A stretch of 64,000 nucleotides of DNA from an uncultured Marinicella sp. (GTDB lineage Bacteria > Pseudomonadota > Gammaproteobacteria > Xanthomonadales > Marinicellaceae), in NCBI GenBank assembly GCA_947502595.1, contig CANNAM010000002.1:186001-250000 (forward strand), written 5' to 3'. The notes under the pieces are model-generated. The model was given only the letters and a program-made list of their open reading frames with translations. It was not told where the DNA came from and did not search any database. This document shows positions 1-64,000 of this stretch, piece by piece (within the stretch, counting starts at the first letter, position 1; the number at the start of each line of letters is the position of its first letter). The position numbers and the translations under genes were made by a program.

Positions 1-2455
1 TGGGCCATTCCACGCGGTTGATACCACGGCGCTTACCTGCAATTAAAGTGGTGATGATTTCATTGTTTTCATCCAAAACATTAACGCTCATGTCACCGAA
101 CATGTGGCGTTTTTTCAAATAATAACTGATGACCGCCACCTCAGATGGGTTGCTGCCAATGAAATCATTGCTGGGGGCGAAATTCTGTAGCACGCCACCC
201 TCAGTCATCACCGCAGGGCGTGAGGGCAACATCACCAAATCTTCAGTCAAACGCTCTTGAGTTAAAGCACGCAGAGGAGTGATGTCATCAATGATATAAA
301 CACCACGACCATGGGTGGCTAGAATCACATCATGTTCAGTAGGATGAATAACCAAATCATGTACCGCCACTTTAGGCAAATTTTCTTTGAACCGAGCCCA
401 ACTACTGCCAGCATCTAAACTTATGTACAATCCAAATTCGGTGCCAAGAAATAACAAGTCTGGGTTTACCGGGTCCTGCTTCAGTACCCATGCATAGCCC
501 AAATCATTGGCCGGCAATGCTTGCCATGACTGACCAAAATCATCGGTTCGATAGGTGTATGTTTTCATGTCTCCAGTGCGGTGGCCATCAAATGTGACAA
601 ACGCTGTACCTGGTTGATGAGGACTGGCTGTAATCCGTGAAACCCAAGTTCCTTTAGGCACGCCACGGATATGTTTGCCGACATTCTGCCAAGATTTTCC
701 CGCATCACGGGTGATGTGAATCAGGCCATCATCAGAACCGACCCACAATAACTCACCATCTAAAGGCGACTCATCTATACTGTAAATAGTGGCATTATTT
801 TCTGCTGTTGAATTATCAATGGTTAAGCCACCGGTAGTGGATTGTCGCTGTCGCTTGGCATCATTGGTGGTCAAATCATGCGAAATGGTGACCCATGATT
901 CGCCTCGGTCTGTCGATTTATGCAAGTACTGTGAGCCATAATAAATCGTACCTGGATTGCTTGCACTGACCAACAAAGGCGTGTTCCAATTAAACCGCAA
1001 TGGTTGTTCACCAGCACCAGCCACCGGTGGGATGTTTTTGACTTCTCCAATGTTGCGGTTCAAGCGCAATAATTTGCCACCTTGGTATTCAGAATAGATG
1101 ATGTTGTGGTCTTGTTTATCAACAAACACCCAGAAGCCATCACCCATACCAATTGAGTTCCAATCCCCTGGCTTGATGCCACCAGGTGCTCTGGAAGGCC
1201 CTTCCCAAGAACCATTGTCTTGTAGGCCACCGTACACATGGTAAGGCCATTGGTCATCATGTGAAACGTGGTAAAACTGACTCACAGGCAAGGTACCAAC
1301 CATGCGCCAACTGCCACCTTGGTTATAACTGATATACACCCCGCCATCAGTGCCCAAGATCAGCTGATTGGCGTTGCTGTTATTGATCCATAAGGCATGG
1401 TGGTCAGGGTGTTCGGTTAAACTGAAACCGCCTGATAACATGGCTGAAAAGGTTTCTCCACCATCGGTGCTGGTTACCGTTATTAAGCTGGGCTTGTACA
1501 CCCGCTCTGGATCCAACGGATCTACTTTCAACTCACCAAAGTAAAAAGGGCGCATTTGTACGAAACTTGAAGTTGATTTCTTTTGCCAACTTTTACCCAT
1601 GTCATCAGTTCGATACAAAGCCGTTTCTTTGGCTTCTATGGTGGCGTAGACCGTGGTACTTTGAGATGCTGCAATGGCCAAAGCAATGCGCCCTTTGTCA
1701 CCCTCTGGTAGTCCATTGGTTAACTCTTGCCAACTGTCACCACCATCGATAGAACGGTACAGACCGCTGCCTGCGCCACCTGATGTGAAATAATCTGGGT
1801 AGCGGCGAAATTGCCACATGCCTGCATAAATAATGTTGGGATTGTGCGGATCAATAACTAAGTCGGAGCAACCAGTTGAAGCATTGACGTACAACACCTG
1901 CTGCCAATTTTTCCCTTGATCAGTGGTGCGATATACACCACGTTCCTTGGCATCATTCCACAGTGCACCAGTGGCACATACAAATACCGTATCACTGGAC
2001 TGACTGCTGACTTCAATGGCCGCTATGCGTTCAGTTTTTGCCAAACCTAAATGTTGCCACTTTTCACCTGCATCTGTAGACAGGTACACCCCATCACCTA
2101 CTGACACGGTGTTCCTGACCCAGGATTCACCTGTTCCAACCCAAACATTTTGTGGGTTATTAGGGTCAACTTTAACCGCGCCTATGGATTGGTTGTGCTC
2201 ATCAAAGATCGGCTTAAACCCAACCCCACCATCTTTAGATTTCCAAACCCCACCACTGGCAGTGCCCACATAAATGACTGGTGAATCTCCAACAGTGGCA
2301 TCCAAGTCAGCTATGCGCCCACTCATTACGGCTGGACCAATGGACCTGGCCTGTAAACCACCAAATGTATAGGCATCAATTTTAATTTCTTTGGCGGTAA
2401 CAAAAGCGGGCAACAAAGTGCCCGCTAGCAGCCAATACGCAGTTATTTTTTTCAC
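1..2455 (-). CDS. Secreted VPS10/sortilin-like BNR-repeat beta-propeller protein (3' end beyond window)
   Basis: About 818 codons are visible and the frame is still open at base 1, so the C-terminus is missing. The start is a GTG at 2455, six bases after an AGGAG, followed by a signal peptide (MKKITAYWLLAG..., cleavage after FVTA). The mature part begins with the family-typical segments ARSIGPAVMSGRIAD and TASGGVWKSKDGG, then many YVGT/VWVGTGE and STDAG-type blades. This is the WD40/YVTN/BNR-like (sortilin N-domain) family of large exported proteins, often annotated as glycosyl hydrolases although catalysis is rarely shown. The last visible residues (GKRRGINRVEWP) match the conserved region after the propeller. 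It lies 12 bp downstream of the LolA-like gene, whose end holds its ribosome site, so the two are probably co-transcribed. Substrate unknown. Confidence 0.8.
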   Translation of the reverse strand, partial: MKKITAYWLLAGTLLPAFVTAKEIKIDAYTFGGLQARSIGPAVMSGRIADLDATVGDSPVIYVGTASGGVWKSKDGGVGFKPIFDEHNQSIGAVKVDPNNPQNVWVGTGESWVRNTVSVGDGVYLSTDAGEKWQHLGLAKTERIAAIEVSSQSSDTVFVCATGALWNDAKERGVYRTTDQGKNWQQVLYVNASTGCSDLVIDPHNPNIIYAGMWQFRRYPDYFTSGGAGSGLYRSIDGGDSWQELTNGLPEGDKGRIALAIAASQSTTVYATIEAKETALYRTDDMGKSWQKKSTSSFVQMRPFYFGELKVDPLDPERVYKPSLITVTSTDGGETFSAMLSGGFSLTEHPDHHALWINNSNANQLILGTDGGVYISYNQGGSWRMVGTLPVSQFYHVSHDDQWPYHVYGGLQDNGSWEGPSRAPGGIKPGDWNSIGMGDGFWVFVDKQDHNIIYSEYQGGKLLRLNRNIGEVKNIPPVAGAGEQPLRFNWNTPLLVSASNPGTIYYGSQYLHKSTDRGESWVTISHDLTTNDAKRQRQSTTGGLTIDNSTAENNATIYSIDESPLDGELLWVGSDDGLIHITRDAGKSWQNVGKHIRGVPKGTWVSRITASPHQPGTAFVTFDGHRTGDMKTYTYRTDDFGQSWQALPANDLGYAWVLKQDPVNPDLLFLGTEFGLYISLDAGSSWARFKENLPKVAVHDLVIHPTEHDVILATHGRGVYIIDDITPLRALTQERLTEDLVMLPSRPAVMTEGGVLQNFAPSNDFIGSNPSEVAVISYYLKKRHMFGDMSVNVLDENNEIITTLIAGKRRGINRVEWP

Positions 2456-2467
2456 TGTGAACTCCTA

Positions 2468-3244
2468 TTATTCAGTAACTTCCACGGCTTCTTTGGTATC
2501 AGCTGCTACTGGCATTTTGAATAAGTCATCGCTCACATCTTGGTTGAATTCAACTGATTCAAAAGTCATGTTTTGTGCCACCATACCATTGATTTTCACT
2601 GCCATCGCGTGGGCAATCGGCATACCAGCAGGGCCAACTTCTTTGTAATCACTGAAATAAGTCTCGGCTTCAATTTCCTGACCCATTGAAGTCATTTTGT
2701 TGCGAGTCATTACTTCTAATTTATACTCTTCATCCAAGAACACAGTAACCACATCACCACTTTTTCTGGTGGCTTTTATCTCAATCACCGGCGTACCTTC
2801 CAGCTCTGTGAGACCAACCAGTTCCAAAGCAATGCCTTTGGCTGCAGAATTCACCAACACACCTTCGATATCAGCCTGTTCTTGCAGTTGTTTAAGGTCA
2901 TCGCCAGCCACCAACTCAGCTTCAGACTTACCCAAGAAAGGCATCACTTGCCAACCTTTTTCACCATCAAATGCCTGAATACCTTTCATACCCTGCATTT
3001 CAAAAGTGGTGTAAATTTTATCTGGCGCCTTGTACACAAACGACAACGGCACTTCCATTGGACCCATGGTCATTTTACCAGTGGCCTTCATGCTCTTCAT
3101 GCTATTGATTGCGGCCATTCCGCCACGCGCGTCTACGTATTCCGCCAATACTTCATCTAAGTTCAATTCGGCCTGTGCAGCAAAGGCCGATGCCGCCAGA
3201 GTGGCCGCCAACCAAATGTGTTTTTTCATCATGTTATTTTTCAT
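2468..3244 (-). CDS. Periplasmic LolA-like outer-membrane lipoprotein-sorting family protein
   Basis: A 258-residue protein with a clear Sec signal peptide (KKHIWLAATLAASAFAAQA). The mature region is a single beta-rich domain with the layout of LolA/LolB-fold proteins: an early helix with ARGGMAAINSMKSMKATGKM, then alternating strands such as GDVVTVFLDEEYKLEVM. The chosen start follows a GGAG eight bases upstream. It is not the housekeeping LolA (no matching neighbourhood, different N-terminus). This clade usually accompanies secreted peptidases or propeller proteins, as here with the downstream BNR-repeat gene 12 bp away. Probably binds a lipid or lipidated partner in the periplasm; that is inference from fold similarity. 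Confidence 0.65.
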   Translation of the reverse strand: MKNNMMKKHIWLAATLAASAFAAQAELNLDEVLAEYVDARGGMAAINSMKSMKATGKMTMGPMEVPLSFVYKAPDKIYTTFEMQGMKGIQAFDGEKGWQVMPFLGKSEAELVAGDDLKQLQEQADIEGVLVNSAAKGIALELVGLTELEGTPVIEIKATRKSGDVVTVFLDEEYKLEVMTRNKMTSMGQEIEAETYFSDYKEVGPAGMPIAHAMAVKINGMVAQNMTFESVEFNQDVSDDLFKMPVAADTKEAVEVTE

Positions 3245-3456
3245 TGTTAATGCTCCAATTTATGCTGATTAATTTAAACCAATCATCTTAATGGTTTTGC
3301 GTATAGTTTAAAGTGCTGTTGGTCATGATTTAAGCCTATCCCCATAATAACAAAACATGATATGGCTTAATTTTGCAATGCTCTTTATAACTAACAGCTT
3401 TCAAGGTTAGATTTAAATTTGCGCGCGATGAGAATAGGCAGATACCGACATTTGAG

Positions 3457-4170
3457 CTATTTAAGCTGACAATTATATTTTACTATGGTATCGGTTAATT
3501 TTTGGGCCCACAGTTGATAAGCCACTGGACCGGGGTGAAAACCATCGGTCGCAGTCTTGGCCTGCTCTGGGTATGCTCGCAAAGAATGGAAATACAGCTG
3601 TGAGTCACCGGCAGTTAATTCAATCAACAGTTGATTGAAGGTATCGGCATAGGCGCCCAAGTAACGGTTCAATGGCCAAGGCAGTGCTGGAAAATCACCC
3701 ATTGGAGGTAACCCTGACACAATGATTTTGCTGGGTTGGAACTTGTCTTTCAACATTTGCAGCAATGTATTTTGTTGCTGGCGCCACACTTTTGTTGACA
3801 CCTGTGAGGTCACATCATTGACTCCCAAAGCCGTGATGATCACATCAAACTTTTGCCACGGCAAGGCCTCTACGTTTTGGATGGCACCAGCTGTGGTCTT
3901 GCCGGTTTCAGCCACCATTTGGTACTGTAAGCAGTGTTCTTGACTCAGCAACTGAATCAGTTGACCCAACAAAGAATCTTTCGACGATAACGCCCCGACG
4001 CCCGCCGCCGATGAATCGCCCAATAACAACAACTTCAATTCTTTGCCCACACCCTCTTGACCTTGCTTGTCCAAAACAGGCTCAGGTAAACGTGGGGTTC
4101 TGTGCTTGACAATTGCTGCCTGTAGCAACAAAACAGGACCGAATAAAATTTTAAACAGGGTGAGTTTCAA
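3457..4170 (-). CDS. SGNH/GDSL-family hydrolase (esterase/lysophospholipase-like)
   Basis: A 237-residue protein with the ordered SGNH blocks: GDSSAAGVG near residue 50 (nucleophile Ser), ALGVNDV near 115 (block III Gly/Asn) and DGFHPG near 210 (catalytic Asp and His). The N-terminal hydrophobic stretch FKILFGPVLLLQAAIV may be a membrane anchor or uncleaved signal. The start appears to be a TTG, preceded by GAGGAG seven bases upstream; no ATG fits. The family hydrolyses acyl or acetyl esters of lipids, sugars or peptidoglycan, and the substrate cannot be told from sequence. It is 65 bp downstream of upp on the same strand and may share its transcript. Confidence 0.8.
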   Translation of the reverse strand: MKLTLFKILFGPVLLLQAAIVKHRTPRLPEPVLDKQGQEGVGKELKLLLLGDSSAAGVGALSSKDSLLGQLIQLLSQEHCLQYQMVAETGKTTAGAIQNVEALPWQKFDVIITALGVNDVTSQVSTKVWRQQQNTLLQMLKDKFQPSKIIVSGLPPMGDFPALPWPLNRYLGAYADTFNQLLIELTAGDSQLYFHSLRAYPEQAKTATDGFHPGPVAYQLWAQKLTDTIVKYNCQLK

Positions 4171-4235
4171 TGGTGGCTCCTCACGTACAGGTTAATTTGT
4201 TGGCTCAATACAGATACAACCCAACATATACAGCT

Positions 4236-4862
4236 TCAAAGCGTGCCAAAAATCTTATCACCCGCATCACCCAGACCCGGCAAGATGTAACCCTGTTCAT
4301 TCAAATGGTCATCCACTGCCGCCACAAAAATTTCCACATCAGGGTGTTTGGCTTCAATCCGTGCCAAGCCTTCGGGAGCAGCAACCAAGAAAATACCTTT
4401 GATGTCAGTACACCCGGCTGCTTTGAGTAAATCTATGGTGGCCTCTAAAGTACCTCCGGTGGCCAACATGGGGTCAATCACAATCGCTGTTTTGTACTGA
4501 ATATCATCCACTAACTTGGCATAGTATTTTTCAGCCTCTAAAGTGTCTTCATTGCGGGCAAATCCGACCACTGAAACACCCGCTCCAGGCAACATTTGCA
4601 ACACCCCGTCCAGCATGCCTAAACCCGCTCGTAAAATAGGTACTACGGTGATTTTTTGGTTGCTTATTTTCTGCACCTCGGTGTGACCAGCCCAGGATTC
4701 AATGGTAGCTGAGTTGCTGTTTAGATTGCGGGTGGCTTCATAGGTCAGCAGCACGCCAATTTCAGCCACTATGGTTCTGAAATCTTGGACTTTGATGTCC
4801 TTATGTCGCAACAAGCCAACTTTGTGTTTGACCAATGGGTGGTTGATTTCATGTACTGCCAT
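4236..4862 (-). CDS. upp: Uracil phosphoribosyltransferase
   Basis: A 208-residue protein, the normal length for Upp. It converts uracil plus PRPP to UMP in the pyrimidine salvage pathway, in the cytoplasm. Recognisable segments are the N-terminal [15 protein letters not shown], the [11 protein letters not shown] block, the PRPP loop DPMLATGGT and the C-terminal uracil-binding [11 protein letters not shown]. No uraA permease lies beside it, unlike the frequent upp-uraA arrangement; an SGNH hydrolase follows instead. The Shine-Dalgarno is weak (TTTGGT). Transcription starts in the 235-bp AT-rich gap shared with the divergent acetyltransferase. Confidence 0.95.
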
Positions 4863-5097
4863 AAAAATACCAAAGCTTAAAAGCCTTTATTTTAGCAGAA
4901 ATATACCTTTATTCTGAGTCTGTCTGCACATGAAAAGAGTTGCGGTTTGATTGCAGCTGCATGAATGCCTTGACAAACGCATTGGATGTTTGACTTTATG
5001 CGCTGTTTCAATACTATAATAAACTGCAGCAGATTTATATGCCTTTGAGTTGTGGCATAACTAAGCCGAAACCAATGATATAGAGGTAAATACAAGT

Positions 5098-5556
5098 ATG
5101 GTAACTTTCCGCCAAGCGCAACAGTCAGACTTAACAAGGTTGGTACACATGTTGGCAGATGACCCGCTGGGCGCACAGAGAGAAAACCTCAGCTCACCTT
5201 TGCCAAACAGTTACCTTGATGCTTTTTTACACATCAATCAAGACCCTAACAACGAATTGATAGTGGCCGAACAAGCTGGACACATTGTTGGCATGCTACA
5301 ACTGACATTTATTCCATATTTAACTTACCAAGGTTCTTGGCGTTGTTTGATTGAAGGCGTGCGAATTGATACTCAATACCGCGGTCATGGCATTGGCGGA
5401 CAAATGTTTCAATGGGTCATTGAAAGGGCCAAAGCCAAAAATTGTCGACTGATCCAATTAACATCCGATAAATTACGTCCCGATGCCATCCGTTTTTACC
5501 AGTCTTTAGGATTCACCGCCAGTCATGAAGGCATGAAACTCAGTTTAATTGATTAA
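5098..5556 (+). CDS. GNAT-family N-acetyltransferase
   Basis: A 152-residue single-domain acetyltransferase. The acetyl-CoA binding motif A is seen as VRIDTQYRGHGIGGQMFQWV, with the Arg/Gln-x-x-Gly-x-Gly turn as RGHGIG, followed by the C-terminal DAIRFYQSLGFTAS segment that closes the fold. It resembles the group annotated as possible phosphinothricin or small-molecule acetyltransferases; the acceptor is unknown. GAGGT lies ten bases before the ATG. It is divergent from upp and runs convergently into the M64 peptidase gene, with only one base between the two stop codons. Confidence 0.8.
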   Translation: MVTFRQAQQSDLTRLVHMLADDPLGAQRENLSSPLPNSYLDAFLHINQDPNNELIVAEQAGHIVGMLQLTFIPYLTYQGSWRCLIEGVRIDTQYRGHGIGGQMFQWVIERAKAKNCRLIQLTSDKLRPDAIRFYQSLGFTASHEGMKLSLID

Positions 5557-5557
5557 G

Positions 5558-7153
5558 TTACGGTAACTGCTCAAAGTCATCAGCAAATATCAAGTCATTG
5601 AATGGCACCACATTCAGTTGCCACTGAAACTCAAATTCAGGCAGCTCAGCTTGACGGCTGCTGTGCACCATAGGAGAGTGGTCTTGAACTTTAATTTTTA
5701 TGTTTTGTTGCCCAACTTGGTTGGGTTGAAAAACAAAACTTTGGCTGATTTGACCATCGCTGTTGCTGGTTTGTTGCACACCATTCACCCACCAACTGAC
5801 ATCAAGGTGGTGGCTGGGCTGCAAAGTATCCACACTGAACGTCATGGGAACAGCAACCATTGTAGTTGGGGTGGTGTCTGCTGGGCTGGCTGTTCCAGGC
5901 TCCAATAAAGACAAAGGAGACCCTTGTGCGTAGGGTACTTGGTATAATTTAAACACATAAGCAGCCTGGCACACGGCACAAAAATCATACGATAAAGACC
6001 TCATATTGCAAAAGTTTTTAGGGCGATAACGGCCAAGCTCTTGATAACGTGCGCCTTCGAACAAGCCAATGACTGTATTGTACTGTGAAGTCTCAGGCGT
6101 AGGCACTGGGGTACTTGGCTCAATGAGGTGTGACCATTTGATGTTATTGCGGTTGGTTTCATCAGTCACATTGGCTTCACAACTGGGACCATTGATGTCG
6201 CTACAAGCAGGAAAACCTGGGTAAGCTGAATCGTACTCATCAGCCAAGTCGGTGAAAGAGTGGCCATACTCATGAATGAATATGTCATTGGCCGATGCGT
6301 GGGTTGAGAAAGTTGAAAATGAACCGCCTGAACCACCATACTCAGTATCGTTAACTATCACGATGATTTCATTCCAATCAGGACTGGCTGCTGCGGCCGT
6401 ATAAATTTTACTTGAGTTGACGGTCAATAAACGTCTGATGCTGGCAATGCAATATGATGCATCAAATGCCGTATCAACGGTTACCGCATCATTGCCAAAA
6501 CAAGCTGCGGGTTTGTCTGCACCTGGTTGGTTACTGGCAGTAAACTGACGGTCAAAACTGATAAACTCACTGTAACTTTGATAAGGCTCAAAGGTCTGCA
6601 TGTAGGCAATGATGCTATCAACATCTGCATTGAAATCATTTTCTTGGTTGGCAGTATAACCATCCCCCATAACCAATAGATTAACCCGGTTATCTGGATT
6701 GCCTGCAGCTGGCTGAGTAGGCAAGACAGCCTTATAACGCGCATTCCTTACCAAGTTACTGAAATCAAACCTTGTCTGGTTTTTATCCACCGAAATGGGC
6801 AGGCTTAATTGTTTAACCATACCCCTCGGCGCACGAACCACAAATACAATTTCTTCATTCAACAACAACTGCCCATCTAGCTGCTCATGACCATGGTACT
6901 CAGCACGGGTGATTAACTGATTTTTTAATGACACTTCATCGATCAATATACCATCGCTGGCCAGCAGTTGAACGTTATCACTGGGTACAGCAGAGGCTTT
7001 GTTTTTAAAGTCTATTGGTAAATCAACCACCGCATGGTATTCAGCCACCAAGCCGCTTTGCGCTGTCCAGCTGAGTACCAGATAGTCAGCTTTAAATGCT
7101 GTCGCACGACCAGTTACAATCAAACAACCAACCAATAAAAACAGTTTATACAT
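5558..7153 (-). CDS. Secreted M64-family zinc metallopeptidase
   Basis: A 531-residue exported protein with a signal peptide at 1-19 (cleavage near GRATA). The metal site HEYGHSFTDLADEYD lies near residue 293 and gives the HExxH zinc ligands and glutamate base. The upstream NLLVMGDGYTANQENDF segment is the conserved entry of the M64 (IgA-peptidase-like) domain. The C-terminal third (from about residue 420) is a beta-sandwich-like region (WWVNGVQQ...). The protein ends IFADDFEQLP, resembling the acidic-aromatic tail of the propeller protein at 41491-43665. An AAGGTGTGA precedes the ATG. The role is probably extracellular protein degradation; no partner genes adjoin it. Confidence 0.85.
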   Translation of the reverse strand: MYKLFLLVGCLIVTGRATAFKADYLVLSWTAQSGLVAEYHAVVDLPIDFKNKASAVPSDNVQLLASDGILIDEVSLKNQLITRAEYHGHEQLDGQLLLNEEIVFVVRAPRGMVKQLSLPISVDKNQTRFDFSNLVRNARYKAVLPTQPAAGNPDNRVNLLVMGDGYTANQENDFNADVDSIIAYMQTFEPYQSYSEFISFDRQFTASNQPGADKPAACFGNDAVTVDTAFDASYCIASIRRLLTVNSSKIYTAAAASPDWNEIIVIVNDTEYGGSGGSFSTFSTHASANDIFIHEYGHSFTDLADEYDSAYPGFPACSDINGPSCEANVTDETNRNNIKWSHLIEPSTPVPTPETSQYNTVIGLFEGARYQELGRYRPKNFCNMRSLSYDFCAVCQAAYVFKLYQVPYAQGSPLSLLEPGTASPADTTPTTMVAVPMTFSVDTLQPSHHLDVSWWVNGVQQTSNSDGQISQSFVFQPNQVGQQNIKIKVQDHSPMVHSSRQAELPEFEFQWQLNVVPFNDLIFADDFEQLP

Positions 7154-7372
7154 TCACACCTTTTTCCTTTAGCATTCACTTTTAAATAAATATGATTGTA
7201 CATTTAGGACAAACACAAAGACAAGTCGGAATTTATATTTGCCAAATTTGCTTGGCTTTTATAACAAATATATTTATCAACTACATACAAAAACCTTGAA
7301 TTATGGTATTTTATTAGTCGGTCAAACCCCTCTCTGGGGAATTTGTTTTTAAAAATTGTGGAGGATTTAATA

Positions 7373-7633
7373 ATGACAGCTGAAGGTTTAATAATTATTT
7401 TATTGATTGGTGCCATTGCTGGTTGGTTGGCAGGGGTATTAATCAAAGGTTATGGTTTTGGTCTGGTGGCCAACATTGTGATAGGTATCATTGGTGCTTT
7501 TGTTGGTGGTTATATATTCAGTGCTTTGGGTATTTCAATAGCTGGCGGCATTTTAGGCAGCATCATTGTGGCGACCATTGGTGCCGTGGTGTTGTTACTG
7601 ATTATTGGGGTCATCAGAAAAGCAACTCGATAA
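7373..7633 (+). CDS. GlsB/YeaQ/YmgE-family (transglycosylase-associated) membrane protein
   Basis: An 86-residue, very hydrophobic protein with three predicted transmembrane helices: AEGLIIILLIGAIAGWLAGVLI, VANIVIGIIGAFVGGYIFSAL and GGILGSIIVATIGAVVLLLIIGV. It ends in a short basic tail (RKATR). The Gly-rich helix pattern is that of the GlsB/YeaQ/YmgE stress-associated family in the inner membrane, whose biochemical role is unsettled. I chose the ATG at 7373 because GGAGG sits directly upstream with six-base spacing; the longer frame lacks a site. It stands alone, followed by a hairpin terminator at 7657-7688. Confidence 0.85.
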   Translation: MTAEGLIIILLIGAIAGWLAGVLIKGYGFGLVANIVIGIIGAFVGGYIFSALGISIAGGILGSIIVATIGAVVLLLIIGVIRKATR

Positions 7634-7656
7634 CCCCCCGTAACAGCAGTACACAC

Positions 7657-7688
7657 AAAACCCAGCATCAAGCTGGGTTTTGTTTTTT
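7657..7688. terminator. Rho-independent terminator shared by the convergent GlsB-like gene and kmo
   Basis: The stem AAACCCAGC / GCTGGGTTT has a five-base loop (ATCAA), followed by TGTTTTTT on the plus strand and preceded by A-rich sequence that becomes a T-run on the minus strand. It can therefore stop both converging transcripts. The kmo stop codon (7668-7670) lies inside the hairpin loop. Confidence 0.85.
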
Positions 7689-9059
7689 CAGCTGCAATAA
7701 AGGCAGTTTCTGCATAACCAACCGTTCAGCACGATCAAAATCAACTTGCTCAATGTCATCAATTCCGGTACTTAACTCAGTTAGAATTTTGGCTTGAATC
7801 TTGCCTCTTGCATAAGCTTCGGCATAAGGAATTAAGTGAAAAGACACCATAGAATACCGCGGGATGAAATACGCAGGTAGGCGCTGCTCCAGTTCAAAAG
7901 CTATGGCTTTTTTTAAGTGAAATTTAGGGTCATTTACTGATGAGCGCATCTCAATATAGTTTTCCAAAGCCATGTCAGCGATGGCGTTGCTGTTGTCCAT
8001 GCGACTTTCGACAAATGCAGGCATGGCTGCATGCCAATCATCATTGTATGCATCCAAGGCTTGGTCCAGCGCCACACAGTCCTCGAACCCAGCATTCATG
8101 CCTTGACCATGAAATGGCACCACAGCATGTGCCGCATCGCCAATCAACACGGCATTTTTATACTGCCAATCAGCACAACGGATGGTACCCAGATAACCTG
8201 TTGGGTTATTAAAGTAATCATGTTCTAATTCAGGAATCAACGACTTGGCATCGGCAAAATACTGATCAAAAACCGCATTCAAAGCCGCTACATCACTGAT
8301 TGAGGCAAAACTCACCGGACCCTCGTTGGGCATAAATAAAGTCAAGGTAAAACTGGCATCCGGATTAGGCAAACCAATCATCATGTAATCACCTCGCGGC
8401 CAGATATGCAGGGCTTCTTTTTCCAATTGAAACTCACCGTTTGGGCCCGGCGGTATATTCAGCTCTTTGTATGAGTGATCCAGCAGTTCTGATGAATATT
8501 CAGTCTCGTTGAGTCCTCGCATTGATTCACGAACCTGGCTGCCACCACCATCTGCACCAATTAAATAATCGTATTTCACGGTCAGTTTTTTATCTGAGGA
8601 TTGGTGTTGAGTCAAGAATTGATCACGCTCAAAGTCAATCGATAAGCACTCATGCTTAAAAAAGAACTCAACTTGTCCAGTGGCTTCTGCAGCATCCCGT
8701 AATACACTGACCAAGCCCGCACGCGAAACGGAATAAATCACTTCCTCGGGTTTTTGACCATAGCTTTGTAATTTCAGTCGACCTACAACATCATGCAACA
8801 TCCGGCCTTGCATTGGAATCAACAACGGTTTGACCTTATCCATCAGATTCAACCGTTCTAGTGCGTCTATACCACGGTTGGCCAACGCCAAATTGATTGA
8901 GCGGCCTGCAGAAATAGCTTCTTTTCTGATGTCTGGTAACTGCTCATAAACCGAAACTTGGTAACCACGTTTGGCTAAAAACAAGGCTTGCATGGACCCC
9001 ACTAAGCCGGCGCCAATAATGACTATATGCTGCTTACCTGGTGTAGTTGAATTGTTCAT
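7668..9059 (-). CDS. kmo: Kynurenine 3-monooxygenase
   Basis: A 463-residue FAD-dependent aromatic hydroxylase that turns L-kynurenine into 3-hydroxykynurenine with NADPH and O2. Visible motifs: the N-terminal Rossmann GxGxxG (IIGAGLVGSMQALFLAKRG), the DG motif (YLIGADGGGSQVR) and the GD motif with ribityl contact (VLIGDAAHAVVPFHGQGMNAGFED). The Arg-rich AGRSINLALANRGIDALE segment is typical of KMO. The start overlaps the kynU stop by four bases (ATGA), so translation is coupled. With KynU it forms the route from kynurenine to 3-hydroxyanthranilate, which feeds quinolinate and NAD; the remaining steps (TDO, formamidase, HAO, QPRT) are not in this window. Confidence 0.93.
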   Translation of the reverse strand: MNNSTTPGKQHIVIIGAGLVGSMQALFLAKRGYQVSVYEQLPDIRKEAISAGRSINLALANRGIDALERLNLMDKVKPLLIPMQGRMLHDVVGRLKLQSYGQKPEEVIYSVSRAGLVSVLRDAAEATGQVEFFFKHECLSIDFERDQFLTQHQSSDKKLTVKYDYLIGADGGGSQVRESMRGLNETEYSSELLDHSYKELNIPPGPNGEFQLEKEALHIWPRGDYMMIGLPNPDASFTLTLFMPNEGPVSFASISDVAALNAVFDQYFADAKSLIPELEHDYFNNPTGYLGTIRCADWQYKNAVLIGDAAHAVVPFHGQGMNAGFEDCVALDQALDAYNDDWHAAMPAFVESRMDNSNAIADMALENYIEMRSSVNDPKFHLKKAIAFELEQRLPAYFIPRYSMVSFHLIPYAEAYARGKIQAKILTELSTGIDDIEQVDFDRAERLVMQKLPLLQLKKQNPA

Positions 9060-10330
9060 AAAGCAGCCTGCAAAATGTCGACAAACTTGTAACAGTCTGT
9101 GTACGAGTTATACAAAGGTGTTGGTGCCACCCGAATGACATTAGGTTCGCGCCAATCACAGGTAACCCCTGCCGCCTCAATCGCATCAAACACGTCCTTA
9201 CCTTGTTTATGTTCACTGCTGATACATACCGACAATTGACAACCACTCAATGCCTCATCAGGAGTAATGATTATCACTTGCTCTGGCAGTCTTCCTTCCA
9301 ACAAAAACCGTAAATAAGCGGTTAATTGCTTCGATTTGTACCGAAGTTCGCCTATCCCGCCTGCTTGTTTAATGGTGTCCAGAGACGCTCGTATCGCTGC
9401 CAAAGACAAGATCGGCGGGTTGGATAACTGCCAACCTTCGGCCGATTGAATCGGTATAAACTGGTTTTCCATTTTGAAACGGCTGGCTTTGTCATGCCCC
9501 CACCAACCAGCGAAACGCGGCAAGTCGGGGTTGTCATGGTGTTTTTCATGCACAAAACAACCGGCCACTGAACCAGGGCCTGAGTTTAAATATTTGTATG
9601 TACACCATGCAGCAAAATCCACACCCCAATCATGCAACTGCATTTCTATGTTACCAGCGGCATGGGCCAAATCAAAACCAACTACAATGTCATGATGCTG
9701 TGCTGCATCAGCTATGGCTTGCATATCGAACACTTGACCGGTGTAATACTGCACTCCTGGTAACATAATCAAGGCCAGTTCATCGGCATGTGCATCAATG
9801 GTGGCCAGAATGTCTTCCAACTGCAAACAGGTTTCACCCTCACGTGGTTTGAGTAAGATCATGGCTTCATCCGCACTGTGGCCATGAAAGTTAACCTGTG
9901 ATTCAACCGCATAATGGTCAGATGGAAATGCATGGTCTTCTATCAGCACTTTGAATTTCTTGGCCGTTGGCCGGTAAAAGCTGACCATCATGAAATGTAA
10001 ATTAGCTGTTAGGGAGTTCATACAAACCACCTCAGCCGGCTTGGCACCAACCAATGCAGCTGATTCCGCAGCCAAAAACTCATGGTAGGGCAGCCAAGGA
10101 AAAGCGCCATCAAAATGCCCTTTAACACCCAGTTTTTGCCACTTGGTCAGTTCATCATTGAGGTACTCTGCTGTCAGCTTAGGTTGTAAACCCAAAGAGT
10201 TGCCGCACAAGTAAATTTCTTGCTGCTCGCTGTCCTTAAACGTTGGGATATGAAAAGCATCGCGCATAAATGCCAGTGGATCTTGTTGGTCTAATTTCTG
10301 AGCGAAAGCCAAACTGTCTTCAAAAGCCAT
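9056..10330 (-). CDS. kynU: Kynureninase
   Basis: A PLP-dependent hydrolase of about 424 residues that cleaves kynurenine or 3-hydroxykynurenine to (3-hydroxy)anthranilate and alanine. The cofactor region reads FDLAHAAGNIEM, and the Schiff-base Lys lies in WCTYKYLNSGPGS. CGNSLGLQPK near the N-terminus and NVIRVAPTPLYNS near the C-terminus are also family signatures. I prefer the ATG at 10330 (MAFEDSLAFAQ) because the 23 residues further upstream look non-coding and kynureninases begin here; no strong Shine-Dalgarno is seen. First gene of the kynU-kmo operon. Confidence 0.93.
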   Translation of the reverse strand: MAFEDSLAFAQKLDQQDPLAFMRDAFHIPTFKDSEQQEIYLCGNSLGLQPKLTAEYLNDELTKWQKLGVKGHFDGAFPWLPYHEFLAAESAALVGAKPAEVVCMNSLTANLHFMMVSFYRPTAKKFKVLIEDHAFPSDHYAVESQVNFHGHSADEAMILLKPREGETCLQLEDILATIDAHADELALIMLPGVQYYTGQVFDMQAIADAAQHHDIVVGFDLAHAAGNIEMQLHDWGVDFAAWCTYKYLNSGPGSVAGCFVHEKHHDNPDLPRFAGWWGHDKASRFKMENQFIPIQSAEGWQLSNPPILSLAAIRASLDTIKQAGGIGELRYKSKQLTAYLRFLLEGRLPEQVIIITPDEALSGCQLSVCISSEHKQGKDVFDAIEAAGVTCDWREPNVIRVAPTPLYNSYTDCYKFVDILQAAL

Positions 10331-10592
10331 GATTGAGGTACACAGGTGAAAGTGTTTATTATAAACAATTGAAAAGTAATGTGGTGTTGTCAGTAACAAA
10401 GCTGACTATTAACTATTGAACTACCGGGAACATTTCACTGCGCAGGCAAGCAGTGCCTAATACATGACAATTTTCTGATGTACAAGAAAGCACGAAGTAA
10501 TTTCTATACACACCACCACCATTCCAGCTGAGATTTAATCAAATAATTTTTCGCTCAAGGCGCCAAACAAGTTAAAATCCACCACTCAATCC

Positions 10593-10809
10593 GCGCCCAT
10601 AGCTCAGCTGGATAGAGTAGGTTAAAGTGGTTCACTTGCCTTCATTGTTGCGGAGCAACAAAACCAGCGGCCCTCACAATTTGGATTATTAAACATAATC
10701 CGGTTGGTCGGGAGTTCGATTGAATTGTCAGGAACAATTCAACCCGTTGGCTTGCCAACGACCCCAAAGGGGCGAAGTGCATGGATGCACGGAGCAATCT
10801 CTCTGGGCA
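10593..10809 (+). pseudogene. Broken tRNA-Arg(UCG) copy interrupted by two hairpin-rich insertions
   Basis: Three pieces match the intact gene at 10890-10966 in order: 10593-10619 (acceptor 5' strand, D-arm), 10700-10719 (CCGGTTGGTC through the T-stem and the TTCGA of the T-loop) and 10797-10809 (ATCTCTCTGGGCA, T-stem and acceptor 3' strand). The anticodon bases (ACCGGCTTCGAA in the intact gene) are replaced by about 80 bp. A second insertion of about 77 bp splits the T-loop. The acceptor 3' strand reads TGGGCAC rather than TGGGCGC and no CCA follows. It cannot give a normal tRNA. Confidence 0.85.
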
Positions 10810-10822
10810 CCGTTCGGAGAAC
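10645..10822 (+). other. Run of seven short hairpins inside and after the tRNA-Arg pseudogene
   Basis: Consecutive perfect stems with tiny loops: 10645-10661 (TTGTTGC, loop GGA), 10683-10701 (GGATTAT, loop TAAAC), 10720-10742 (TTGAATTGT, loop CAGGA), 10745-10760 (CGTTGG, loop CTTG), 10762-10772 (CCCC, loop AAA), 10777-10790 (GTGCA, loop TGGA) and 10812-10822 (GTTC, loop GGA). Four of the seven present GGA in the loop. They look like a modular palindromic repeat family rather than coding DNA; no ORF of note crosses them. Whether they are transcribed is unknown. Confidence 0.6.
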
Positions 10823-10889
10823 AGCTTGAGATTTATAAAATAATTACTGGCTCAATGCATTAAACAAGTTAAAATCCACCACTCAATCC

Positions 10890-10966
10890 GCGCCCATAGC
10901 TCAGCTGGATAGAGTAACCGGCTTCGAACCGGTTGGTCGGGAGTTCGAATCTCTCTGGGCGCGCCA
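10890..10966 (+). tRNA. tRNA-Arg (anticodon UCG)
   Basis: A complete cloverleaf can be drawn by hand: acceptor GCGCCCA pairs with TGGGCGC, D-stem GCTC/GAGT, anticodon stem ACCGG/CCGGT with loop CTTCGAA (anticodon TCG, reading CGA), variable TGGTC, and T-stem GGGAG/CTCTC with loop TTCGAAT. The discriminator is G and the CCA end is encoded. The 3' end of the gene is the left attachment site of the adjacent island, which leaves the tRNA intact. Confidence 0.95.
10953..10966 (+). other. attL of the tRNA-Arg island
   Basis: CTCTGGGCGCGCCA, the last 14 bases of the intact tRNA-Arg including its CCA, is repeated exactly at 16080-16093. P4-type integrases characteristically use tRNA 3' ends as targets. 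Confidence 0.85.
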
Positions 10967-11075
10967 CTTTCCTATCTTATAACCTTTCATAAAACCTCAA
11001 AAATAACGCTTCTATGTAAGCATAGCTTAATCTATTATTTCATAAGACCTCAAGAAACTTCTTTACAACCCACGT

Positions 11076-11099
11076 AAAACAGGGGTATATTTGGGGGTA
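11076..11099 (+). repeat. Island end repeat, left copy (probable integrase arm or regulatory site)
   Basis: AAAACAGGGGTATATTTGGG plus GGTA matches 15993-16016 at 23 of 24 positions, in the same orientation. The left copy lies about 110 bp inside attL and the right copy about 64 bp inside attR. A partial inverted copy (GTACCCCC) occurs at 11131-11138, just before the integrase start. The arrangement fits arm-type integrase or recombination-directionality-factor sites. Confidence 0.6.
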
Positions 11100-11141
11100 C
11101 AAATTAGCCATTTTCGTCACTTTACAGAATGTACCCCCATA

Positions 11142-12353
11142 ATGAGCCTTAATATAAGCAGTATCAACGCCTTAGAGCATAGGTCAAAAACCTATAAAAT
11201 ATTTGATGGTGGCGGCCTTTTTTTACTGGTTCACCCCAATGGTTCTAAGTATTGGCGGCTTAAATACCGCTACCAAGGCACTGAAAAAATTATTGCGCTG
11301 GGTACTTTTGGTAAAAATAAAAATCAAGTGACATTGGCCGAAGCCAGACAAAAAGCACAAGATATTAAGAAACAACTCAAAGATGGTATTGACCCATCAG
11401 AAAAGCGCAAACAAGATAAGATTGAAAATATTAATGCCTTTAGCAATATTGCACTTGAATGGATTGATAAAAAATCAAACAAGTGGACTACTGGCCACAC
11501 CGAGGACGTAAAGCACACGTTAGAGCGCGATGTTTTCCCATACGTTGGCAATGAACCAATAAACAAGATCACCACTCAGGACTTGTTATCAGTTTTACGA
11601 AAAATTGAAAAGCGCGGTTCTTTAGAGGTTTTAAAGAAAATCAGACAACGTTGTAACAATATTTTTATCTATGCCAAAGTGATGGGTTATATCAGCAGTA
11701 ATCCAGCTGAAGGCTTGGAGTTGGTATTAAAAAGTCCAGTGCGTAAGAATTTTAACAGCATAGAGTTATCAGAATTGCCCGAACTGGTAAACGCAATCAA
11801 AACACACGCACTAGAACCAACAACCAGAACTGGCTTATTACTGGCTTTATATACATTCCAAAGAACAAACGACATCCGCGGCGCATTGTGGACTGAGTTT
11901 GATTTAAAAGCTGGTTTATGGTCTATCCCAGCAAGTAGGCACAAAATGAAGCGTGACCAGCTTGTACCACTACCGAAGCAAGCCATTGAAGCATTGAAAG
12001 CCTTACATTCAATCACAGGCCAATTCCCTTTTGTATTTGCATCAACTCACAAACCGCTTAAACAGCCCATGAGTGAAAACGCCATGCTTTATGCACTGTA
12101 TAGAATGGGTTTTCGCGGTCGCATGACAGTACATGGCTTCAGACACTTGGCATCAACCGCATTGAATGAAATGGGATATGACAGCAGATTTATTGAGAAG
12201 CAACTCAGCCACGAGGATAAAAACACTATACGCGGAACATACAACAAAGCAAAACACTTTCCTGAACGAGCCGATATGGTTCAGCAGTGGGCAGACTTTG
12301 TTGACAGGGCAGATGGATCAAATATTGTGCCAATTGGCTTAAAAAAGACTTAA
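11142..12353 (+). CDS. P4-type tyrosine recombinase (site-specific integrase)
   Basis: About 403 residues. An N-terminal DUF4102-like arm-binding domain (IFDGGGLFLLVHPNGSKYWR, IALGTFGKN) is followed by a SAM-like core-binding region and the catalytic domain. Catalytic residues seen are Arg in RTNDIRGALW, His-x-x-Arg in HGFRHLAST, His in LSHEDKNTIRG and the nucleophile Tyr in GTYNK. All are intact, so the enzyme is probably active. I chose ATG 11142 (MSLNISSIN), where family members begin; the extra upstream codons overlap the end repeat. It lies directly downstream of the tRNA-Arg target, as is usual for this family, and is the likely integrase of the island. Confidence 0.93.
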   Translation: MSLNISSINALEHRSKTYKIFDGGGLFLLVHPNGSKYWRLKYRYQGTEKIIALGTFGKNKNQVTLAEARQKAQDIKKQLKDGIDPSEKRKQDKIENINAFSNIALEWIDKKSNKWTTGHTEDVKHTLERDVFPYVGNEPINKITTQDLLSVLRKIEKRGSLEVLKKIRQRCNNIFIYAKVMGYISSNPAEGLELVLKSPVRKNFNSIELSELPELVNAIKTHALEPTTRTGLLLALYTFQRTNDIRGALWTEFDLKAGLWSIPASRHKMKRDQLVPLPKQAIEALKALHSITGQFPFVFASTHKPLKQPMSENAMLYALYRMGFRGRMTVHGFRHLASTALNEMGYDSRFIEKQLSHEDKNTIRGTYNKAKHFPERADMVQQWADFVDRADGSNIVPIGLKKT

Positions 12354-12926
12354 TACAAGTGAGCTTTTATATTGTATTTTGTATTTATTGCATAAATGGC
12401 TTTTCATTCTTTAAAAAATTTAATTAAAGCTTGGTTTTAAATATTTATATAATTTTCAACAACTTAGCTTTGTACCTGAAATTTTGTAATCTTTTTTATA
12501 ATTAAAACAAAGGTAAATACATAAAAATAGAAAACTTAAAGCCGATTAGTTGATATAATTTTGATATGGGATGGTGCTGAATGCATTATCTTGAAGTTAG
12601 TTAGAGTGATGTCATTCTAGCTTGTAGATTAAAAGAGGATTAAAGACAAACCAAGATTGAATTAAACTACGACATAAAATTCAACCTTGGTTTTAATGTA
12701 TAAATTGAAAGTTTCCGACTCTTAATTTAAATACCCAAATAAACAAAAAGTTTAATTAAGGTGACAGAATTGTCATCTAAAGGATACCAAAAGTAAAGAA
12801 CTTTAACCACTTTTGTTACATCCGATTTATTGAATCTCATTGTTTATTTTCTTTAATTTTTCTTTTAAAGGCTGCAACTATCTATATGAAGTTGCATTTT
12901 TATATTTCCTTTATGAGAATATTTAC
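12354..12926. other. Non-coding, AT-rich island segment rich in dyads
   Basis: No credible gene is seen. It contains several inverted repeats: 12648-12663 with 12678-12693 (16-base arms AAACCAAGATTGAATT, one mismatch), 12762-12775 (TGACA-GAAT-TGTCA), 12788-12815 (CAAAAGT...ACTTTTG) and 12873-12896. The cluster between 12760 and 12900 sits immediately upstream of the five-gene operon and is a plausible control region. The first could be a terminator, as it is followed by TTTTAA. Confidence 0.5.
12873..12901 (+). terminator. Hairpin plus T-run just upstream of the island operon (terminator or attenuator)
   Basis: TGCAACT and AGTTGCA form a seven-base stem with a ten-base loop, followed directly by TTTTTATATTT. 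It stands 26-30 bp before the first start codon of the operon (12927), so it would either end upstream transcription or attenuate a transcript entering the operon. Confidence 0.5.
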
Positions 12927-13124
12927 ATGAATACAATTAACAGTAAGTTAGTTTATCGCAACGATGAAGTTACCAACTTTTTAGCAATTTCACAATCAAC
13001 CTTAGACAGGCTTGTCAAATCAGGCAAGATCAAAAGAATTAAATTATCCAATCAGGCGGTAGGTTATCGCAAGCAAGATGTTCAAAAGTTTTTAGACAAT
13101 TGCAAGGAGGTTGGAAATGAATAG
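12927..13124 (+). CDS. Small helix-turn-helix protein (excisionase/MerR-like fold)
   Basis: A 65-residue protein. EVTNFLAISQSTLDRLVKSG resembles the helix-turn-helix of excisionase/HTH_17 proteins, followed by basic KIKRIKL and a GYRKQDVQKFL helix typical of the wing and last helix of that family. The start ATG at 12927 follows a weak GAG; the longer frame upstream runs through the hairpin and is not credible. First gene of the island operon, overlapping the next by eight bases. Likely an excisionase or transcription regulator of the element (inference from fold and place). Confidence 0.65.
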   Translation: MNTINSKLVYRNDEVTNFLAISQSTLDRLVKSGKIKRIKLSNQAVGYRKQDVQKFLDNCKEVGNE

Positions 13125-13332
13125 TTCAAATGAGCCTAAATACATAAGACCAAAAGAAGTGCGTGTAATGTTGGGCGGAATCAGTGCTGCAACATTATGG
13201 CGATACACCACCCAAACAGATGATTTTCCCAAACCAATCAAGCTTACAAAAAACGGTAGGGCGGTTGCTTACAATGCAAAAGAGCTTGAGGATTATTTAA
13301 ACAGCAAATGTTTGGAGCGTCATAATGGATAA
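13117..13332 (+). CDS. AlpA-family DNA-binding protein
   Basis: A 71-residue protein with the AlpA/Prophage-CP4-57 regulator layout: YIRPKEVRVMLGGISAATLW (helix-turn-helix), RYTTQTDDFPKPIKLTKNG and AVAYNAKELEDYLN. AlpA-type proteins activate integrase or excision genes of P4-like elements. AAGGAGG six bases before ATG 13117 decides the start. It overlaps both neighbours (eight bases each side), indicating translational coupling. Two consecutive HTH proteins of related design, this one and the product at 12927, suggest one acts as excisionase and one as regulator. Confidence 0.75.
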   Translation: MNSSNEPKYIRPKEVRVMLGGISAATLWRYTTQTDDFPKPIKLTKNGRAVAYNAKELEDYLNSKCLERHNG

Positions 13333-13675
13333 ACTTCAAAATAATCATGATTTGGGATGCCGTGAGGGTGGTTCTTACGGTTTAAAAGACTTTAGCCCTA
13401 ACAAGGGTGCAGGTTTTAAAAGAAAAGTTTGCCAGACACCCTTTAGCATGGGTTTAACTCAAATACCTACACCAATAGAAAAAGCGGTAGAAAACCCCAA
13501 AAGCTTAAGGCTTGCTATCAATGCAAAATGTTTTGATTGTATGGGCTGCGGTTTTGATGGTCATCCAGCTAATGAAATTAGAAATTGTGAAATTTCAGAT
13601 TGTTCTTTATGGCCACATAGACCATACAGGAAAAAGAAGCGCAATAAACCCCAAAGTAGTGAGGTGTTGAAATGA
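13325..13675 (+). CDS. Unknown protein with a five-cysteine cluster (zinc-ribbon-like)
   Basis: A 116-residue protein whose function I do not recognise. The first 60 residues look disordered (Gly/Asn/Lys-rich). The C-terminal half has Cys69, Cys72, Cys75, Cys88 and Cys93 in KCFDCMGCGFDGHP and IRNCEISDCSLWPHRPY, then a basic tail RKKKRNKP. Small phage and prophage proteins share the pattern CxxC...IRxC....C-L-W-x-x-RPY and are thought to bind zinc and perhaps nucleic acid. GGAGCG precedes the ATG. The start overlaps the AlpA-like gene by eight bases and the end overlaps the next start by four (ATGA). Confidence 0.6.
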   Translation: MDKLQNNHDLGCREGGSYGLKDFSPNKGAGFKRKVCQTPFSMGLTQIPTPIEKAVENPKSLRLAINAKCFDCMGCGFDGHPANEIRNCEISDCSLWPHRPYRKKKRNKPQSSEVLK

Positions 13676-13905
13676 TAGGTGAACAACAAACGCGCTCACT
13701 GGTTTTAGATATTGCTTCAGATATAAAACTCTGGCGTTGGATTGGTTCTGGTTCTTTTGAATTGGTTTTTGATGTTGGCAGTGGCTATATAACCAGCTAT
13801 AAATCTGATGATGTTGGGTATTTTGCAAATTTGCTTTGTGTCAATGGTCACTTTAAAGACCATGACACCGCAATAAAAAGCCTGAATCAAGGCGTATTGT
13901 CATGA
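13672..13905 (+). CDS. Small unknown protein of the island operon
   Basis: A 77-residue acidic-neutral protein without signal peptide or clear motif. Alternating hydrophobic stretches (IKLWRWIGSGSFELVFDVGSG) suggest a compact alpha/beta domain. It is fused to its neighbours by ATGA overlaps at both ends (13672-13675 and 13902-13905), which is the strongest reason to call it a real gene. Function not recognised. Confidence 0.6.
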   Translation: MIGEQQTRSLVLDIASDIKLWRWIGSGSFELVFDVGSGYITSYKSDDVGYFANLLCVNGHFKDHDTAIKSLNQGVLS

Positions 13906-14300
13906 AGTGGGATTTTGAGCCGAAAATTAAAGAGGGTGAATATCAGGTGGTCTATTTTGGCCACCGTTTTGAGCAAAAGTTTGGCAACCCTAAACTGCTA
14001 TTGCAATTCACTATTGCTGAATTAACCGAGTATGAAAACGCTGTATTAACCAAGTATTTTCCTATAAAGAAGTTTAATAAAAAAAACGGCTTCAGGGTTA
14101 GCAAGGCGCAAGAATTTGCAACCTTTTGGTTTTCAGTGTTTCCAGATCATGACTTTTCAAGAATGGATAGGTTTCATTTAACCAAGCTGAAAGGGCTGGT
14201 ATTAGTTGCGGTCGTAAAAGATAGGGTTTTAGATTGGCAACAAAAAGAAATACCCTTACCACTTAGAACTTCTAAAGTTGTGAAATTGAAGCCTTTATGA
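13902..14300 (+). CDS. Unknown 132-residue protein, last gene of the island operon
   Basis: A soluble protein with no signal peptide. The N-terminal region (KEGEYQVVYFGHRFEQKFGN, LLLQFTIAEL) has the strand pattern of small phage proteins linked to recombination or single-stranded DNA binding (DUF669-like or OB-fold), while the C-terminal part is basic (LPLRTSKVVKLKPL). This resemblance is weak and I do not assign a function. Translation is coupled to the preceding gene by a four-base overlap. If it proves to bind single-stranded DNA, the element may have a simple replication or recombination function. Confidence 0.55.
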   Translation: MKWDFEPKIKEGEYQVVYFGHRFEQKFGNPKLLLQFTIAELTEYENAVLTKYFPIKKFNKKNGFRVSKAQEFATFWFSVFPDHDFSRMDRFHLTKLKGLVLVAVVKDRVLDWQQKEIPLPLRTSKVVKLKPL

Positions 14301-14615
14301 TTTGCCATTTTTTACTTTTAGTTATCACGCCCAATGCTAATGCTGGCAACGTTTTATAGCACCTTTTTTTACTTGGTGTTATAGAGTAGAGTTGAGATGA
14401 TTAGATGGGAAAAGAAAAGATATAAATAAGAGTAAATGATTTTAACTGTTTTCCAGCGTGGTTGTAGGTGCTGGAATTACCATTATAACTATTAAAGCCT
14501 ACTATACCCCAAAGAGCCAGATTGTAATATTAAGGTTCTTTGGGGAAACCACCAAAGCCATTAAGTCAATTTTAACAACAGATTGCCCTTAGTGTAATGG
14601 CTTAGCTTTTAAAGC
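14301..14615. other. Non-coding segment between convergent island genes, with two dyads
   Basis: No gene seen. 14355-14363 pairs with 14375-14383 (TATAGCACC / GGTGTTATA, one mismatch), a possible terminator for the operon. 14507-14518 pairs with 14534-14545 (CCCCAAAGAGCC / GGTTCTTTGGGG, one mismatch) over a 15-base AT-rich loop; the AAAGCC hexamer flanks it on both sides. The second dyad has no T-run and is unusually long for a terminator here. Confidence 0.5.
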
Positions 14616-15260
14616 TCATTTGGCTGTGTGACCATCTTTCTCTAGTGCTTTCAGTATGGTTTTGACCGCGCCTTTTGCGTCCCCTTTTTCACTAACAAAG
14701 AATGTACCTCCAGCTTTTACAACAATATCAGCCATCCAAGCTGTTTTACCGTTTGAAGGATCAAACAATATGGCACTGAATTCAGCTTTAGATTTTGCAT
14801 AGTTGGTGGTGTATGTATTTGAATTAGTCTGAGCGTTACCATTAAACCTTGCGCTGTTGGGTGTTGTTTGCTGAACTGTTCCGTTTATGTTGGTGTTAGA
14901 AAAAGTGTTTTTCATTATTGGAATCACTTGCTTGGTTGACATCCCTGGTGTTATCACTAAAACAGAGTCAATGCCGTATTGAGTAATTCTACTATCTATC
15001 TGCTCATAACTCCATTTCCTTGTGGGTGGAAAAAGGGCTGAATATAAAGATACCTTCATGCCTTTTTTAGTGAAATACTTTTCAACTCTCTTTTCAATTT
15101 CAATTCTCATTGATGATGAAGCATTGCTAACATGAACAAGTGTATGTTTAGGCTGAAAATTTATATAGTCTGGGTCTGTAAAGCTCTGGTAATCACTAGA
15201 GCGAAAAGCTGAACTGTTTAAGCTGAACAATAAAAAAGCTATGCAGCTAATAGTTTTCAT
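14616..15260 (-). CDS. Exported protein of unknown function carried by the island
   Basis: A 214-residue protein with a Sec signal peptide (MKTISCIAFLLFSLNSSAF, cleavage near residue 19). GGAG seven bases before ATG 15260 fixes the start. After the signal come an alpha/beta domain (HTLVHVSNASSSMRIEIEKRVEKYF), an SVLVITPG strand, a Thr/Asn/Gln-rich low-complexity stretch around residues 120-150, then KAEFSAILFDPSNGKTAWMADIVVKAGG and a C-terminal helix. The layout recalls periplasmic proteins with an ABC-type auxiliary or DUF4136-like fold that act on envelope components, but I cannot name a family. It is the only island gene on the minus strand and looks like cargo. Confidence 0.65.
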   Translation of the reverse strand: MKTISCIAFLLFSLNSSAFRSSDYQSFTDPDYINFQPKHTLVHVSNASSSMRIEIEKRVEKYFTKKGMKVSLYSALFPPTRKWSYEQIDSRITQYGIDSVLVITPGMSTKQVIPIMKNTFSNTNINGTVQQTTPNSARFNGNAQTNSNTYTTNYAKSKAEFSAILFDPSNGKTAWMADIVVKAGGTFFVSEKGDAKGAVKTILKALEKDGHTAK

Positions 15261-15784
15261 AAGTCTACTCCAAATATACAATCATAAGTTTTTAGTTTAA
15301 TTAAGTACATGAAAACCAGATAAATTATTTAATTGTAGGAAAATATTGACTAATAATTCAGAAAATATGTGTGTAAGAGCCTTTGTTAAGTTGCGATAAT
15401 GCTAATCATGGTCACTGGCTTACTACTGTAAACCGACTTGTACAGTCAGGTGTTAGGTTTGTTCAGTGATCAGTCTTAGTCTTATATCGGGAACAATTAA
15501 TTTTTGGACACTATAAAAAAGGGTTTTCTTACACAGTAAAAAGAGTAGTTTCTTGTCACTATAAAAAAGGTGGCTTTAAAAGAAGCCCAAACACACGCTC
15601 AAAGTTTTTATTCTGCGGATGTAGAAAAAAGGTTAAGCACACGAATGTAGGTAATAATAACTTCAGGTTTCATTCATACCCCCCCTTAGAAGCACATCAT
15701 AGAATATATATCCTACGGATTTAAAAAAAGTATTAAGCACACGGGTTAACACATTAGAATAAACTTCTTAATTAAACAACAACA

Positions 15785-15925
15785 ACCCCCTCAGGCCATA
15801 AATCTGGCGATACCTTGCACTCGTAAGCCCCCGTAAGATAATGGCTTTAGAAGTACCTTTATTGAACCATACGGGGATAGCTGAAAGTAATCACATGTCA
15901 ATGTGGTGTAACGAAAGCCCAGCTA
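15785..15925. ncRNA. Candidate structured RNA or structured origin in the island
   Basis: Several nested pairings are visible by eye: 15829-15835 CCCCGTA with TACGGGG near 15870-15876 (seven bases, enclosing TGG/CCA), the hairpin CACAT-GTCA-ATGTG near 15892-15905, GCCA-TAAATC-TGGC near 15796-15809, and an outer AGCT...AGCT closing near 15879 and 15921. The block is less AT-rich than its surroundings and has no ORF. P4-like elements use small antisense RNAs (C4/CI type) for immunity, which makes an RNA here plausible, but I cannot assign a family or even the strand. Confidence 0.35.
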
Positions 15926-15992
15926 AATATTTACATTCACAATATTTCATTTTTGGTTTTAAAATTCTGGAAATTTGAAGCAGTCGAAATGA

Positions 15993-16016
15993 AAAACAGG
16001 GGTATATATGGGGGTA
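15993..16016 (+). repeat. Island end repeat, right copy
   Basis: AAAACAGGGGTATATATGGG plus GGTA differs from the left copy (11076-11099) at one base. It lies inside attR, about 64 bp from the 14-bp core. Long near-identical repeats at both ends of an otherwise unrepetitive element support a role in integration or excision. Confidence 0.6.
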
Positions 16017-16079
16017 TAAAATTTTAATCAGATGCGTAAAGTATTTATTATCAATAAGTTATATGCTTAGTATGACGCC

Positions 16080-16093
16080 CTCTGGGCGCGCCA
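16080..16093 (+). other. attR of the tRNA-Arg island
   Basis: An exact 14-bp copy of the tRNA-Arg 3' end (CTCTGGGCGCGCCA) with no tRNA body in front of it, as expected for the distal junction. Base composition returns to that of the flanking chromosome after it. Confidence 0.85.
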
Positions 16094-16239
16094 TCTCTTT
16101 CAAACACCTTGCCTAAACAATAATCAATAGCAGATTCAGCAGCGCCGACAGGTTCAGTGGTTTAAAGCTGTTGTCATCGGTTGCTTGTGTAAGCTGGTGG
16201 TATAATTACCTGTATAACATACGATACAGAGGTGACGTG

Positions 16240-16872
16240 ATGCAAAAACAGTTTTGGCTGGATGTTTGGGACAATAATGACATTGGCTTTGATCAAAAGG
16301 CTGTGAATCCTTTATTGGAAAATCACATCAAGGCGTTGAACCTGGCAGCAGGAGACAGTGTTTTTGTGCCTTTGTGTGGCAAGTCAGTTGATATGGTTTG
16401 GTTGCTTAAACAAGGCTACAAAGTGGTTGGGGTCGAGCTGAGTCAGGCAGCCATCGAACAATTTTTTGCTGCGCTCAAGGTTAAACCTGAGGTTTGGACG
16501 GATCAATCATTTAAACGGTACTCAGCGCAAAACATTGAAATACTCGTGGGAGATTATTTTCAGCTGACCGATGACTTGGTTGGCCCTATTGATGCAATCT
16601 ATGATCGCGCTTCTTTGGTGGCTTTGCCCAGCGAGATGCGCGCTGAATACGCCAAGCACCTGGTAAAAATCAGTGACAGTGCGCCACAGATGTTGATTAC
16701 TTTTAACTACGACCAAAGTCAACAAGATGGACCACCTTTTGCCATCAGCGAGGCTGAAATTCAACAACATTATGCCACGCCTTATCATGTGACTTTATTG
16801 GACAGCGTCGAAGTGCAAGGCGGCTTGAAAGGTGGTTGTCAGGCCAAAGAACAGGTCTGGTTGTTAAAATAA
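16240..16872 (+). CDS. tpm: Thiopurine S-methyltransferase
   Basis: A 210-residue SAM-dependent methyltransferase of the TPMT family. Signatures are the N-terminal FWLDVWDNNDIGF, the SAM-contact VFVPLCGKSVDMVWLLKQG, and the acidic VVGVELSQAAIEQFF after strand 2. It methylates thiol (and, in relatives, selenium or tellurium) compounds in the cytoplasm. ATG 16240 is preceded by GAGGTGACGTG and matches the usual family start; upstream codons to 16171 are rejected. First chromosomal gene beyond the island's attR. It converges with lpd across a stem-loop at 16891-16923. Confidence 0.9.
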   Translation: MQKQFWLDVWDNNDIGFDQKAVNPLLENHIKALNLAAGDSVFVPLCGKSVDMVWLLKQGYKVVGVELSQAAIEQFFAALKVKPEVWTDQSFKRYSAQNIEILVGDYFQLTDDLVGPIDAIYDRASLVALPSEMRAEYAKHLVKISDSAPQMLITFNYDQSQQDGPPFAISEAEIQQHYATPYHVTLLDSVEVQGGLKGGCQAKEQVWLLK

Positions 16873-16890
16873 TCAACTTAACATGCAATG

Positions 16891-16923
16891 ACCGCCACCT
16901 TTCGACAAGCTAAAGGTGGTGGT
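16891..16923. terminator. Stem-loop between the convergent tpm and lpd genes
   Basis: ACCGCCACCTTT pairs with AAAGGTGGTGGT (12 bp with one G-T) over a nine-base loop, midway between the two stop codons. There is no perfect T-run on either side, so its role as a bidirectional terminator is inferred from strength and position. Confidence 0.55.
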
Positions 16924-16935
16924 TGCTTGCTGTCT

Positions 16936-18690
16936 TTACTTTTTCTTCGGTAAATACAAATCAGTGATGGTACCTTCAAACATTTCAGCACTCATGGCCA
17001 CAGATTCTGCCAAAGTTGGGTGTGGATGAATGGTCAACGCAATGTCAGCCGCTTCACAGCCCATTTCAATGGCTAAACACAGCTCACTGATTAATTCACC
17101 GGCATTGGTACCGACGATGCCTGCGCCAAGTATGCGATTGGTTTCTGGGTCAAATAATAACTTAGTAAAACCTTCGGTGCGGTCATTACCAATCGCTCGA
17201 CCTGAAGCCGCCCATGGGAACTTGCCCACTTCGTATTCAATGTCCTGTGCTTTGGCTTCAATTTCCGTTAAGCCGACCCAAGACACTTCAGGATCGGTGT
17301 AAGCCACTGAAGGAATCACCAAGGCATCAAAGAAGACTTTCTGGCCATGTGCTACTTCAGCAGCCACTTTCGCTTCGTGGGTTGCTTTGTGCGCCAACAT
17401 GGGCTGGCCTACTATGTCACCAATGGCGAATATATGATTGACGGTGGTGCGCATTTGTTTGTCTACCGGGATAAAACCACGCTCGGTGACTTCTATACCG
17501 GCTTTTTCTGCATCCAGCAATTTACCATTGGGCACTCGGCCGACGGCAACCAAAACACGGTCATAAGTGACTTTATCTTTGCCATCAAATTCAACTTCAA
17601 GACCCTTTTTACTGGCAACACAAGCAGTGACTTTCGATTTGAGCTTGATTTCTTTGTATTGTTTTTTGATGTGTTGCATCAATGGTCTGACCAAGTCTTT
17701 ATCCGCACCTGGTATGATCTGGTCCATCATTTCAACAATGGTGATTTCAGTGCCCAAGGCTGAATACACTGCGGCCATTTCCAAACCAATGATGCCACCA
17801 CCGATGATCAACATGCTGTCTGGTATTTCACGCATTTCTAATGCATCGGTAGAATCCATCAAACGTTCATCATCCCACGGCATGCCAGGTAATTTAAACA
17901 CCTGTGAACCCGCTGCAATGATGCATTGTTTAAAAGTCAATTGTTCGCCATCAATGCTCACAGTGTGGGCATCGATAAATTTGGCTTCACCGGTTTTGCG
18001 TTTAACTTGCCGTTGTTTGGCCATTTGTCCCAGGCCACCGGTTAATTTATCTACCACCGATTGTTTAAAGCCGAGCAATTTTTCACGGTCAATTTTAGGC
18101 GCCGAAAAGGTCACGCCATGAGCACCCATGCGCTCGGCTTCACGAATGATGGTTGCTGTGTGTAACAGTGCTTTTGAAGGGATACAACCCACATTCAAAC
18201 ATACCCCACCCAAGGAGTCATACCGTTCTACCAAGGTCACATCCATGCCCAAATCAGCCGCACGGAAAGCCGCTGTATAACCACCAGGTCCTGCACCAAT
18301 CACCAACAACTCGGTGTCATAATCCCCTTCATCGTCGGCTGTATTGGACTGTTGTTTAGTCGTTGATGCCGAAGATTCAGTGGCTGTTTGGCTGGCCGTT
18401 TTTTCAGCAACTGTTGTTTCAGGCTCAGGCTCATCAACCACTGACGGTGCTGCAACTTCCATGGTACCAATCACCTGACCAATCGACACTTCATCACCTT
18501 CCTTGATGTCAATCGACTTAATGGTACCGGCTTGAGGACTGGGAATTTCCATGGTGGCTTTGTCACTTTCCAAAGTAACCAGCGATTGGTCTTGTTCAAC
18601 TGAATCACCCACCTTAACCAATACCTCAATCACGGGTACGTTATCGAAGTCGCCTATTTCTGGAATTTTTATCTCTGTGATATTACTCAT
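16936..18690 (-). CDS. lpd: Dihydrolipoamide dehydrogenase (E3) with N-terminal lipoyl domain
   Basis: A 584-residue fusion. Residues 1-75 are a biotinyl/lipoyl domain with the lipoylation Lys44 in LESDKATME; an Ala/Thr/Glu/Gln-rich linker runs to about 125; then the E3 flavoprotein. The FAD site is VIGAGPGGYTAAFRAADLG, the redox disulfide GGVCLNVGCIPSK, the NAD fold IIGGGIIGLEMAAVYSALG, and the C-terminal His-Glu pair is in HPHPTLAES. It reoxidises dihydrolipoyl groups of the pyruvate dehydrogenase complex. It is the last gene of maeB-aceE-aceF-(membrane gene)-lpd. An E3 carrying its own lipoyl arm is known from Neisseria- and Xanthomonas-like complexes. Confidence 0.95.
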   Translation of the reverse strand: MSNITEIKIPEIGDFDNVPVIEVLVKVGDSVEQDQSLVTLESDKATMEIPSPQAGTIKSIDIKEGDEVSIGQVIGTMEVAAPSVVDEPEPETTVAEKTASQTATESSASTTKQQSNTADDEGDYDTELLVIGAGPGGYTAAFRAADLGMDVTLVERYDSLGGVCLNVGCIPSKALLHTATIIREAERMGAHGVTFSAPKIDREKLLGFKQSVVDKLTGGLGQMAKQRQVKRKTGEAKFIDAHTVSIDGEQLTFKQCIIAAGSQVFKLPGMPWDDERLMDSTDALEMREIPDSMLIIGGGIIGLEMAAVYSALGTEITIVEMMDQIIPGADKDLVRPLMQHIKKQYKEIKLKSKVTACVASKKGLEVEFDGKDKVTYDRVLVAVGRVPNGKLLDAEKAGIEVTERGFIPVDKQMRTTVNHIFAIGDIVGQPMLAHKATHEAKVAAEVAHGQKVFFDALVIPSVAYTDPEVSWVGLTEIEAKAQDIEYEVGKFPWAASGRAIGNDRTEGFTKLLFDPETNRILGAGIVGTNAGELISELCLAIEMGCEAADIALTIHPHPTLAESVAMSAEMFEGTITDLYLPKKK

Positions 18691-18859
18691 TGTTTTCTCT
18701 GTTGCTGGTTGTAGTCATGCTGATAATTAAAACCTGTCTTTGCTGAATTTAAGCACTCATTTGCCTCGTCGTAGTTTATCAGAATATGCAAAACTATTCG
18801 TTCTAAACCACACCCAATAAATCAGCAATTAAACCCAGCAGGAAAATACAAACAGCCCT

Positions 18860-19528
18860 TTAAGTGCCATCCCAAAGTGGAACGCCTAAGGCAAGGGCCA
18901 ATGTTTCTGCATCTTCGATGATGGCCTGGTGCTTACCATGATCAATGACATTGATTCTGCTGGTGTCTTTTAACACCAAATTTATTTCATAACTGTAGTA
19001 AGAACTGTTTTTTCCGCGCACCCTTTCTTTGATGACTTGGACAGCTTGTACGTCTTTGAGGTGAGTCAAAGCATGTTTTTTATTGCCTTCTTGGTGCATC
19101 ATGTGTACAGGCTTTTTACGTGCTTTGTAATAGCAGCCATAAAAGGTATCAAACACCCTGGGTATGGTAAAGAAATGCAACATGAATAACCCAGCCGCTA
19201 AAAATATACCGCCAAAAAGTACGGCAAAACCAACCATGCCCCAATCTTGCATACCGCCTTTAACAAACACAATCACTGGAATCAATATGCCCAACAAACC
19301 AACCAAGGTAAACAAGCCAGCAAATAAATAAGCCCCTTTGGTACATTTAAAGACCAGCAGGTCAGGGTTACTGGCATCCAGTCGATGGGTTTGAAAGTTT
19401 GCCCCACCACCTTTGAGCGGGTACCAATCAGTCAGCTGTGCAGCAGGGTGTTCGAACACATCAGGGTCAACTGTCTTGGCTGCATGCTTTTGCGCCGCTT
19501 CAATTAACTTTTTAAACCGTTCGAACAC
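18860..19528 (-). CDS. Unknown inner-membrane protein inside the PDH operon
   Basis: A 222-residue protein with two or three membrane helices in the middle (GAYLFAGLFTLVGLLGILIPVIVFV, WGMVGFAVLFGGIFLAAGLFMLHFF). It also has a cytosolic N-terminal region with GGANFQTHRL and a C-terminal soluble domain (LKDVQAVQVIKERVRG, YEINLVLKDTSRINVIDHG) that reads like a PH-like or DUF3592-type barrel. Similar small membrane proteins are annotated as hypothetical. It starts 10 bp after aceF ends and is followed 170 bp later by lpd, so it is co-transcribed with the complex. Function not recognised; no motif ties it to pyruvate metabolism. Confidence 0.7.
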   Translation of the reverse strand: MFERFKKLIEAAQKHAAKTVDPDVFEHPAAQLTDWYPLKGGGANFQTHRLDASNPDLLVFKCTKGAYLFAGLFTLVGLLGILIPVIVFVKGGMQDWGMVGFAVLFGGIFLAAGLFMLHFFTIPRVFDTFYGCYYKARKKPVHMMHQEGNKKHALTHLKDVQAVQVIKERVRGKNSSYYSYEINLVLKDTSRINVIDHGKHQAIIEDAETLALALGVPLWDGT

Positions 19529-19538
19529 CTGCGGGTCC

Positions 19539-20864
19539 TTACAACAACATTTTCTTCATGTCTGATAAAATGCTGGATAAATACACGATAAAACGTGCTG
19601 CATCAGCACCATCAATCACTCGGTGGTCATAACTCAATGACAAAGGTAACATCAGCTGTGGCTTAAACTCAGTGCCATTCCATATAGGCTTGATGTTCGA
19701 TCTAGAAACGCCCAATATAGCCACTTCAGGTGAATTAATGATTGGTGTAAATGCAGTACCACCAATCCCACCTAAAGATGAAATTGATATGCTGCCACCT
19801 TGCATGTCGCTGGGTGCCAGTTTGCCCTCACGGGCTTTGATAGAAATGTCGCGCATTTCTTTGGCGATTTCAAACACCTCTTTTTTATCACAATCACGAA
19901 TCACAGGTACCACCAATCCATTGGGGGTATCAACAGCAATGCCGATGTGGAAGTATTTTTTATAAATCAGGTTCTCACCATCAACATCCAAAGAGCTGTT
20001 GAATTTAGGGAATTTTTTCAGTGCTTTGGCCATCGCTTTTACAATGAACGCCAAAGGTGTCAGACTGAATCCTTGGGCTTTGGCATCGGCCTTGTTTTCA
20101 TTGCGGAAGGCTTCTAATTCAGTGATGTCGGCTTCATCGTACTGAGTCACATGTGGAATTCGCACCCAATTGCGGTGCAAGTATTTACCAGATATTTTTT
20201 GAATGCGGCTCAATGGTTGGCTTTCTACTTCACCAAACTCCGTGAAATCAACAGCCGGAAAAGGTGGTACATCAAAAGTCGAGGTCACCACAGTTTGTCC
20301 GCCAGACTGCAAGGCGGTTTTGATGTGCTGCTTAACATCTTCTTTGGTGATGCGGCCTTTACGACCAGTGCCAGTTACGGTGCTGATTTCCACCCCCAGT
20401 TCTCGCGCAAACTTACGCACTGAAGGAGAAGCATGCGCCAAGCGATCACTTGGGTGCAAGGGTATTTCTACTGGCACTGGTGGCGGCTTTGGTGCTGCTG
20501 GTAATTCAGGTGCTGCAGACTTTTGCTCAGGTACCTCAGTTTTCTCAGCAGTTTTCTTGGCATCTTCTGCTGGCTGACTGGTTTGTTCAGCTGCAGACTG
20601 ACTTGGTGTGTCATTTGTAGCAGCGGATGTTTTGAGCTTAATCATTGGACTGCCCTCAGATACCATGTCACCTTCTTTGATTAACACCGCCTCAATGGTG
20701 CCAGCCTCTGGACTGGGCACTTCAATAGTGGCTTTTTCAGACTCCAAAGAAATGATGGCATCTTCAGCTGCAATCACATCACCCACTTTGACCAACACCT
20801 CAATCACTTCAACTTCATTGAAGTCACCAATGTCTGGCACGTTTATTTGTTTGCTATCACTCAC
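19539..20864 (-). CDS. aceF: Dihydrolipoamide acetyltransferase (E2 of pyruvate dehydrogenase)
   Basis: A 441-residue E2 with one lipoyl domain (residues 1-78, lipoyl Lys44 in LESEKATIE), a Pro/Ala/Glu linker, and a peripheral-subunit-binding domain ([30 protein letters not shown] near 145-180). The catalytic core has the active-site [15 protein letters not shown] near the C-terminus. E. coli AceF has three lipoyl domains; here one is on E2 and one is on E3. It transfers the acetyl group to CoA and builds the 24-mer core. It follows aceE by 22 bp. Confidence 0.95.
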
Positions 20865-20886
20865 AATTATTTCCTCTTATCGATGC

Positions 20887-23550
<2,664 letters not shown>

Positions 23551-23579
23551 AGCTTTATCTGGTTTCTTAATCTGGAATA

Positions 23580-25868
23580 TTATTCTTGAATGCTTTCATG
23601 GCTGATTTTTTGTGCATCAACTGCAGCAATAGCCACCATGTTAACAATTCTCCGCACCGATGATGATGGACTCAATACATGAGCTGGCAAGCGCGTCCCC
23701 ATCAACATAGGCCCAACGGTCACACCTTGTGAAAAATATCTTATCATGTTCAACGCCATGGTGGCTGAATCTAGGTTTGGCATGATCAATAAATTGGCCT
23801 TTTGTGCATAATTGGCATTCGGAAATACATGCTTTCTGATGTTCGGCATCAATGCATATTCGGCATCCATCTCACCTTCAACCGCCAAATCTGGCGCCAT
23901 TTGTTTGATCAACTGCAGCGCCTTACGCATTTTATCAGGGCTGTTACCTTCACGGGTACCAAAATTAGAATAGGACATCAGTGCCAAACGTGGTGTTTTA
24001 CCAAACGCCTTTACTCGCTCGGCTGCGCTGATGGCCATGTGCGCAATTTCTTCCGCTGATGGGTTTGGGTTGACGTTGGTGTCAGTGATGAAATAACTGC
24101 CGACATCAGTGGCCACAGCACTGAGCCCTGATGGGGTTTGGTCTTCCAAGCCAATGACATCAGTGATGTGCTGCAATACTTTTTTGAAGCGACCCGTTAA
24201 ACCGGCCAACATGGCATCAGCTTCACCCCGTTTGACCATCAATGCTGCAATTACAGTGGTGCGGGTTCTGACCATGGCTTTGGCTATTTGGGGGCTGACA
24301 CCTTGGCGTTCCATGATGCTGTGGTACAAGCTCCAGTATTCTTTAAAACGCGGGTCATCTTGGGGGTTGACCAGCTCAAAATCACGACCAATTTCCAAAT
24401 TCAAGCCAACCCTTTTGATGCGTTGGTTAACCACATCAGGGCGGCCAATCAAAATAGGTCGAGCCAATCGGTCATTATTGATTACCTGTACAGCACGCAG
24501 TACACGGTCATCTTCACCTTCAGCCAACACCACACGCTTCATGTCTTTACGCGCAGCATCAAAAACTGGCCGCATCAACAATCCACTTTGGTAAACAAAT
24601 TCATTGAGCTGATGTTCGTACTCACTCATGTCTGTGATGTCGCGGGTGGCCACGCCACTTTCCATGGCTGCTTTGGCCACTGCTGGTGCAACATGAATTA
24701 AAATACGTGGATCAAATGGTTGCGGGATCAAATACTCACGACCAAACTTAAGCTCTTTACCACCATAGGCCTTGCTGCTCACCTCGCTGACTTCCATACG
24801 TGCCAGTTGTGCCAAAGCATGAACACAAGCCGTTTTCATCGCTTCATTGATGTGTGTTGCACCCACATCCAAAGCACCTCGAAAAATGTAAGGGAAACAC
24901 AACACGTTGTTCACTTGGTTTGGGTAGTCTGAACGACCCGTGGCAATGATGGCATCAGGACGCACTTCTAGAGCCAGATCTGGCATGATTTCAGGAATTG
25001 GATTGGCCAAGGCCATAATCAGTGGGTCTGCGGCCATAGGCAGTATCATTTCTGGGGTCAATACCCCCGCCACCGACACACCCAAAAACACATCAGCACC
25101 AACCAAAGCTTCTGCGACTGTTTGTTGTTGAACGCCTTTGGCATAGGCGCGTTTGCGGTCAGATTCCAAATCTTCACGGCCTTCATACAGCACGCCAGCA
25201 GAATCAGACACTGTGATGTTTTCGATTTTCATACCCAAAGTAACCAACAAATCCAAACAAGCCATGCCTGCAGCGCCAGCACCAGAAGTGACTAATTTCA
25301 CCGCTGCGATGTCTTTGCCTACCACGTGTAATGCATTGATTACTGCTGCACCACAAATAATGGCTGTGCCGTGTTGGTCATCATGAAAAACCGGCACTTT
25401 CATGCGTTTTTTCAGTTTTTCTTCAATGTAAAAACATTCGGGCGACTTGATGTCTTCTAGGTTGATACCGCCAAAAGTGGGTTCCAAAGCGGCAATGATA
25501 TCGATTAACTTGTCAGGGTCTTTTTCATCAATCTCTATATCGAATACATCGATACCCGCAAACTTCTTGAACAACACCCCTTTGCCTTCCATCACTGGTT
25601 TGGCTGCCAATGGACCAATATCACCCAAGCCCAAAACAGCGGTGCCATTGGTAACAACCGCCACCATATTGGCGCGCGATGTATAGTCAGCTGCACAGGC
25701 AGGGTCTTCGTAGATGGCCATCGATGGCGCAGCCACACCTGGCGAATAAGCCAAGGCCAAATCTTGTTGTGTATTCAACGCCTTGGTGGCGGTGATTTTA
25801 ATTTTACCCGGTGTTGGATGTTTATGGTAATCCAAAGCCGCTTGCTTGATGTCTTCTCTTAGACTCAT
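23580..25868 (-). CDS. maeB: NADP-dependent malic enzyme fused to a phosphotransacetylase-like domain
   Basis: About 762 residues. Residues 1-420 form the malic enzyme: [15 protein letters not shown], the catalytic [10 protein letters not shown] segment and the nucleotide fold [18 protein letters not shown]. Residues 430-762 are a phosphotransacetylase-like domain ([30 protein letters not shown]), thought to be regulatory in MaeB. ATG 25868 ([18 protein letters not shown]) is chosen because GGGGA lies seven bases upstream and family members start here. It makes pyruvate from malate. Its position as first gene of the PDH operon would couple pyruvate supply to acetyl-CoA formation. Confidence 0.95.
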
Positions 25869-25897
25869 GGTTGTCCCCAAGGTTGTCATTGAGACAG

Positions 25898-25932
25898 CAA
25901 CGTCCAACGCTTAAACTCAGCCATGGACGTTG
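25898..25932 (-). promoter_or_regulatory. Dyad in the leader of the maeB-aceE-aceF-lpd operon
   Basis: CAACGTCCA and TGGACGTTG form a perfect nine-base inverted repeat separated by 17 bases, ending 30 bp before the maeB start. It may be an operator for a dimeric regulator or a leader stem; no T-run follows it in the direction of maeB, so it is a poor terminator. Confidence 0.4.
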
Positions 25933-25952
25933 TTGTTATTTAATTAACCACT

Positions 25953-25967
25953 GCCTCATCCTGAGGC
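25953..25967 (-). other. Short hairpin after the aldolase gene
   Basis: GCCTCA-TCC-TGAGGC is a perfect six-base stem with a three-base loop, about 25 bp past the aldolase stop codon. It has no T-run and may only mark the 3' end of the gap-pgk-fba transcript. Confidence 0.35.
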
Positions 25968-25991
25968 CGTGATTAAATACTTTTTGAAAAC

Positions 25992-27017
25992 TTATTCTTG
26001 TTCAAGTTTGGCTTCGTACTGCCCCATTGCTGCCAAACCATTCATGCGTGAACGGTGCAACAGTTCTGCCTGTGCAGCTTTGACATTGTCTTGTGGGTTT
26101 GCACCCCAAACTTTTAAGGCGGATGATTGCAAAGCACGACCATAAGAAAAACTCAGTGGCCAAGGCAAATCACCCATGCGATTCATTGCATCCAAATGTT
26201 CCGTGGCCTCTAATTCAGACTGGCCGCCTGACAAGAACACTATACCAGCCAATGAAGCAGGAACTGTATTAAAGAAACAGTCCAAGGTGGCTTCGGCCAC
26301 TTCATCCACATCAGCTTGTTCAGCACAATCAGGACCCGGTACCACCATGCTTGACTTCAAAATACAGGCTTCTAAAACTACATTTTGTTCAAACAACTGG
26401 TCAAATAAAGTCTTCAAGGTCAATAAAGTGACCTCATAAGCTGTTTGGATGTCATGATCACCTTCCATCAACACTTCAGGCTCAACCATGGGCACCAAGC
26501 CAGCCTCTTGACACAAAGCAGCATAACGCGCCAGTGCATGACAGTTGGCATCAATACAAGCTTGTGATGGGTTGTCTTCACTGATAGTAATCACTGCACG
26601 CCATTTGGCAAAGCGCGCACCCAACTCGTAATATTCGTTCAAACGGTCACGCAATCCATCCAGACCTTCTGTGATTTTTTCGCCTTCGAAACCAGCCATT
26701 GGGTGAGCGCCTTTATCTACTTTGATGCCAGGAATAACACCATTGTCTTGCATGACTTGGGTGAATGGAACACCATCAGCAGATGACTGACGTAAGGTTT
26801 CATCGAATAAAATAGCGCCTGAAATGTGTTCACCCAAATCCGGGGCACTGAGTAACATGTGACGGTAATCACGGCGATTTTCTTCAGTACAATCGACGCC
26901 AATGGCATCAAACCGTTTTTTACAAGTTCCTGTACTTTCGTCAATGGCTAAAATACCACGACCTGGAGCCACCATGGCAGCAGCTGTTTCAATCATTTCA
27001 TTCAATTTATCTGTCAT
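25992..27017 (-). CDS. Fructose-bisphosphate aldolase, class I (animal-type)
   Basis: A 341-residue metal-independent aldolase that splits fructose 1,6-bisphosphate to two triose phosphates. It follows the eukaryotic-type class I pattern: ILAIDESTGTCKKRFDAIGV, GIKVDKGAHPMAG, ARFAKWRAVI, VPMVEPEVLMEGDHD, the Schiff-base Lys in EACILKSSMV and the phosphate loop FLSGGQSE. It is downstream of gap and pgk on the same strand (31 bp after pgk). This matches the E. coli epd-pgk-fbaA order, except that a class I enzyme replaces the class II zinc enzyme. Confidence 0.93.
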   Translation of the reverse strand: MTDKLNEMIETAAAMVAPGRGILAIDESTGTCKKRFDAIGVDCTEENRRDYRHMLLSAPDLGEHISGAILFDETLRQSSADGVPFTQVMQDNGVIPGIKVDKGAHPMAGFEGEKITEGLDGLRDRLNEYYELGARFAKWRAVITISEDNPSQACIDANCHALARYAALCQEAGLVPMVEPEVLMEGDHDIQTAYEVTLLTLKTLFDQLFEQNVVLEACILKSSMVVPGPDCAEQADVDEVAEATLDCFFNTVPASLAGIVFLSGGQSELEATEHLDAMNRMGDLPWPLSFSYGRALQSSALKVWGANPQDNVKAAQAELLHRSRMNGLAAMGQYEAKLEQE

Positions 27018-27048
27018 CTTCTGTTCCTATCTAGTGTTTGGTTAACTT

Positions 27049-28236
27049 TTACTGTTGGGCTGATTTGGCCACTTGCTCCAATACCGCCACAGCGGGTAGC
27101 TTTTTGCCTTCTAAAAACTCAAGAAAAGCGCCACCACCGGTTGAAATGTACGATAGTTTATCCGTTATTTGATATTTATCAACCGCTGCGAGCGTATCTC
27201 CGCCTCCAGCCATGGAAAAACCTGTTCCTTGCGCAATACCCAAGGCCAAAGTGCGGGTGCCTTCACCGAATTGGTCGAACTCAAAGACCCCTACTGGACC
27301 GTTCCAAATCACTGTACCAGCCTGTTGTGCCATGGCCGCATATTTGGCCGCTGTTTTAGGGCCAATGTCTAAAATCATTTCTAGTGGTCCTACATCAGCC
27401 ACATCCTTAATCAATGCCTGTGCATCTTCACTGAATGCAGTCGCCACCACCACATCTGTTGGAATGGGTATTTCACGACCAGCTTGTTGGGCTTGGGCTA
27501 TCAACGCTTTGGCCTCTGCAACCAAATCTGGCTCATACAAAGACTTACCCACCGCATAACCCGCGGCTGCGATGAAAGTGTTGGCGATACCACCACCGAC
27601 AATTAATTGGTCAACTTGCTTAGACAAGGTATCCAACAGCTTTAACTTGGTGGAAACTTTAGAGCCACCAACAATGGCCAACATCGGCCGTGCAGGGTGT
27701 TCTAAACCTTTGGTCAAGGCCTCAAGCTCACCAGCCAACAAAGGACCCGCACAGGCCAATGGCGCATACTTAGCCACGCCGTGAGTGGATGCATGGGCGC
27801 GATGGGCGGTACCAAAAGCATCCATCACAAACACATCACACAGCTTTGCCAAGCTTGCTGCCAAACCATCGTCGTTGGCTTTTTCTCCAACATTAAAGCG
27901 GATATTTTCCAGCAACACCACCTCACCAGGTTCTACAGCAACACCAGCTTGCCAATCAGTGATTAAGTGCACTTTTTGATTCAAGGCCAAACTCAGGTAA
28001 TCAGCCACTGGCTGTAATGAAAACCCAGATTCGGGCTGACCTTCAGTGGGCCTACCCAAATGCGACATCACCATCACTGCTGCACCTTTTTCCAAAGCCA
28101 GTTTAATGGTTGGTAACGAAGCCACAATCCGTTGGTCACTGGTGACTACGCCGTTTTTAATTGGCACGTTTAAATCTTGTCTGATCAACACTTTTTTGTG
28201 CCGCAAGTCTTGATCTGCCATCAATTTTACTTTCAT
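27049..28236 (-). CDS. pgk: Phosphoglycerate kinase
   Basis: About 395 residues, normal for bacterial Pgk. N-terminal [15 protein letters not shown] and SHLGRPTEG bind 3-phosphoglycerate. [16 protein letters not shown] and the C-terminal [15 protein letters not shown] and [15 protein letters not shown] bind the nucleotide. ATG 28236 follows GAAGG by seven bases; the longer open frame upstream overlaps gap and is not used. Glycolytic/gluconeogenic enzyme in the cytoplasm, second gene of gap-pgk-fba. Confidence 0.96.
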
Positions 28237-28283
28237 CGTTGAGCCTTCTATTTTCCTGTTATAAAGCTGTTTCAGTTGTTTTT

Positions 28284-29291
28284 TTACTTGGCCCGCATCA
28301 ACACCAATGAAACATCCAGCATACGATTGGCAAAAGCCCATTCATTATCATACCACGCCAACACTTTAACCAATTTGCCTTGGTTCACTCGAGTCATGGT
28401 GGCATCGTAAATGGAAGACGCTGGATTGTGGTTAAAATCTACAGAAACCAAAGGTTCATCACAGTATGCCAATACCGCAGACTTTTCGGCTGCCAATTTT
28501 ACCACTTGATTGACTTCTTCGACTGAAGTTTCTCGACTCGCTATGAAAGTTAAATCCACAGCCGATACGTTGATGGTAGGAATGCGCATGGCATAACCAT
28601 CAAGTTTACCGTTTAATTCAGGTAGCACCAAGCCAATTGCCACTGCTGCCCCAGTCTTGGTAGGAATCTGGCTGAGGGTGGCTGCACGGGCACGGCGCAA
28701 GTCTTTGTGGTAAGTATCAGACAGCACTTGGTTGTTGGTATAAGCATGGATGGTGGTCATCAAACCTGACTCTAAACCAATTTGTTTATGCAAGGCCTGC
28801 GCCAAGGGCGACAGGCAGTTGGTGGTGCAAGAAGCATTTGAAATCACCTGGTGCGCCGAGGTTAACACATTGTCATTGACGCCAAACACCACAGTGGCAT
28901 CAACTTCACCATCTGCAGGTGCTGAAATAATCACTTTTTTTGCCCCCGCATCGAGGTGCTTAGCCGCCAGGGCTCGACTGCGGAATTTTCCGGTACATTC
29001 CAACACCACATCAATATTTAATTCACTCCAAGGCAGTTCGGCTGGATTGGCTTTGTCCAACAACTGAATGTGGTCACCATTGACCACCAAATGATCTCCA
29101 TCAAGTTTAACATCGGCATTGAACCGCCCATGTGCAGTGTCGTGCTGAGTTAAGTGCCGCATCGCAGTGGGGTCACCCAAGTCGTTGATGGCAACAATTT
29201 CAATTTCGTTGGTTCGATCGTATTCGTACAAAGCCCGCAGTATGCATCGGCCGACCCGACCATACCCGTTAATGGCTATTCTGGTTTTCAT
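28284..29291 (-). CDS. gap: Glyceraldehyde-3-phosphate dehydrogenase family (gap, with Epd-like features)
   Basis: About 335 residues. Dinucleotide fold [18 protein letters not shown], catalytic [13 protein letters not shown], phosphate-site Arg region and C-terminal [16 protein letters not shown] are intact. Segments such as [17 protein letters not shown] and [14 protein letters not shown] are closer to erythrose-4-phosphate dehydrogenase (Epd), while [23 protein letters not shown] is GAPDH-like. I call it Gap but cannot exclude Epd activity. GTGAG lies before ATG 29291. First gene of the gap-pgk-fba cluster. Confidence 0.88.
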
Positions 29292-29638
29292 ATTTTTCTC
29301 ACTTTTATATTTATCTATTTTCATCTGTATATCTGATGTTGTTTATTAATTTTTCAATACCAACCCAGAAGTGAACAACCTACACAGCAATCAGCAGCAT
29401 TAAGCTGCGGATTGTTTGGCATCAAAAATACCAGAAAGTTATACAACTCTTTTCAACCATTCTACAGTTTTATTGTTATTTATTGAATCCCAATTAAATG
29501 AACTTACTTGGAGACTGTGGACGCTCAGAAATGCTGAGGCTGGCAATAAACCAATGCGCTTTGGGTTTTACCTAGCCAGATAAAACAAAGGCCCAGTTAT
29601 AGCAACTGAGCCTTGGAATAAAATAAATTAAGCTTGGC
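29292..29638. other. Intergenic region upstream of gap holding the symporter terminator
   Basis: About 350 bp without a gene. The right part contains the terminator of the symporter gene (29581-29614). A small hairpin CTCAG-AAATG-CTGAG lies at about 29533-29547. The AT-rich stretch at 29295-29350 presumably contains the gap promoter; no clear -35/-10 pair stands out. Confidence 0.6.
29581..29614 (-). terminator. Rho-independent terminator of the sodium:alanine symporter gene
   Basis: On the minus strand AAGGCTCAGTT pairs with AACTGGGCCTT (11 bp, one G-T) over a five-base loop, followed by TGTTTTA. It begins about 25 bp after the symporter stop codon. Confidence 0.8.
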
Positions 29639-31153
29639 TTATTTATTGGGTTGAATTTCTCCTGACTTCAGTTTAGCCATGTATGTATTCAGTTCTCGCT
29701 TAACGACCGGCGCCAAGAAATACAGACCAATGATATTTGGAAAAGACATGGCAAAAATCATCGCATCAGAGAAGCTGATTACCGCACCCAGATCCATCGA
29801 GGAGCCAATCACTACAAACACCAAAAACATCCAGTTATAAATGGTGACCTGTTTCTTGCCTTGACCAAACAAGAATGTAAATGCTTTTACGCCATAGTAT
29901 GACCAAGCAATCATGGTAGAAAAAGCAAACAGCACAGCAGCCACCGTCAACACATAAGGAAACCAAAATACCGCACTACCAAATGCAGCTGAAGTTAACT
30001 CAATGCCCTGAACTGTTTTATCTGGCTCAGCTGGAATGAATCCGGTGATGCCAATTACCAACGCAGTGATGGTACACACCACAACCGTATCAATAAATGG
30101 CTCATACAAAGCCACCAAGCCTTCTGTCACCGGCTCATTGGTTTTAACCGCTGAATGGGCAATTGAGGCCGAGCCTACACCGGCTTCATTCGAGAATGCC
30201 GCACGGGTAAAGCCAACAATCAATACGCCAACTATGCCACCAAATACTGAATCTTTGTTAAAAGCACCTGCATAAATATCGGCAAATGCATCACCAACAT
30301 GCTCAATGTTCATACCAATAATAACCAAGCCAGTGATGACATAGACCAAGCCCATAAAAGGCACTAATTTAGAAGTTACACGCGCAATACTTGTGATGCC
30401 ACCCATGATGGTGACGCCAACCAGCGCAGCCACGACAATACCAAACAACCAACCATAGTTAAATAAAACACTGGAATCACCACCGGTTACACTGACCAAT
30501 TGCTGAAAAGATTGGTTGGCTTGGTACATGTTGCCACCACCCAGTGAACCACCGACACACATGATGGCAAAAAAGACCGCTAAAAACTTACCAAAACCAG
30601 GCATGCCTTTCTCTTTAAAGCCTTTAGTCAGGTACCGCATTGGCCCACCATGAATGGTGCCATCAGGCAAAATGTCTCGGTACTTAACACCTAAAGTACA
30701 CTCAACAAATTTAGTAGACATACCCAAGAAACCAGCCAATATCATCCAAAAAGTGGCTCCCGCACCACCTAAACTAACCGCAGTTGCTACACCTGCGATG
30801 TTACCCAAACCGACCGTACCTGAAAGTGCCGTTGATAAAGCTTGAAAATGTGAGACTTTACCCTGCGCATCAGGCTGGTTGTATTTACCACGAATTAAGT
30901 TAAAGCCATGCCTAAAAGTTCTTAAATTAATGAACTTAAAGTAAAAAGTAAAAAATATGGCCGCCATTACCAGCCACACCAGCACCAATGGAATGGTGGT
31001 ACCCCCGATGAATGGGATACTGAAAAATATGACCTTGGAAATGCCGTTGGCATACGGAGCAATGGCGTTATTGATGGCTTGATCAATCCCTCCAGCCCAA
31101 ATTGGGGTGGCAAAGAATGTCATGCAAGACATGATCAAAAGTCTTAATTTCAT
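29639..31153 (-). CDS. Sodium:alanine/glycine symporter (AGCS family)
   Basis: A 504-residue inner-membrane carrier with about 10-11 hydrophobic helices. The N-terminus has a signal-like first helix. Family signatures include [23 protein letters not shown], the GGPMRYL loop, [18 protein letters not shown] and the C-terminal [18 protein letters not shown]. These carriers take up alanine, glycine or related amino acids with sodium, suiting a marine or saline habitat. It stands alone between its own terminator and the DUF192 lipoprotein. Substrate specificity cannot be told from sequence. Confidence 0.92.
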
Positions 31154-31272
31154 ATAAAGTTCCCTGTTTTTTTATTTGGTTGTGTTGGTAAAGTAGGGTT
31201 GAACCAGACATCGATCCAACCTGAATGTGGCAAATATCTTAACTGTTTTTTAATCCCATGTGTACCCGCAAG

Positions 31273-31719
31273 CTATTTTTTCAAATTAATAATAAGTTCA
31301 TCGCCGGCTTTGAAACCATACTGTTGGCTTAAGCCTGCATTGATTTCCAACACATATTTTGCCGGCATGGTGCTTGGGTAGTTAGGGCATCGGGTGGTGG
31401 TGTTTCTACATGGTGGGGTGTTTTCACTGATGCTGACCAATTTTTTGTTTTGATCAAAATACAGTATATCCAATGGAATTAATGTGTTTTTCATCCAAAA
31501 GGCGCGAACTTGCGCATCTGGAAAAACAAACAACATGCCTTCATCAGCAGCCATCTGCTCTCGGTACATCAAACCCAAGGCTCGCGTGTTTTCGGTGTTT
31601 GCCAACTCGACAACAAAGCTTTGCTCGTTGATTGACACCCGATGCTGATTTTGCTGACAAGCACTTAGCAGCAACGCCACCCAAACAAGCAATCCACTCT
31701 TTTTTATCATTTCATTCAT
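31273..31719 (-). CDS. DUF192 lipoprotein
   Basis: About 148 residues with a lipoprotein signal (SGLLVWVALLLSAC, lipid Cys in LLSAC) followed by a single DUF192 domain. It carries the family segments TRALGLMYREQMAADEGMLFVF, AFWMKNTLIPLDILYFD and YVLEINAGLSQQYG. DUF192 proteins are small extracytoplasmic beta-barrels of unknown biochemical role. The exact start is uncertain: ATG 31719 and ATG 31710 both leave a complete signal and neither has a clear ribosome site. Divergent from pilT, with about 75 bp between. Confidence 0.85.
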   Translation of the reverse strand: MNEMIKKSGLLVWVALLLSACQQNQHRVSINEQSFVVELANTENTRALGLMYREQMAADEGMLFVFPDAQVRAFWMKNTLIPLDILYFDQNKKLVSISENTPPCRNTTTRCPNYPSTMPAKYVLEINAGLSQQYGFKAGDELIINLKK

Positions 31720-31794
31720 TTTTTTAAAAAGTAAACTGGAATTTATCACTTAACAAAGCTAAACTCAATACATGTTAAAAGATAGGGTTTTCAA

Positions 31795-32832
31795 GTGGAT
31801 ATAGCCGAATTATTAGCCTTTACTGTAAAAAATAAAGCATCGGATCTGCATTTGTCGGCTGGTTTGCCGCCAATGATTCGAGTCGATGGGGACGTCAGAA
31901 GAATTAATTTACCACCTTTGGAACACAAAGAGTTGCATGACATGATTTATGACATCATGAGCGACTTCCAGAGGAAAGAGTATGAAGAACACTATGAAAT
32001 GGACTTTTCATTTGAAATCCCTGGCTTGGCTCGATTCAGGGTCAACGCATTCAATCAAAACCGAGGTTGCGGCGGGGTATTCAGAACCATTCCAACAGAA
32101 ATTCTGACTTTCGAAGACCTTAATTGCCCAGCCATTTTCAAAGAATTGATTGATGTACCGCGTGGCTTGATATTGGTCACAGGGCCCACAGGTTCTGGTA
32201 AATCAACCACCTTGGCTGCGATGATTGACTACCTCAACAAAAAAGAACATGGTCACATTTTAACCATTGAGGATCCAATTGAGTTTGTTCACACCAGTAA
32301 CAAATGTCTGATTAACCAGCGCGAAGTTCATCGCGACACCAAGAGTTTTGAAAATGCACTGCGCTCAGCGCTGCGTGAAGACCCAGACATCATTCTGGTG
32401 GGTGAGTTACGTGACTTGGAAACCATTCGTTTGGCTTTGACTGCTGCAGAAACAGGACACTTGGTGTTTGGTACCTTGCACACCACCTCGGCGGCCAAAA
32501 CCATTGACCGGATTATTGACGTATTTCCAGCCGGTGAAAAACCGATGGTGCGCTCCATGTTATCAGAGTCCTTACGGGCAGTGGTGGCACAGACGTTGAT
32601 TAAACGCGTCGGCGGCGGACGAGTTGCAGCACATGAAATCATGGTTGGTGTTCCAGCAATCAGAAACTTGATTCGAGAAGATAAAGTGGCACAAATGTAC
32701 TCATCGATTCAAACTGGACAATCTGTAGGCATGCAGACATTGGACCAATGTTTAATTGAACTGGTACGCAAAGGCTTAATTTCCAAAGCCCAAGCCCGTT
32801 CACGGGCAGTTAAAAAAGCCGACTTTGATTGA
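31795..32832 (+). CDS. pilT: Type IV pilus retraction ATPase PilT
   Basis: A 345-residue hexameric ATPase that depolymerises type IV pili for twitching motility and DNA uptake. N-terminal KNKASDLHLSAGLPPMIRVDG; Walker A GPTGSGKSTT; Asp box ILTIEDPIEFVH; Walker B IILVGELRD; His box GHLVFGTLHTTSAA; and the AIRNLIREDKV motif that PilT needs for retraction. The start is GTG 31795 with AGGG seven bases upstream. pilU follows 50 bp later; this pair is standard in gammaproteobacteria. Confidence 0.96.
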   Translation: MDIAELLAFTVKNKASDLHLSAGLPPMIRVDGDVRRINLPPLEHKELHDMIYDIMSDFQRKEYEEHYEMDFSFEIPGLARFRVNAFNQNRGCGGVFRTIPTEILTFEDLNCPAIFKELIDVPRGLILVTGPTGSGKSTTLAAMIDYLNKKEHGHILTIEDPIEFVHTSNKCLINQREVHRDTKSFENALRSALREDPDIILVGELRDLETIRLALTAAETGHLVFGTLHTTSAAKTIDRIIDVFPAGEKPMVRSMLSESLRAVVAQTLIKRVGGGRVAAHEIMVGVPAIRNLIREDKVAQMYSSIQTGQSVGMQTLDQCLIELVRKGLISKAQARSRAVKKADFD

Positions 32833-32882
32833 TAACAATTTACTACAACTGAATAAAATCACCTTACACAAGAGGACGTATC

Positions 32883-34004
32883 ATGGACTTTAATTCATAC
32901 CTTAAATTAATGGTGCATAAAAAAGCATCGGATTTATTTATCACGGCTAACTTAGCCCCCAGTATTAAAATCCATGGTCGCGTGATACCCATCACCCAAC
33001 AACCATTGACCAAGGCACAAGCCCGGGACATGGTTACTGGCATCATGTCGCCATACCAAAAAGAGGAGTTTGAACGCACGCACGAGTGTAACTTCGCGAT
33101 TGGCGTATCTTCTGTGGGTCGGTTCAGGGTCAGTGCCTTTTATCAAAGAAACGCTGTGGGCATGGTGATTCGTCGGGTTGAAACCAAAATCCCAACTTTT
33201 GAATCATTGAAACTGCCTGAAGTACTGAAAGAGCTGTCTTTAACCAAACGCGGCATCATCATTTTTGTCGGTGGTACAGGTACAGGTAAATCAACTTCTT
33301 TGGCTGCCATGGTTGGCTACCGCAACGTCAACACCACTGGCCACATCATTACCATTGAAGACCCGATTGAGTACGTCCACGAACACCAAGGCTGTGTGAT
33401 CACCCAACGTGAAGTTGGGCTGGACACTGAATCTTTTGAAATCGCACTCAGGAATTCATTGCGGCAAGCGCCTGATGTGATCATGATTGGTGAAATACGA
33501 ACTTCCGAAACCATGCAACAAGCGATTACATTTGCTGAAACAGGCCACTTGTGTTTGGCCACCTTGCATGCCAACAACGCCAACCAAGCATTGGACCGAG
33601 TTTTACACTTTTTCCCCAAAGATTCACGGGATCAATTGCTGATGGATTTATCCTTAAACCTGCGAGCCATGGTGGCTCAGCAGTTGATTCCAACACCCGA
33701 TGGCACAGGCCGGCGGGCGGCGGTTGAAATCTTAATTAACTCACCCTTGGCACAAGAGTATATCCGTAAAGGCAAGATTGAAAAACTCAAAGATTTGATG
33801 AAAAAATCCACCAACATGGGCATGCAAACTTTTGACCAAGCCATGTTCGACTTATACCAAGCCGGTGAAATCACCTATGAAGATGCACTGCGCCATGCCG
33901 ACTCTGCCAATGAAGTGCGCTTAGCCATTAAATTATCACAAGGTGGCGATGCCGACTCCTTATCAATGGGCATGGACGGCATAGGCCTAGAAGAAGACAA
34001 GTGA
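32883..34004 (+). CDS. pilU: PilT-like twitching ATPase PilU
   Basis: 373 residues. Same layout as PilT (KASDLFITANLAPSIKIHG, Walker A GGTGTGKSTS, Asp box ITIEDPIEYVHEH, Walker B VIMIGEIRTSE, GHLCLATLHANN) with the longer acidic C-terminal tail (SMGMDGIGLEEDK) that distinguishes PilU. It works with PilT as an accessory retraction motor. AGAGG precedes the ATG. Last gene of the pilTU operon; the 190-bp tandem repeat begins 67 bp after it. Confidence 0.95.
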   Translation: MDFNSYLKLMVHKKASDLFITANLAPSIKIHGRVIPITQQPLTKAQARDMVTGIMSPYQKEEFERTHECNFAIGVSSVGRFRVSAFYQRNAVGMVIRRVETKIPTFESLKLPEVLKELSLTKRGIIIFVGGTGTGKSTSLAAMVGYRNVNTTGHIITIEDPIEYVHEHQGCVITQREVGLDTESFEIALRNSLRQAPDVIMIGEIRTSETMQQAITFAETGHLCLATLHANNANQALDRVLHFFPKDSRDQLLMDLSLNLRAMVAQQLIPTPDGTGRRAAVEILINSPLAQEYIRKGKIEKLKDLMKKSTNMGMQTFDQAMFDLYQAGEITYEDALRHADSANEVRLAIKLSQGGDADSLSMGMDGIGLEEDK

Positions 34005-34071
34005 TATCCATTCGCGATTAAGCAGTTTTGTTTCAGCACTTATGGACAAATATAACAATCTGATTTTCACG

Positions 34072-34486
34072 CTGGTATATGGATATCATCCTGAGCGGTG
34101 TTTATCAGATGGTAAGCAATTAACTGGCTTATTGGTTTTTGAAGTGTACAGAACTTTCAGCTGGTGATTAGCCGAAGGATCTCCTGATGCAGGACTGCAC
34201 TCATACAATAGACAACAAAATTAGCCCACGTAAGCTGTAATCGAACATTCCATTTTCAAAACTGGTATATGGATATCATCCTGAGCGGTGATTATCAGAT
34301 GGTAAGCAATTAACTGGCTTATTGGTTTTTGAAGCGCACAGAACTTTCAGCTGGCGATTAGCCGAAGGATCTCCTGATGCAGGACTGCACTCATACAATA
34401 GACAAAAAAAATTAGCCCACGTAAGCCGTAATCGAACACTCCATTTTCAAAACTGGTATATGGATATCATCCTGAGCGGTGTTTAT
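34072..34486. repeat. 190-bp tandem direct repeat, two full copies plus a truncated third
   Basis: Units at 34072-34261, 34262-34452 and a partial one at 34453-34486, each beginning CTGGTATATGGATATCATCC. The full units differ at only a few positions. Inside each unit, TCATCCTGAGCGG and the inward-facing GCCGAAGGATCTC resemble the widespread TCATCCTGAGC...GAAGGATCT palindromic repeat motif. The third copy stops abruptly at GTTTATCA, where the truncated metallopeptidase frame begins. No ORF of note. Longest non-genic stretch of this part of the window (34005-34497). Confidence 0.9.
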
Positions 34487-34497
34487 CACCCAAACTG

Positions 34498-35610
34498 ATG
34501 CCACGTGGAATCGAAGAAGACCTCAGTTCAAGCACTAAAAAATCAAACGATTTACCGTTCAGATCATCAGGAGCAGGCGGTAATGTCAGGGTTTTATTCC
34601 TCTATGCCAGTAATGTGACCAACCCAGCTGCCAAGATTTCGACTTTCGTCAGCGACCACAATGAAATCATGGCTTTAAGCGGGGTGAATAACAACCGCTT
34701 TATTTCGGTGGCAGGTATGCAAGTGGTTAATGCCACATTTAGTGATCCATATGTATGTAAGTCTGTGATAGTTACTCGGATGAAGATTAATGGATTTGAG
34801 TTTGTGGGACTGAATAATGATATGCAAGCAGCGCGTGCAGACTATGCTTATTTATTTTTAAATGGTCCAGCTGGAGACATTACATGTGGCAATTCTACAC
34901 TTGGTTTGAGTGGTCATATTGGGGGACAGGTCTACGGACAATTGGATAGCGATGAAAACTATGGGGTGGTGGCTGATAATTATTTAGGCTATGCGGCTGA
35001 TTTAACGGGAGTACATGAAATGGGTCATTTATTAGGCGGTTATCACCCGGGTCAAGGAAACAGTTTTAATGAAGGCATTTTATTTGACACTGATCCTAAC
35101 AATAAATGGCAATCCATCATGGGTAGTTATCAGTACAGAGAAGATGGTGACTGTCTTTTCGCAGGTCCCACTGATGATGACTGTTTAAGAATTCCTAGAT
35201 TTTCAAATCCCAGTCGAACCTATTGGGTCACTGGAGATCCTTTGGGTGTTGTTGGCGTCAGTGATATGACCAGTTATTTGAATTACAGTGTCCCAGTGGC
35301 CAGTAATTTCGAACCCAACCCATTCCCACAACCACCTGCCCCTACAGGTTTTAATGTGGTTTCTGACCATTGTTATGGCTTCAATCAGGTGAGCTGGAAC
35401 AATGTCAGCGGGGCTGATCATTACCGCTTGTACCGATCATACCAGTCCAGTTTTATCAATCCAGAATTGATTTATTCAGGCAGTTATAACAGTACTTATA
35501 TTAACGTAAATTCTGGTACAGTGTATTTAAGGGTCAGGGCTTGTAATGATGCGGGCTGTGATGTGTACAGTAATCAACAATCCGCCAGTCGCGTTAACTA
35601 TTGTATGTAA
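34498..35610 (+). CDS. Zinc metallopeptidase (metzincin-type) with C-terminal FN3-like domain, probably 5'-truncated
   Basis: 370 residues. The zinc motif HEMGHLLGGYH lies near residues 173-183 and has all three His and the catalytic Glu of metzincins (reprolysin/M12/M72-like). A conserved SIMGSYQY Met-turn candidate follows. Residues 280-370 resemble a fibronectin type III-like domain (FNQVSWNNVSGADHYRLYRS). It lacks a signal peptide, pro-region and ribosome site, and starts 11 bp after the broken third repeat unit while the frame stays open into the repeat. It most likely lost its 5' end when the repeat array rearranged, so I doubt that it is secreted. Confidence 0.7.
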   Translation: MPRGIEEDLSSSTKKSNDLPFRSSGAGGNVRVLFLYASNVTNPAAKISTFVSDHNEIMALSGVNNNRFISVAGMQVVNATFSDPYVCKSVIVTRMKINGFEFVGLNNDMQAARADYAYLFLNGPAGDITCGNSTLGLSGHIGGQVYGQLDSDENYGVVADNYLGYAADLTGVHEMGHLLGGYHPGQGNSFNEGILFDTDPNNKWQSIMGSYQYREDGDCLFAGPTDDDCLRIPRFSNPSRTYWVTGDPLGVVGVSDMTSYLNYSVPVASNFEPNPFPQPPAPTGFNVVSDHCYGFNQVSWNNVSGADHYRLYRSYQSSFINPELIYSGSYNSTYINVNSGTVYLRVRACNDAGCDVYSNQQSASRVNYCM

Positions 35611-35622
35611 AGGAGATTTAAC

Positions 35623-36119
35623 ATGTTAAGAATATTATTAATTATTTTTTTGTTGTCCAGTTTCTCGGTTGGTTTCTCTCAATCTGGCCCAGTCATCACT
35701 TGTGCCGATTGTGATGGTTTAACCGAAAAATCCAACCCTTATGCAGGCAGTTGGTACAACCCGCAGCAGTCAGGCAGTGGCTATCTGTTCGACATCCAGA
35801 ATGGCTTTTTACTTGGCTATTACTTCGGTTATGACGAGGCAGGCACACCGATCTGGCGTACTTTTCAAAACCCTTTTCTTGAGTCCGATGAACCCGGCGT
35901 CCAGTGGTAAGTGAGTACTGATTTTATTAAGTACACCAATGGCAACCCACGAAACGCTGAGTTCCAAGCGCCGGATGCTGAATATGAAGACAGCGAAATC
36001 ACTGTAAAGTTTCGCTTTAAACATTACGCTGAAGTGAGCATCGATGGCGGTGAACCGCAGAACATCGTGCCTTTAAACTTTGGGGTTAATGCCAGTCAAG
36101 ATTTTCCTGAATCGGAGCA
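35623..36119 (+). pseudogene. Secreted WYNPQQSG-type domain protein interrupted by an in-frame stop
   Basis: It begins well: AAGGAG seven bases before ATG 35623, a signal peptide (LLIIFLLSSFSVGFSQS), then GSWYNPQQSGSGYLFDIQNG, GYYFGYDEAGTPIWRTF. This is a repeated beta-rich motif of exported proteins in Xanthomonadales-like bacteria. A TAA at 35908-35910 interrupts it, and the same frame continues with plausible coding sequence (FIKYTNGNPRNAEFQAP, ITVKFRFKHYAEVSIDGG) to about 36119. There it is replaced, in another frame, by a dimethylargininase remnant. Follows the metallopeptidase by 12 bp. Function of the domain is unknown to me. Confidence 0.7.
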
Positions 36120-36356
36120 GTTGTTTCCAAACTTGGAAGGCATGTGCCTTTTGATGGTTTTACCAAACATGTGGTGGGTGCAGCTGAAAGCTATGCCGCC
36201 AATTGCATTTGGGTCAATGATCGCATCATCATGCCCAAAGGCTTTCCCCAGACCCAAGCCTTATTGCAGCAGCAGGGTTTTGATTTAATTGCTGTTGATG
36301 TTTCTGAGTTTGAAAAACTCGATGGCGGCTTAAGTTGTTTATCACTGCGTTTTTAG
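36111..36356 (+). pseudogene. C-terminal remnant of a dimethylargininase (DDAH)-like gene
   Basis: In the frame that begins near 36111 the translation reads ...AAESYAANCIWVND, KGFPQTQALLQQQGFDLIAV and ends DVSEFEKLDGGLSCLSLRF. These are the last 75 or so residues of dimethylarginine dimethylaminohydrolase/arginine-deiminase-fold enzymes, including the near-terminal catalytic Cys (GGLSC). The first two thirds of the gene are absent, stops occur just upstream in this frame (36087, 36108), and no ribosome site is present. It is fused to the end of the preceding pseudogene. Confidence 0.75.
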
Positions 36357-36424
36357 CAGCTGCAAAAAAACCAAACTCAACACTGAAATCGAGTATCATA
36401 ATACGGTTAGATTATGGGTTTATT

Positions 36425-36727
36425 ATGAATCAATTTCAAATCATTGCCTCAACAGTTATGCTGGTTATAATTTTCCTGGCATTTGCGCCCAGAATCTTGG
36501 CCAAAAAAAGTCAGCGCGAACAGCGCCTCAGTGCAGAAGAGAAAGCCTTTTTGTACACTGAAACCAGCGATGCTGAATTTGCGCAAACCATGCCATTTGA
36601 TGTGATTGATGCCATCAGATCTGGGAATAAACTTTTGGCCATTAAACACTATCGCGACCAATTTGGTGTCAGTCTTAAAGACTCAAAAGACGCCGTAGAA
36701 CGGATGGCCAAAGCCATGAAAAAATAA
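36425..36727 (+). CDS. Small membrane-anchored protein with a ribosomal L7/L12 C-terminal-like domain
   Basis: 100 residues. One N-terminal membrane helix (FQIIASTVMLVIIFLAFA), a charged linker (KKSQREQRLSAEEKAF), then LLAIKHYRDQFGVSLKDSKDAVERMAKAM, which matches the helix-turn-helix face of the L7/L12 C-terminal domain (compare KIxVIKxVRxxTGLGLKEAKDLV). Small proteins of this kind occur in several bacteria with unknown role. No strong ribosome site; ATG 36425 gives the complete helix. It sits 24 bp before the dipeptidase gene and may be its operon partner. Confidence 0.65.
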   Translation: MNQFQIIASTVMLVIIFLAFAPRILAKKSQREQRLSAEEKAFLYTETSDAEFAQTMPFDVIDAIRSGNKLLAIKHYRDQFGVSLKDSKDAVERMAKAMKK

Positions 36728-36751
36728 CCACCATAAACTTTTTGAAAAACC

Positions 36752-37975
36752 ATGAAATACACTGCAATAAAATTCACCCTGTTGCTGGCTGCTGTAATGA
36801 CATTAGCAGCCTGCCAACACAACCCCAAACCAACCACAGATTCGCCCCAATTATCCGCAACCGAAATCAGTCAAAAATTCATCATTGCTGATTTACATGT
36901 GGATTTACCCTACCGCCTGCGTGCCAAGCATGAAAACGTGAGCTTGGCCACTGAAAGTGGTGATTTTGATTATCCCAGAGCCAAACAAGGCGGCTTGTCC
37001 GCACCCTTCATGTCTATCTACATCCCAGCAGAAATTGAAGCAGAGGGTGGTGACAGCACAGCAGTAGCTAACCAACTGATAGATTCTGTTGAAGCCATTG
37101 TTGCATCTGCTCCAGATAAGTTTGCCTTGGCTTTCAGCACCGAGCAAGTTAAAGAAAACTTCAAACAAGGTTTGATTTCATTGCCTATGGGCATGGAAAA
37201 TGGCTCACCAATTGCGGGTGATCTTAATAATTTAAGACACTTTTATGATCGTGGCATTCGTTATATCACCTTGTCTCACTCTTTAAGTAACCACATCTCC
37301 GACTCCTCTTATGATGAAGCGAGGCCGGCTCAAGGTTTGACTGAATTTGGCAAACAATTGGTGGTGGCGATGAATGAAATCGGCGTGATGGTCGATGTAT
37401 CACACATTTCAGATTTGGCTTTTTATGATGTGATGGAATTCAGCCGCGTACCGGTGATTGCTTCACACTCTTCAGCTCGGCACTTTACGCCTGGCCTGGA
37501 ACGCAACATGAGTGATGCAATGATTAAAACACTGGCTGACCACGGCGGGGTGATATTCATCAACTTTGGTTCCACTTTTGTATCGCAAAAATCGATTGAA
37601 TACTACACTGCCTATAAAGCCGCCTTGAGTGAGTTTTTACAGTCCAACGGTTCAACAGAAGACAGTGAAGCAGCCAAAGCATTCGCTCAATCTTACCGTC
37701 AACGCAAGCCATTTTTATTTGCTGACTTAGATGATGTGCTCGACCATTTCGATCATGTGGTAAAAATTGCTGGCATCGATCATGTTGGTATCGGCTCAGA
37801 TTATGACGGTGTAGGCGACTCGTTACCCACTGGGCTGAAAGACGTGTCTAGCTACCCCAATTTGATTGAAGGCTTACTAGGCCGTGGTTACTCAGAAGCC
37901 GATATTGCAAAAATACTGTCAGGAAACCTGATGCGTGTTTGGCAACAAGTAGAAAACCACGCAGCCGCTAATTAA
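36752..37975 (+). CDS. Membrane dipeptidase (peptidase family M19), lipoprotein
   Basis: A 407-residue zinc dipeptidase with a lipoprotein signal (TLLLAAVMTLAAC, lipid Cys20). Metal-binding signatures: ADLHVDLPYRLR near residue 48, GMENGSPI (bridging Glu), VDVSHISD, VIASHSSARHF and GIDHVGIGSDYDGVGD. Members hydrolyse dipeptides, including D-containing and beta-lactam-like ones, here probably at the periplasmic face of a membrane. The renal dipeptidase-like barrel is complete. It converges with the kinase gene, 13 bp between the stops. Confidence 0.9.
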   Translation: MKYTAIKFTLLLAAVMTLAACQHNPKPTTDSPQLSATEISQKFIIADLHVDLPYRLRAKHENVSLATESGDFDYPRAKQGGLSAPFMSIYIPAEIEAEGGDSTAVANQLIDSVEAIVASAPDKFALAFSTEQVKENFKQGLISLPMGMENGSPIAGDLNNLRHFYDRGIRYITLSHSLSNHISDSSYDEARPAQGLTEFGKQLVVAMNEIGVMVDVSHISDLAFYDVMEFSRVPVIASHSSARHFTPGLERNMSDAMIKTLADHGGVIFINFGSTFVSQKSIEYYTAYKAALSEFLQSNGSTEDSEAAKAFAQSYRQRKPFLFADLDDVLDHFDHVVKIAGIDHVGIGSDYDGVGDSLPTGLKDVSSYPNLIEGLLGRGYSEADIAKILSGNLMRVWQQVENHAAAN

Positions 37976-37988
37976 GCAAAGATCAAGC

Positions 37989-40865
37989 TTATTGGCTGCA
38001 TTTGATGACAGCACTTTGTAGGCGCTGGTTGATTGATAAAACCCTGGGATGATTTTGTCCAAAGCGTTGCTTGATTGTTTCAGCATCTGCACAGATTTGC
38101 TGAGTTGCTGCATCGCTTGGATCAATTAAATTGAAGACAAAATGGCGGCTGTCTGCCAGTCGCCAATCATTCTGGCCTAACTGGCTGGTTCTTATTTTAA
38201 GTGCTTTATCGGCACTGTTAGCTGCTTTTTCATGGTTTTTAACCGCCAAGTACCACTCAGCTTCTGCCATTAAAGTAGCCGCATAAAGCAGGTGGTCCAG
38301 ACCCAGGTGGTCAGCCCTTAACTGCAAAGCCTGCTGTATCCACTCACCCGCTTTTGCAGGTTGATTGAGGTACAAATACATGCGCCCCATGTTGGTCATT
38401 GCAAATGCGATGTTGGCGTTGTTCAACCCATTGGCTGCGAACTGCACTTGGTAAGCTTGTTCAAACCACAACAAAGCCTGTTCAAAGTTGCCTTGGTCAA
38501 ATGCTGTCAGACCCAAGTTGTTTAACATTGCAGATAAATCTGGATGATCAGCGCCGAGCTTTTGTGCTTGGATCTCCAGGGCTTGTTGAAACAACAGTTC
38601 AGCCACTTGGTACTGTTTTTGTTGCCTTTTAATTAAACCCAAATTATTCAGTACTCGGGTCAATTTAATCGACTCACCCAATCCGCTGGCCACAAAAGCA
38701 TCAAGCGCCAACTGATAATGGCGTTCAGCTGCGGCTAAATCACCCAGTTCATATTCGGCAGCACCTAACCGGTTGTGGGCATCGGCTGTGAGGTAATGTA
38801 AGTTGCCTAAATGTTTAATTCGTGCTGCCAACACTTGTTCAAAGCGTGTTTTAGCCAGCTCATAACGCCCTTGAGAATAAGCCAGAACACCTAAAGCTGA
38901 CAGGCTCTTAAGGGTATTGTGATGCGCTAGACCCAGACCCAATGCATTGCTGTCATAACTTTTTTGGTAATTAAGTTCAACCAACTCCAGATCACCTTGT
39001 TTCCAATAGACGTTGCCCAGCAAATAATGGATATCGGCTTGTAATTGTTGATTTTTTATTGGGTCACTCAGATTGCCTTGAGCTTGCAACTGTTGACCAG
39101 CGCCTTGTAACACATCTATGGCTTGATTTAACTCACCCATTTGATACAAGAGCTGACCTGCCATCAGTGACTTTTTTAAAGCAAGGTTGACAGGTAATGC
39201 AACGTCGGGGTGGCTGCGCTCAAACAGGTTTAACCGCAACCAAGCTGCCTTTAGCTGACCTTGTTTTTGCAGCAGCTCTGTTTCAATCAAAGTGTCAGTT
39301 AATTGTTCAATCGGTGTACTTTCAAACTTAATGTGCTTGGCTTGATCCAACAGTTTTTGGGCTGCTTGGATGTCGCTCATATTCAAATAAACCGCTGCCA
39401 ATGTTTGGTACAACTTGGCTTTGGTGGCTGGCTGCTGGTTGAATTGGTGTTCCAGTTGTTGACTAGACGCATCCAACAGGTCTTTGATGCCTACAATCTC
39501 GGCTTTATTTTGTAGGGGGTCAGACAATTTAAACACATCAATCAGGTATTGCGTAACCTGAGAAACCCTTTGTTGTTCAGCCTGCGTGGCTTGTAAAGCA
39601 CGCTGTAGTTCATGACTGCGGTTGAACAACAGCACCGCAAGTGTAAGCAGCGACAACATCACTGCAGCAGTTGTACTAACTGCAAAAACATGTCGTTGTA
39701 TGAATTTTCGCACGCGATAAATAACTGCATCTGGCTTGGCCAGGACCGGTTCATTTTTCAGGTAACGGGTTAAGTCATCTGCCAATTGCTGTGCTGACGC
39801 GTAACGCCGTTCACGCGACTTGCTTATGGCTTTGGCCAAAATGGCATCTAGATCACCTTTGAGTTTACTTTTAAGTGTCGATTCAGTTGCATTTATGGTG
39901 GCCTCTGGCCGGATATTTTGACTCGCAAAAGGTGGACTGATGGTATTGATCTGTTGGGTTATTTCCACCAAATCATGGTTGTTGATGGCGTATGGCAAAC
40001 GACCAGCCAATAAATAATACAACAACATACCCAATGAATACACATCACTGCTGGTGGTGATGTTTTGGCCTCGTACTTGTTCTGGGCTGGCGTAGGCTAA
40101 GGTCATCATAAAACCTGAAGCGGTAAACTCAGGTGGTGTGTTACTGCTTGTGTTTTCGGTTAATTTAGCTAAACCAAAATCCAATAGTTTGGTATTGCCT
40201 GCAGCATCCACCATGATGTTACTGGCTTTGATGTCGCGGTGAATAACCAGCGATTGGTGCATGCCAGAAACCGCATCACAAACCTGAAGAAACAGCTTGA
40301 TTCTTTGGCGCAGACCTAATTTATGCTGGTCACAATAGTCATCAATGTGGTGCCCATCGATGTACTCAACCACCAAATATGGAATGCCATCTCCAGTCAC
40401 TCCTCCTTCGTATAACCGCTCAATGTGTGGATGATTCAGGCTCAATAGCAACTTAAGTTCATTGCTGAAGCTATTCAATACCAAAGCCGAGTACTGCCCA
40501 GCCGGGGCGAACTTAATCGCCACTATCCGTTCAAAACCAGCTTCTTGTTTTCGGGCCCTGTACACATCTCCAGAACCACCACTGCCAAGGGCTTCTAAAA
40601 TTTCAAAACCGCCTATGGTTTTCGGCGGCCGGAAATCATCACCAAATGACAAGCTGCTAAGGCCTTTATCCAAGATGCTGGATTCGGTTTGATGAGATTT
40701 AAGTAAATGATCGAGTTCAGGGAACAGCTCAGGGTGTTGGGTGCTGATGTCTTGCAACATTTGCGACTGTAGTTTTACCGGGGCAGCCGTGATTTGGTTG
40801 AAACAAGCCCACAACAAACTCCAGTGCTTGGCCTCAGCGGTTTTGTTGTCATCACTTTTTTTCAT
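37989..40865 (-). CDS. Membrane-bound Ser/Thr protein kinase with TPR sensor domain
   Basis: 958 residues. The cytoplasmic kinase domain is at about 85-375: Gly loop LGSGGSGDVYRA, Lys in VAIKFAP, catalytic HRDIKASN, DFGLA and the APE-equivalent YASPEQVRG. One membrane helix follows near residue 400 (VFAVSTTAAVMLSLLTLAVLLF), then about 500 residues of tetratricopeptide repeats facing the periplasm. All catalytic residues are present. The short N-terminal helical region precedes the kinase, as in Hanks-type kinases paired with ECF sigma factors. Divergent from the sigma gene, 50 bp between starts; no Shine-Dalgarno is visible. Confidence 0.93.
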   Translation of the reverse strand: MKKSDDNKTAEAKHWSLLWACFNQITAAPVKLQSQMLQDISTQHPELFPELDHLLKSHQTESSILDKGLSSLSFGDDFRPPKTIGGFEILEALGSGGSGDVYRARKQEAGFERIVAIKFAPAGQYSALVLNSFSNELKLLLSLNHPHIERLYEGGVTGDGIPYLVVEYIDGHHIDDYCDQHKLGLRQRIKLFLQVCDAVSGMHQSLVIHRDIKASNIMVDAAGNTKLLDFGLAKLTENTSSNTPPEFTASGFMMTLAYASPEQVRGQNITTSSDVYSLGMLLYYLLAGRLPYAINNHDLVEITQQINTISPPFASQNIRPEATINATESTLKSKLKGDLDAILAKAISKSRERRYASAQQLADDLTRYLKNEPVLAKPDAVIYRVRKFIQRHVFAVSTTAAVMLSLLTLAVLLFNRSHELQRALQATQAEQQRVSQVTQYLIDVFKLSDPLQNKAEIVGIKDLLDASSQQLEHQFNQQPATKAKLYQTLAAVYLNMSDIQAAQKLLDQAKHIKFESTPIEQLTDTLIETELLQKQGQLKAAWLRLNLFERSHPDVALPVNLALKKSLMAGQLLYQMGELNQAIDVLQGAGQQLQAQGNLSDPIKNQQLQADIHYLLGNVYWKQGDLELVELNYQKSYDSNALGLGLAHHNTLKSLSALGVLAYSQGRYELAKTRFEQVLAARIKHLGNLHYLTADAHNRLGAAEYELGDLAAAERHYQLALDAFVASGLGESIKLTRVLNNLGLIKRQQKQYQVAELLFQQALEIQAQKLGADHPDLSAMLNNLGLTAFDQGNFEQALLWFEQAYQVQFAANGLNNANIAFAMTNMGRMYLYLNQPAKAGEWIQQALQLRADHLGLDHLLYAATLMAEAEWYLAVKNHEKAANSADKALKIRTSQLGQNDWRLADSRHFVFNLIDPSDAATQQICADAETIKQRFGQNHPRVLSINQRLQSAVIKCSQ

Positions 40866-40915
40866 TGTTTATATTATCGCATAACTTATGTTATCGGCTG
40901 AGTTACAATATTCAT

Positions 40916-41479
40916 ATGGATTCGCTTGAACAAACACGGTCACAAGTAACCGCCTTATTGACCCGCTCGGATTTCAACAACCAAGAACAACAAAACCAGT
41001 TGTTGGACTTAATTTACGTTGAACTTCGTCGCATGGCCCAATCCAAAATGCACCGAGAACGCAATGACCACACGTTAACGCCAACCGCTCTGGTGCATGA
41101 AGCCTATTTACGCTTGATCAGCCAAGCAGAACTCAACTGGCAATCAAAACGTCATTTTTTTGGTGCAGTGGCCGAGGCCATGCGGCGTATATTGATTGAG
41201 TCAGCACGTTCAAAAGCCACTTTAAAACGCGGTGCCAATGCCGAACATACACAAAACTTCAACTTTGTTGCCGAGCATGAAGAAGCAGACCTCCTGGCCC
41301 TAGATTTGGCTTTGACTGCATTAGAAAGCAAGGATGCCATCATGTCTGAAGTGGTCAAACTCCGGTACTTTTCTGGCTTGAGCATTGAGCAAACAGCACA
41401 AGCAATGAACATGTCAGCCAGAACTGTGAACCGCCATTGGGTTGCAGCTCGAGCGTGGTTGCTCAACCAAATGCAGTGA
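40916..41479 (+). CDS. ECF-type RNA polymerase sigma factor (TIGR02999-like)
   Basis: 187 residues. Sigma region 2 spans LLDLIYVELRRMAQSKMHRE and TPTALVHEAYLRLI; region 4 has VVKLRYFSGLSIEQTAQAMN followed by the HTH helix MSARTVNRHWVAARAWL. This subgroup is characteristically encoded beside Ser/Thr kinases and lacks an anti-sigma factor; kinase phosphorylation is thought to control it. ATG 40916 (MDSLEQTRSQ) is preferred to the frame start at 40865, which overlaps the kinase start. The likely regulon includes the neighbouring secreted propeller protein (inference). Confidence 0.92.
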   Translation: MDSLEQTRSQVTALLTRSDFNNQEQQNQLLDLIYVELRRMAQSKMHRERNDHTLTPTALVHEAYLRLISQAELNWQSKRHFFGAVAEAMRRILIESARSKATLKRGANAEHTQNFNFVAEHEEADLLALDLALTALESKDAIMSEVVKLRYFSGLSIEQTAQAMNMSARTVNRHWVAARAWLLNQMQ

Positions 41480-41490
41480 ATCTTTGGTCA

Positions 41491-43665
41491 TCATAACGAT
41501 TCAAAACCATCACTGAACACTGCATCTAAATCCACTGCAGCAAAATGATGCGCCAGCACATCACCGGCCTGCTCAAAAACCCCAGCAACATACAAAACAT
41601 GGTCTTTAACCCACAATGCATGACCTGTTCCTGCATTGAAACCATCCAACAAGCCAGCACCTATAGCTTTCCAGCTGCCACCACTCCACTCAGCCAAACT
41701 GTTGGCAGAAATTCCCCCGGTGGCATCAAATCGGCCGGTGATAAAAACACGGCTGCCATACACTGCAATGTCGTTTACAGCAACCACTGAACTGCTGTTG
41801 GTCACACCTGAACCCAGCATTTCACAAGTGCTGCCATTCCAAAGGTATATATTTTCAGCCGGAATAAAGTCTACGGTATTACATGCACCGGTAAAATCAC
41901 CACCCACATACAAGTCATCGCCAACCGCTTCGATGCTCTGAATAACGCCAGATACAGTGCCACTGAATGGCTGCCAACTGATGCCGTCGTATCGGTCCAA
42001 TCGACCAGCACCTGCATTGAACGAAGCAACCACCAAATCGCCTTGGTAAGTAGTCATGTCAGCAATAAACCCTGTAGGCGGGGTGCCGCTCAAGCTGCTG
42101 ATGGCGTTACCATCCCAAGCCATAAAACCACTGGCAGATTTAATGATAAGTAGGTTGTTCCAATCTGTCATCAAGGCATTGTCACCAACCAACCCAGGTG
42201 CCACTTCACTCCAATCAGTGCCGTCGTATTTTGCGATACCCAATACGGCAGCACCATTGGCCGAGTCAAATAAGCCACTGGCATACAAATCGCCCGCATA
42301 GGTTTGTAAATGTCTGACATGACCTTGACCACTGCCTGACCAAGCCAATTGGCTGATGGCTTTCCATTTGAAGCTGTTGTTTAATTTCGCCACCAGCGGT
42401 GAGTTCACGTCACCGGCCACATTGAAATCGCCACCAAGGATGATTTTATTGCCATAAGAGGCTATGGTTTGAATGGTGTTAGACAACGGCGCTTGGTTGT
42501 CACCAGCCCATTGGTTGTTGTCATAACAGACCACCTTCACCCAAAATGTGGCGGCATCAGATGGCGCTGCACCATTGCGTAAACAAAACTCATTACCGCC
42601 CTGCTGCATGTCGTTGGGTCTGGCTGTATTTAAGTCACCCAACTGTTCGTGGTTGGGAGCAGCCTCCCAGGTGTTTACGTTGTACCAAGCCAAACCTTTG
42701 GCATTTGGATCAAAAGCAGTGAAATCACCGGTTGAATACAAAGGGCCTAAGCCATAAGCCAACTGTCCCCAGTGTGTATCCACTCCTAAAGTCAGGCCAA
42801 ATTCAGACCATTCTTGGTCACCCAAACTGAAATCAGAAACACTGCCAGCAAAATCACCAGCTGCAGTGCTTGCACCCGGTGTGCTGACGGTCAGTGTTGA
42901 GCCATTGATCACCACATCCCGAGTCTGAGATACATTGCCATTGTGTGAACCTCTGGATACCCATTCTGGCACCGCAGCATTCCAGGTCATGGTGTCTAAA
43001 CCAGTTAATGCCACCAAAAAGCTGGTGGTTGAATACACAGTTACCACTGTTTGTGAGACGCCATTGTCAGAGTTTTGAGCGTCAGTGTATAGCGGCTCCC
43101 ATGCAAATCCTCCTGTCTTTACCACATGCTTGGCACTCATCGTACCGGCATTAACTGTGGTGAATGCACCGCCTAAAAACATGGTGCCAACATTGACATC
43201 AATCGCATACACACTGTTATCTGGTCCATTACCGATGCCATTGGGTTGGTACCAACCCAGTGTTTCAGAGTAGCAAGCAAAATAGCTCAGTCCAGATACC
43301 CCACCTAAATGAGTAAAATCTCCACCAATACAAATGTCCTCGCCAAAGGCTTCAACAGCCCTGATGGGCACAACCCCAGATAGCAGTGGACATGCACTCG
43401 CACCTGAAAAGTTGATGTCTCCTGTGGTGCGCCAAGACCTGCCTTCTTTACGTAACAACAGGTGGCATTCCAGAGCACCATCTCCATTGATGTAACTGAT
43501 GGGAAGTGAGCCTGCTTGCGCAGCCACAAAACCCTCAGTATTACCGCTGAATTGGCCGATATTTTTGACATAAGCACTGCCAAAATGATTTAAATATTGA
43601 TTGCCAATGGCTGCTGGTATCCAACTACAGCCTAGCAACACCAGCCCTGCCGTGATTTTTTTCAT
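41491..43665 (-). CDS. Secreted beta-propeller repeat protein with DGFE C-terminus
   Basis: A 724-residue protein with a signal peptide (MKKITAGLVLLGCSWIPAAIG). It contains at least seven degenerate repeats of the form LYVGGDFxxxGG (CIGGDFTHLGGV, MFLGGAFTTVNAG, IILGGDFNVAGD, LYASGLFDSANG, LYVGGDFTGACN, VFITGRFDATGG, LYVAGVFEQAGD), typical of surface or secreted beta-propellers of unknown ligand. The last residues, AVFSDGFESL, form a short acidic-aromatic tail also seen in variant form on the M64 peptidase. It converges with the sigma factor gene, 11 bp apart. Confidence 0.75.
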   Translation of the reverse strand: MKKITAGLVLLGCSWIPAAIGNQYLNHFGSAYVKNIGQFSGNTEGFVAAQAGSLPISYINGDGALECHLLLRKEGRSWRTTGDINFSGASACPLLSGVVPIRAVEAFGEDICIGGDFTHLGGVSGLSYFACYSETLGWYQPNGIGNGPDNSVYAIDVNVGTMFLGGAFTTVNAGTMSAKHVVKTGGFAWEPLYTDAQNSDNGVSQTVVTVYSTTSFLVALTGLDTMTWNAAVPEWVSRGSHNGNVSQTRDVVINGSTLTVSTPGASTAAGDFAGSVSDFSLGDQEWSEFGLTLGVDTHWGQLAYGLGPLYSTGDFTAFDPNAKGLAWYNVNTWEAAPNHEQLGDLNTARPNDMQQGGNEFCLRNGAAPSDAATFWVKVVCYDNNQWAGDNQAPLSNTIQTIASYGNKIILGGDFNVAGDVNSPLVAKLNNSFKWKAISQLAWSGSGQGHVRHLQTYAGDLYASGLFDSANGAAVLGIAKYDGTDWSEVAPGLVGDNALMTDWNNLLIIKSASGFMAWDGNAISSLSGTPPTGFIADMTTYQGDLVVASFNAGAGRLDRYDGISWQPFSGTVSGVIQSIEAVGDDLYVGGDFTGACNTVDFIPAENIYLWNGSTCEMLGSGVTNSSSVVAVNDIAVYGSRVFITGRFDATGGISANSLAEWSGGSWKAIGAGLLDGFNAGTGHALWVKDHVLYVAGVFEQAGDVLAHHFAAVDLDAVFSDGFESL

Positions 43666-43805
43666 GACTGCCTCTTTTATTTATCGCCTCATTACATACA
43701 TGCGATAAACCTCTGGCAAATGCGACAAATACATCTAAATACCCTTAATTTGATGATAAGAACTGGATTATTTATACTTTGGGTGCGCTCAGAGTATGGT
43801 TTTTG

Positions 43806-43811
43806 TATAAT
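43806..43811 (+). promoter_or_regulatory. Probable -10 element for bioH-bioC
   Basis: A perfect TATAAT (in TTTTTGTATAATGCGC) lies 17 bp before the bioH start. The upstream -35 is not recognisable, and the short leader fits a weak ribosome site. Divergent side belongs to the propeller protein gene. Confidence 0.45.
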
Positions 43812-43827
43812 GCGCGCTTTCCTGAAA

Positions 43828-44607
43828 ATGGCGGCATTCGCTTTGAAAATAGTCAACTCAAAAGGTCAGGGACCAGTATTGAACGTGCTGCATGGTTGGG
43901 GCATGAATGCGCATTTATTTGATGACTGGTCGGCAGATTTGGCCCAGTATTTTCAAGTCAATCTGATTGATTTACCCGGTCATGGATTGAATCACCAACA
44001 ATTCTTGTCATTGGATTTGGACGAGCTGGCAACAGCAGCCAGTCATGTCCCCAAGGGCATTTGGTTGGGCTGGTCCATGGGTGGTATGTTGGCCTTGAAT
44101 CAAGCCCTGAAACACCCCCACCAAGTTGATGCCTTGATCATGTTGTGCGCGACACCTTGCTTTGTCTCCCGCACCCATTGGCCACAGGGTACCGATGCCC
44201 ATGTATTGGAACAGTTTGCTAAAAACTTACAGCTGGACATCAAACAAACCATCCAAACTTTTCTGGCCTTAGAAGTTAAAGGCGTGGATGATGAGCGCGC
44301 TCAATTACGACTCCTCAAGCAAAAGGTATTTGAACGCCCGTTGCCCAGTGAACAAGCCCTAACCGCTGGCTTAACCTTATTAAACCAAGTTGACCTAAGC
44401 CCGCAATTGAAAAATCTACAATCACCCTCATTATGGATCAGTGGCCGCAGAGACCGATTGGTTTTGCCAGCTGCCATACAACAAGCTGCAGACATGAGCG
44501 GTGGTGAATACCACATGCTCAAAGGTTCTGGGCACGCACCGTTTATCAGGCAGGCCGATGATTTAACTGGACTGATCAAGGCAAAATTCTTGCAGGAAAA
44601 TTTATGA
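43828..44607 (+). CDS. bioH: Pimeloyl-ACP methyl ester carboxylesterase
   Basis: About 259 residues, alpha/beta hydrolase. Oxyanion segment LHGWGMNAHLF, nucleophile elbow GWSMGG, Asp in SGRRDRLV and His in GSGHAPF make the triad. It removes the methyl group from pimeloyl-ACP methyl ester at the end of pimelate assembly for biotin. ATG 43828 (MAAFALKIVN) is chosen because it lies just downstream of a TATAAT and matches BioH N-termini; the earlier codons are discarded. Followed by bioC with a four-base overlap. Confidence 0.9.
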   Translation: MAAFALKIVNSKGQGPVLNVLHGWGMNAHLFDDWSADLAQYFQVNLIDLPGHGLNHQQFLSLDLDELATAASHVPKGIWLGWSMGGMLALNQALKHPHQVDALIMLCATPCFVSRTHWPQGTDAHVLEQFAKNLQLDIKQTIQTFLALEVKGVDDERAQLRLLKQKVFERPLPSEQALTAGLTLLNQVDLSPQLKNLQSPSLWISGRRDRLVLPAAIQQAADMSGGEYHMLKGSGHAPFIRQADDLTGLIKAKFLQENL

Positions 44608-45416
44608 GTTTAGAGCACCATTTAATTCAATCAGCTTTTGATAAAGCCGCCAAACAATATGAACAACATGCTGTTTTGCAAAAAGAATCAATGCTGCGAT
44701 TATTGGACCGATTAAAGGACGACTTAAAAACCGCCCCTGAACAAATTTTAGATTTGGGCTGTGGTACCGGCTGGGCAGTTCCCGAGTTGCTTAAGCTGTA
44801 CCCAGCAACCAGCATCGTGGCTGCCGACTTTGCCCAAGCCATGGTTGACTTGGTGCCCAAACACCCGCAAGTTATCAGCCGGGTCAGTGATGCCCATGCC
44901 ATAGATGTGCACGCCCAAAGTTGTGACTTGGTGTTTTCCAACCTGATGATTCAGTGGTGTGATGAATCGACAGTGTTGAAAGAAATTAAACGCGCACTCA
45001 AGCCCAGCGGTTTGTTACATTTAACCACCATGGGTGAACACACTTTGCACGAGCTTAAACTGGCTTGGCAAGCAATTGATGACCAACCCCATGTCAATGA
45101 GTTTGTTCCAGCCGCAAAAATGGCTGACTTGACCATGCAGCTGGGATTTGAGGATGTGATCGCAGATTCTGAATTCATCACCATGACTTATGCCAGTGTG
45201 GTTGACATGATGAGAGACTTAAAAAATATTGGCGCACACAATGTAGACAATAACCGGAGCAAAGGCTTAACATCGCCTCAAGTCATCAAACAACTGACCA
45301 AAAATTTTGCTGAATTTCGTACCGAAGATGGACTTTATCCCGCCACCTATGAATTGGTTTATCTTCGCGCTAAAAAACCAGCAGAAGACAAAGGACTGCC
45401 GTTAAAAATAAAATAA
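44604..45416 (+). CDS. bioC: Malonyl-ACP O-methyltransferase
   Basis: A 270-residue SAM-dependent methyltransferase. N-terminal AFDKAAKQYEQHAVLQKES, SAM motif I ILDLGCGTGWAVPELL, VAADFAQAMVD and SNLMIQWCDE are characteristic of BioC. It masks malonyl-ACP as a methyl ester to start pimelate synthesis; BioH removes the ester. ATGA overlap with bioH shows translational coupling. bioF, bioD, bioA and bioB are not in the window, so the pathway is split in this genome. Confidence 0.93.
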   Translation: MSLEHHLIQSAFDKAAKQYEQHAVLQKESMLRLLDRLKDDLKTAPEQILDLGCGTGWAVPELLKLYPATSIVAADFAQAMVDLVPKHPQVISRVSDAHAIDVHAQSCDLVFSNLMIQWCDESTVLKEIKRALKPSGLLHLTTMGEHTLHELKLAWQAIDDQPHVNEFVPAAKMADLTMQLGFEDVIADSEFITMTYASVVDMMRDLKNIGAHNVDNNRSKGLTSPQVIKQLTKNFAEFRTEDGLYPATYELVYLRAKKPAEDKGLPLKIK

Positions 45417-45496
45417 ATTTTTTCTGCAGAAGACTGTCTAATGCTTAGGCTGTGTTAAAATCACTGCACATAATAATAAAGAGTAAGGTAACCACC

Positions 45497-45736
45497 ATGT
45501 CTAAATCACAAACTTTGCAAGATCCGTTTCTGAACGCATTAAGAAAAGACCGCATTCCGGTTTCTGTTTTCCTCATGAATGGGATTAAACTACAAGGCGT
45601 TGTTGAATCATTTGATCAATTCGTTATTGTGTTGAACAACACCACCAATCAATTGGTTTATAAGCATGCCATTTCAACCATTGTTCCAGCCAAGAATGTC
45701 AGTACTTATAAAATCCAGCAGGAAGGTGAAGGCTGA
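45497..45736 (+). CDS. hfq: RNA chaperone Hfq
   Basis: 79 residues. Sm1 motif [20 protein letters not shown], Sm2 motif [11 protein letters not shown], proximal-face [13 protein letters not shown]. The C-terminal tail is very short (KIQQEGEG), unlike the long tail of enterobacterial Hfq. AAGGT precedes ATG 45497. In most gammaproteobacteria hfq follows miaA; here it follows bioC and has its own promoter region and terminator, while the downstream hflX-hflK-hflC order is conserved. Confidence 0.97.
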
Positions 45737-45763
45737 ATACAGTACCTGTAACTTTGTTGATTG

Positions 45764-45794
45764 AAGCAGCTTCATCCCATGAAGCTGCTTTTTT
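45764..45794 (+). terminator. Rho-independent terminator of hfq
   Basis: A 12-bp perfect stem AAGCAGCTTCAT / ATGAAGCTGCTT with loop CCC is followed by a run of Ts (CTTTTTTATT). It separates hfq from hflX, so hflX must have another promoter or depend on read-through. Confidence 0.93.
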
Positions 45795-45955
45795 ATTGGC
45801 AAAAGAGGCCTTAATAGGAATTTATTTACCAGCAGACATTGGATGCATGTAATTGAGCACCGCAGAACCCTATATGAAACAATACAGTAATCAAATACAC
45901 CTTGTGCAACCGGTTTTTCGAGGCACGAGAAAAGCAGGGAAACAAGGTACTTACG

Positions 45956-47296
45956 ATGTTTGATCGTTCCGAAAGAGGCGATCGCGCCGTGTTGCTGTGC
46001 CCAACACCCATGCAGCGCTCCCAACATGCTGAACAACCCGATCGTATCATGGAGTTTCGTGAACTGGTTACCACCGCTGGCGCAGAAATACTCGACCTCA
46101 TAACCAGCACCCGCCAAACCATTGATGCCAAATATTATATTGGTTCTGGCAAAGCCGAAGAGCTGGCTGAATCAGTAAAAATTCACGAAGCCGATGTGGT
46201 GATAGTAGATGCTGCGTTGAGTCCAGTACAAGAACGTAACTTAGAAGCTTTGGTTAAAGCCAGGGTGTTAGATCGCCGTACCTTGATTCTAGATATATTT
46301 TCGCAACGGGCTCGGTCCTATGAAGGTCAGTTACAAGTTGAATTGGCACAGTTGAAACACATGGCCACTCGTTTGGTGCGCGGTTGGACTCACTTAGAAC
46401 GCCAAAAAGGTGGTATTGGTATGCGCGGCCCTGGTGAAACTCAATTGGAAACTGACCGCAGGTTATTGAACGTGCGGGTCAAGTCATTGAACGCCAAGTT
46501 AGATAAAGTGATGCGCCAGCGCGAGCAAGGGCGAAAACAACGCAAAAAATCTGGCACCAAAATGTTGGCTCTGGTGGGCTACACCAATGCCGGAAAATCA
46601 ACTTTATTCAACCTGCTCACCGATGCCAATGTCTATGCCGAAGACCAATTGTTTGCCACCCTAGACCCGACAGTGCGCCAGCTAACCGTCATCCCAGGCA
46701 GCCATGCAGTAATCAGTGATACCGTAGGTTTCGTCCGTGATTTACCACATGAGCTGGTGGCCGCATTCCGCGCCACATTACAAGAGGCACTGGATGCCGA
46801 TGTGTTGTTACATGTGATTGATGACAGCAACCCGGAACACCGTGATCACATGGCTGAAGTGTATAAGGTACTGGGTGAGCTAGAAATTGATGATGTGCCA
46901 GTGATTGAAATTTATAACAAAATTGATTTATCAGGGGCCAAACCGATGTTACAACTAGGCACTGAAGGCAGCAAGGATAAAGTATGGATTTCTGTGCACG
47001 AGAAACTGGGTATCGATTTATTGTTAAAAGCCATTGAAGAACGGCTGCATCGTACCCATTTAACCATCGAATTCGTGTTACCAATGAACCAGGCTCGATT
47101 GCGCGCGCAATTTTATCAATTAGAAGCTGTTCGTAATGAACAGATAGATGCTTCTGGTGAATGGCAAATTGAGGTAGAATTACCTCTTGAAAAGTGGCTA
47201 CAACTGGCCAAAAGCAACGACTCAAGTGCTGCCTTTGTCAGTGCTTTATTGGCAGAACACGGTGTCAACACAACAAACAACCCACAAGACTGGTAG
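45956..47296 (+). CDS. hflX: Ribosome-associated GTPase HflX
   Basis: 446 residues. The N-terminal domain has TRQTIDAKYYIGSGKAEEL and the glycine-rich RQKGGIGMRGPGETQLE linker. The G domain shows G1 VGYTNAGKSTL, G3 DTVGFVRDLPH and G4 NKID. HflX splits stalled 70S ribosomes under stress. ATG 45956 (MFDRSERGDRAVLL) follows AAGG eight bases upstream; codons before it are rejected as they lack homology to HflX. 17 bp before hflK. Confidence 0.95.
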   Translation: MFDRSERGDRAVLLCPTPMQRSQHAEQPDRIMEFRELVTTAGAEILDLITSTRQTIDAKYYIGSGKAEELAESVKIHEADVVIVDAALSPVQERNLEALVKARVLDRRTLILDIFSQRARSYEGQLQVELAQLKHMATRLVRGWTHLERQKGGIGMRGPGETQLETDRRLLNVRVKSLNAKLDKVMRQREQGRKQRKKSGTKMLALVGYTNAGKSTLFNLLTDANVYAEDQLFATLDPTVRQLTVIPGSHAVISDTVGFVRDLPHELVAAFRATLQEALDADVLLHVIDDSNPEHRDHMAEVYKVLGELEIDDVPVIEIYNKIDLSGAKPMLQLGTEGSKDKVWISVHEKLGIDLLLKAIEERLHRTHLTIEFVLPMNQARLRAQFYQLEAVRNEQIDASGEWQIEVELPLEKWLQLAKSNDSSAAFVSALLAEHGVNTTNNPQDW

Positions 47297-47313
47297 ATAA
47301 CTGGAGAATATGT

Positions 47314-48480
47314 ATGCCTTGGAATAAACCTGGCAATCAAAACTCGGGCAACAACAGGCCCAATAACAACAAACCAGGTGGAAACAAACCACCTGAATTT
47401 GATCAAATACTGAGCGATCTGATTAACTCGATCAAAAAAACCTTTGGTTTTGGCGGTTCATCCGGCGGCAGTTCAAAAAACAGCCAAGGCCCAGTGTTGA
47501 TTCTTATCATCGGTCTACTTGGTATGGCACTGTACAGCTCAGCCTATCAGATTGAACAAGCAGAACGTGGTGTTGTTTTGGTGTTTGGTAAATATTCACA
47601 CACCATGCAACCAGGCTTAAGGTTCACTTTACCCCGACCTTTTGCCAATGTTTATAAGGTCAATGTTGACACCATTCGCCAAGAAGACAACAGTGGCCAA
47701 ATGTTGACTGAAGACAAGAACTTGATTGAAATTGATTATTCGCTGCAATACCGCATTGATGAAAGCCGAGTGAATGATTACTTATTCAGTGTAGCTAATC
47801 CAGAAATTACAGTTAAACACGTAGCAGAAAGTGTGATGCGCCAAGTTGCTGGTACAAGAACTTTAGACTTCATCATCAATGAGAACAGAACAGCTGTTAA
47901 CTTAGAGGCACGTACAGAAGTACAAGCCATGTTGAACAACTACAAAACCGGTGTACAAATCACTCAGCTTAACATCACTGAAGTACATCCGCCGAGCAAC
48001 GTCAAAGAAGCTTTCGATGACGTAGTCAAAGCCCGCGAAGACCAAAAAACCTTTATCAACCAAGCCAAAGAGTATGAAAATGGGCGCATCCCAGAAGCCG
48101 AAGGTAAGGTGTTAAAAATCATTCAAGAAGCCGAAGGTTACAAAGCCTCAATCGTTGCAGAAGCTGCTGGTAAAGCCGATCGTTTCTCGTTGCTACAAAG
48201 CCAGTATGAATTGGCTCCTGAGGTCACCAGACAACGTTTGTTTTTAGAAACCATGGAATCAGTGTTGGCTGACACCTCTAAAGTGGTGATGGACCAAGAA
48301 GCTGGTAACAGCATGATGTACTTGCCGTTGGATCAATTGATGAAAAATCAACCAAAAAATTCAGCTTATGGCAACAGTCCTTATGACTTAGGCACTACAG
48401 TGGTCACACCTGAAATGATGCAACTGGATAGCAACAAACCAACAGAAAACACCAGCACTCGTCGTGGACGGGGGAGATAA
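47314..48480 (+). CDS. hflK: FtsH-modulating membrane protein HflK
   Basis: About 388 residues. The N-terminal Gly/Asn/Pro-rich cytoplasmic region (NNNKPGGNKPP) is followed by a membrane helix (GPVLILIIGLLGMALYSSAY) and a prohibitin-like SPFH domain (EQAERGVVLVFGKYSHTMQPG, TEDKNLIEIDYSLQYRI), then a coiled coil (EAEGKVLKIIQEAEGYKASI). With HflC it forms the periplasmic cage around FtsH and controls membrane protein turnover. ATG 47314 has GGAG upstream. 2 bp before hflC. Confidence 0.96.
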   Translation: MPWNKPGNQNSGNNRPNNNKPGGNKPPEFDQILSDLINSIKKTFGFGGSSGGSSKNSQGPVLILIIGLLGMALYSSAYQIEQAERGVVLVFGKYSHTMQPGLRFTLPRPFANVYKVNVDTIRQEDNSGQMLTEDKNLIEIDYSLQYRIDESRVNDYLFSVANPEITVKHVAESVMRQVAGTRTLDFIINENRTAVNLEARTEVQAMLNNYKTGVQITQLNITEVHPPSNVKEAFDDVVKAREDQKTFINQAKEYENGRIPEAEGKVLKIIQEAEGYKASIVAEAAGKADRFSLLQSQYELAPEVTRQRLFLETMESVLADTSKVVMDQEAGNSMMYLPLDQLMKNQPKNSAYGNSPYDLGTTVVTPEMMQLDSNKPTENTSTRRGRGR

Positions 48481-48482
48481 TC

Positions 48483-49348
48483 ATGAATAAATTAATTGCT
48501 TTGCTGTTCACCTTACTGGTATTAGCCATTTTATCAAGTTTCTTTGTGTTCACCATCAGTGAGAAAGAAACGGCCGTTAAGCTGCGTTTTGGTGAGGTCG
48601 TTCAAGCCGGCTATGATCCAGGCTTGCACTTTAAGATGCCAGTGGTCAATAACATCGTCAAATTTGATAAACGCATTCAAACATTGAACAATGCACCTGA
48701 ACGGGTTTTCAATACCGACAATGAATATTTGATGGTTGATTATTTTGTTAAATGGCGCATCAAAGATGTAAAAACTTTTTTCACCTCAAATGCCGGACTC
48801 ATTGCCAAAGCCAATACCAACTTGACTGGCGTAGTGAAAAACGTGTTGTTGGAAGAGTTTTCTGTGCGCACATTAGACCAAGCCATTTCATCACAGCGTG
48901 TTGAATTGATGCGTAACTTGCGTGAACAAACCAAAGAGCGTTCGGAAGATTATGGTATAGAAATCGTCGATGTGCGGATCAAACAAATTAACTTAGACCA
49001 ATCAGTCAATGAGTCGGTGTATAACCGCATGCGCTCAGAACGTTTGGTAGAAGCAGCTGAACACCGTTCAACTGGGCGTAAAGAATCAATTAATATTCGT
49101 GCCACCACCGACAAAAAAATCCGTATCATGCTGGCAGATGCCGAACAAAAAGCCGCGGTAATCCGCGGTGAAGGTGATGCCGAAGCCACCAAGCTCTATG
49201 CGGAAAGCTACAATAAAAATCCAGAGTTTTATGCATTCACCCGCAGTTTAGAAGCCTACTCAAAGAGTTTTGCAGCAGGCGCTGGCAATGTGATGGTATT
49301 GGATCCTAAGTCTGAATTCTTTAAATACTTTAAACAACAGAATCCAAA

Positions 49349-49352
<4 letters not shown>
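48483..49352 (+). CDS. hflC: FtsH-modulating membrane protein HflC
   Basis: 289 residues. Single N-terminal membrane helix (LIALLFTLLVLAILSSFFVF), SPFH domain (EKETAVKLRFGEVVQAGY, DPGLHFKMPVVNNIVKFD), coiled coil with GEGDAEATKLYAESYNKNPEF. Partner of HflK. The gene ends overlapping the TTG start of the DUF2065 gene (TTGA), so the next protein is probably translated by re-initiation. Confidence 0.96.
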
Positions 49353-50814
<1,462 letters not shown>

Positions 50815-50839
50815 TGTTGTATTCAAAACTCCGGATACC

Positions 50840-50867
50840 AAAAAGCCTTCAATCGAAGGCTTTTTTA
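50840..50867 (+). terminator. Rho-independent terminator of purA
   Basis: AAAAGCCTTC-AATC-GAAGGCTTTT stem-loop followed by TTATT. The A-run on the left lets it also serve the convergent def gene. Confidence 0.9.
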
Positions 50868-50891
50868 TTGCTTGTAAGGTTTTATTAAATG

Positions 50892-51392
50892 CTATGCATC
50901 CACCGCAACCTTGGCCAGTTTTTTCAGCGCTAATTTTCGTTTAAGTACCGACAAATGATCCAAAAAAACGATGCCTTTAAGGTGGTCTATTTCATGCTGA
51001 ATACACACCGCCAATAAGCCCGTTGCAGACAGCTCTTGCTGTTGTCCCTCTGTGTCTAAATAACTGACCACTACTTGGTCAGCCCTTTTGACTTTGGCAT
51101 AAATTCCAGGCACTGACAAACAGCCTTCTTCATGATTTTGAATACCAGCTTGTTCAATGACCTCAGGGTTAAGCATAACCAAAGGTTGATTTTTCTCTTC
51201 AGAAACATCGATTACCACCAGTTGAATGTGTCTGTCAACCTGCGTGGCTGCAAGGCCAATACCCGGTGCAGCATACATGGTTTCCAGCATATCAGCTGCC
51301 AATTGTTTAATCTCATCATTAATTTCAGTGATGGGTTCAGCGACGGTTTTTAATCTTGAATCGGGTAGGGTCAAGATGTTCAGTAGACTCAT
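50892..51392 (-). CDS. def: Peptide deformylase
   Basis: 166 residues. The three PDF motifs are complete: GIGLAATQ, EEGCLSVPG (metal Cys) and QHEIDHLKG (metal His and catalytic Glu). It removes the formyl group from nascent proteins, with Fe2+ or a similar metal. In E. coli def and fmt follow dprA; here def is divergent from the LysM-dprA-smg-topA line and fmt is not in the window. 264 bp of AT-rich DNA separate it from the LysM gene. Confidence 0.96.
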   Translation of the reverse strand: MSLLNILTLPDSRLKTVAEPITEINDEIKQLAADMLETMYAAPGIGLAATQVDRHIQLVVIDVSEEKNQPLVMLNPEVIEQAGIQNHEEGCLSVPGIYAKVKRADQVVVSYLDTEGQQQELSATGLLAVCIQHEIDHLKGIVFLDHLSVLKRKLALKKLAKVAVDA

Positions 51393-51656
51393 TTTTATAT
51401 GTATGTTCAGTTAAGGTTGATGTTTGGTTGCCTATTTTATCGTTTTGACAACTTATATGGGAGTATTATCCGCTCAATTTCCGCTGAAACCCCTGAATTC
51501 AGGCAAAAGATGCCTTGGCGAGGTCAAAAAAATTTGTTTTATTGGCTAAAAAACAATCTTTTTTCAGCAATTTGCAGTTTGATTCACATTTTTAGTTTAA
51601 ATTCATTCTTAAAATGGCTAAACTAAAGTTTTAGGAAAATCAAGGGTTTGCCGACG

Positions 51657-52862
51657 ATGTTTAAAAAACAACATTTAATAATAGCGTTACTGATTGGATT
51701 TATTTTCACAGCCAACGCTCAAGAAGTAGAACTTAATCCAAGTCATCCAGATACATATGTGGTCCAAAAAGGCGACACTTTGTGGGATATTTCTGCCGTA
51801 TTTTTAAAGTCACCGTGGTTGTGGCCAGAAATTTGGCACGCCAATCCACAAATAGCCAACCCACATTTGATATACCCAGGTGACCAAATTAACTTGGTTT
51901 ACTTGGATGGTAAGCCAGCGCTGACGGTAAATCGCAGTCACCCAACAGTTAAATTAGGCCCTAAGGTCAGAGACATTGACCATGATTCTGCCATTCAAAC
52001 CATTCCTCTTAAAGACATTGAACCATTCTTAAGGAAGCTGCGAATTCTTAACAAAGAAGACATTGATTTAGCCCCTTATGTGGTGGCGGCCGAAGAAGAC
52101 CGCAATGTTTCAGCCACTGGCGATGTGGTTTATGTGCGCAATCTCAGGAATGCCCGCCAAGGCGATCGCCTTGCCATTGTAAGGCCTACTGTCATTTACC
52201 GTGAAGTACCGACCAATTACCCTTGGGAAACATCAAAATCTCATGAAGTTGAGTCAATTGAGTGGCAAAAGTCTTCAGCTTATACCTCAACTGCAGTAAT
52301 GAGTCGCTTTTGGAAAAAATACATAGACCGTACTTATTGGGAAAACGTCAAGGTTCTGGGTTATGAAGTAGCAGATACTGGTGTCGCTGAAGTGGTTCGA
52401 GTAGGTACTGATGACATAACCACCTTAAAAATTATTGAAGTGGATACAGAAGTCAAAAAAGGTGATTTAATTTTACCTATTGACCAGTTCAACTTTGACC
52501 CATATTTTCAACCTAAAGCAGCAACCGCCAGCGGTGACAATATCCGTATTGTGGCACTCAACAATGCCCTTTTTGGCAGCGGTCGCAGACAAATTGTGGC
52601 CATCAGCAATGGTTCATTACAAGGTGTTTCTGTAGGTGATGTATTTTCTGTACACAGCCCTGAGCGAGTAATCAGAGACGAAGTTATGCACCCTAAAAAT
52701 GACTTGAAAACCTTATTTAAACCATCCAAGGCCAATGTCACCTTACCAATGGAAATGGCAGGTCACATCATGGTATTTAAAACTTTTGACAATATTAGCT
52801 ATGCCATCATTACCGACGGCAATCGCCCAATAAAGCTTTACGATTACGTCAAACTTCCATAA
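51657..52862 (+). CDS. LysM-domain periplasmic protein
   Basis: About 401 residues with a signal peptide (HLIIALLIGFIFTANA). The LysM domain is at about residues 30-85: YVVQKGDTLWDISAVFLKSP, WPEIWHANPQIANPHLIYPG, DQINLVYL. This binds peptidoglycan. The remaining 300 residues are a beta-rich region (GDVVYVRNLRNARQGDRLAIV, VADTGVAEVVRVGTDDITTL) of unknown role. This arrangement before dprA-smg-topA is common in gammaproteobacteria. ATG 51657 with AAGGG upstream. Confidence 0.88.
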   Translation: MFKKQHLIIALLIGFIFTANAQEVELNPSHPDTYVVQKGDTLWDISAVFLKSPWLWPEIWHANPQIANPHLIYPGDQINLVYLDGKPALTVNRSHPTVKLGPKVRDIDHDSAIQTIPLKDIEPFLRKLRILNKEDIDLAPYVVAAEEDRNVSATGDVVYVRNLRNARQGDRLAIVRPTVIYREVPTNYPWETSKSHEVESIEWQKSSAYTSTAVMSRFWKKYIDRTYWENVKVLGYEVADTGVAEVVRVGTDDITTLKIIEVDTEVKKGDLILPIDQFNFDPYFQPKAATASGDNIRIVALNNALFGSGRRQIVAISNGSLQGVSVGDVFSVHSPERVIRDEVMHPKNDLKTLFKPSKANVTLPMEMAGHIMVFKTFDNISYAIITDGNRPIKLYDYVKLP

Positions 52863-52886
52863 GCCAAGAGGCATAATACACAGGAC

Positions 52887-54020
52887 GTGTCAGATTCAAC
52901 CAACAAAGCATCCTGGCTGCATTTATTCAATGCGCCAGGACTTGGCTTGGTAAAAATCACCCACCTATTAGAACACTATGCCAACGCCACAGAAATTCTG
53001 GCGCAAAAAAAATTTCCAACTGAATTTAAGGTCCCCAAAACAGCACTCAATTACTTGAACCAAGCCAGTAATGATGACATTAAGGCTGAACTTAATTGGC
53101 TAGATAAAGCTGAAAACGATATCTTGACCTTAGCTGACCCTCTGTACCCACCACAGTTAAAACAGATCAGTGACCCGCCGCTGTTGTTGTTTGTTAAAGG
53201 CAATGCACAAGCTTTATTGCTGCCACAATTGGCCGTGGTCGGTAGCCGGCATGCCAGTCAAGCAGGTCTAAACAATGCCCAAGCCTTTTGTTTTGATTTG
53301 GCCCAACGTGGTTTGGTGATAACCAGTGGATTGGCTGCTGGAATTGATGCACAGGCCCACCAGGCAGCCATAGATGCCAAAGGACAAACCATTGCAGTAA
53401 TGGGCACAGGCATCAACAGCATTTACCCCAAACAAAACCAAACATTGGCGAAAACCATTGCCAATCAAGGCGCAGTGGTTTCTGAATTTCCTTTGAACAC
53501 ACCACCCAACGCACACAATTTTCCGCGACGCAATCGAGTCATAGCAGGTTTGGCTCTGGGCACACTGGTGGTAGAAGCCGCACTAAAAAGTGGCACGCTA
53601 ATAACCGCCAGGTTAGCAATGGAAAACAACCGCCCTGTCATGGCTATACCGGGCAGTATTCACAACCCCTTGGCCAAAGGCTGTCATCTACTGATTAAGC
53701 AAGGCGCTCAGTTGGTTGAATCAGCCCATGATATTCTGCACGAACTAACGCCCAGCATCGCCATGTTAACCGACCAGTTACAAGCTTCTTTGCAAACTAT
53801 CAATGACCCTACCCTTGAAAACCTTGCAGCAACACCCAATATCCAGCTATCTGATTCACAACAGCACATTTTCGACCATTTAGACTTTAATCCCATTGCG
53901 TTTGATGATATTGTGACACTAACCGACTTACCCAGTGGTGATGTTGCAGCTGATTTACTCATCATGGAATTATCGGGATTGGTTGAAAAGTTACCCGGTG
54001 CAAAATATCAAAAAATATGA
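52887..54020 (+). CDS. dprA: DNA-processing protein DprA
   Basis: 377 residues. Rossmann-like DprA core: AVVGSRHASQAGLNNA, VITSGLAAGIDAQAH, AVMGTGINSIYPKQN, SEFPLNTPPNAHNFPRRNRV, AALKSGTLITARLA. A winged-helix-like C-terminal domain follows (FDDIVTLTDLPSGDVAADLL). DprA loads RecA on incoming single-stranded DNA, in keeping with a PilT/PilU-bearing, possibly transformable bacterium. GTG start with AGGA three to six bases upstream. The stop overlaps smg (ATGA). Confidence 0.95.
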   Translation: MSDSTNKASWLHLFNAPGLGLVKITHLLEHYANATEILAQKKFPTEFKVPKTALNYLNQASNDDIKAELNWLDKAENDILTLADPLYPPQLKQISDPPLLLFVKGNAQALLLPQLAVVGSRHASQAGLNNAQAFCFDLAQRGLVITSGLAAGIDAQAHQAAIDAKGQTIAVMGTGINSIYPKQNQTLAKTIANQGAVVSEFPLNTPPNAHNFPRRNRVIAGLALGTLVVEAALKSGTLITARLAMENNRPVMAIPGSIHNPLAKGCHLLIKQGAQLVESAHDILHELTPSIAMLTDQLQASLQTINDPTLENLAATPNIQLSDSQQHIFDHLDFNPIAFDDIVTLTDLPSGDVAADLLIMELSGLVEKLPGAKYQKI

Positions 54021-54490
54021 ATGAAAACATCATTGACGTGTTGGTTTATTTGTTTGAAAACTATCTCTCTGAACAAACAAACCTGAACGAACTATATACC
54101 AAGAATAAGATTTATAATGGTCTAGAGCAAGCTGGCTTCGAAAAACCAACCATCGACCAGGCCATCGCGTGGCTGCTCAGTATCAACGTTGAACAACAAG
54201 CCATCACCCAATCTGCCGATGCCATCAGGTATTTCACACCTTATGAAGTTGCGCTTTTAGATGAAGAGGGCATTGATTTCATTTGTTACTTGGAATCCAC
54301 TGGCATCCTCACGCCCACCACCAGAGAATTATTACTCAATGGTTTGCTGAATCTAAATACTGACAATATTGACGTGGATGATTTACAATGGCTTGCTTTG
54401 ATTATTTTATTTTCACAACCGGATGAGGAACAAGCCTTTGCTTCAATGGAAAGTTTGATGTTTGATCCGCCGGTCGATCATGAACATTAA
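54017..54490 (+). CDS. smg: Smg (DUF494) family protein
   Basis: 157 residues, the usual size. Conserved segments IIDVLVYLFENYL, AGFEKPTIDQAIAWL and IRYFTPYEVALLDEEGIDF. Found next to dprA in most gammaproteobacteria; the function is not firmly known. Coupled to dprA by a four-base overlap and 3 bp before topA. Confidence 0.93.
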   Translation: MNENIIDVLVYLFENYLSEQTNLNELYTKNKIYNGLEQAGFEKPTIDQAIAWLLSINVEQQAITQSADAIRYFTPYEVALLDEEGIDFICYLESTGILTPTTRELLLNGLLNLNTDNIDVDDLQWLALIILFSQPDEEQAFASMESLMFDPPVDHEH

Positions 54491-54493
54491 ACC

Positions 54494-56926
54494 ATGGCAG
54501 AAAACTTACTGATTGTAGAATCACCCGCGAAAGCAAAAACCATCGAGAAATACCTTGGCAAGGGTCATAAAGTGTTGGCTTCATATGGTCATGTCCGTGA
54601 TTTACTGGCTAAAACAGGCGCAGTCATTCCGGAAAATGATTTTGAACTGAAGTATGTCGACGTAGAAAAAAATAAAAAACACATCGATGCCATTGTCAAA
54701 GCAGCTAAAAAAGCCAATACCATCTATCTGGCAACGGATTTGGATAGGGAAGGTGAAGCCATATCTTGGCATGTTGTAGAAATACTCAAAGACCGTAACC
54801 TGTTAAAAGGAAAAGACATCAAACGCGTGGTGTTTTCAGAAATCACCAAATCTGCCATTCAAGAAGCGGTTGCCAATCCACGAGAAATATCGATTGAATT
54901 AGTTGATGCGCAACAAGCCAGGCGTGCTCTGGACTATCTGGTGGGTTTTAATCTATCACCTTTGCTGTGGAAAAAAGTTCGCAGAGGTTTGTCTGCTGGC
55001 CGAGTACAGTCGCCTGCATTGCGCCTGATTGTTCAACGTGAAGATGAAATCAATGCTTTTATCAAAGAAGAGTACTGGACCATTCATGGCCAAATGGCAT
55101 TGGGTAATGAAGCTTTTGAATCCAACTTAAATATCTATGCGGGTAAAAAACTTAAAAAGTTTGATATCAACAACCAAGAATTGGCCGACCAAGCTTTGGC
55201 GAAGCTGCGCAGCCAAGCCGGTGCTAGATTAACCGTCACTGAATTGACCCAACGTGAACGCAAAAGAAAACCAGCACCGCCTTTTATCACATCAACCTTA
55301 CAACAAGAAGCAGCCAGAAAGTTGGGCTTTACTGCCAGGAAGACCATGCAAATTGCGCAACAGTTGTATGAGGGCATGGAAATCAACGGCCAATCTCAAG
55401 GTTTGATAACATACATGCGTACCGACTCATTGAATTTAGCCAACGACGCCATCAATGAAATTCGTGGGGTGATTCAAAATAAATACGGCGCCAAACAAGT
55501 TCCTGAGAAGCCAAATTTTTATAAAAGTAAATCCAAAAATGCCCAAGAGGCTCATGAAGCCATCCGTGCAGTTTCAGCTCAATTAATTCCTGCGGAAATT
55601 AAAAACTTTTTAGATCACGATCAATTCCGTTTGTATGATTTAATTTGGAAAAGAACTCTGGCCAGCCAAATGATTAATGCCACCATTGGTACAGTATCCG
55701 CTGATTTTACTTTTGGAGATGGACACAACCTGCGTGCTTCTGGATCAACCATCCTCGAAAAAGGCTTCCTGGCTGTTTACGAAGAGGGCCTGGATGATGG
55801 TAAGAAAGATAAAAACCAAGAAAAACACCTGCCTAATTTGAAAAAAGGTGATGTGGTGGATGTCAATGAAATCAATGGCGTTCAACACTTTACTGAACCA
55901 CCACCTAGGTACTCTGAAGCATCCTTGGTCAAGGCTTTGGAAGAATTTGGTATTGGTCGACCATCAACTTATGCCAGCATCATATCTACTTTGCTGAACC
56001 GTGATTATGTTGAGCTTGAAAACAAACGCTTCATACCAACTGATGTAGGTAAAGTGGTGGCAAGATTTTTAGAAACCCACTTCAAAGATTATGTTGATTA
56101 TGAGTTCACCGCTCGTTTAGAAGATGCATTGGATGCAGTCTCACGAGGTGAAAAATCATGGAAACCTTTGATGAAAGAGTTCTGGGAACCCTTCATCGCT
56201 TTGGTTGAAGAAAAAGAAGAATCTGTTTCGCGCGATGAAGCGCAATACAAACGAGAGCTGGGCACCGACCCTAAAACCGGCAAGCCCATGTCAGTGCGCA
56301 TTGGTAAATACGGTACTTTCGTACAAATTGGCACCCGTGATGATGAAGAAAAGCCTCAGTTTGCCGGTTTGTTACCAGGACAAAAACTAGACTCCATCAC
56401 TTACGAAGAAGCGCTGGCTTTGTTTGATTTGCCTCGTGATTTAGGTGAAACCCCAGAAGGTGAAAAGGTGTCTGCTAATATAGGTCGATTTGGACCATAC
56501 ATCAGGTATGGCAACAAATTCGTCAGCATCAAAAAAGACCAAGGTGACCCCTACACCATTACTTTTGAAGAAGCCATGGTGTTAGTGACTGAGAAGAAAA
56601 TTGCTGATGCCAACAAAATCATCCAAACTTTTGATGACGGTATTCAAGTCTTAAATGGTCGCTGGGGGCCCTATGTCACTGATGGCAATAAAAACGGCAA
56701 AATCCTTAAAGACCAAGACCCCAAAGCACTGACACATGAGCAGTGCATAGAGATTTTAGCCAAAGCACCAGAAAAGAAACGCCGTGGTAAAAAGAAAGTT
56801 GCGAAGAAAAAAGTAAGCAAGAAAAAAGTGGCCAAGAAAACCACAAAAAAGAAAACCACCAAGAAAAAGACCACCAAAAAGAAGACTACAAAAAAGAAAG
56901 TCACTAAGAAAACGGTCAAAAAGTAG
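54494..56926 (+). CDS. topA: DNA topoisomerase I
   Basis: 810 residues, type IA topoisomerase that relaxes negative supercoils. TOPRIM domain at 1-140 (VESPAKAKTIEKYLG, ATDLDREGEAISWH), catalytic Tyr in GLITYMRTDS near residue 305, then two or more TOPO-C repeat modules (GRFGPYIRYGNKFVSIKK). There are no Cys4 zinc fingers as in E. coli TopA. The last 50 residues are an extreme Lys/Thr/Val tail (repeats of TKKK), probably DNA binding. 2 bp before tsaC. Confidence 0.96.
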   Translation: MAENLLIVESPAKAKTIEKYLGKGHKVLASYGHVRDLLAKTGAVIPENDFELKYVDVEKNKKHIDAIVKAAKKANTIYLATDLDREGEAISWHVVEILKDRNLLKGKDIKRVVFSEITKSAIQEAVANPREISIELVDAQQARRALDYLVGFNLSPLLWKKVRRGLSAGRVQSPALRLIVQREDEINAFIKEEYWTIHGQMALGNEAFESNLNIYAGKKLKKFDINNQELADQALAKLRSQAGARLTVTELTQRERKRKPAPPFITSTLQQEAARKLGFTARKTMQIAQQLYEGMEINGQSQGLITYMRTDSLNLANDAINEIRGVIQNKYGAKQVPEKPNFYKSKSKNAQEAHEAIRAVSAQLIPAEIKNFLDHDQFRLYDLIWKRTLASQMINATIGTVSADFTFGDGHNLRASGSTILEKGFLAVYEEGLDDGKKDKNQEKHLPNLKKGDVVDVNEINGVQHFTEPPPRYSEASLVKALEEFGIGRPSTYASIISTLLNRDYVELENKRFIPTDVGKVVARFLETHFKDYVDYEFTARLEDALDAVSRGEKSWKPLMKEFWEPFIALVEEKEESVSRDEAQYKRELGTDPKTGKPMSVRIGKYGTFVQIGTRDDEEKPQFAGLLPGQKLDSITYEEALALFDLPRDLGETPEGEKVSANIGRFGPYIRYGNKFVSIKKDQGDPYTITFEEAMVLVTEKKIADANKIIQTFDDGIQVLNGRWGPYVTDGNKNGKILKDQDPKALTHEQCIEILAKAPEKKRRGKKKVAKKKVSKKKVAKKTTKKKTTKKKTTKKKTTKKKVTKKTVKK

Positions 56927-56928
56927 CC

Positions 56929-57486
56929 ATGTCTGAAATAGGTCAATCCATCGAATCAGCTGTTGCGACCGTCCAATCCGGGGGGTTATTAGTGTACCCC
57001 ACCGAAGGGGTATTTGGACTCGGCTGTGATTACCGCAACCAATCAGCTGTGTTAAAAGTGCTGCAGTTAAAGCAACGTTCTGTCAACCAAGGTCTGGTGC
57101 TGATAGCTTCACACATAGAACATATTCTGCCGTTGATTAAACCAGCTGATCAGTCGCATTTAGCTCGCGCTTTAAAAACCTGGCCAGGACATACCACATG
57201 GGTGTTTCCGCAATCTGATTTAACGCCTCGTTGGATTACTGGCTCGTTTAATTCTGTGGCTGTGAGGGTCAGCAAACACCCAAGTGTCAAACAACTGTGT
57301 GACCAATTAGGTCACGCCTTGGTTTCGACCAGTGCCAACTTAAGTGGACAACCACCCCTTAGTAGCTGCCAAGATCTATCCAACACTTGGGGCAAGCAAG
57401 TGGAGTACTACTTAGACTTGCCCTTGGGTGGTTTAAACCAACCATCAACTTTAAAAGTGGCTGCTACCGGCCAACAGTTGCGATGA
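56929..57486 (+). CDS. tsaC: Threonylcarbamoyl-AMP synthase
   Basis: 185 residues. YrdC/Sua5 fold: GGLLVYPTEGVFGLGCDYRN, VLKLKQRSVNQGLVLIAS-like region, VAVRVSKHPSVKQLC and ALVSTSANLSGQPP. It makes threonylcarbamoyl-adenylate for the t6A tRNA modification. In E. coli the yrdD-tsaC-aroE order is different; here it lies between topA and waaA and shares a four-base overlap with the latter. Confidence 0.93.
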   Translation: MSEIGQSIESAVATVQSGGLLVYPTEGVFGLGCDYRNQSAVLKVLQLKQRSVNQGLVLIASHIEHILPLIKPADQSHLARALKTWPGHTTWVFPQSDLTPRWITGSFNSVAVRVSKHPSVKQLCDQLGHALVSTSANLSGQPPLSSCQDLSNTWGKQVEYYLDLPLGGLNQPSTLKVAATGQQLR

Positions 57487-58817
57487 AACTGGAGCTCAGG
57501 TCACGTATATATTCTTTGGTCACCACCTTGTTGACACCATTGGTGCTATTCAGACTGGCATCTCGCGGCATCAAAACCAAAGCCTACTTACAGCGCTGGC
57601 ACGAAAGATTTGGCTGGTTCAAAGCACCTAAATTCAAACAGCACTCAATCTGGGTGCATGCCGTATCAGTGGGCGAGGTCAACGCCGCAATTCCGCTGAT
57701 CAAAGCCTTGATGAAAAAATATGAAGGCCATTCATTTGTTTTAACCACCATCACTCCAACTGGTTCGGACCGGGTACAACAAATTTTTGGCGATCAAGTT
57801 TTCCATGTATATTTACCCTATGATTTACCTGGTGCAGTGAAACGATTTTTACGTAAAACCAAACCAGATTTGGCGGTCATAATGGAAACTGAAATTTGGC
57901 CAAACTTATTCAGGTTTTGTAAAAAACGCAACATCCCCATTGTGGTTGCCAACGCGAGATTGTCTGAAGTATCGATGAAAGGTTATCGCTGGGTTGAATC
58001 ATTGGCTGCGAAAGCCTTTAATGACACTGCATACGTTGCTGCACAAACAGTAACAGATGCAAAAAGAATGATTAAACTGGGCTGTAAGCCAGAAAAAATA
58101 TTTGTTGTGGGCAGTTTAAAGTTTGACATCATTATTGACCAACACATCATTGAAAAAGGCAAAGAAATCCGCGAACACTACCAAAACAGTCGCTTGGTTT
58201 GGATTGCTGCCAGTACACATCAAGCAGATGAAAATGAGGTACTTGATGCTTATGTGGTACTTAAGCAAAGGCACCCTAAATTGATGTTGGTGATAGTGCC
58301 CAGACACCCTGAACGCTTCCAAAGCACCACACAGGCTTGTAGAAACAAAGGTTTTAACACCCAATTACGCAGTGAAATTGGGCTTTGTGATATCAATGGT
58401 GACGTCTTTGTGGTTGATACCATGGGTGAAATGCTGGAGTTTTATGCCTCATCAGACATCGCTTTTGTAGGCGGTTCAATTGCCAACATTGGCGGCCATA
58501 ATGTACTTGAAGCAGCCGTATTTTCTCTGCCTGTTTTGGTGGGTGCCAACACCCACAACTTCTCCGAAATCACGCAACTGCTCAATGATTGTGGTGGCTC
58601 ACACACAGTACATGATGCCAATGACATCATTCGCAGCATGGAGTATTTGATTGGTAATGAGGAAGCACGAATCGAGATGGGCAAAGCCGCACGCAAGCTG
58701 GTTGAACAAAACCGAGGCGCAGTTGAATTGACCATGAATTTAATTGAATCGGCCATGGAACAAAAACCACTCAACGCCGAACTAACTGCCAAACATTTCC
58801 CGAAAATCAATCCATGA
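57483..58817 (+). CDS. waaA: 3-deoxy-D-manno-octulosonic acid (Kdo) transferase
   Basis: 444 residues, GT30 family. N-terminal membrane anchor (YSLVTTLLTPLVLFRLASRG), WVHAVSVGEVNAAIPLIKAL, VIMETEIWPNLFRFC, and C-terminal FVGGSIANIGGHNVLEAA. It adds Kdo to lipid A at the inner membrane and shows that the organism makes LPS. ATG 57483 overlaps the tsaC stop (ATGA); the longer frame inside tsaC is rejected. Confidence 0.95.
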   Translation: MKLELRSRIYSLVTTLLTPLVLFRLASRGIKTKAYLQRWHERFGWFKAPKFKQHSIWVHAVSVGEVNAAIPLIKALMKKYEGHSFVLTTITPTGSDRVQQIFGDQVFHVYLPYDLPGAVKRFLRKTKPDLAVIMETEIWPNLFRFCKKRNIPIVVANARLSEVSMKGYRWVESLAAKAFNDTAYVAAQTVTDAKRMIKLGCKPEKIFVVGSLKFDIIIDQHIIEKGKEIREHYQNSRLVWIAASTHQADENEVLDAYVVLKQRHPKLMLVIVPRHPERFQSTTQACRNKGFNTQLRSEIGLCDINGDVFVVDTMGEMLEFYASSDIAFVGGSIANIGGHNVLEAAVFSLPVLVGANTHNFSEITQLLNDCGGSHTVHDANDIIRSMEYLIGNEEARIEMGKAARKLVEQNRGAVELTMNLIESAMEQKPLNAELTAKHFPKINP

Positions 58818-58862
58818 TCCAGCTAAACAAATTCATGTTTGCAACAACCTGGCTTAAACCGC

Positions 58863-59339
58863 ATGGTTGATAAGGTCTTTCAACTGCAGCTATTTTCAGA
58901 TCTTGATGGTTTGGATTTATACCGCATCATGCAGTTACGCAGCGCAGTATTTGTATTGGAGCAAAACTGTGCCTATCAAGACCTTGATGGCCTTGATCTT
59001 GATGCTTTACACTTGTTCAAAAAAATTGATCATGATGAAGTCGTTGCCTATGCCCGAATTATCCTGCCAGAACAAGGTGATAACAAGCACTGCAGTATTG
59101 GTCGAGTGGTGGTCAAACAAAACCAACGCCAGAACAATTTAGGCCACCAATTGATGCAGGCCGCTATTCAAGCTGCAATCAAACATTGCCCCAATCACCC
59201 AATTAAGATATCTGCACAGACCCATTTGACCCATTTTTATCAACGACTGGGTTTCATCAACACGGGTAAATTTTATACTGAAGACCAAATCCCTCACCAA
59301 CAAATGGTTTACCAACCGAGCCATACTACTGATAATTGA
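58863..59339 (+). CDS. ElaA-like GNAT N-acetyltransferase
   Basis: 158 residues. Characteristic ElaA-type N-terminus DLDGLDLYRIMQLRSAVFVLEQNCAYQDLD (shown in part: LRSAVFVLEQNCAYQDLD), then VVAYARIILP, motif A IGRVVVKQNQRQNNLGHQLM and THLTHFYQRLGF. Acetyl-CoA dependent, acceptor unknown. ATG 58863 is preferred, though a TTG at 58839 is possible; neither has a clear ribosome site. Follows waaA by 45 bp. Confidence 0.82.
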   Translation: MVDKVFQLQLFSDLDGLDLYRIMQLRSAVFVLEQNCAYQDLDGLDLDALHLFKKIDHDEVVAYARIILPEQGDNKHCSIGRVVVKQNQRQNNLGHQLMQAAIQAAIKHCPNHPIKISAQTHLTHFYQRLGFINTGKFYTEDQIPHQQMVYQPSHTTDN

Positions 59340-59442
59340 CCTGGGTATTTAATCACGTCCTTTCAGGTGAACAAATGATAACTGGCTCGATATTCAATAC
59401 ACCCTTGGGTATAATCATTGGGTTTATCACAAGCAAATTTCT

Positions 59443-60816
59443 ATGACATATTACATCAGCACTGAGACCAAGGGTAAAAGCACGCCTGTTGTGCCCATTT
59501 TAAAAGGCACTTATGAAACTTGGCATACAGCCCAAAATAAGTACTTACAAGCCGTATCCAACCAATCTGAACTGGGTGAGAAAACAGGCAATTTTATCCT
59601 CGATCGCAACGCCGATGGTGAATTGGCCAGGGTATATATCACTGTTGATGATGATTTAAACCCCTATAACTTTTGTCATGCCTTCAATGATTTTCCCAAA
59701 GGCAACTACCACATTGAATGTGATACAGCAGAAGTCACCAGTGCGGTTATTTTGGCATGGGGTTTTGGCAGCTACCGTTTTGATCGTTACCTGCAACATC
59801 AAGAAGGGGCGGTGCTGGTGATTGATGCTCAAGCCCACGCTTCCGAATTGGCAGTGGTTAAAGCCACTTGTTTGGTGCGTGATTTAATTAACACCCCAGC
59901 AGATGACATGGGCCCTACAGAAATGGCGGCTTTTGCTGAACAGTTTGCAGCCACCAATCAAGCCACATTTTCCGAAACTGTTGGCGAAGCCCTGTTGACT
60001 GAAAACTTCCCATCCATTCACATAGTTGGGCGTGCCAGCCACAAAGCACCACGCTTGATTGAGTTAAACTGGGGGGATAAAAAACACCCTAAAATTTCAT
60101 TGGTCGGCAAGGGCGTTTGTTTTGATACCGGCGGCAACAACATGAAACCTTCGAGCTCTATGCGCTGGATGAAAAAAGACATGGGCGGCGGAGCCCATGT
60201 GTTGGGTTTGGCACAGTTAATCATTGACCACCAGTTACCAGTTTGTTTGCAGGTGTTGATTCCGTGTGTAGAAAATGCAGTTGCTGGCAACGCCTATCGA
60301 CAAGGTGATGTTGCGCAAACCCGTTCTGGACAAACCATTGAAATTGGCCACACCGATGCCGAAGGCCGCGTGATTTTAGCCGACGCTTTAACTTACGCCT
60401 GTGAATCAGACCCGGAGTTGGTGATTGATTTTGCCACTTTAACTGGTGCTGCAAGGGTTGCTATGGGCCCCACTGTTACCCCAGTTTTCAGTAACCGCAA
60501 AGCCATCAGCGACGGTATATTCACCAGTGGTCAACTCAGCCACGATGAAACCTGGCCTATGCCACTACAACAAAGTTACAACAAGTACATCAAATCAACC
60601 ATTGCCGATCTCACTAATTCTGCCTCACTGCCCTTGGGTGGTTGTATTACTGCTGCATTGTTCTTAGAACACTTTATCCAACCTGAAATCTCATGGGTAC
60701 ATATAGACACTTATGGTTGGAACTTTGGCGACCGCACCGGTGGCACTGAAGGTGGTGAAGCTTTGGGCATGGTTGCGGTATTCAATTGGTTACAAGACCA
60801 GTATTCGGAGCACTGA
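59443..60816 (+). CDS. Leucyl aminopeptidase family (M17) protein
   Basis: 457 residues. Metal- and catalytic-site motifs of M17: VGKGVCFDTGGNNMKPS (metal Lys and Asp), MRWMKKDMGGGAHVLG, and the HTDAEGRVILADALTY signature, where canonical PepA has NTDAEGR. The C-terminal YNKYIKSTIADLTNSAS and TAALFLEHFI segments are present. Probably a hexameric manganese/zinc aminopeptidase of the YpdF/PepB-like side branch. A TATAAT stands at 59410-59415. Confidence 0.9.
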   Translation: MTYYISTETKGKSTPVVPILKGTYETWHTAQNKYLQAVSNQSELGEKTGNFILDRNADGELARVYITVDDDLNPYNFCHAFNDFPKGNYHIECDTAEVTSAVILAWGFGSYRFDRYLQHQEGAVLVIDAQAHASELAVVKATCLVRDLINTPADDMGPTEMAAFAEQFAATNQATFSETVGEALLTENFPSIHIVGRASHKAPRLIELNWGDKKHPKISLVGKGVCFDTGGNNMKPSSSMRWMKKDMGGGAHVLGLAQLIIDHQLPVCLQVLIPCVENAVAGNAYRQGDVAQTRSGQTIEIGHTDAEGRVILADALTYACESDPELVIDFATLTGAARVAMGPTVTPVFSNRKAISDGIFTSGQLSHDETWPMPLQQSYNKYIKSTIADLTNSASLPLGGCITAALFLEHFIQPEISWVHIDTYGWNFGDRTGGTEGGEALGMVAVFNWLQDQYSEH

Positions 60817-60827
60817 AAACAACTGAA

Positions 60828-62339
60828 ATGAAAGACATGACAGACAGCAGCAAATACTTACACTTTGGTCAAGGCCAGGGCGAAGATCGCAAACCCACCC
60901 ACATTCTAGGTCACTTTGCCAATCGACATGGCTTAATCACCGGTGCCACAGGAACCGGTAAAACCGTCACTTTACAGGTGTTGGCAGAAAACTTTTCTGA
61001 CCTTGGGGTACCAGTTTTCATTACTGACATCAAAGGTGATGTTTCAGGTTTATCACAAGCCGGCCAACAAAAAGAATTTTTGGACAACCGGGCCAAAGAA
61101 CTGAACATAAAAAATTACCGATATGAAGGATCTCCGACGATATTCTGGGACATTTTCAAACAACAAGGACACCCTGTCCGTACCACCATCCAAGAAATAG
61201 GGCCCATGTACTTAAGTCGTTTATTGGAGCTGTCGGATGTGCAAGAAGGGGTGATTGCAGTGGCATTTAAGTACGCTGAAGTGAATGACTTGGCCTTGTT
61301 AGACTTAAAAGATTTGAAAGCCCTGCTGCAATACATGGGTGAGCACCACCGTGAAATATCCAATGAATACGGCCGCATTACCAATGCTTCAATTGGTGCG
61401 ATTCAACGGCGCTTACTGAGCTTAGAGTCACAAAGCGGCGACCAACTGTTTGGCGAGCCTGCTTTGGAGCTGGCTGACTTGATGCGTCAAGACATGTCTG
61501 GCAAAGGCATCATCAGCATCATGGAATCACGAGATTTGATGATGAAACCTCAATTGTACGCCTCATTTCTGTTGTGGTTAATGACTGAATTATTCGAAAC
61601 CCTGCCGGAAGTTGGTGATCAACCGTTGCCCAAGTTGATACTGTTTTTTGATGAAGCCCATTTGATTTTTGAAGACTCTCCCAAAGAAGTTCTCAAGCGC
61701 ATTGAGCAAGTGGCTCGCTTAATACGCTCTAAAGGTGTTGGTGTTTATTTCTGTACCCAGTCACCTGGCGACATCCCTGAAGACATACTGGGCCAACTGG
61801 GAAATAAAGTCCAGCACGCCTTACGCGCCTATACCCCAAAAGACAAAAAAGTCATTGGCGCAGTGGCTGACTCTTTCAGGCCCAACCCAAATTTCGACAC
61901 CGCCGAGGTCATTACTAACCTCGGTGTGGGTGAAGCCTTGGTCTCCACCTTGGAAGCAAAAGGTGCGCCATCCATGGTTGAGCGGGTAAAGATTGCACCA
62001 CCGCGGTGTCGCATGGGACCTGCCACTGATGAAGAACGCAAATTAGTGATGCAGCGTTCTCCAGTCGGCGGAAAATATGACCAAGATTTAGACCGTGAAT
62101 CGGCTTATGAAAAGCTCAAAAAACGCAAAGCTGAACAGGCAGAACAAAAAGCCAAAGAGCTGGCTAAGCTTGAAGCAGAAGAGCAGCGAGCCGCCGCTGA
62201 GAAAGCAAGCAGACCAAAACGCCGACCAGGAAGGCCGGCAGATTCATTTGGTACCAAACTGGGTAAATCTTTACAGCAAAAGTTCACCACCAAAGTGGTT
62301 AACGCCATTTGGAAATCCGTGTTTGGACGCAAGCGGTGA
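60828..62339 (+). CDS. HerA-like ATPase (DUF853/YjgR family)
   Basis: About 503 residues. Walker A GATGTGKTVTLQ near residue 45, Walker B LILFFDEAHLIF near 280, arginine-finger region GVYFCTQSPGDIPEDIL, then a charged C-terminal coiled region (KLKKRKAEQAEQKAKELAK) and a basic end (GRKR). It is a RecA/FtsK-like ring ATPase whose cellular role is not settled. ATG 60828 (MKDMTDSS) is the likely start; ATG 60837 is possible. The upstream frame overlaps the aminopeptidase and is rejected. Confidence 0.9.
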   Translation: MKDMTDSSKYLHFGQGQGEDRKPTHILGHFANRHGLITGATGTGKTVTLQVLAENFSDLGVPVFITDIKGDVSGLSQAGQQKEFLDNRAKELNIKNYRYEGSPTIFWDIFKQQGHPVRTTIQEIGPMYLSRLLELSDVQEGVIAVAFKYAEVNDLALLDLKDLKALLQYMGEHHREISNEYGRITNASIGAIQRRLLSLESQSGDQLFGEPALELADLMRQDMSGKGIISIMESRDLMMKPQLYASFLLWLMTELFETLPEVGDQPLPKLILFFDEAHLIFEDSPKEVLKRIEQVARLIRSKGVGVYFCTQSPGDIPEDILGQLGNKVQHALRAYTPKDKKVIGAVADSFRPNPNFDTAEVITNLGVGEALVSTLEAKGAPSMVERVKIAPPRCRMGPATDEERKLVMQRSPVGGKYDQDLDRESAYEKLKKRKAEQAEQKAKELAKLEAEEQRAAAEKASRPKRRPGRPADSFGTKLGKSLQQKFTTKVVNAIWKSVFGRKR

Positions 62340-62431
62340 GTTAATCGCCAACATGTGCCAACAAATTGAAACCAGCCTTATTAGTGCTGTATCGCCAGCT
62401 TCGAACCAGCCTACGGAGCTGAACCCAACTC

Positions 62432-63226
62432 ATGTTTGAGTTCATGTTGTTATTACTACTGGGCTTGGTGGTTGGCTTCTTTGCTGGCTTACTTGGCATC
62501 GGCGGTGGTGCCATCATGGTACCTGCCTTAACCGCTTTTTTTCTGTGGCAAGGCCTGCACCCCGATGTGGTTGTGCATATGGCTTTGGCCACGTCCATGT
62601 CATGCATCGTATTCAACGCACTGTTCAGCATCCACACCCACCAAAAACATCAAGCCATCATTTGGTCTATCACCCTAAAGATGACGCCCATGGTGTTGTT
62701 AGGCAGCGCACTGGCAAGCTATATGGTGGTACAAATCAGTTCCAAAGCCATCGCTTTGGTATTTATGTTGCTGATGTTTTTGGTCGCAACTCAAATGATT
62801 GTTGATTTTAAGCCAACACCCTCCGCAGCCAAAAAGATTCACACACTTGAACTGCTGCCTGCTGGCTTCATCATTGGTTTCATCTCAGCAATGATAGCCA
62901 TCGGCGGTGGATCGCTGTCTGTACCGTATCTGAACTGGCATCAAATCAACATCAAAAGGGCGATAGCCACTGCAGCCAGTATAGGTTTGCCTTTGGCATT
63001 GGCGGGTTGTTTGGTGTTCATGCTGCAAACCACAGAACACATGAACTTGCCGACCCAAACCTTTGGCTATATTTATTGGCCAGCCACCCTGATCATCACC
63101 TTGGGCAGCTTTATGACCACAGCCCAAGGCGCGCACTTAACCCATCGATTACCAACCAGACCGCTGAAAATTATTTTTGCCCTGCTGGTGAGCCTACTGG
63201 CCATCAGGATGTTTTTAACTGTTTAA
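62432..63226 (+). CDS. TauE/SafE-family membrane permease (probable sulfite/organosulfonate exporter)
   Basis: 264 residues with eight hydrophobic helices. The internal duplication typical of the family is visible as GLLGIGGGAIMVPAL and SAMIAIGGGSLSVPYL. DUF81/TauE proteins export sulfite or sulfonates, but the substrate is not known here. Last base-pairs before the ABC exporter hold a 121-bp gap. Confidence 0.88.
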   Translation: MFEFMLLLLLGLVVGFFAGLLGIGGGAIMVPALTAFFLWQGLHPDVVVHMALATSMSCIVFNALFSIHTHQKHQAIIWSITLKMTPMVLLGSALASYMVVQISSKAIALVFMLLMFLVATQMIVDFKPTPSAAKKIHTLELLPAGFIIGFISAMIAIGGGSLSVPYLNWHQINIKRAIATAASIGLPLALAGCLVFMLQTTEHMNLPTQTFGYIYWPATLIITLGSFMTTAQGAHLTHRLPTRPLKIIFALLVSLLAIRMFLTV

Positions 63227-63347
63227 TGGGTGTATTCGCTGGCAGTTTATGCGGCCCGAAAAATAAGCCTGCTCCAGCTGTTATCACAGCAATAATTTCA
63301 AGCACCAATGCTGTTACAATATTATTCAACCAACCCCCATTATTGAT

Positions 63348-64000
63348 ATGCGCGGACAACCACCACCAGACACCAATCAAGACGAAAACTGGGCTGTTTT
63401 AACTAAATTATGGCCGTATCTATCGGAATACAAAGCGCGGGTTATTTTGGCGCTGTTGTTTTTGGTAGGCGCTAAACTGGCCACCACTGGCATGCCTTTT
63501 TTAATCAAAGGCATGGTTGACCAACTGAGTGAAAACGCTGAGTCTGCAGTCAGTGCACAAACATGGTTATTGGCACCAGTGGCCTTGGTTTTTGTATATG
63601 GCGGATTGCGCTTTGCCAATGTGTTATTTGGTGAAATTCGTGACACCTTATTTGGCAGAGTGACTGAACGGGCCATGCGGCGCATCGCGCACCAAGTGTT
63701 TGTCCATTTACACCGCTTGGATTTAGACTACCATTTGAACCGCAAAACCGGGGGTGTTTCAAGGGACATTGAACGTGGCATCAGTGGCATCAGTTTTCTG
63801 CTGCGATTCATGGTGTTCAGCATTTTACCGGCTTTGATTGAAATCTTTTTGGTGGTTGGAATTTTGCTGTTTCAATATGGCTGGACCTTTGCAGTAACCA
63901 CCTTGGTGGCGATAATAACCTATGTAACATTTTCAGTAAAAATCACCAATTGGCGAAAAGCATTTTTGCGTGAGGCCAACACCGCTGACTCAGCCAGCAG
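63348..64000 (+). CDS. ATM1-type ABC exporter, N-terminal part (continues past window end)
   Basis: 218 codons are present, beginning MRGQPPPDTNQDENWAVL. Several transmembrane helices are seen (VILALLFLVGAKLATTGMPFLI, LLAPVALVFVYGGLRFANVLF, FSILPALIEIFLVVGILLF). The intracellular segment LDLDYHLNRKTGGVSRDIERG and GISFLLRF is the hallmark of the ATM1/HMT1 subfamily rather than MsbA, as is the TNWRKAFLREAN segment. Such exporters handle glutathione-linked or metal-linked substrates. The nucleotide-binding domain is outside the window. The frame has not reached a stop. Confidence 0.85.
   Translation, partial: MRGQPPPDTNQDENWAVLTKLWPYLSEYKARVILALLFLVGAKLATTGMPFLIKGMVDQLSENAESAVSAQTWLLAPVALVFVYGGLRFANVLFGEIRDTLFGRVTERAMRRIAHQVFVHLHRLDLDYHLNRKTGGVSRDIERGISGISFLLRFMVFSILPALIEIFLVVGILLFQYGWTFAVTTLVAIITYVTFSVKITNWRKAFLREANTADSAS

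What the first reader, a model, noticed from the sequence alone, without database searches (positions are those of the whole stretch)
10953..16093. Compact tRNA-Arg island with no recognisable replication or packaging genes
A 14-bp repeat of the tRNA 3' end brackets 5.1 kb of AT-rich DNA with an intact P4-type integrase, two small HTH/AlpA-like proteins, three unknown coupled genes and one exported protein. No replicase, relaxase or virion gene is visible. It may be a minimal phage satellite or a cargo-carrying integrative element of an undescribed type. Seen: repeat, gene order, integrase catalytic residues. Known: P4-type integrases use tRNA ends. Inferred: satellite nature.
Basis: partly seen in the sequence, partly recalled or inferred. 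Interest (0 to 1): 0.75.

Follow-up and report, generated by a model that had tools for sequence, protein, structure and literature searches.

The report
Tiny phage-satellite-like island at tRNA-Arg
A 5.1-kb mobile island beside a tRNA gene belongs to a set of very small islands that look like parasites of bacterial viruses; several relatives carry a viral DNA-packaging gene, while this one is cut down to integration, control and a probable DNA-binding replication helper.

Summary
The island is real: an exact 14-bp copy of the tRNA-Arg(TCG) 3' end brackets 5,127 bp, with a P4-type integrase, two AlpA-like regulators, three overlapping unknown genes (orf4-6), a divergent gene for a probably exported protein and about 800 bp of non-coding DNA. 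In three sister species the same tRNA lies next to the same downstream gene without it. Orf6 is the key. Its family was found at 25 loci; 11 with both ends found are 5.0-8.2 kb islands at tRNA genes. An integrase lies upstream in 20 of 25, a phage small-terminase (TerS) gene downstream in 10 of 25. In one locus the orf6 domain is fused to a primase-polymerase; two orf6-less cousins sharing non-coding blocks have a helicase in its place; a moderate-confidence model resembles DUF669/SSB OB-folds. I read the island as a primase-less, TerS-less member of a PICI/PICMI-like satellite group: AlpA triggers excision, orf6 supports copying by a helper phage, and helper terminase packs it through a cis site. 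Mobility, helper and packaging are untested. By published criteria it is neither a PICI nor a PICMI, because the replication gene is missing.

The parts
10890..10966 (+). tRNA-Arg (anticodon TCG), integration site; its last 14 bases are attL core
10953..10966 (+). attL core CTCTGGGCGCGCCA
11076..11103 (+). 28-bp repeat next to attL, candidate integrase arm site (inferred)
   Evidence: similar paired repeats near both ends in L027
11142..12353 (+). P4-type tyrosine integrase (403 aa)
12927..13124 (+). AlpA-like regulator 1
   Evidence: HTH_17 31.1 bits, Phage_AlpA 22.1 bits, above cut-offs
13117..13332 (+). AlpA-like regulator 2
   Evidence: Phage_AlpA 25.8 bits, cut-off 21
13325..13675 (+). 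orf4: small protein with a cysteine pattern that looks zinc-binding (by eye); relatives in L019, L020, L021, L027, L028, L029, L061, L072
   Evidence: no family hit
13672..13905 (+). orf5: 77 aa, conserved in sister elements (80% identical in L019); dN/dS 0.11
13902..14300 (+). orf6: 132 aa, marker of the element family; probable OB-fold ssDNA-binding-like domain in the replication slot (inferred); dN/dS 0.10
14616..15260 (-). divergent gene for a probably exported 214-aa protein, cargo; found in no other of 18 genus genomes
15395..15571 (.). conserved non-coding blocks shared with other elements, with two exact copies of CACTATAAAAAAGG (15509, 15557); candidate origin or packaging site (inferred)
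15770..15860 (.). conserved non-coding block shared with L029 and L032 near their distal ends; candidate packaging site or origin (inferred)
15993..16020 (+). 28-bp repeat next to attR, candidate integrase arm site (inferred)
16080..16093 (+). attR core CTCTGGGCGCGCCA

Best explanation
A very small phage satellite, working like a Gram-negative PICI or a PICMI but pared down further. Shown: integrase with tRNA-derived att repeats, empty sites in sister species, AlpA-type regulators, a tight operon under purifying selection, a family of similar 5-8 kb islands of which 10 of 25 loci carry a phage small terminase. Inferred: helper infection switches on the AlpA operon; AlpA with Int excises the circle; orf6, an OB-fold ssDNA-binding-like protein standing where cousins have a helicase or a Prim-Pol fusion, recruits or supports the helper's (or host's) replisome at the conserved non-coding region, giving concatemers; lacking its own TerS, the island is packed by the helper's terminase through a pac- or cos-like cis site, as described for some PICIs and for PICMI; the divergent gene is cargo.
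For: att repeat and chance; empty sites next to the same TPMT-like gene in G018, G002, G009; orf6 family at 25 loci, integrase upstream on the same strand in 20 of 25, small terminase downstream in 10 of 25, 11 elements of 5.0-8.2 kb with both ends found; orf6 domain as the C-terminus of a Prim-Pol/PriCT_1 protein in L063 (hhalign probability 96); AAA_25 helicase-like protein in the same slot in L134 and L136, which share non-coding blocks with the window; OB-fold-like model with DUF669/SSB matches and PrgE as best PDB match; dN/dS 0.10-0.11 for orf6 and orf5; cargo in relatives includes toxin-antitoxin and SIR2-like genes, usual for satellites.
Against: The window element itself has neither TerS nor any replicase, and 15 of 25 orf6 loci gave no TerS (several of them cut by contig ends or only partly scanned). 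No helper is known; in the own genome the phrog_2 large-terminase profile gave only two short weak matches. No match of orf6 or of the non-coding region to 50,697 phage records or of orf6 to IMG/VR contigs. The OB-fold rests on one model of mean pLDDT 62.5 (the other four 43-48), no PDB match at E<=0.001, and the next PDB matches are toxin B-subunits, another OB-fold group; a second model, of L064 orf6, failed (pLDDT 37.4). No Pfam family for orf6.
Confidence: 0.6

Rival explanations
1. A decaying or immobile relic of such a satellite: it once had TerS and the int-adjacent gene, lost them, and now stays put.
For: No TerS; the 280-430-aa gene between int and AlpA of several relatives is missing; a 47-bp copy of the host rplI 3' region sits in the int-AlpA gap; large non-coding stretches.
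Against: All genes open, integrase motifs intact, exact att repeats, dN/dS 0.10-0.11 for orf6 and orf5 (orf4 0.40 is laxer); complete relatives L020, L021 and L029 also gave no TerS; PICMI also lacks terS and is active.
Confidence: 0.22
2. A small conjugation hitch-hiker: an integrative element without relaxase, mobilised through an oriT by a resident or incoming conjugative element; the non-coding blocks are the oriT and orf6 a PrgE-like accessory.
For: Conserved distal non-coding blocks; best PDB match PrgE is from a conjugative plasmid; no TerS here.
Against: TerS in 10 of 25 relatives; Prim-Pol and helicase in the orf6 slot; no relaxase among the families seen; PrgE is reported as not essential for conjugation (section heading seen); no plasmid record matched an orf6 query (one query).
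Confidence: 0.12
3. A plain cargo island moved only rarely by generalized transduction or natural transformation, with int/AlpA serving excision but no dedicated transfer strategy.
For: Nothing in the window shows a transfer function directly.
Against: Family-wide conserved core, TerS in many relatives, conserved non-coding blocks.
Confidence: 0.06

Closest known systems
PICMI, phage-inducible chromosomal minimalist islands (PMC10803314; sections on excision/replication, distribution and discussion read)
   Same: Very small (average 6.7 kb in Vibrionaceae), int then AlpA then small genes, often a gene overlapping int by 4 bases (also in L026 here), no terS or capsid genes, high-turnover defence cargo near the end.
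   Different: PICMI core includes prim and sits at fis in Vibrionaceae; the window element sits at tRNA-Arg and has no primase; several relatives carry TerS, which PICMI115 lacks.
Gram-negative PICIs such as EcCICFT073 (PMC6092414; passages seen)
   Same: Integrase, AlpA activator, optional TerS or a helper pac/cos site, modular layout.
   Different: PICIs encode a replication module (pri/rep and ori); here no primase or initiator, instead an OB-fold-like orf6; much smaller than the 10-15 kb usual for PICIs (recalled).
DUF669-type phage proteins / phage SSBs (predicted structures in BFVD)
   Same: Fold of the orf6 model: 28 matches with E<=0.001, of which 6 bear the name DUF669 and 1 single-stranded DNA binding protein.
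   Different: No detectable sequence match of orf6 members to Pfam.
PrgE of plasmid pCF10 (PMC11137577; abstract and section list seen)
   Same: Best PDB match of the orf6 model, an OB-fold DNA-binding protein on a mobile element.
   Different: E 4e-3, 13% identity; conjugative plasmid of a Gram-positive host.
P4-like satellites
   Same: P4-type integrase at a tRNA 3' end, AlpA-type regulator.
   Different: No alpha replicase/primase and no capsid-sizing gene found.

Membership tests
Gram-negative PICI | Own integrase and specific attachment site | tested here: met
Gram-negative PICI | AlpA-type activator | tested here: met
   two copies above cut-off
Gram-negative PICI | Replication module (pri/rep) | tested here: not met
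   no primase, helicase or initiator in the seven proteins; orf6 is only the C-terminal domain of a Prim-Pol in L063
Gram-negative PICI | TerS, or a helper pac/cos site (optional features) | tested here: inconclusive
   TerS not found in the window, found in 10 of 25 relatives; no phage with a matching site
Gram-negative PICI | Induction and packaging by a helper phage | not testable with these tools
   needs infection experiments
PICMI | int, AlpA and prim co-located | tested here: not met
   int and AlpA present, no primase
PICMI | Integration at fis | tested here: not met
   tRNA-Arg
P4-like satellite | Alpha-type replication protein and capsid-sizing or Psu-type genes (recalled) | tested here: not met
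   no such family
Mobilizable element with relaxase (IME) | Relaxase gene | tested here: not met
DUF669 family | Match to the family profile (Pfam) | tested here: not met
   none of 20 orf6 members matches it at E<=1; only fold similarity

The most novel reading that the evidence does not exclude
A satellite lineage that has given up its own replicase: the stand-alone OB-fold domain of a former Prim-Pol (orf6) is all that remains of the replication module and captures the helper's replisome, while TerS-less members such as the window element also leave packaging wholly to the helper through a cis site, making them the leanest helper-dependent DNA parasites of this layout.
Probability: 0.33. 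Interest if true: 0.72.

Novelty: new variant of a known kind. Interest (0 to 1): 0.5.

Why it matters
If true, it lowers the known minimum for hijacking a tailed phage: PICMI work set the core at int, AlpA and a primase. Here the primase is gone, and a small conserved protein with an OB-fold-like model sits in the replication slot, exchangeable with a helicase or a Prim-Pol fusion in cousins. That makes a clear question testable: can one ssDNA-binding domain plus a cis site be enough to be copied by a helper phage? It also gives a search handle (the orf6 profile) for islands that tools asking for a primase or terminase would miss.

Tried and rejected
Orf6 in named genomes: the window protein found nothing in genome contigs; a three-row alignment of relatives found two Lysobacterales MAG contigs, JALSIL010000425.1 and JAMOMK010000104.1. 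IMG/VR gave nothing for either query.

Sequence routes to a function of orf6: Pfam, PHROGs, NCBIfam, PADLOC, Pfam for 20 members and PDB by profile (best E 0.53) gave nothing. For the exported protein PDB search gave only chance matches, PADLOC a weak pAgo match (E 0.005) that I reject as a chance hit to a short stretch, and the genus search found it only in the own genome (1 of 18).

Second structure job (L064 orf6) failed in quality and was not searched. A homology of orf5 to the small gene before the helicase in L136 and L134 is weak: 24 aligned columns, probabilities 81 and 22; I do not rely on it. Own-genome large terminase: two short weak matches, and the control rang in 11 of 14 genomes, so it neither shows nor excludes a resident helper. 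Rfam found only the tRNA above its cut-off. Promoter and terminator scans were near shuffle level (21 against 17.3; 4 against 4.0). The Pfam tally of 59 further proteins of the relatives lists 25 families, the cap of that output; none of the 25 is a primase, replicative helicase or relaxase, but rarer families could be hidden, and some of the 59 may lie outside element ends that I could not place (L026, L059, L061, L062, L071).

Phylum-wide sample: 0 of 298 other genomes with the orf6 profile, so the family looks patchy outside the host family.
Full report
What is there. The 14-bp repeat is exact and unique in the window and equals the last 14 bases of tRNA-Arg(TCG). Between the copies lie int, two AlpA-type genes, orf4, orf5, orf6 in one overlapping run, then a divergent gene and 798 bp (15282-16079) of AT-rich DNA without an ORF over 45 aa. 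Int carries the three domains of P4-type integrases. Two 28-bp repeats, 93% identical, lie 110 bp inside attL and 60 bp inside attR; similar paired repeats occur in L027. I take them as arm sites.

Empty site. In G018 the same tRNA-Arg is followed after 88 bases by the TPMT-like methyltransferase gene that follows attR in the window. Coordinates give the same layout in G002 (97 bases) and G009 (266 bases). In the window 146 bases separate attR from that gene. The core of G018 differs from the window's by one base. So the island is an insertion relative to these three species.

The marker gene. Orf6 has no profile match, but whole-genome searches found its family in 14 of 33 genomes of the host family, 17 of 299 of the order sample (overlapping the former), 6 of 369 of a class sample and only the own genome among 299 of a phylum sample. 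Distinct loci: 15 + 5 (G005:C2, G011:C7, G014:C35, G063, G100) + 5 = 25. The two found under public names, JALSIL010000425.1 and JAMOMK010000104.1, are contigs of Lysobacterales MAGs and the same places as two of the 25. Queries with the window's orf6 and two relatives found no convincing match in 50,697 phage records (one match at E 6) and one relative none in 72,556 plasmid records.

The element family. In 20 of 25 loci a tyrosine integrase gene lies upstream on the same strand: window, L019, L020, L021, L025-L032, L059-L063, L071, L072, L075. L022-L024 are cut by contig ends; L073 has an integrase downstream; L074 has none. In 11 of 25 I found both ends as a repeat of a tRNA 3' end, with spans of 5,009 to 8,166 bp: window 5,127; L020 6,657; L021 6,298; L025 5,009; L027 5,677; L028 6,450; L029 5,393; L030 6,912; L031 7,021; L032 7,161; L060 8,166. 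For L019, L026, L061, L062, L063, L071 and L075 no convincing partner repeat was found (L019 has a masked stretch), and the rest are truncated or were not tested. Sites are tRNA-Arg, -Phe, -Leu; L019 lies by tRNA-Thr and L026 by tmRNA.

Packaging. PHROG small-terminase profiles match a gene downstream of orf6, same strand, in 10 of 25 loci: L025, L027, L028, L031, L032 and L030, L060, L061, L072, L075, of at least four kinds (phrog_309, 83, 606, 51). L062 has one 7.4 kb further on, not counted. The window and the complete relatives L020, L021 and L029 showed no such gene. This is the strongest sign that the family uses phage packaging; it is indirect for the window.

Replication slot. In L063 (G100) an element with int and an AlpA-type gene codes for a 386-aa protein with Prim-Pol (5e-15) and PriCT_1 (3e-10) domains whose C-terminus aligns with the orf6 profile over 112 columns (hhalign probability 96; pair E-value 3e-9, not a database E-value; also E 1e-6). 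L134 and L136, found because they share non-coding blocks with the window, have no orf6; a protein with an AAA_25 domain (1e-35, 2e-38), like phage primase-helicases in PHROGs, sits there, before cargo and the shared non-coding DNA. L136 is a complete element of 7,028 bp. A model of the window orf6 built from three sequences has mean pLDDT 62.5 (other four models 43-48) and the order strand-strand-strand-helix-strand-strand. Predicted viral structures give 28 matches at E<=0.001, of which six are named DUF669 and one single-stranded DNA binding protein; the best solved structure is PrgE (E 4e-3, probability 1.00), followed by B-subunits of AB5-type toxins, another OB-fold group, so the PDB search supports the fold, not a function. 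A second model, of L064 orf6, was useless. Fold and slot together make 'OB-fold ssDNA-binding helper of replication' likely, not shown.

Non-coding DNA. Blocks at 15395-15571 recur in L019, L020 and L022, and 15770-15860 in L029 and L032, whose neighbouring genes differ. A search of 33 family genomes matched in 12, some weakly and possibly by chance (E 0.002-0.008). CACTATAAAAAAGG occurs twice exactly in the window (0.06 expected with one mismatch); of 25 loci scanned with up to two mismatches, L022, L020, L136, L137 and L060 have two or more copies near their element DNA, many others one or none. Origin, packaging site or regulatory site cannot be told apart here.

Selection and mosaicism. 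Against L019, dN/dS is 0.10 (orf6), 0.11 (orf5) and 0.40 (orf4); dS is near or beyond saturation in other pairs. The window integrase is nearest to that of L025 (70%), an element at tRNA-Leu whose orf6 is only 29% identical, while its orf6 is nearest to L019 (77%), whose integrase is 54% identical (16 integrases, 13 orf6). Modules have been swapped.

Cargo. The window's divergent protein is found in no other of 18 genus genomes.

Comparison. PICMI and Gram-negative PICIs (passages) share layout and probable logic: AlpA activates; some PICIs lack TerS and use helper pac or cos; PICMI has no terS and is packed as concatemers. Both encode a primase or replication module, which is absent here, so I do not file the island in either. 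PNAS 2025 work on tmRNA islands with intY and alpA moved by a jumbo phage (PMC12595487, passages) shows that such islands without transfer genes can be phage-borne. Literature searches (open-licence papers only, listings seen) showed no description of islands with this gene.

Noticed in passing
window 10535-10830: A second tRNA-Arg copy upstream is interrupted by about 80 bases after the D-arm and by about 77 bases in the T-loop; the T-loop insert is a string of four hairpins, found at tRNA-Arg loci of sister species (inside such copies or just downstream of the tRNA), with 10 of 24 predicted pairs changed on both sides in 7 sequences. Looks like a conserved structured RNA or repeat; function unknown.
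   Followed up: partly
window 12513-12559: 47 bases in the int-AlpA gap are 96% identical to the host's own rplI-dnaB spacer (G000:C10:65356-65402), starting at the rplI stop codon and ending inside the terminator hairpin.
   Followed up: partly
L091, L092, L094 (G004, G014, G017), 3' of tRNA-Arg: The DNA after the same tRNA-Arg differs from the empty site and reads like the start of other integrated elements (by eye, not annotated), so this tRNA may be an integration hot spot.
   Followed up: no
L134:5085-9700 and L136:2372-9215: Orf6-less cousins with a helicase-like AAA_25 protein in the orf6 slot, at tRNA-Phe and tRNA-Thr.
   Followed up: partly
L026:4887-8646: An island at tmRNA carries a SIR2-like protein and a 939-aa partner without Pfam match, a possible defence pair.
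   Followed up: no
L061:10267-11757 and L135:991-2484: A ~496-aa HHH-motif protein follows TerS in two genomes, a recurrent cargo gene of unknown role.
   Followed up: no
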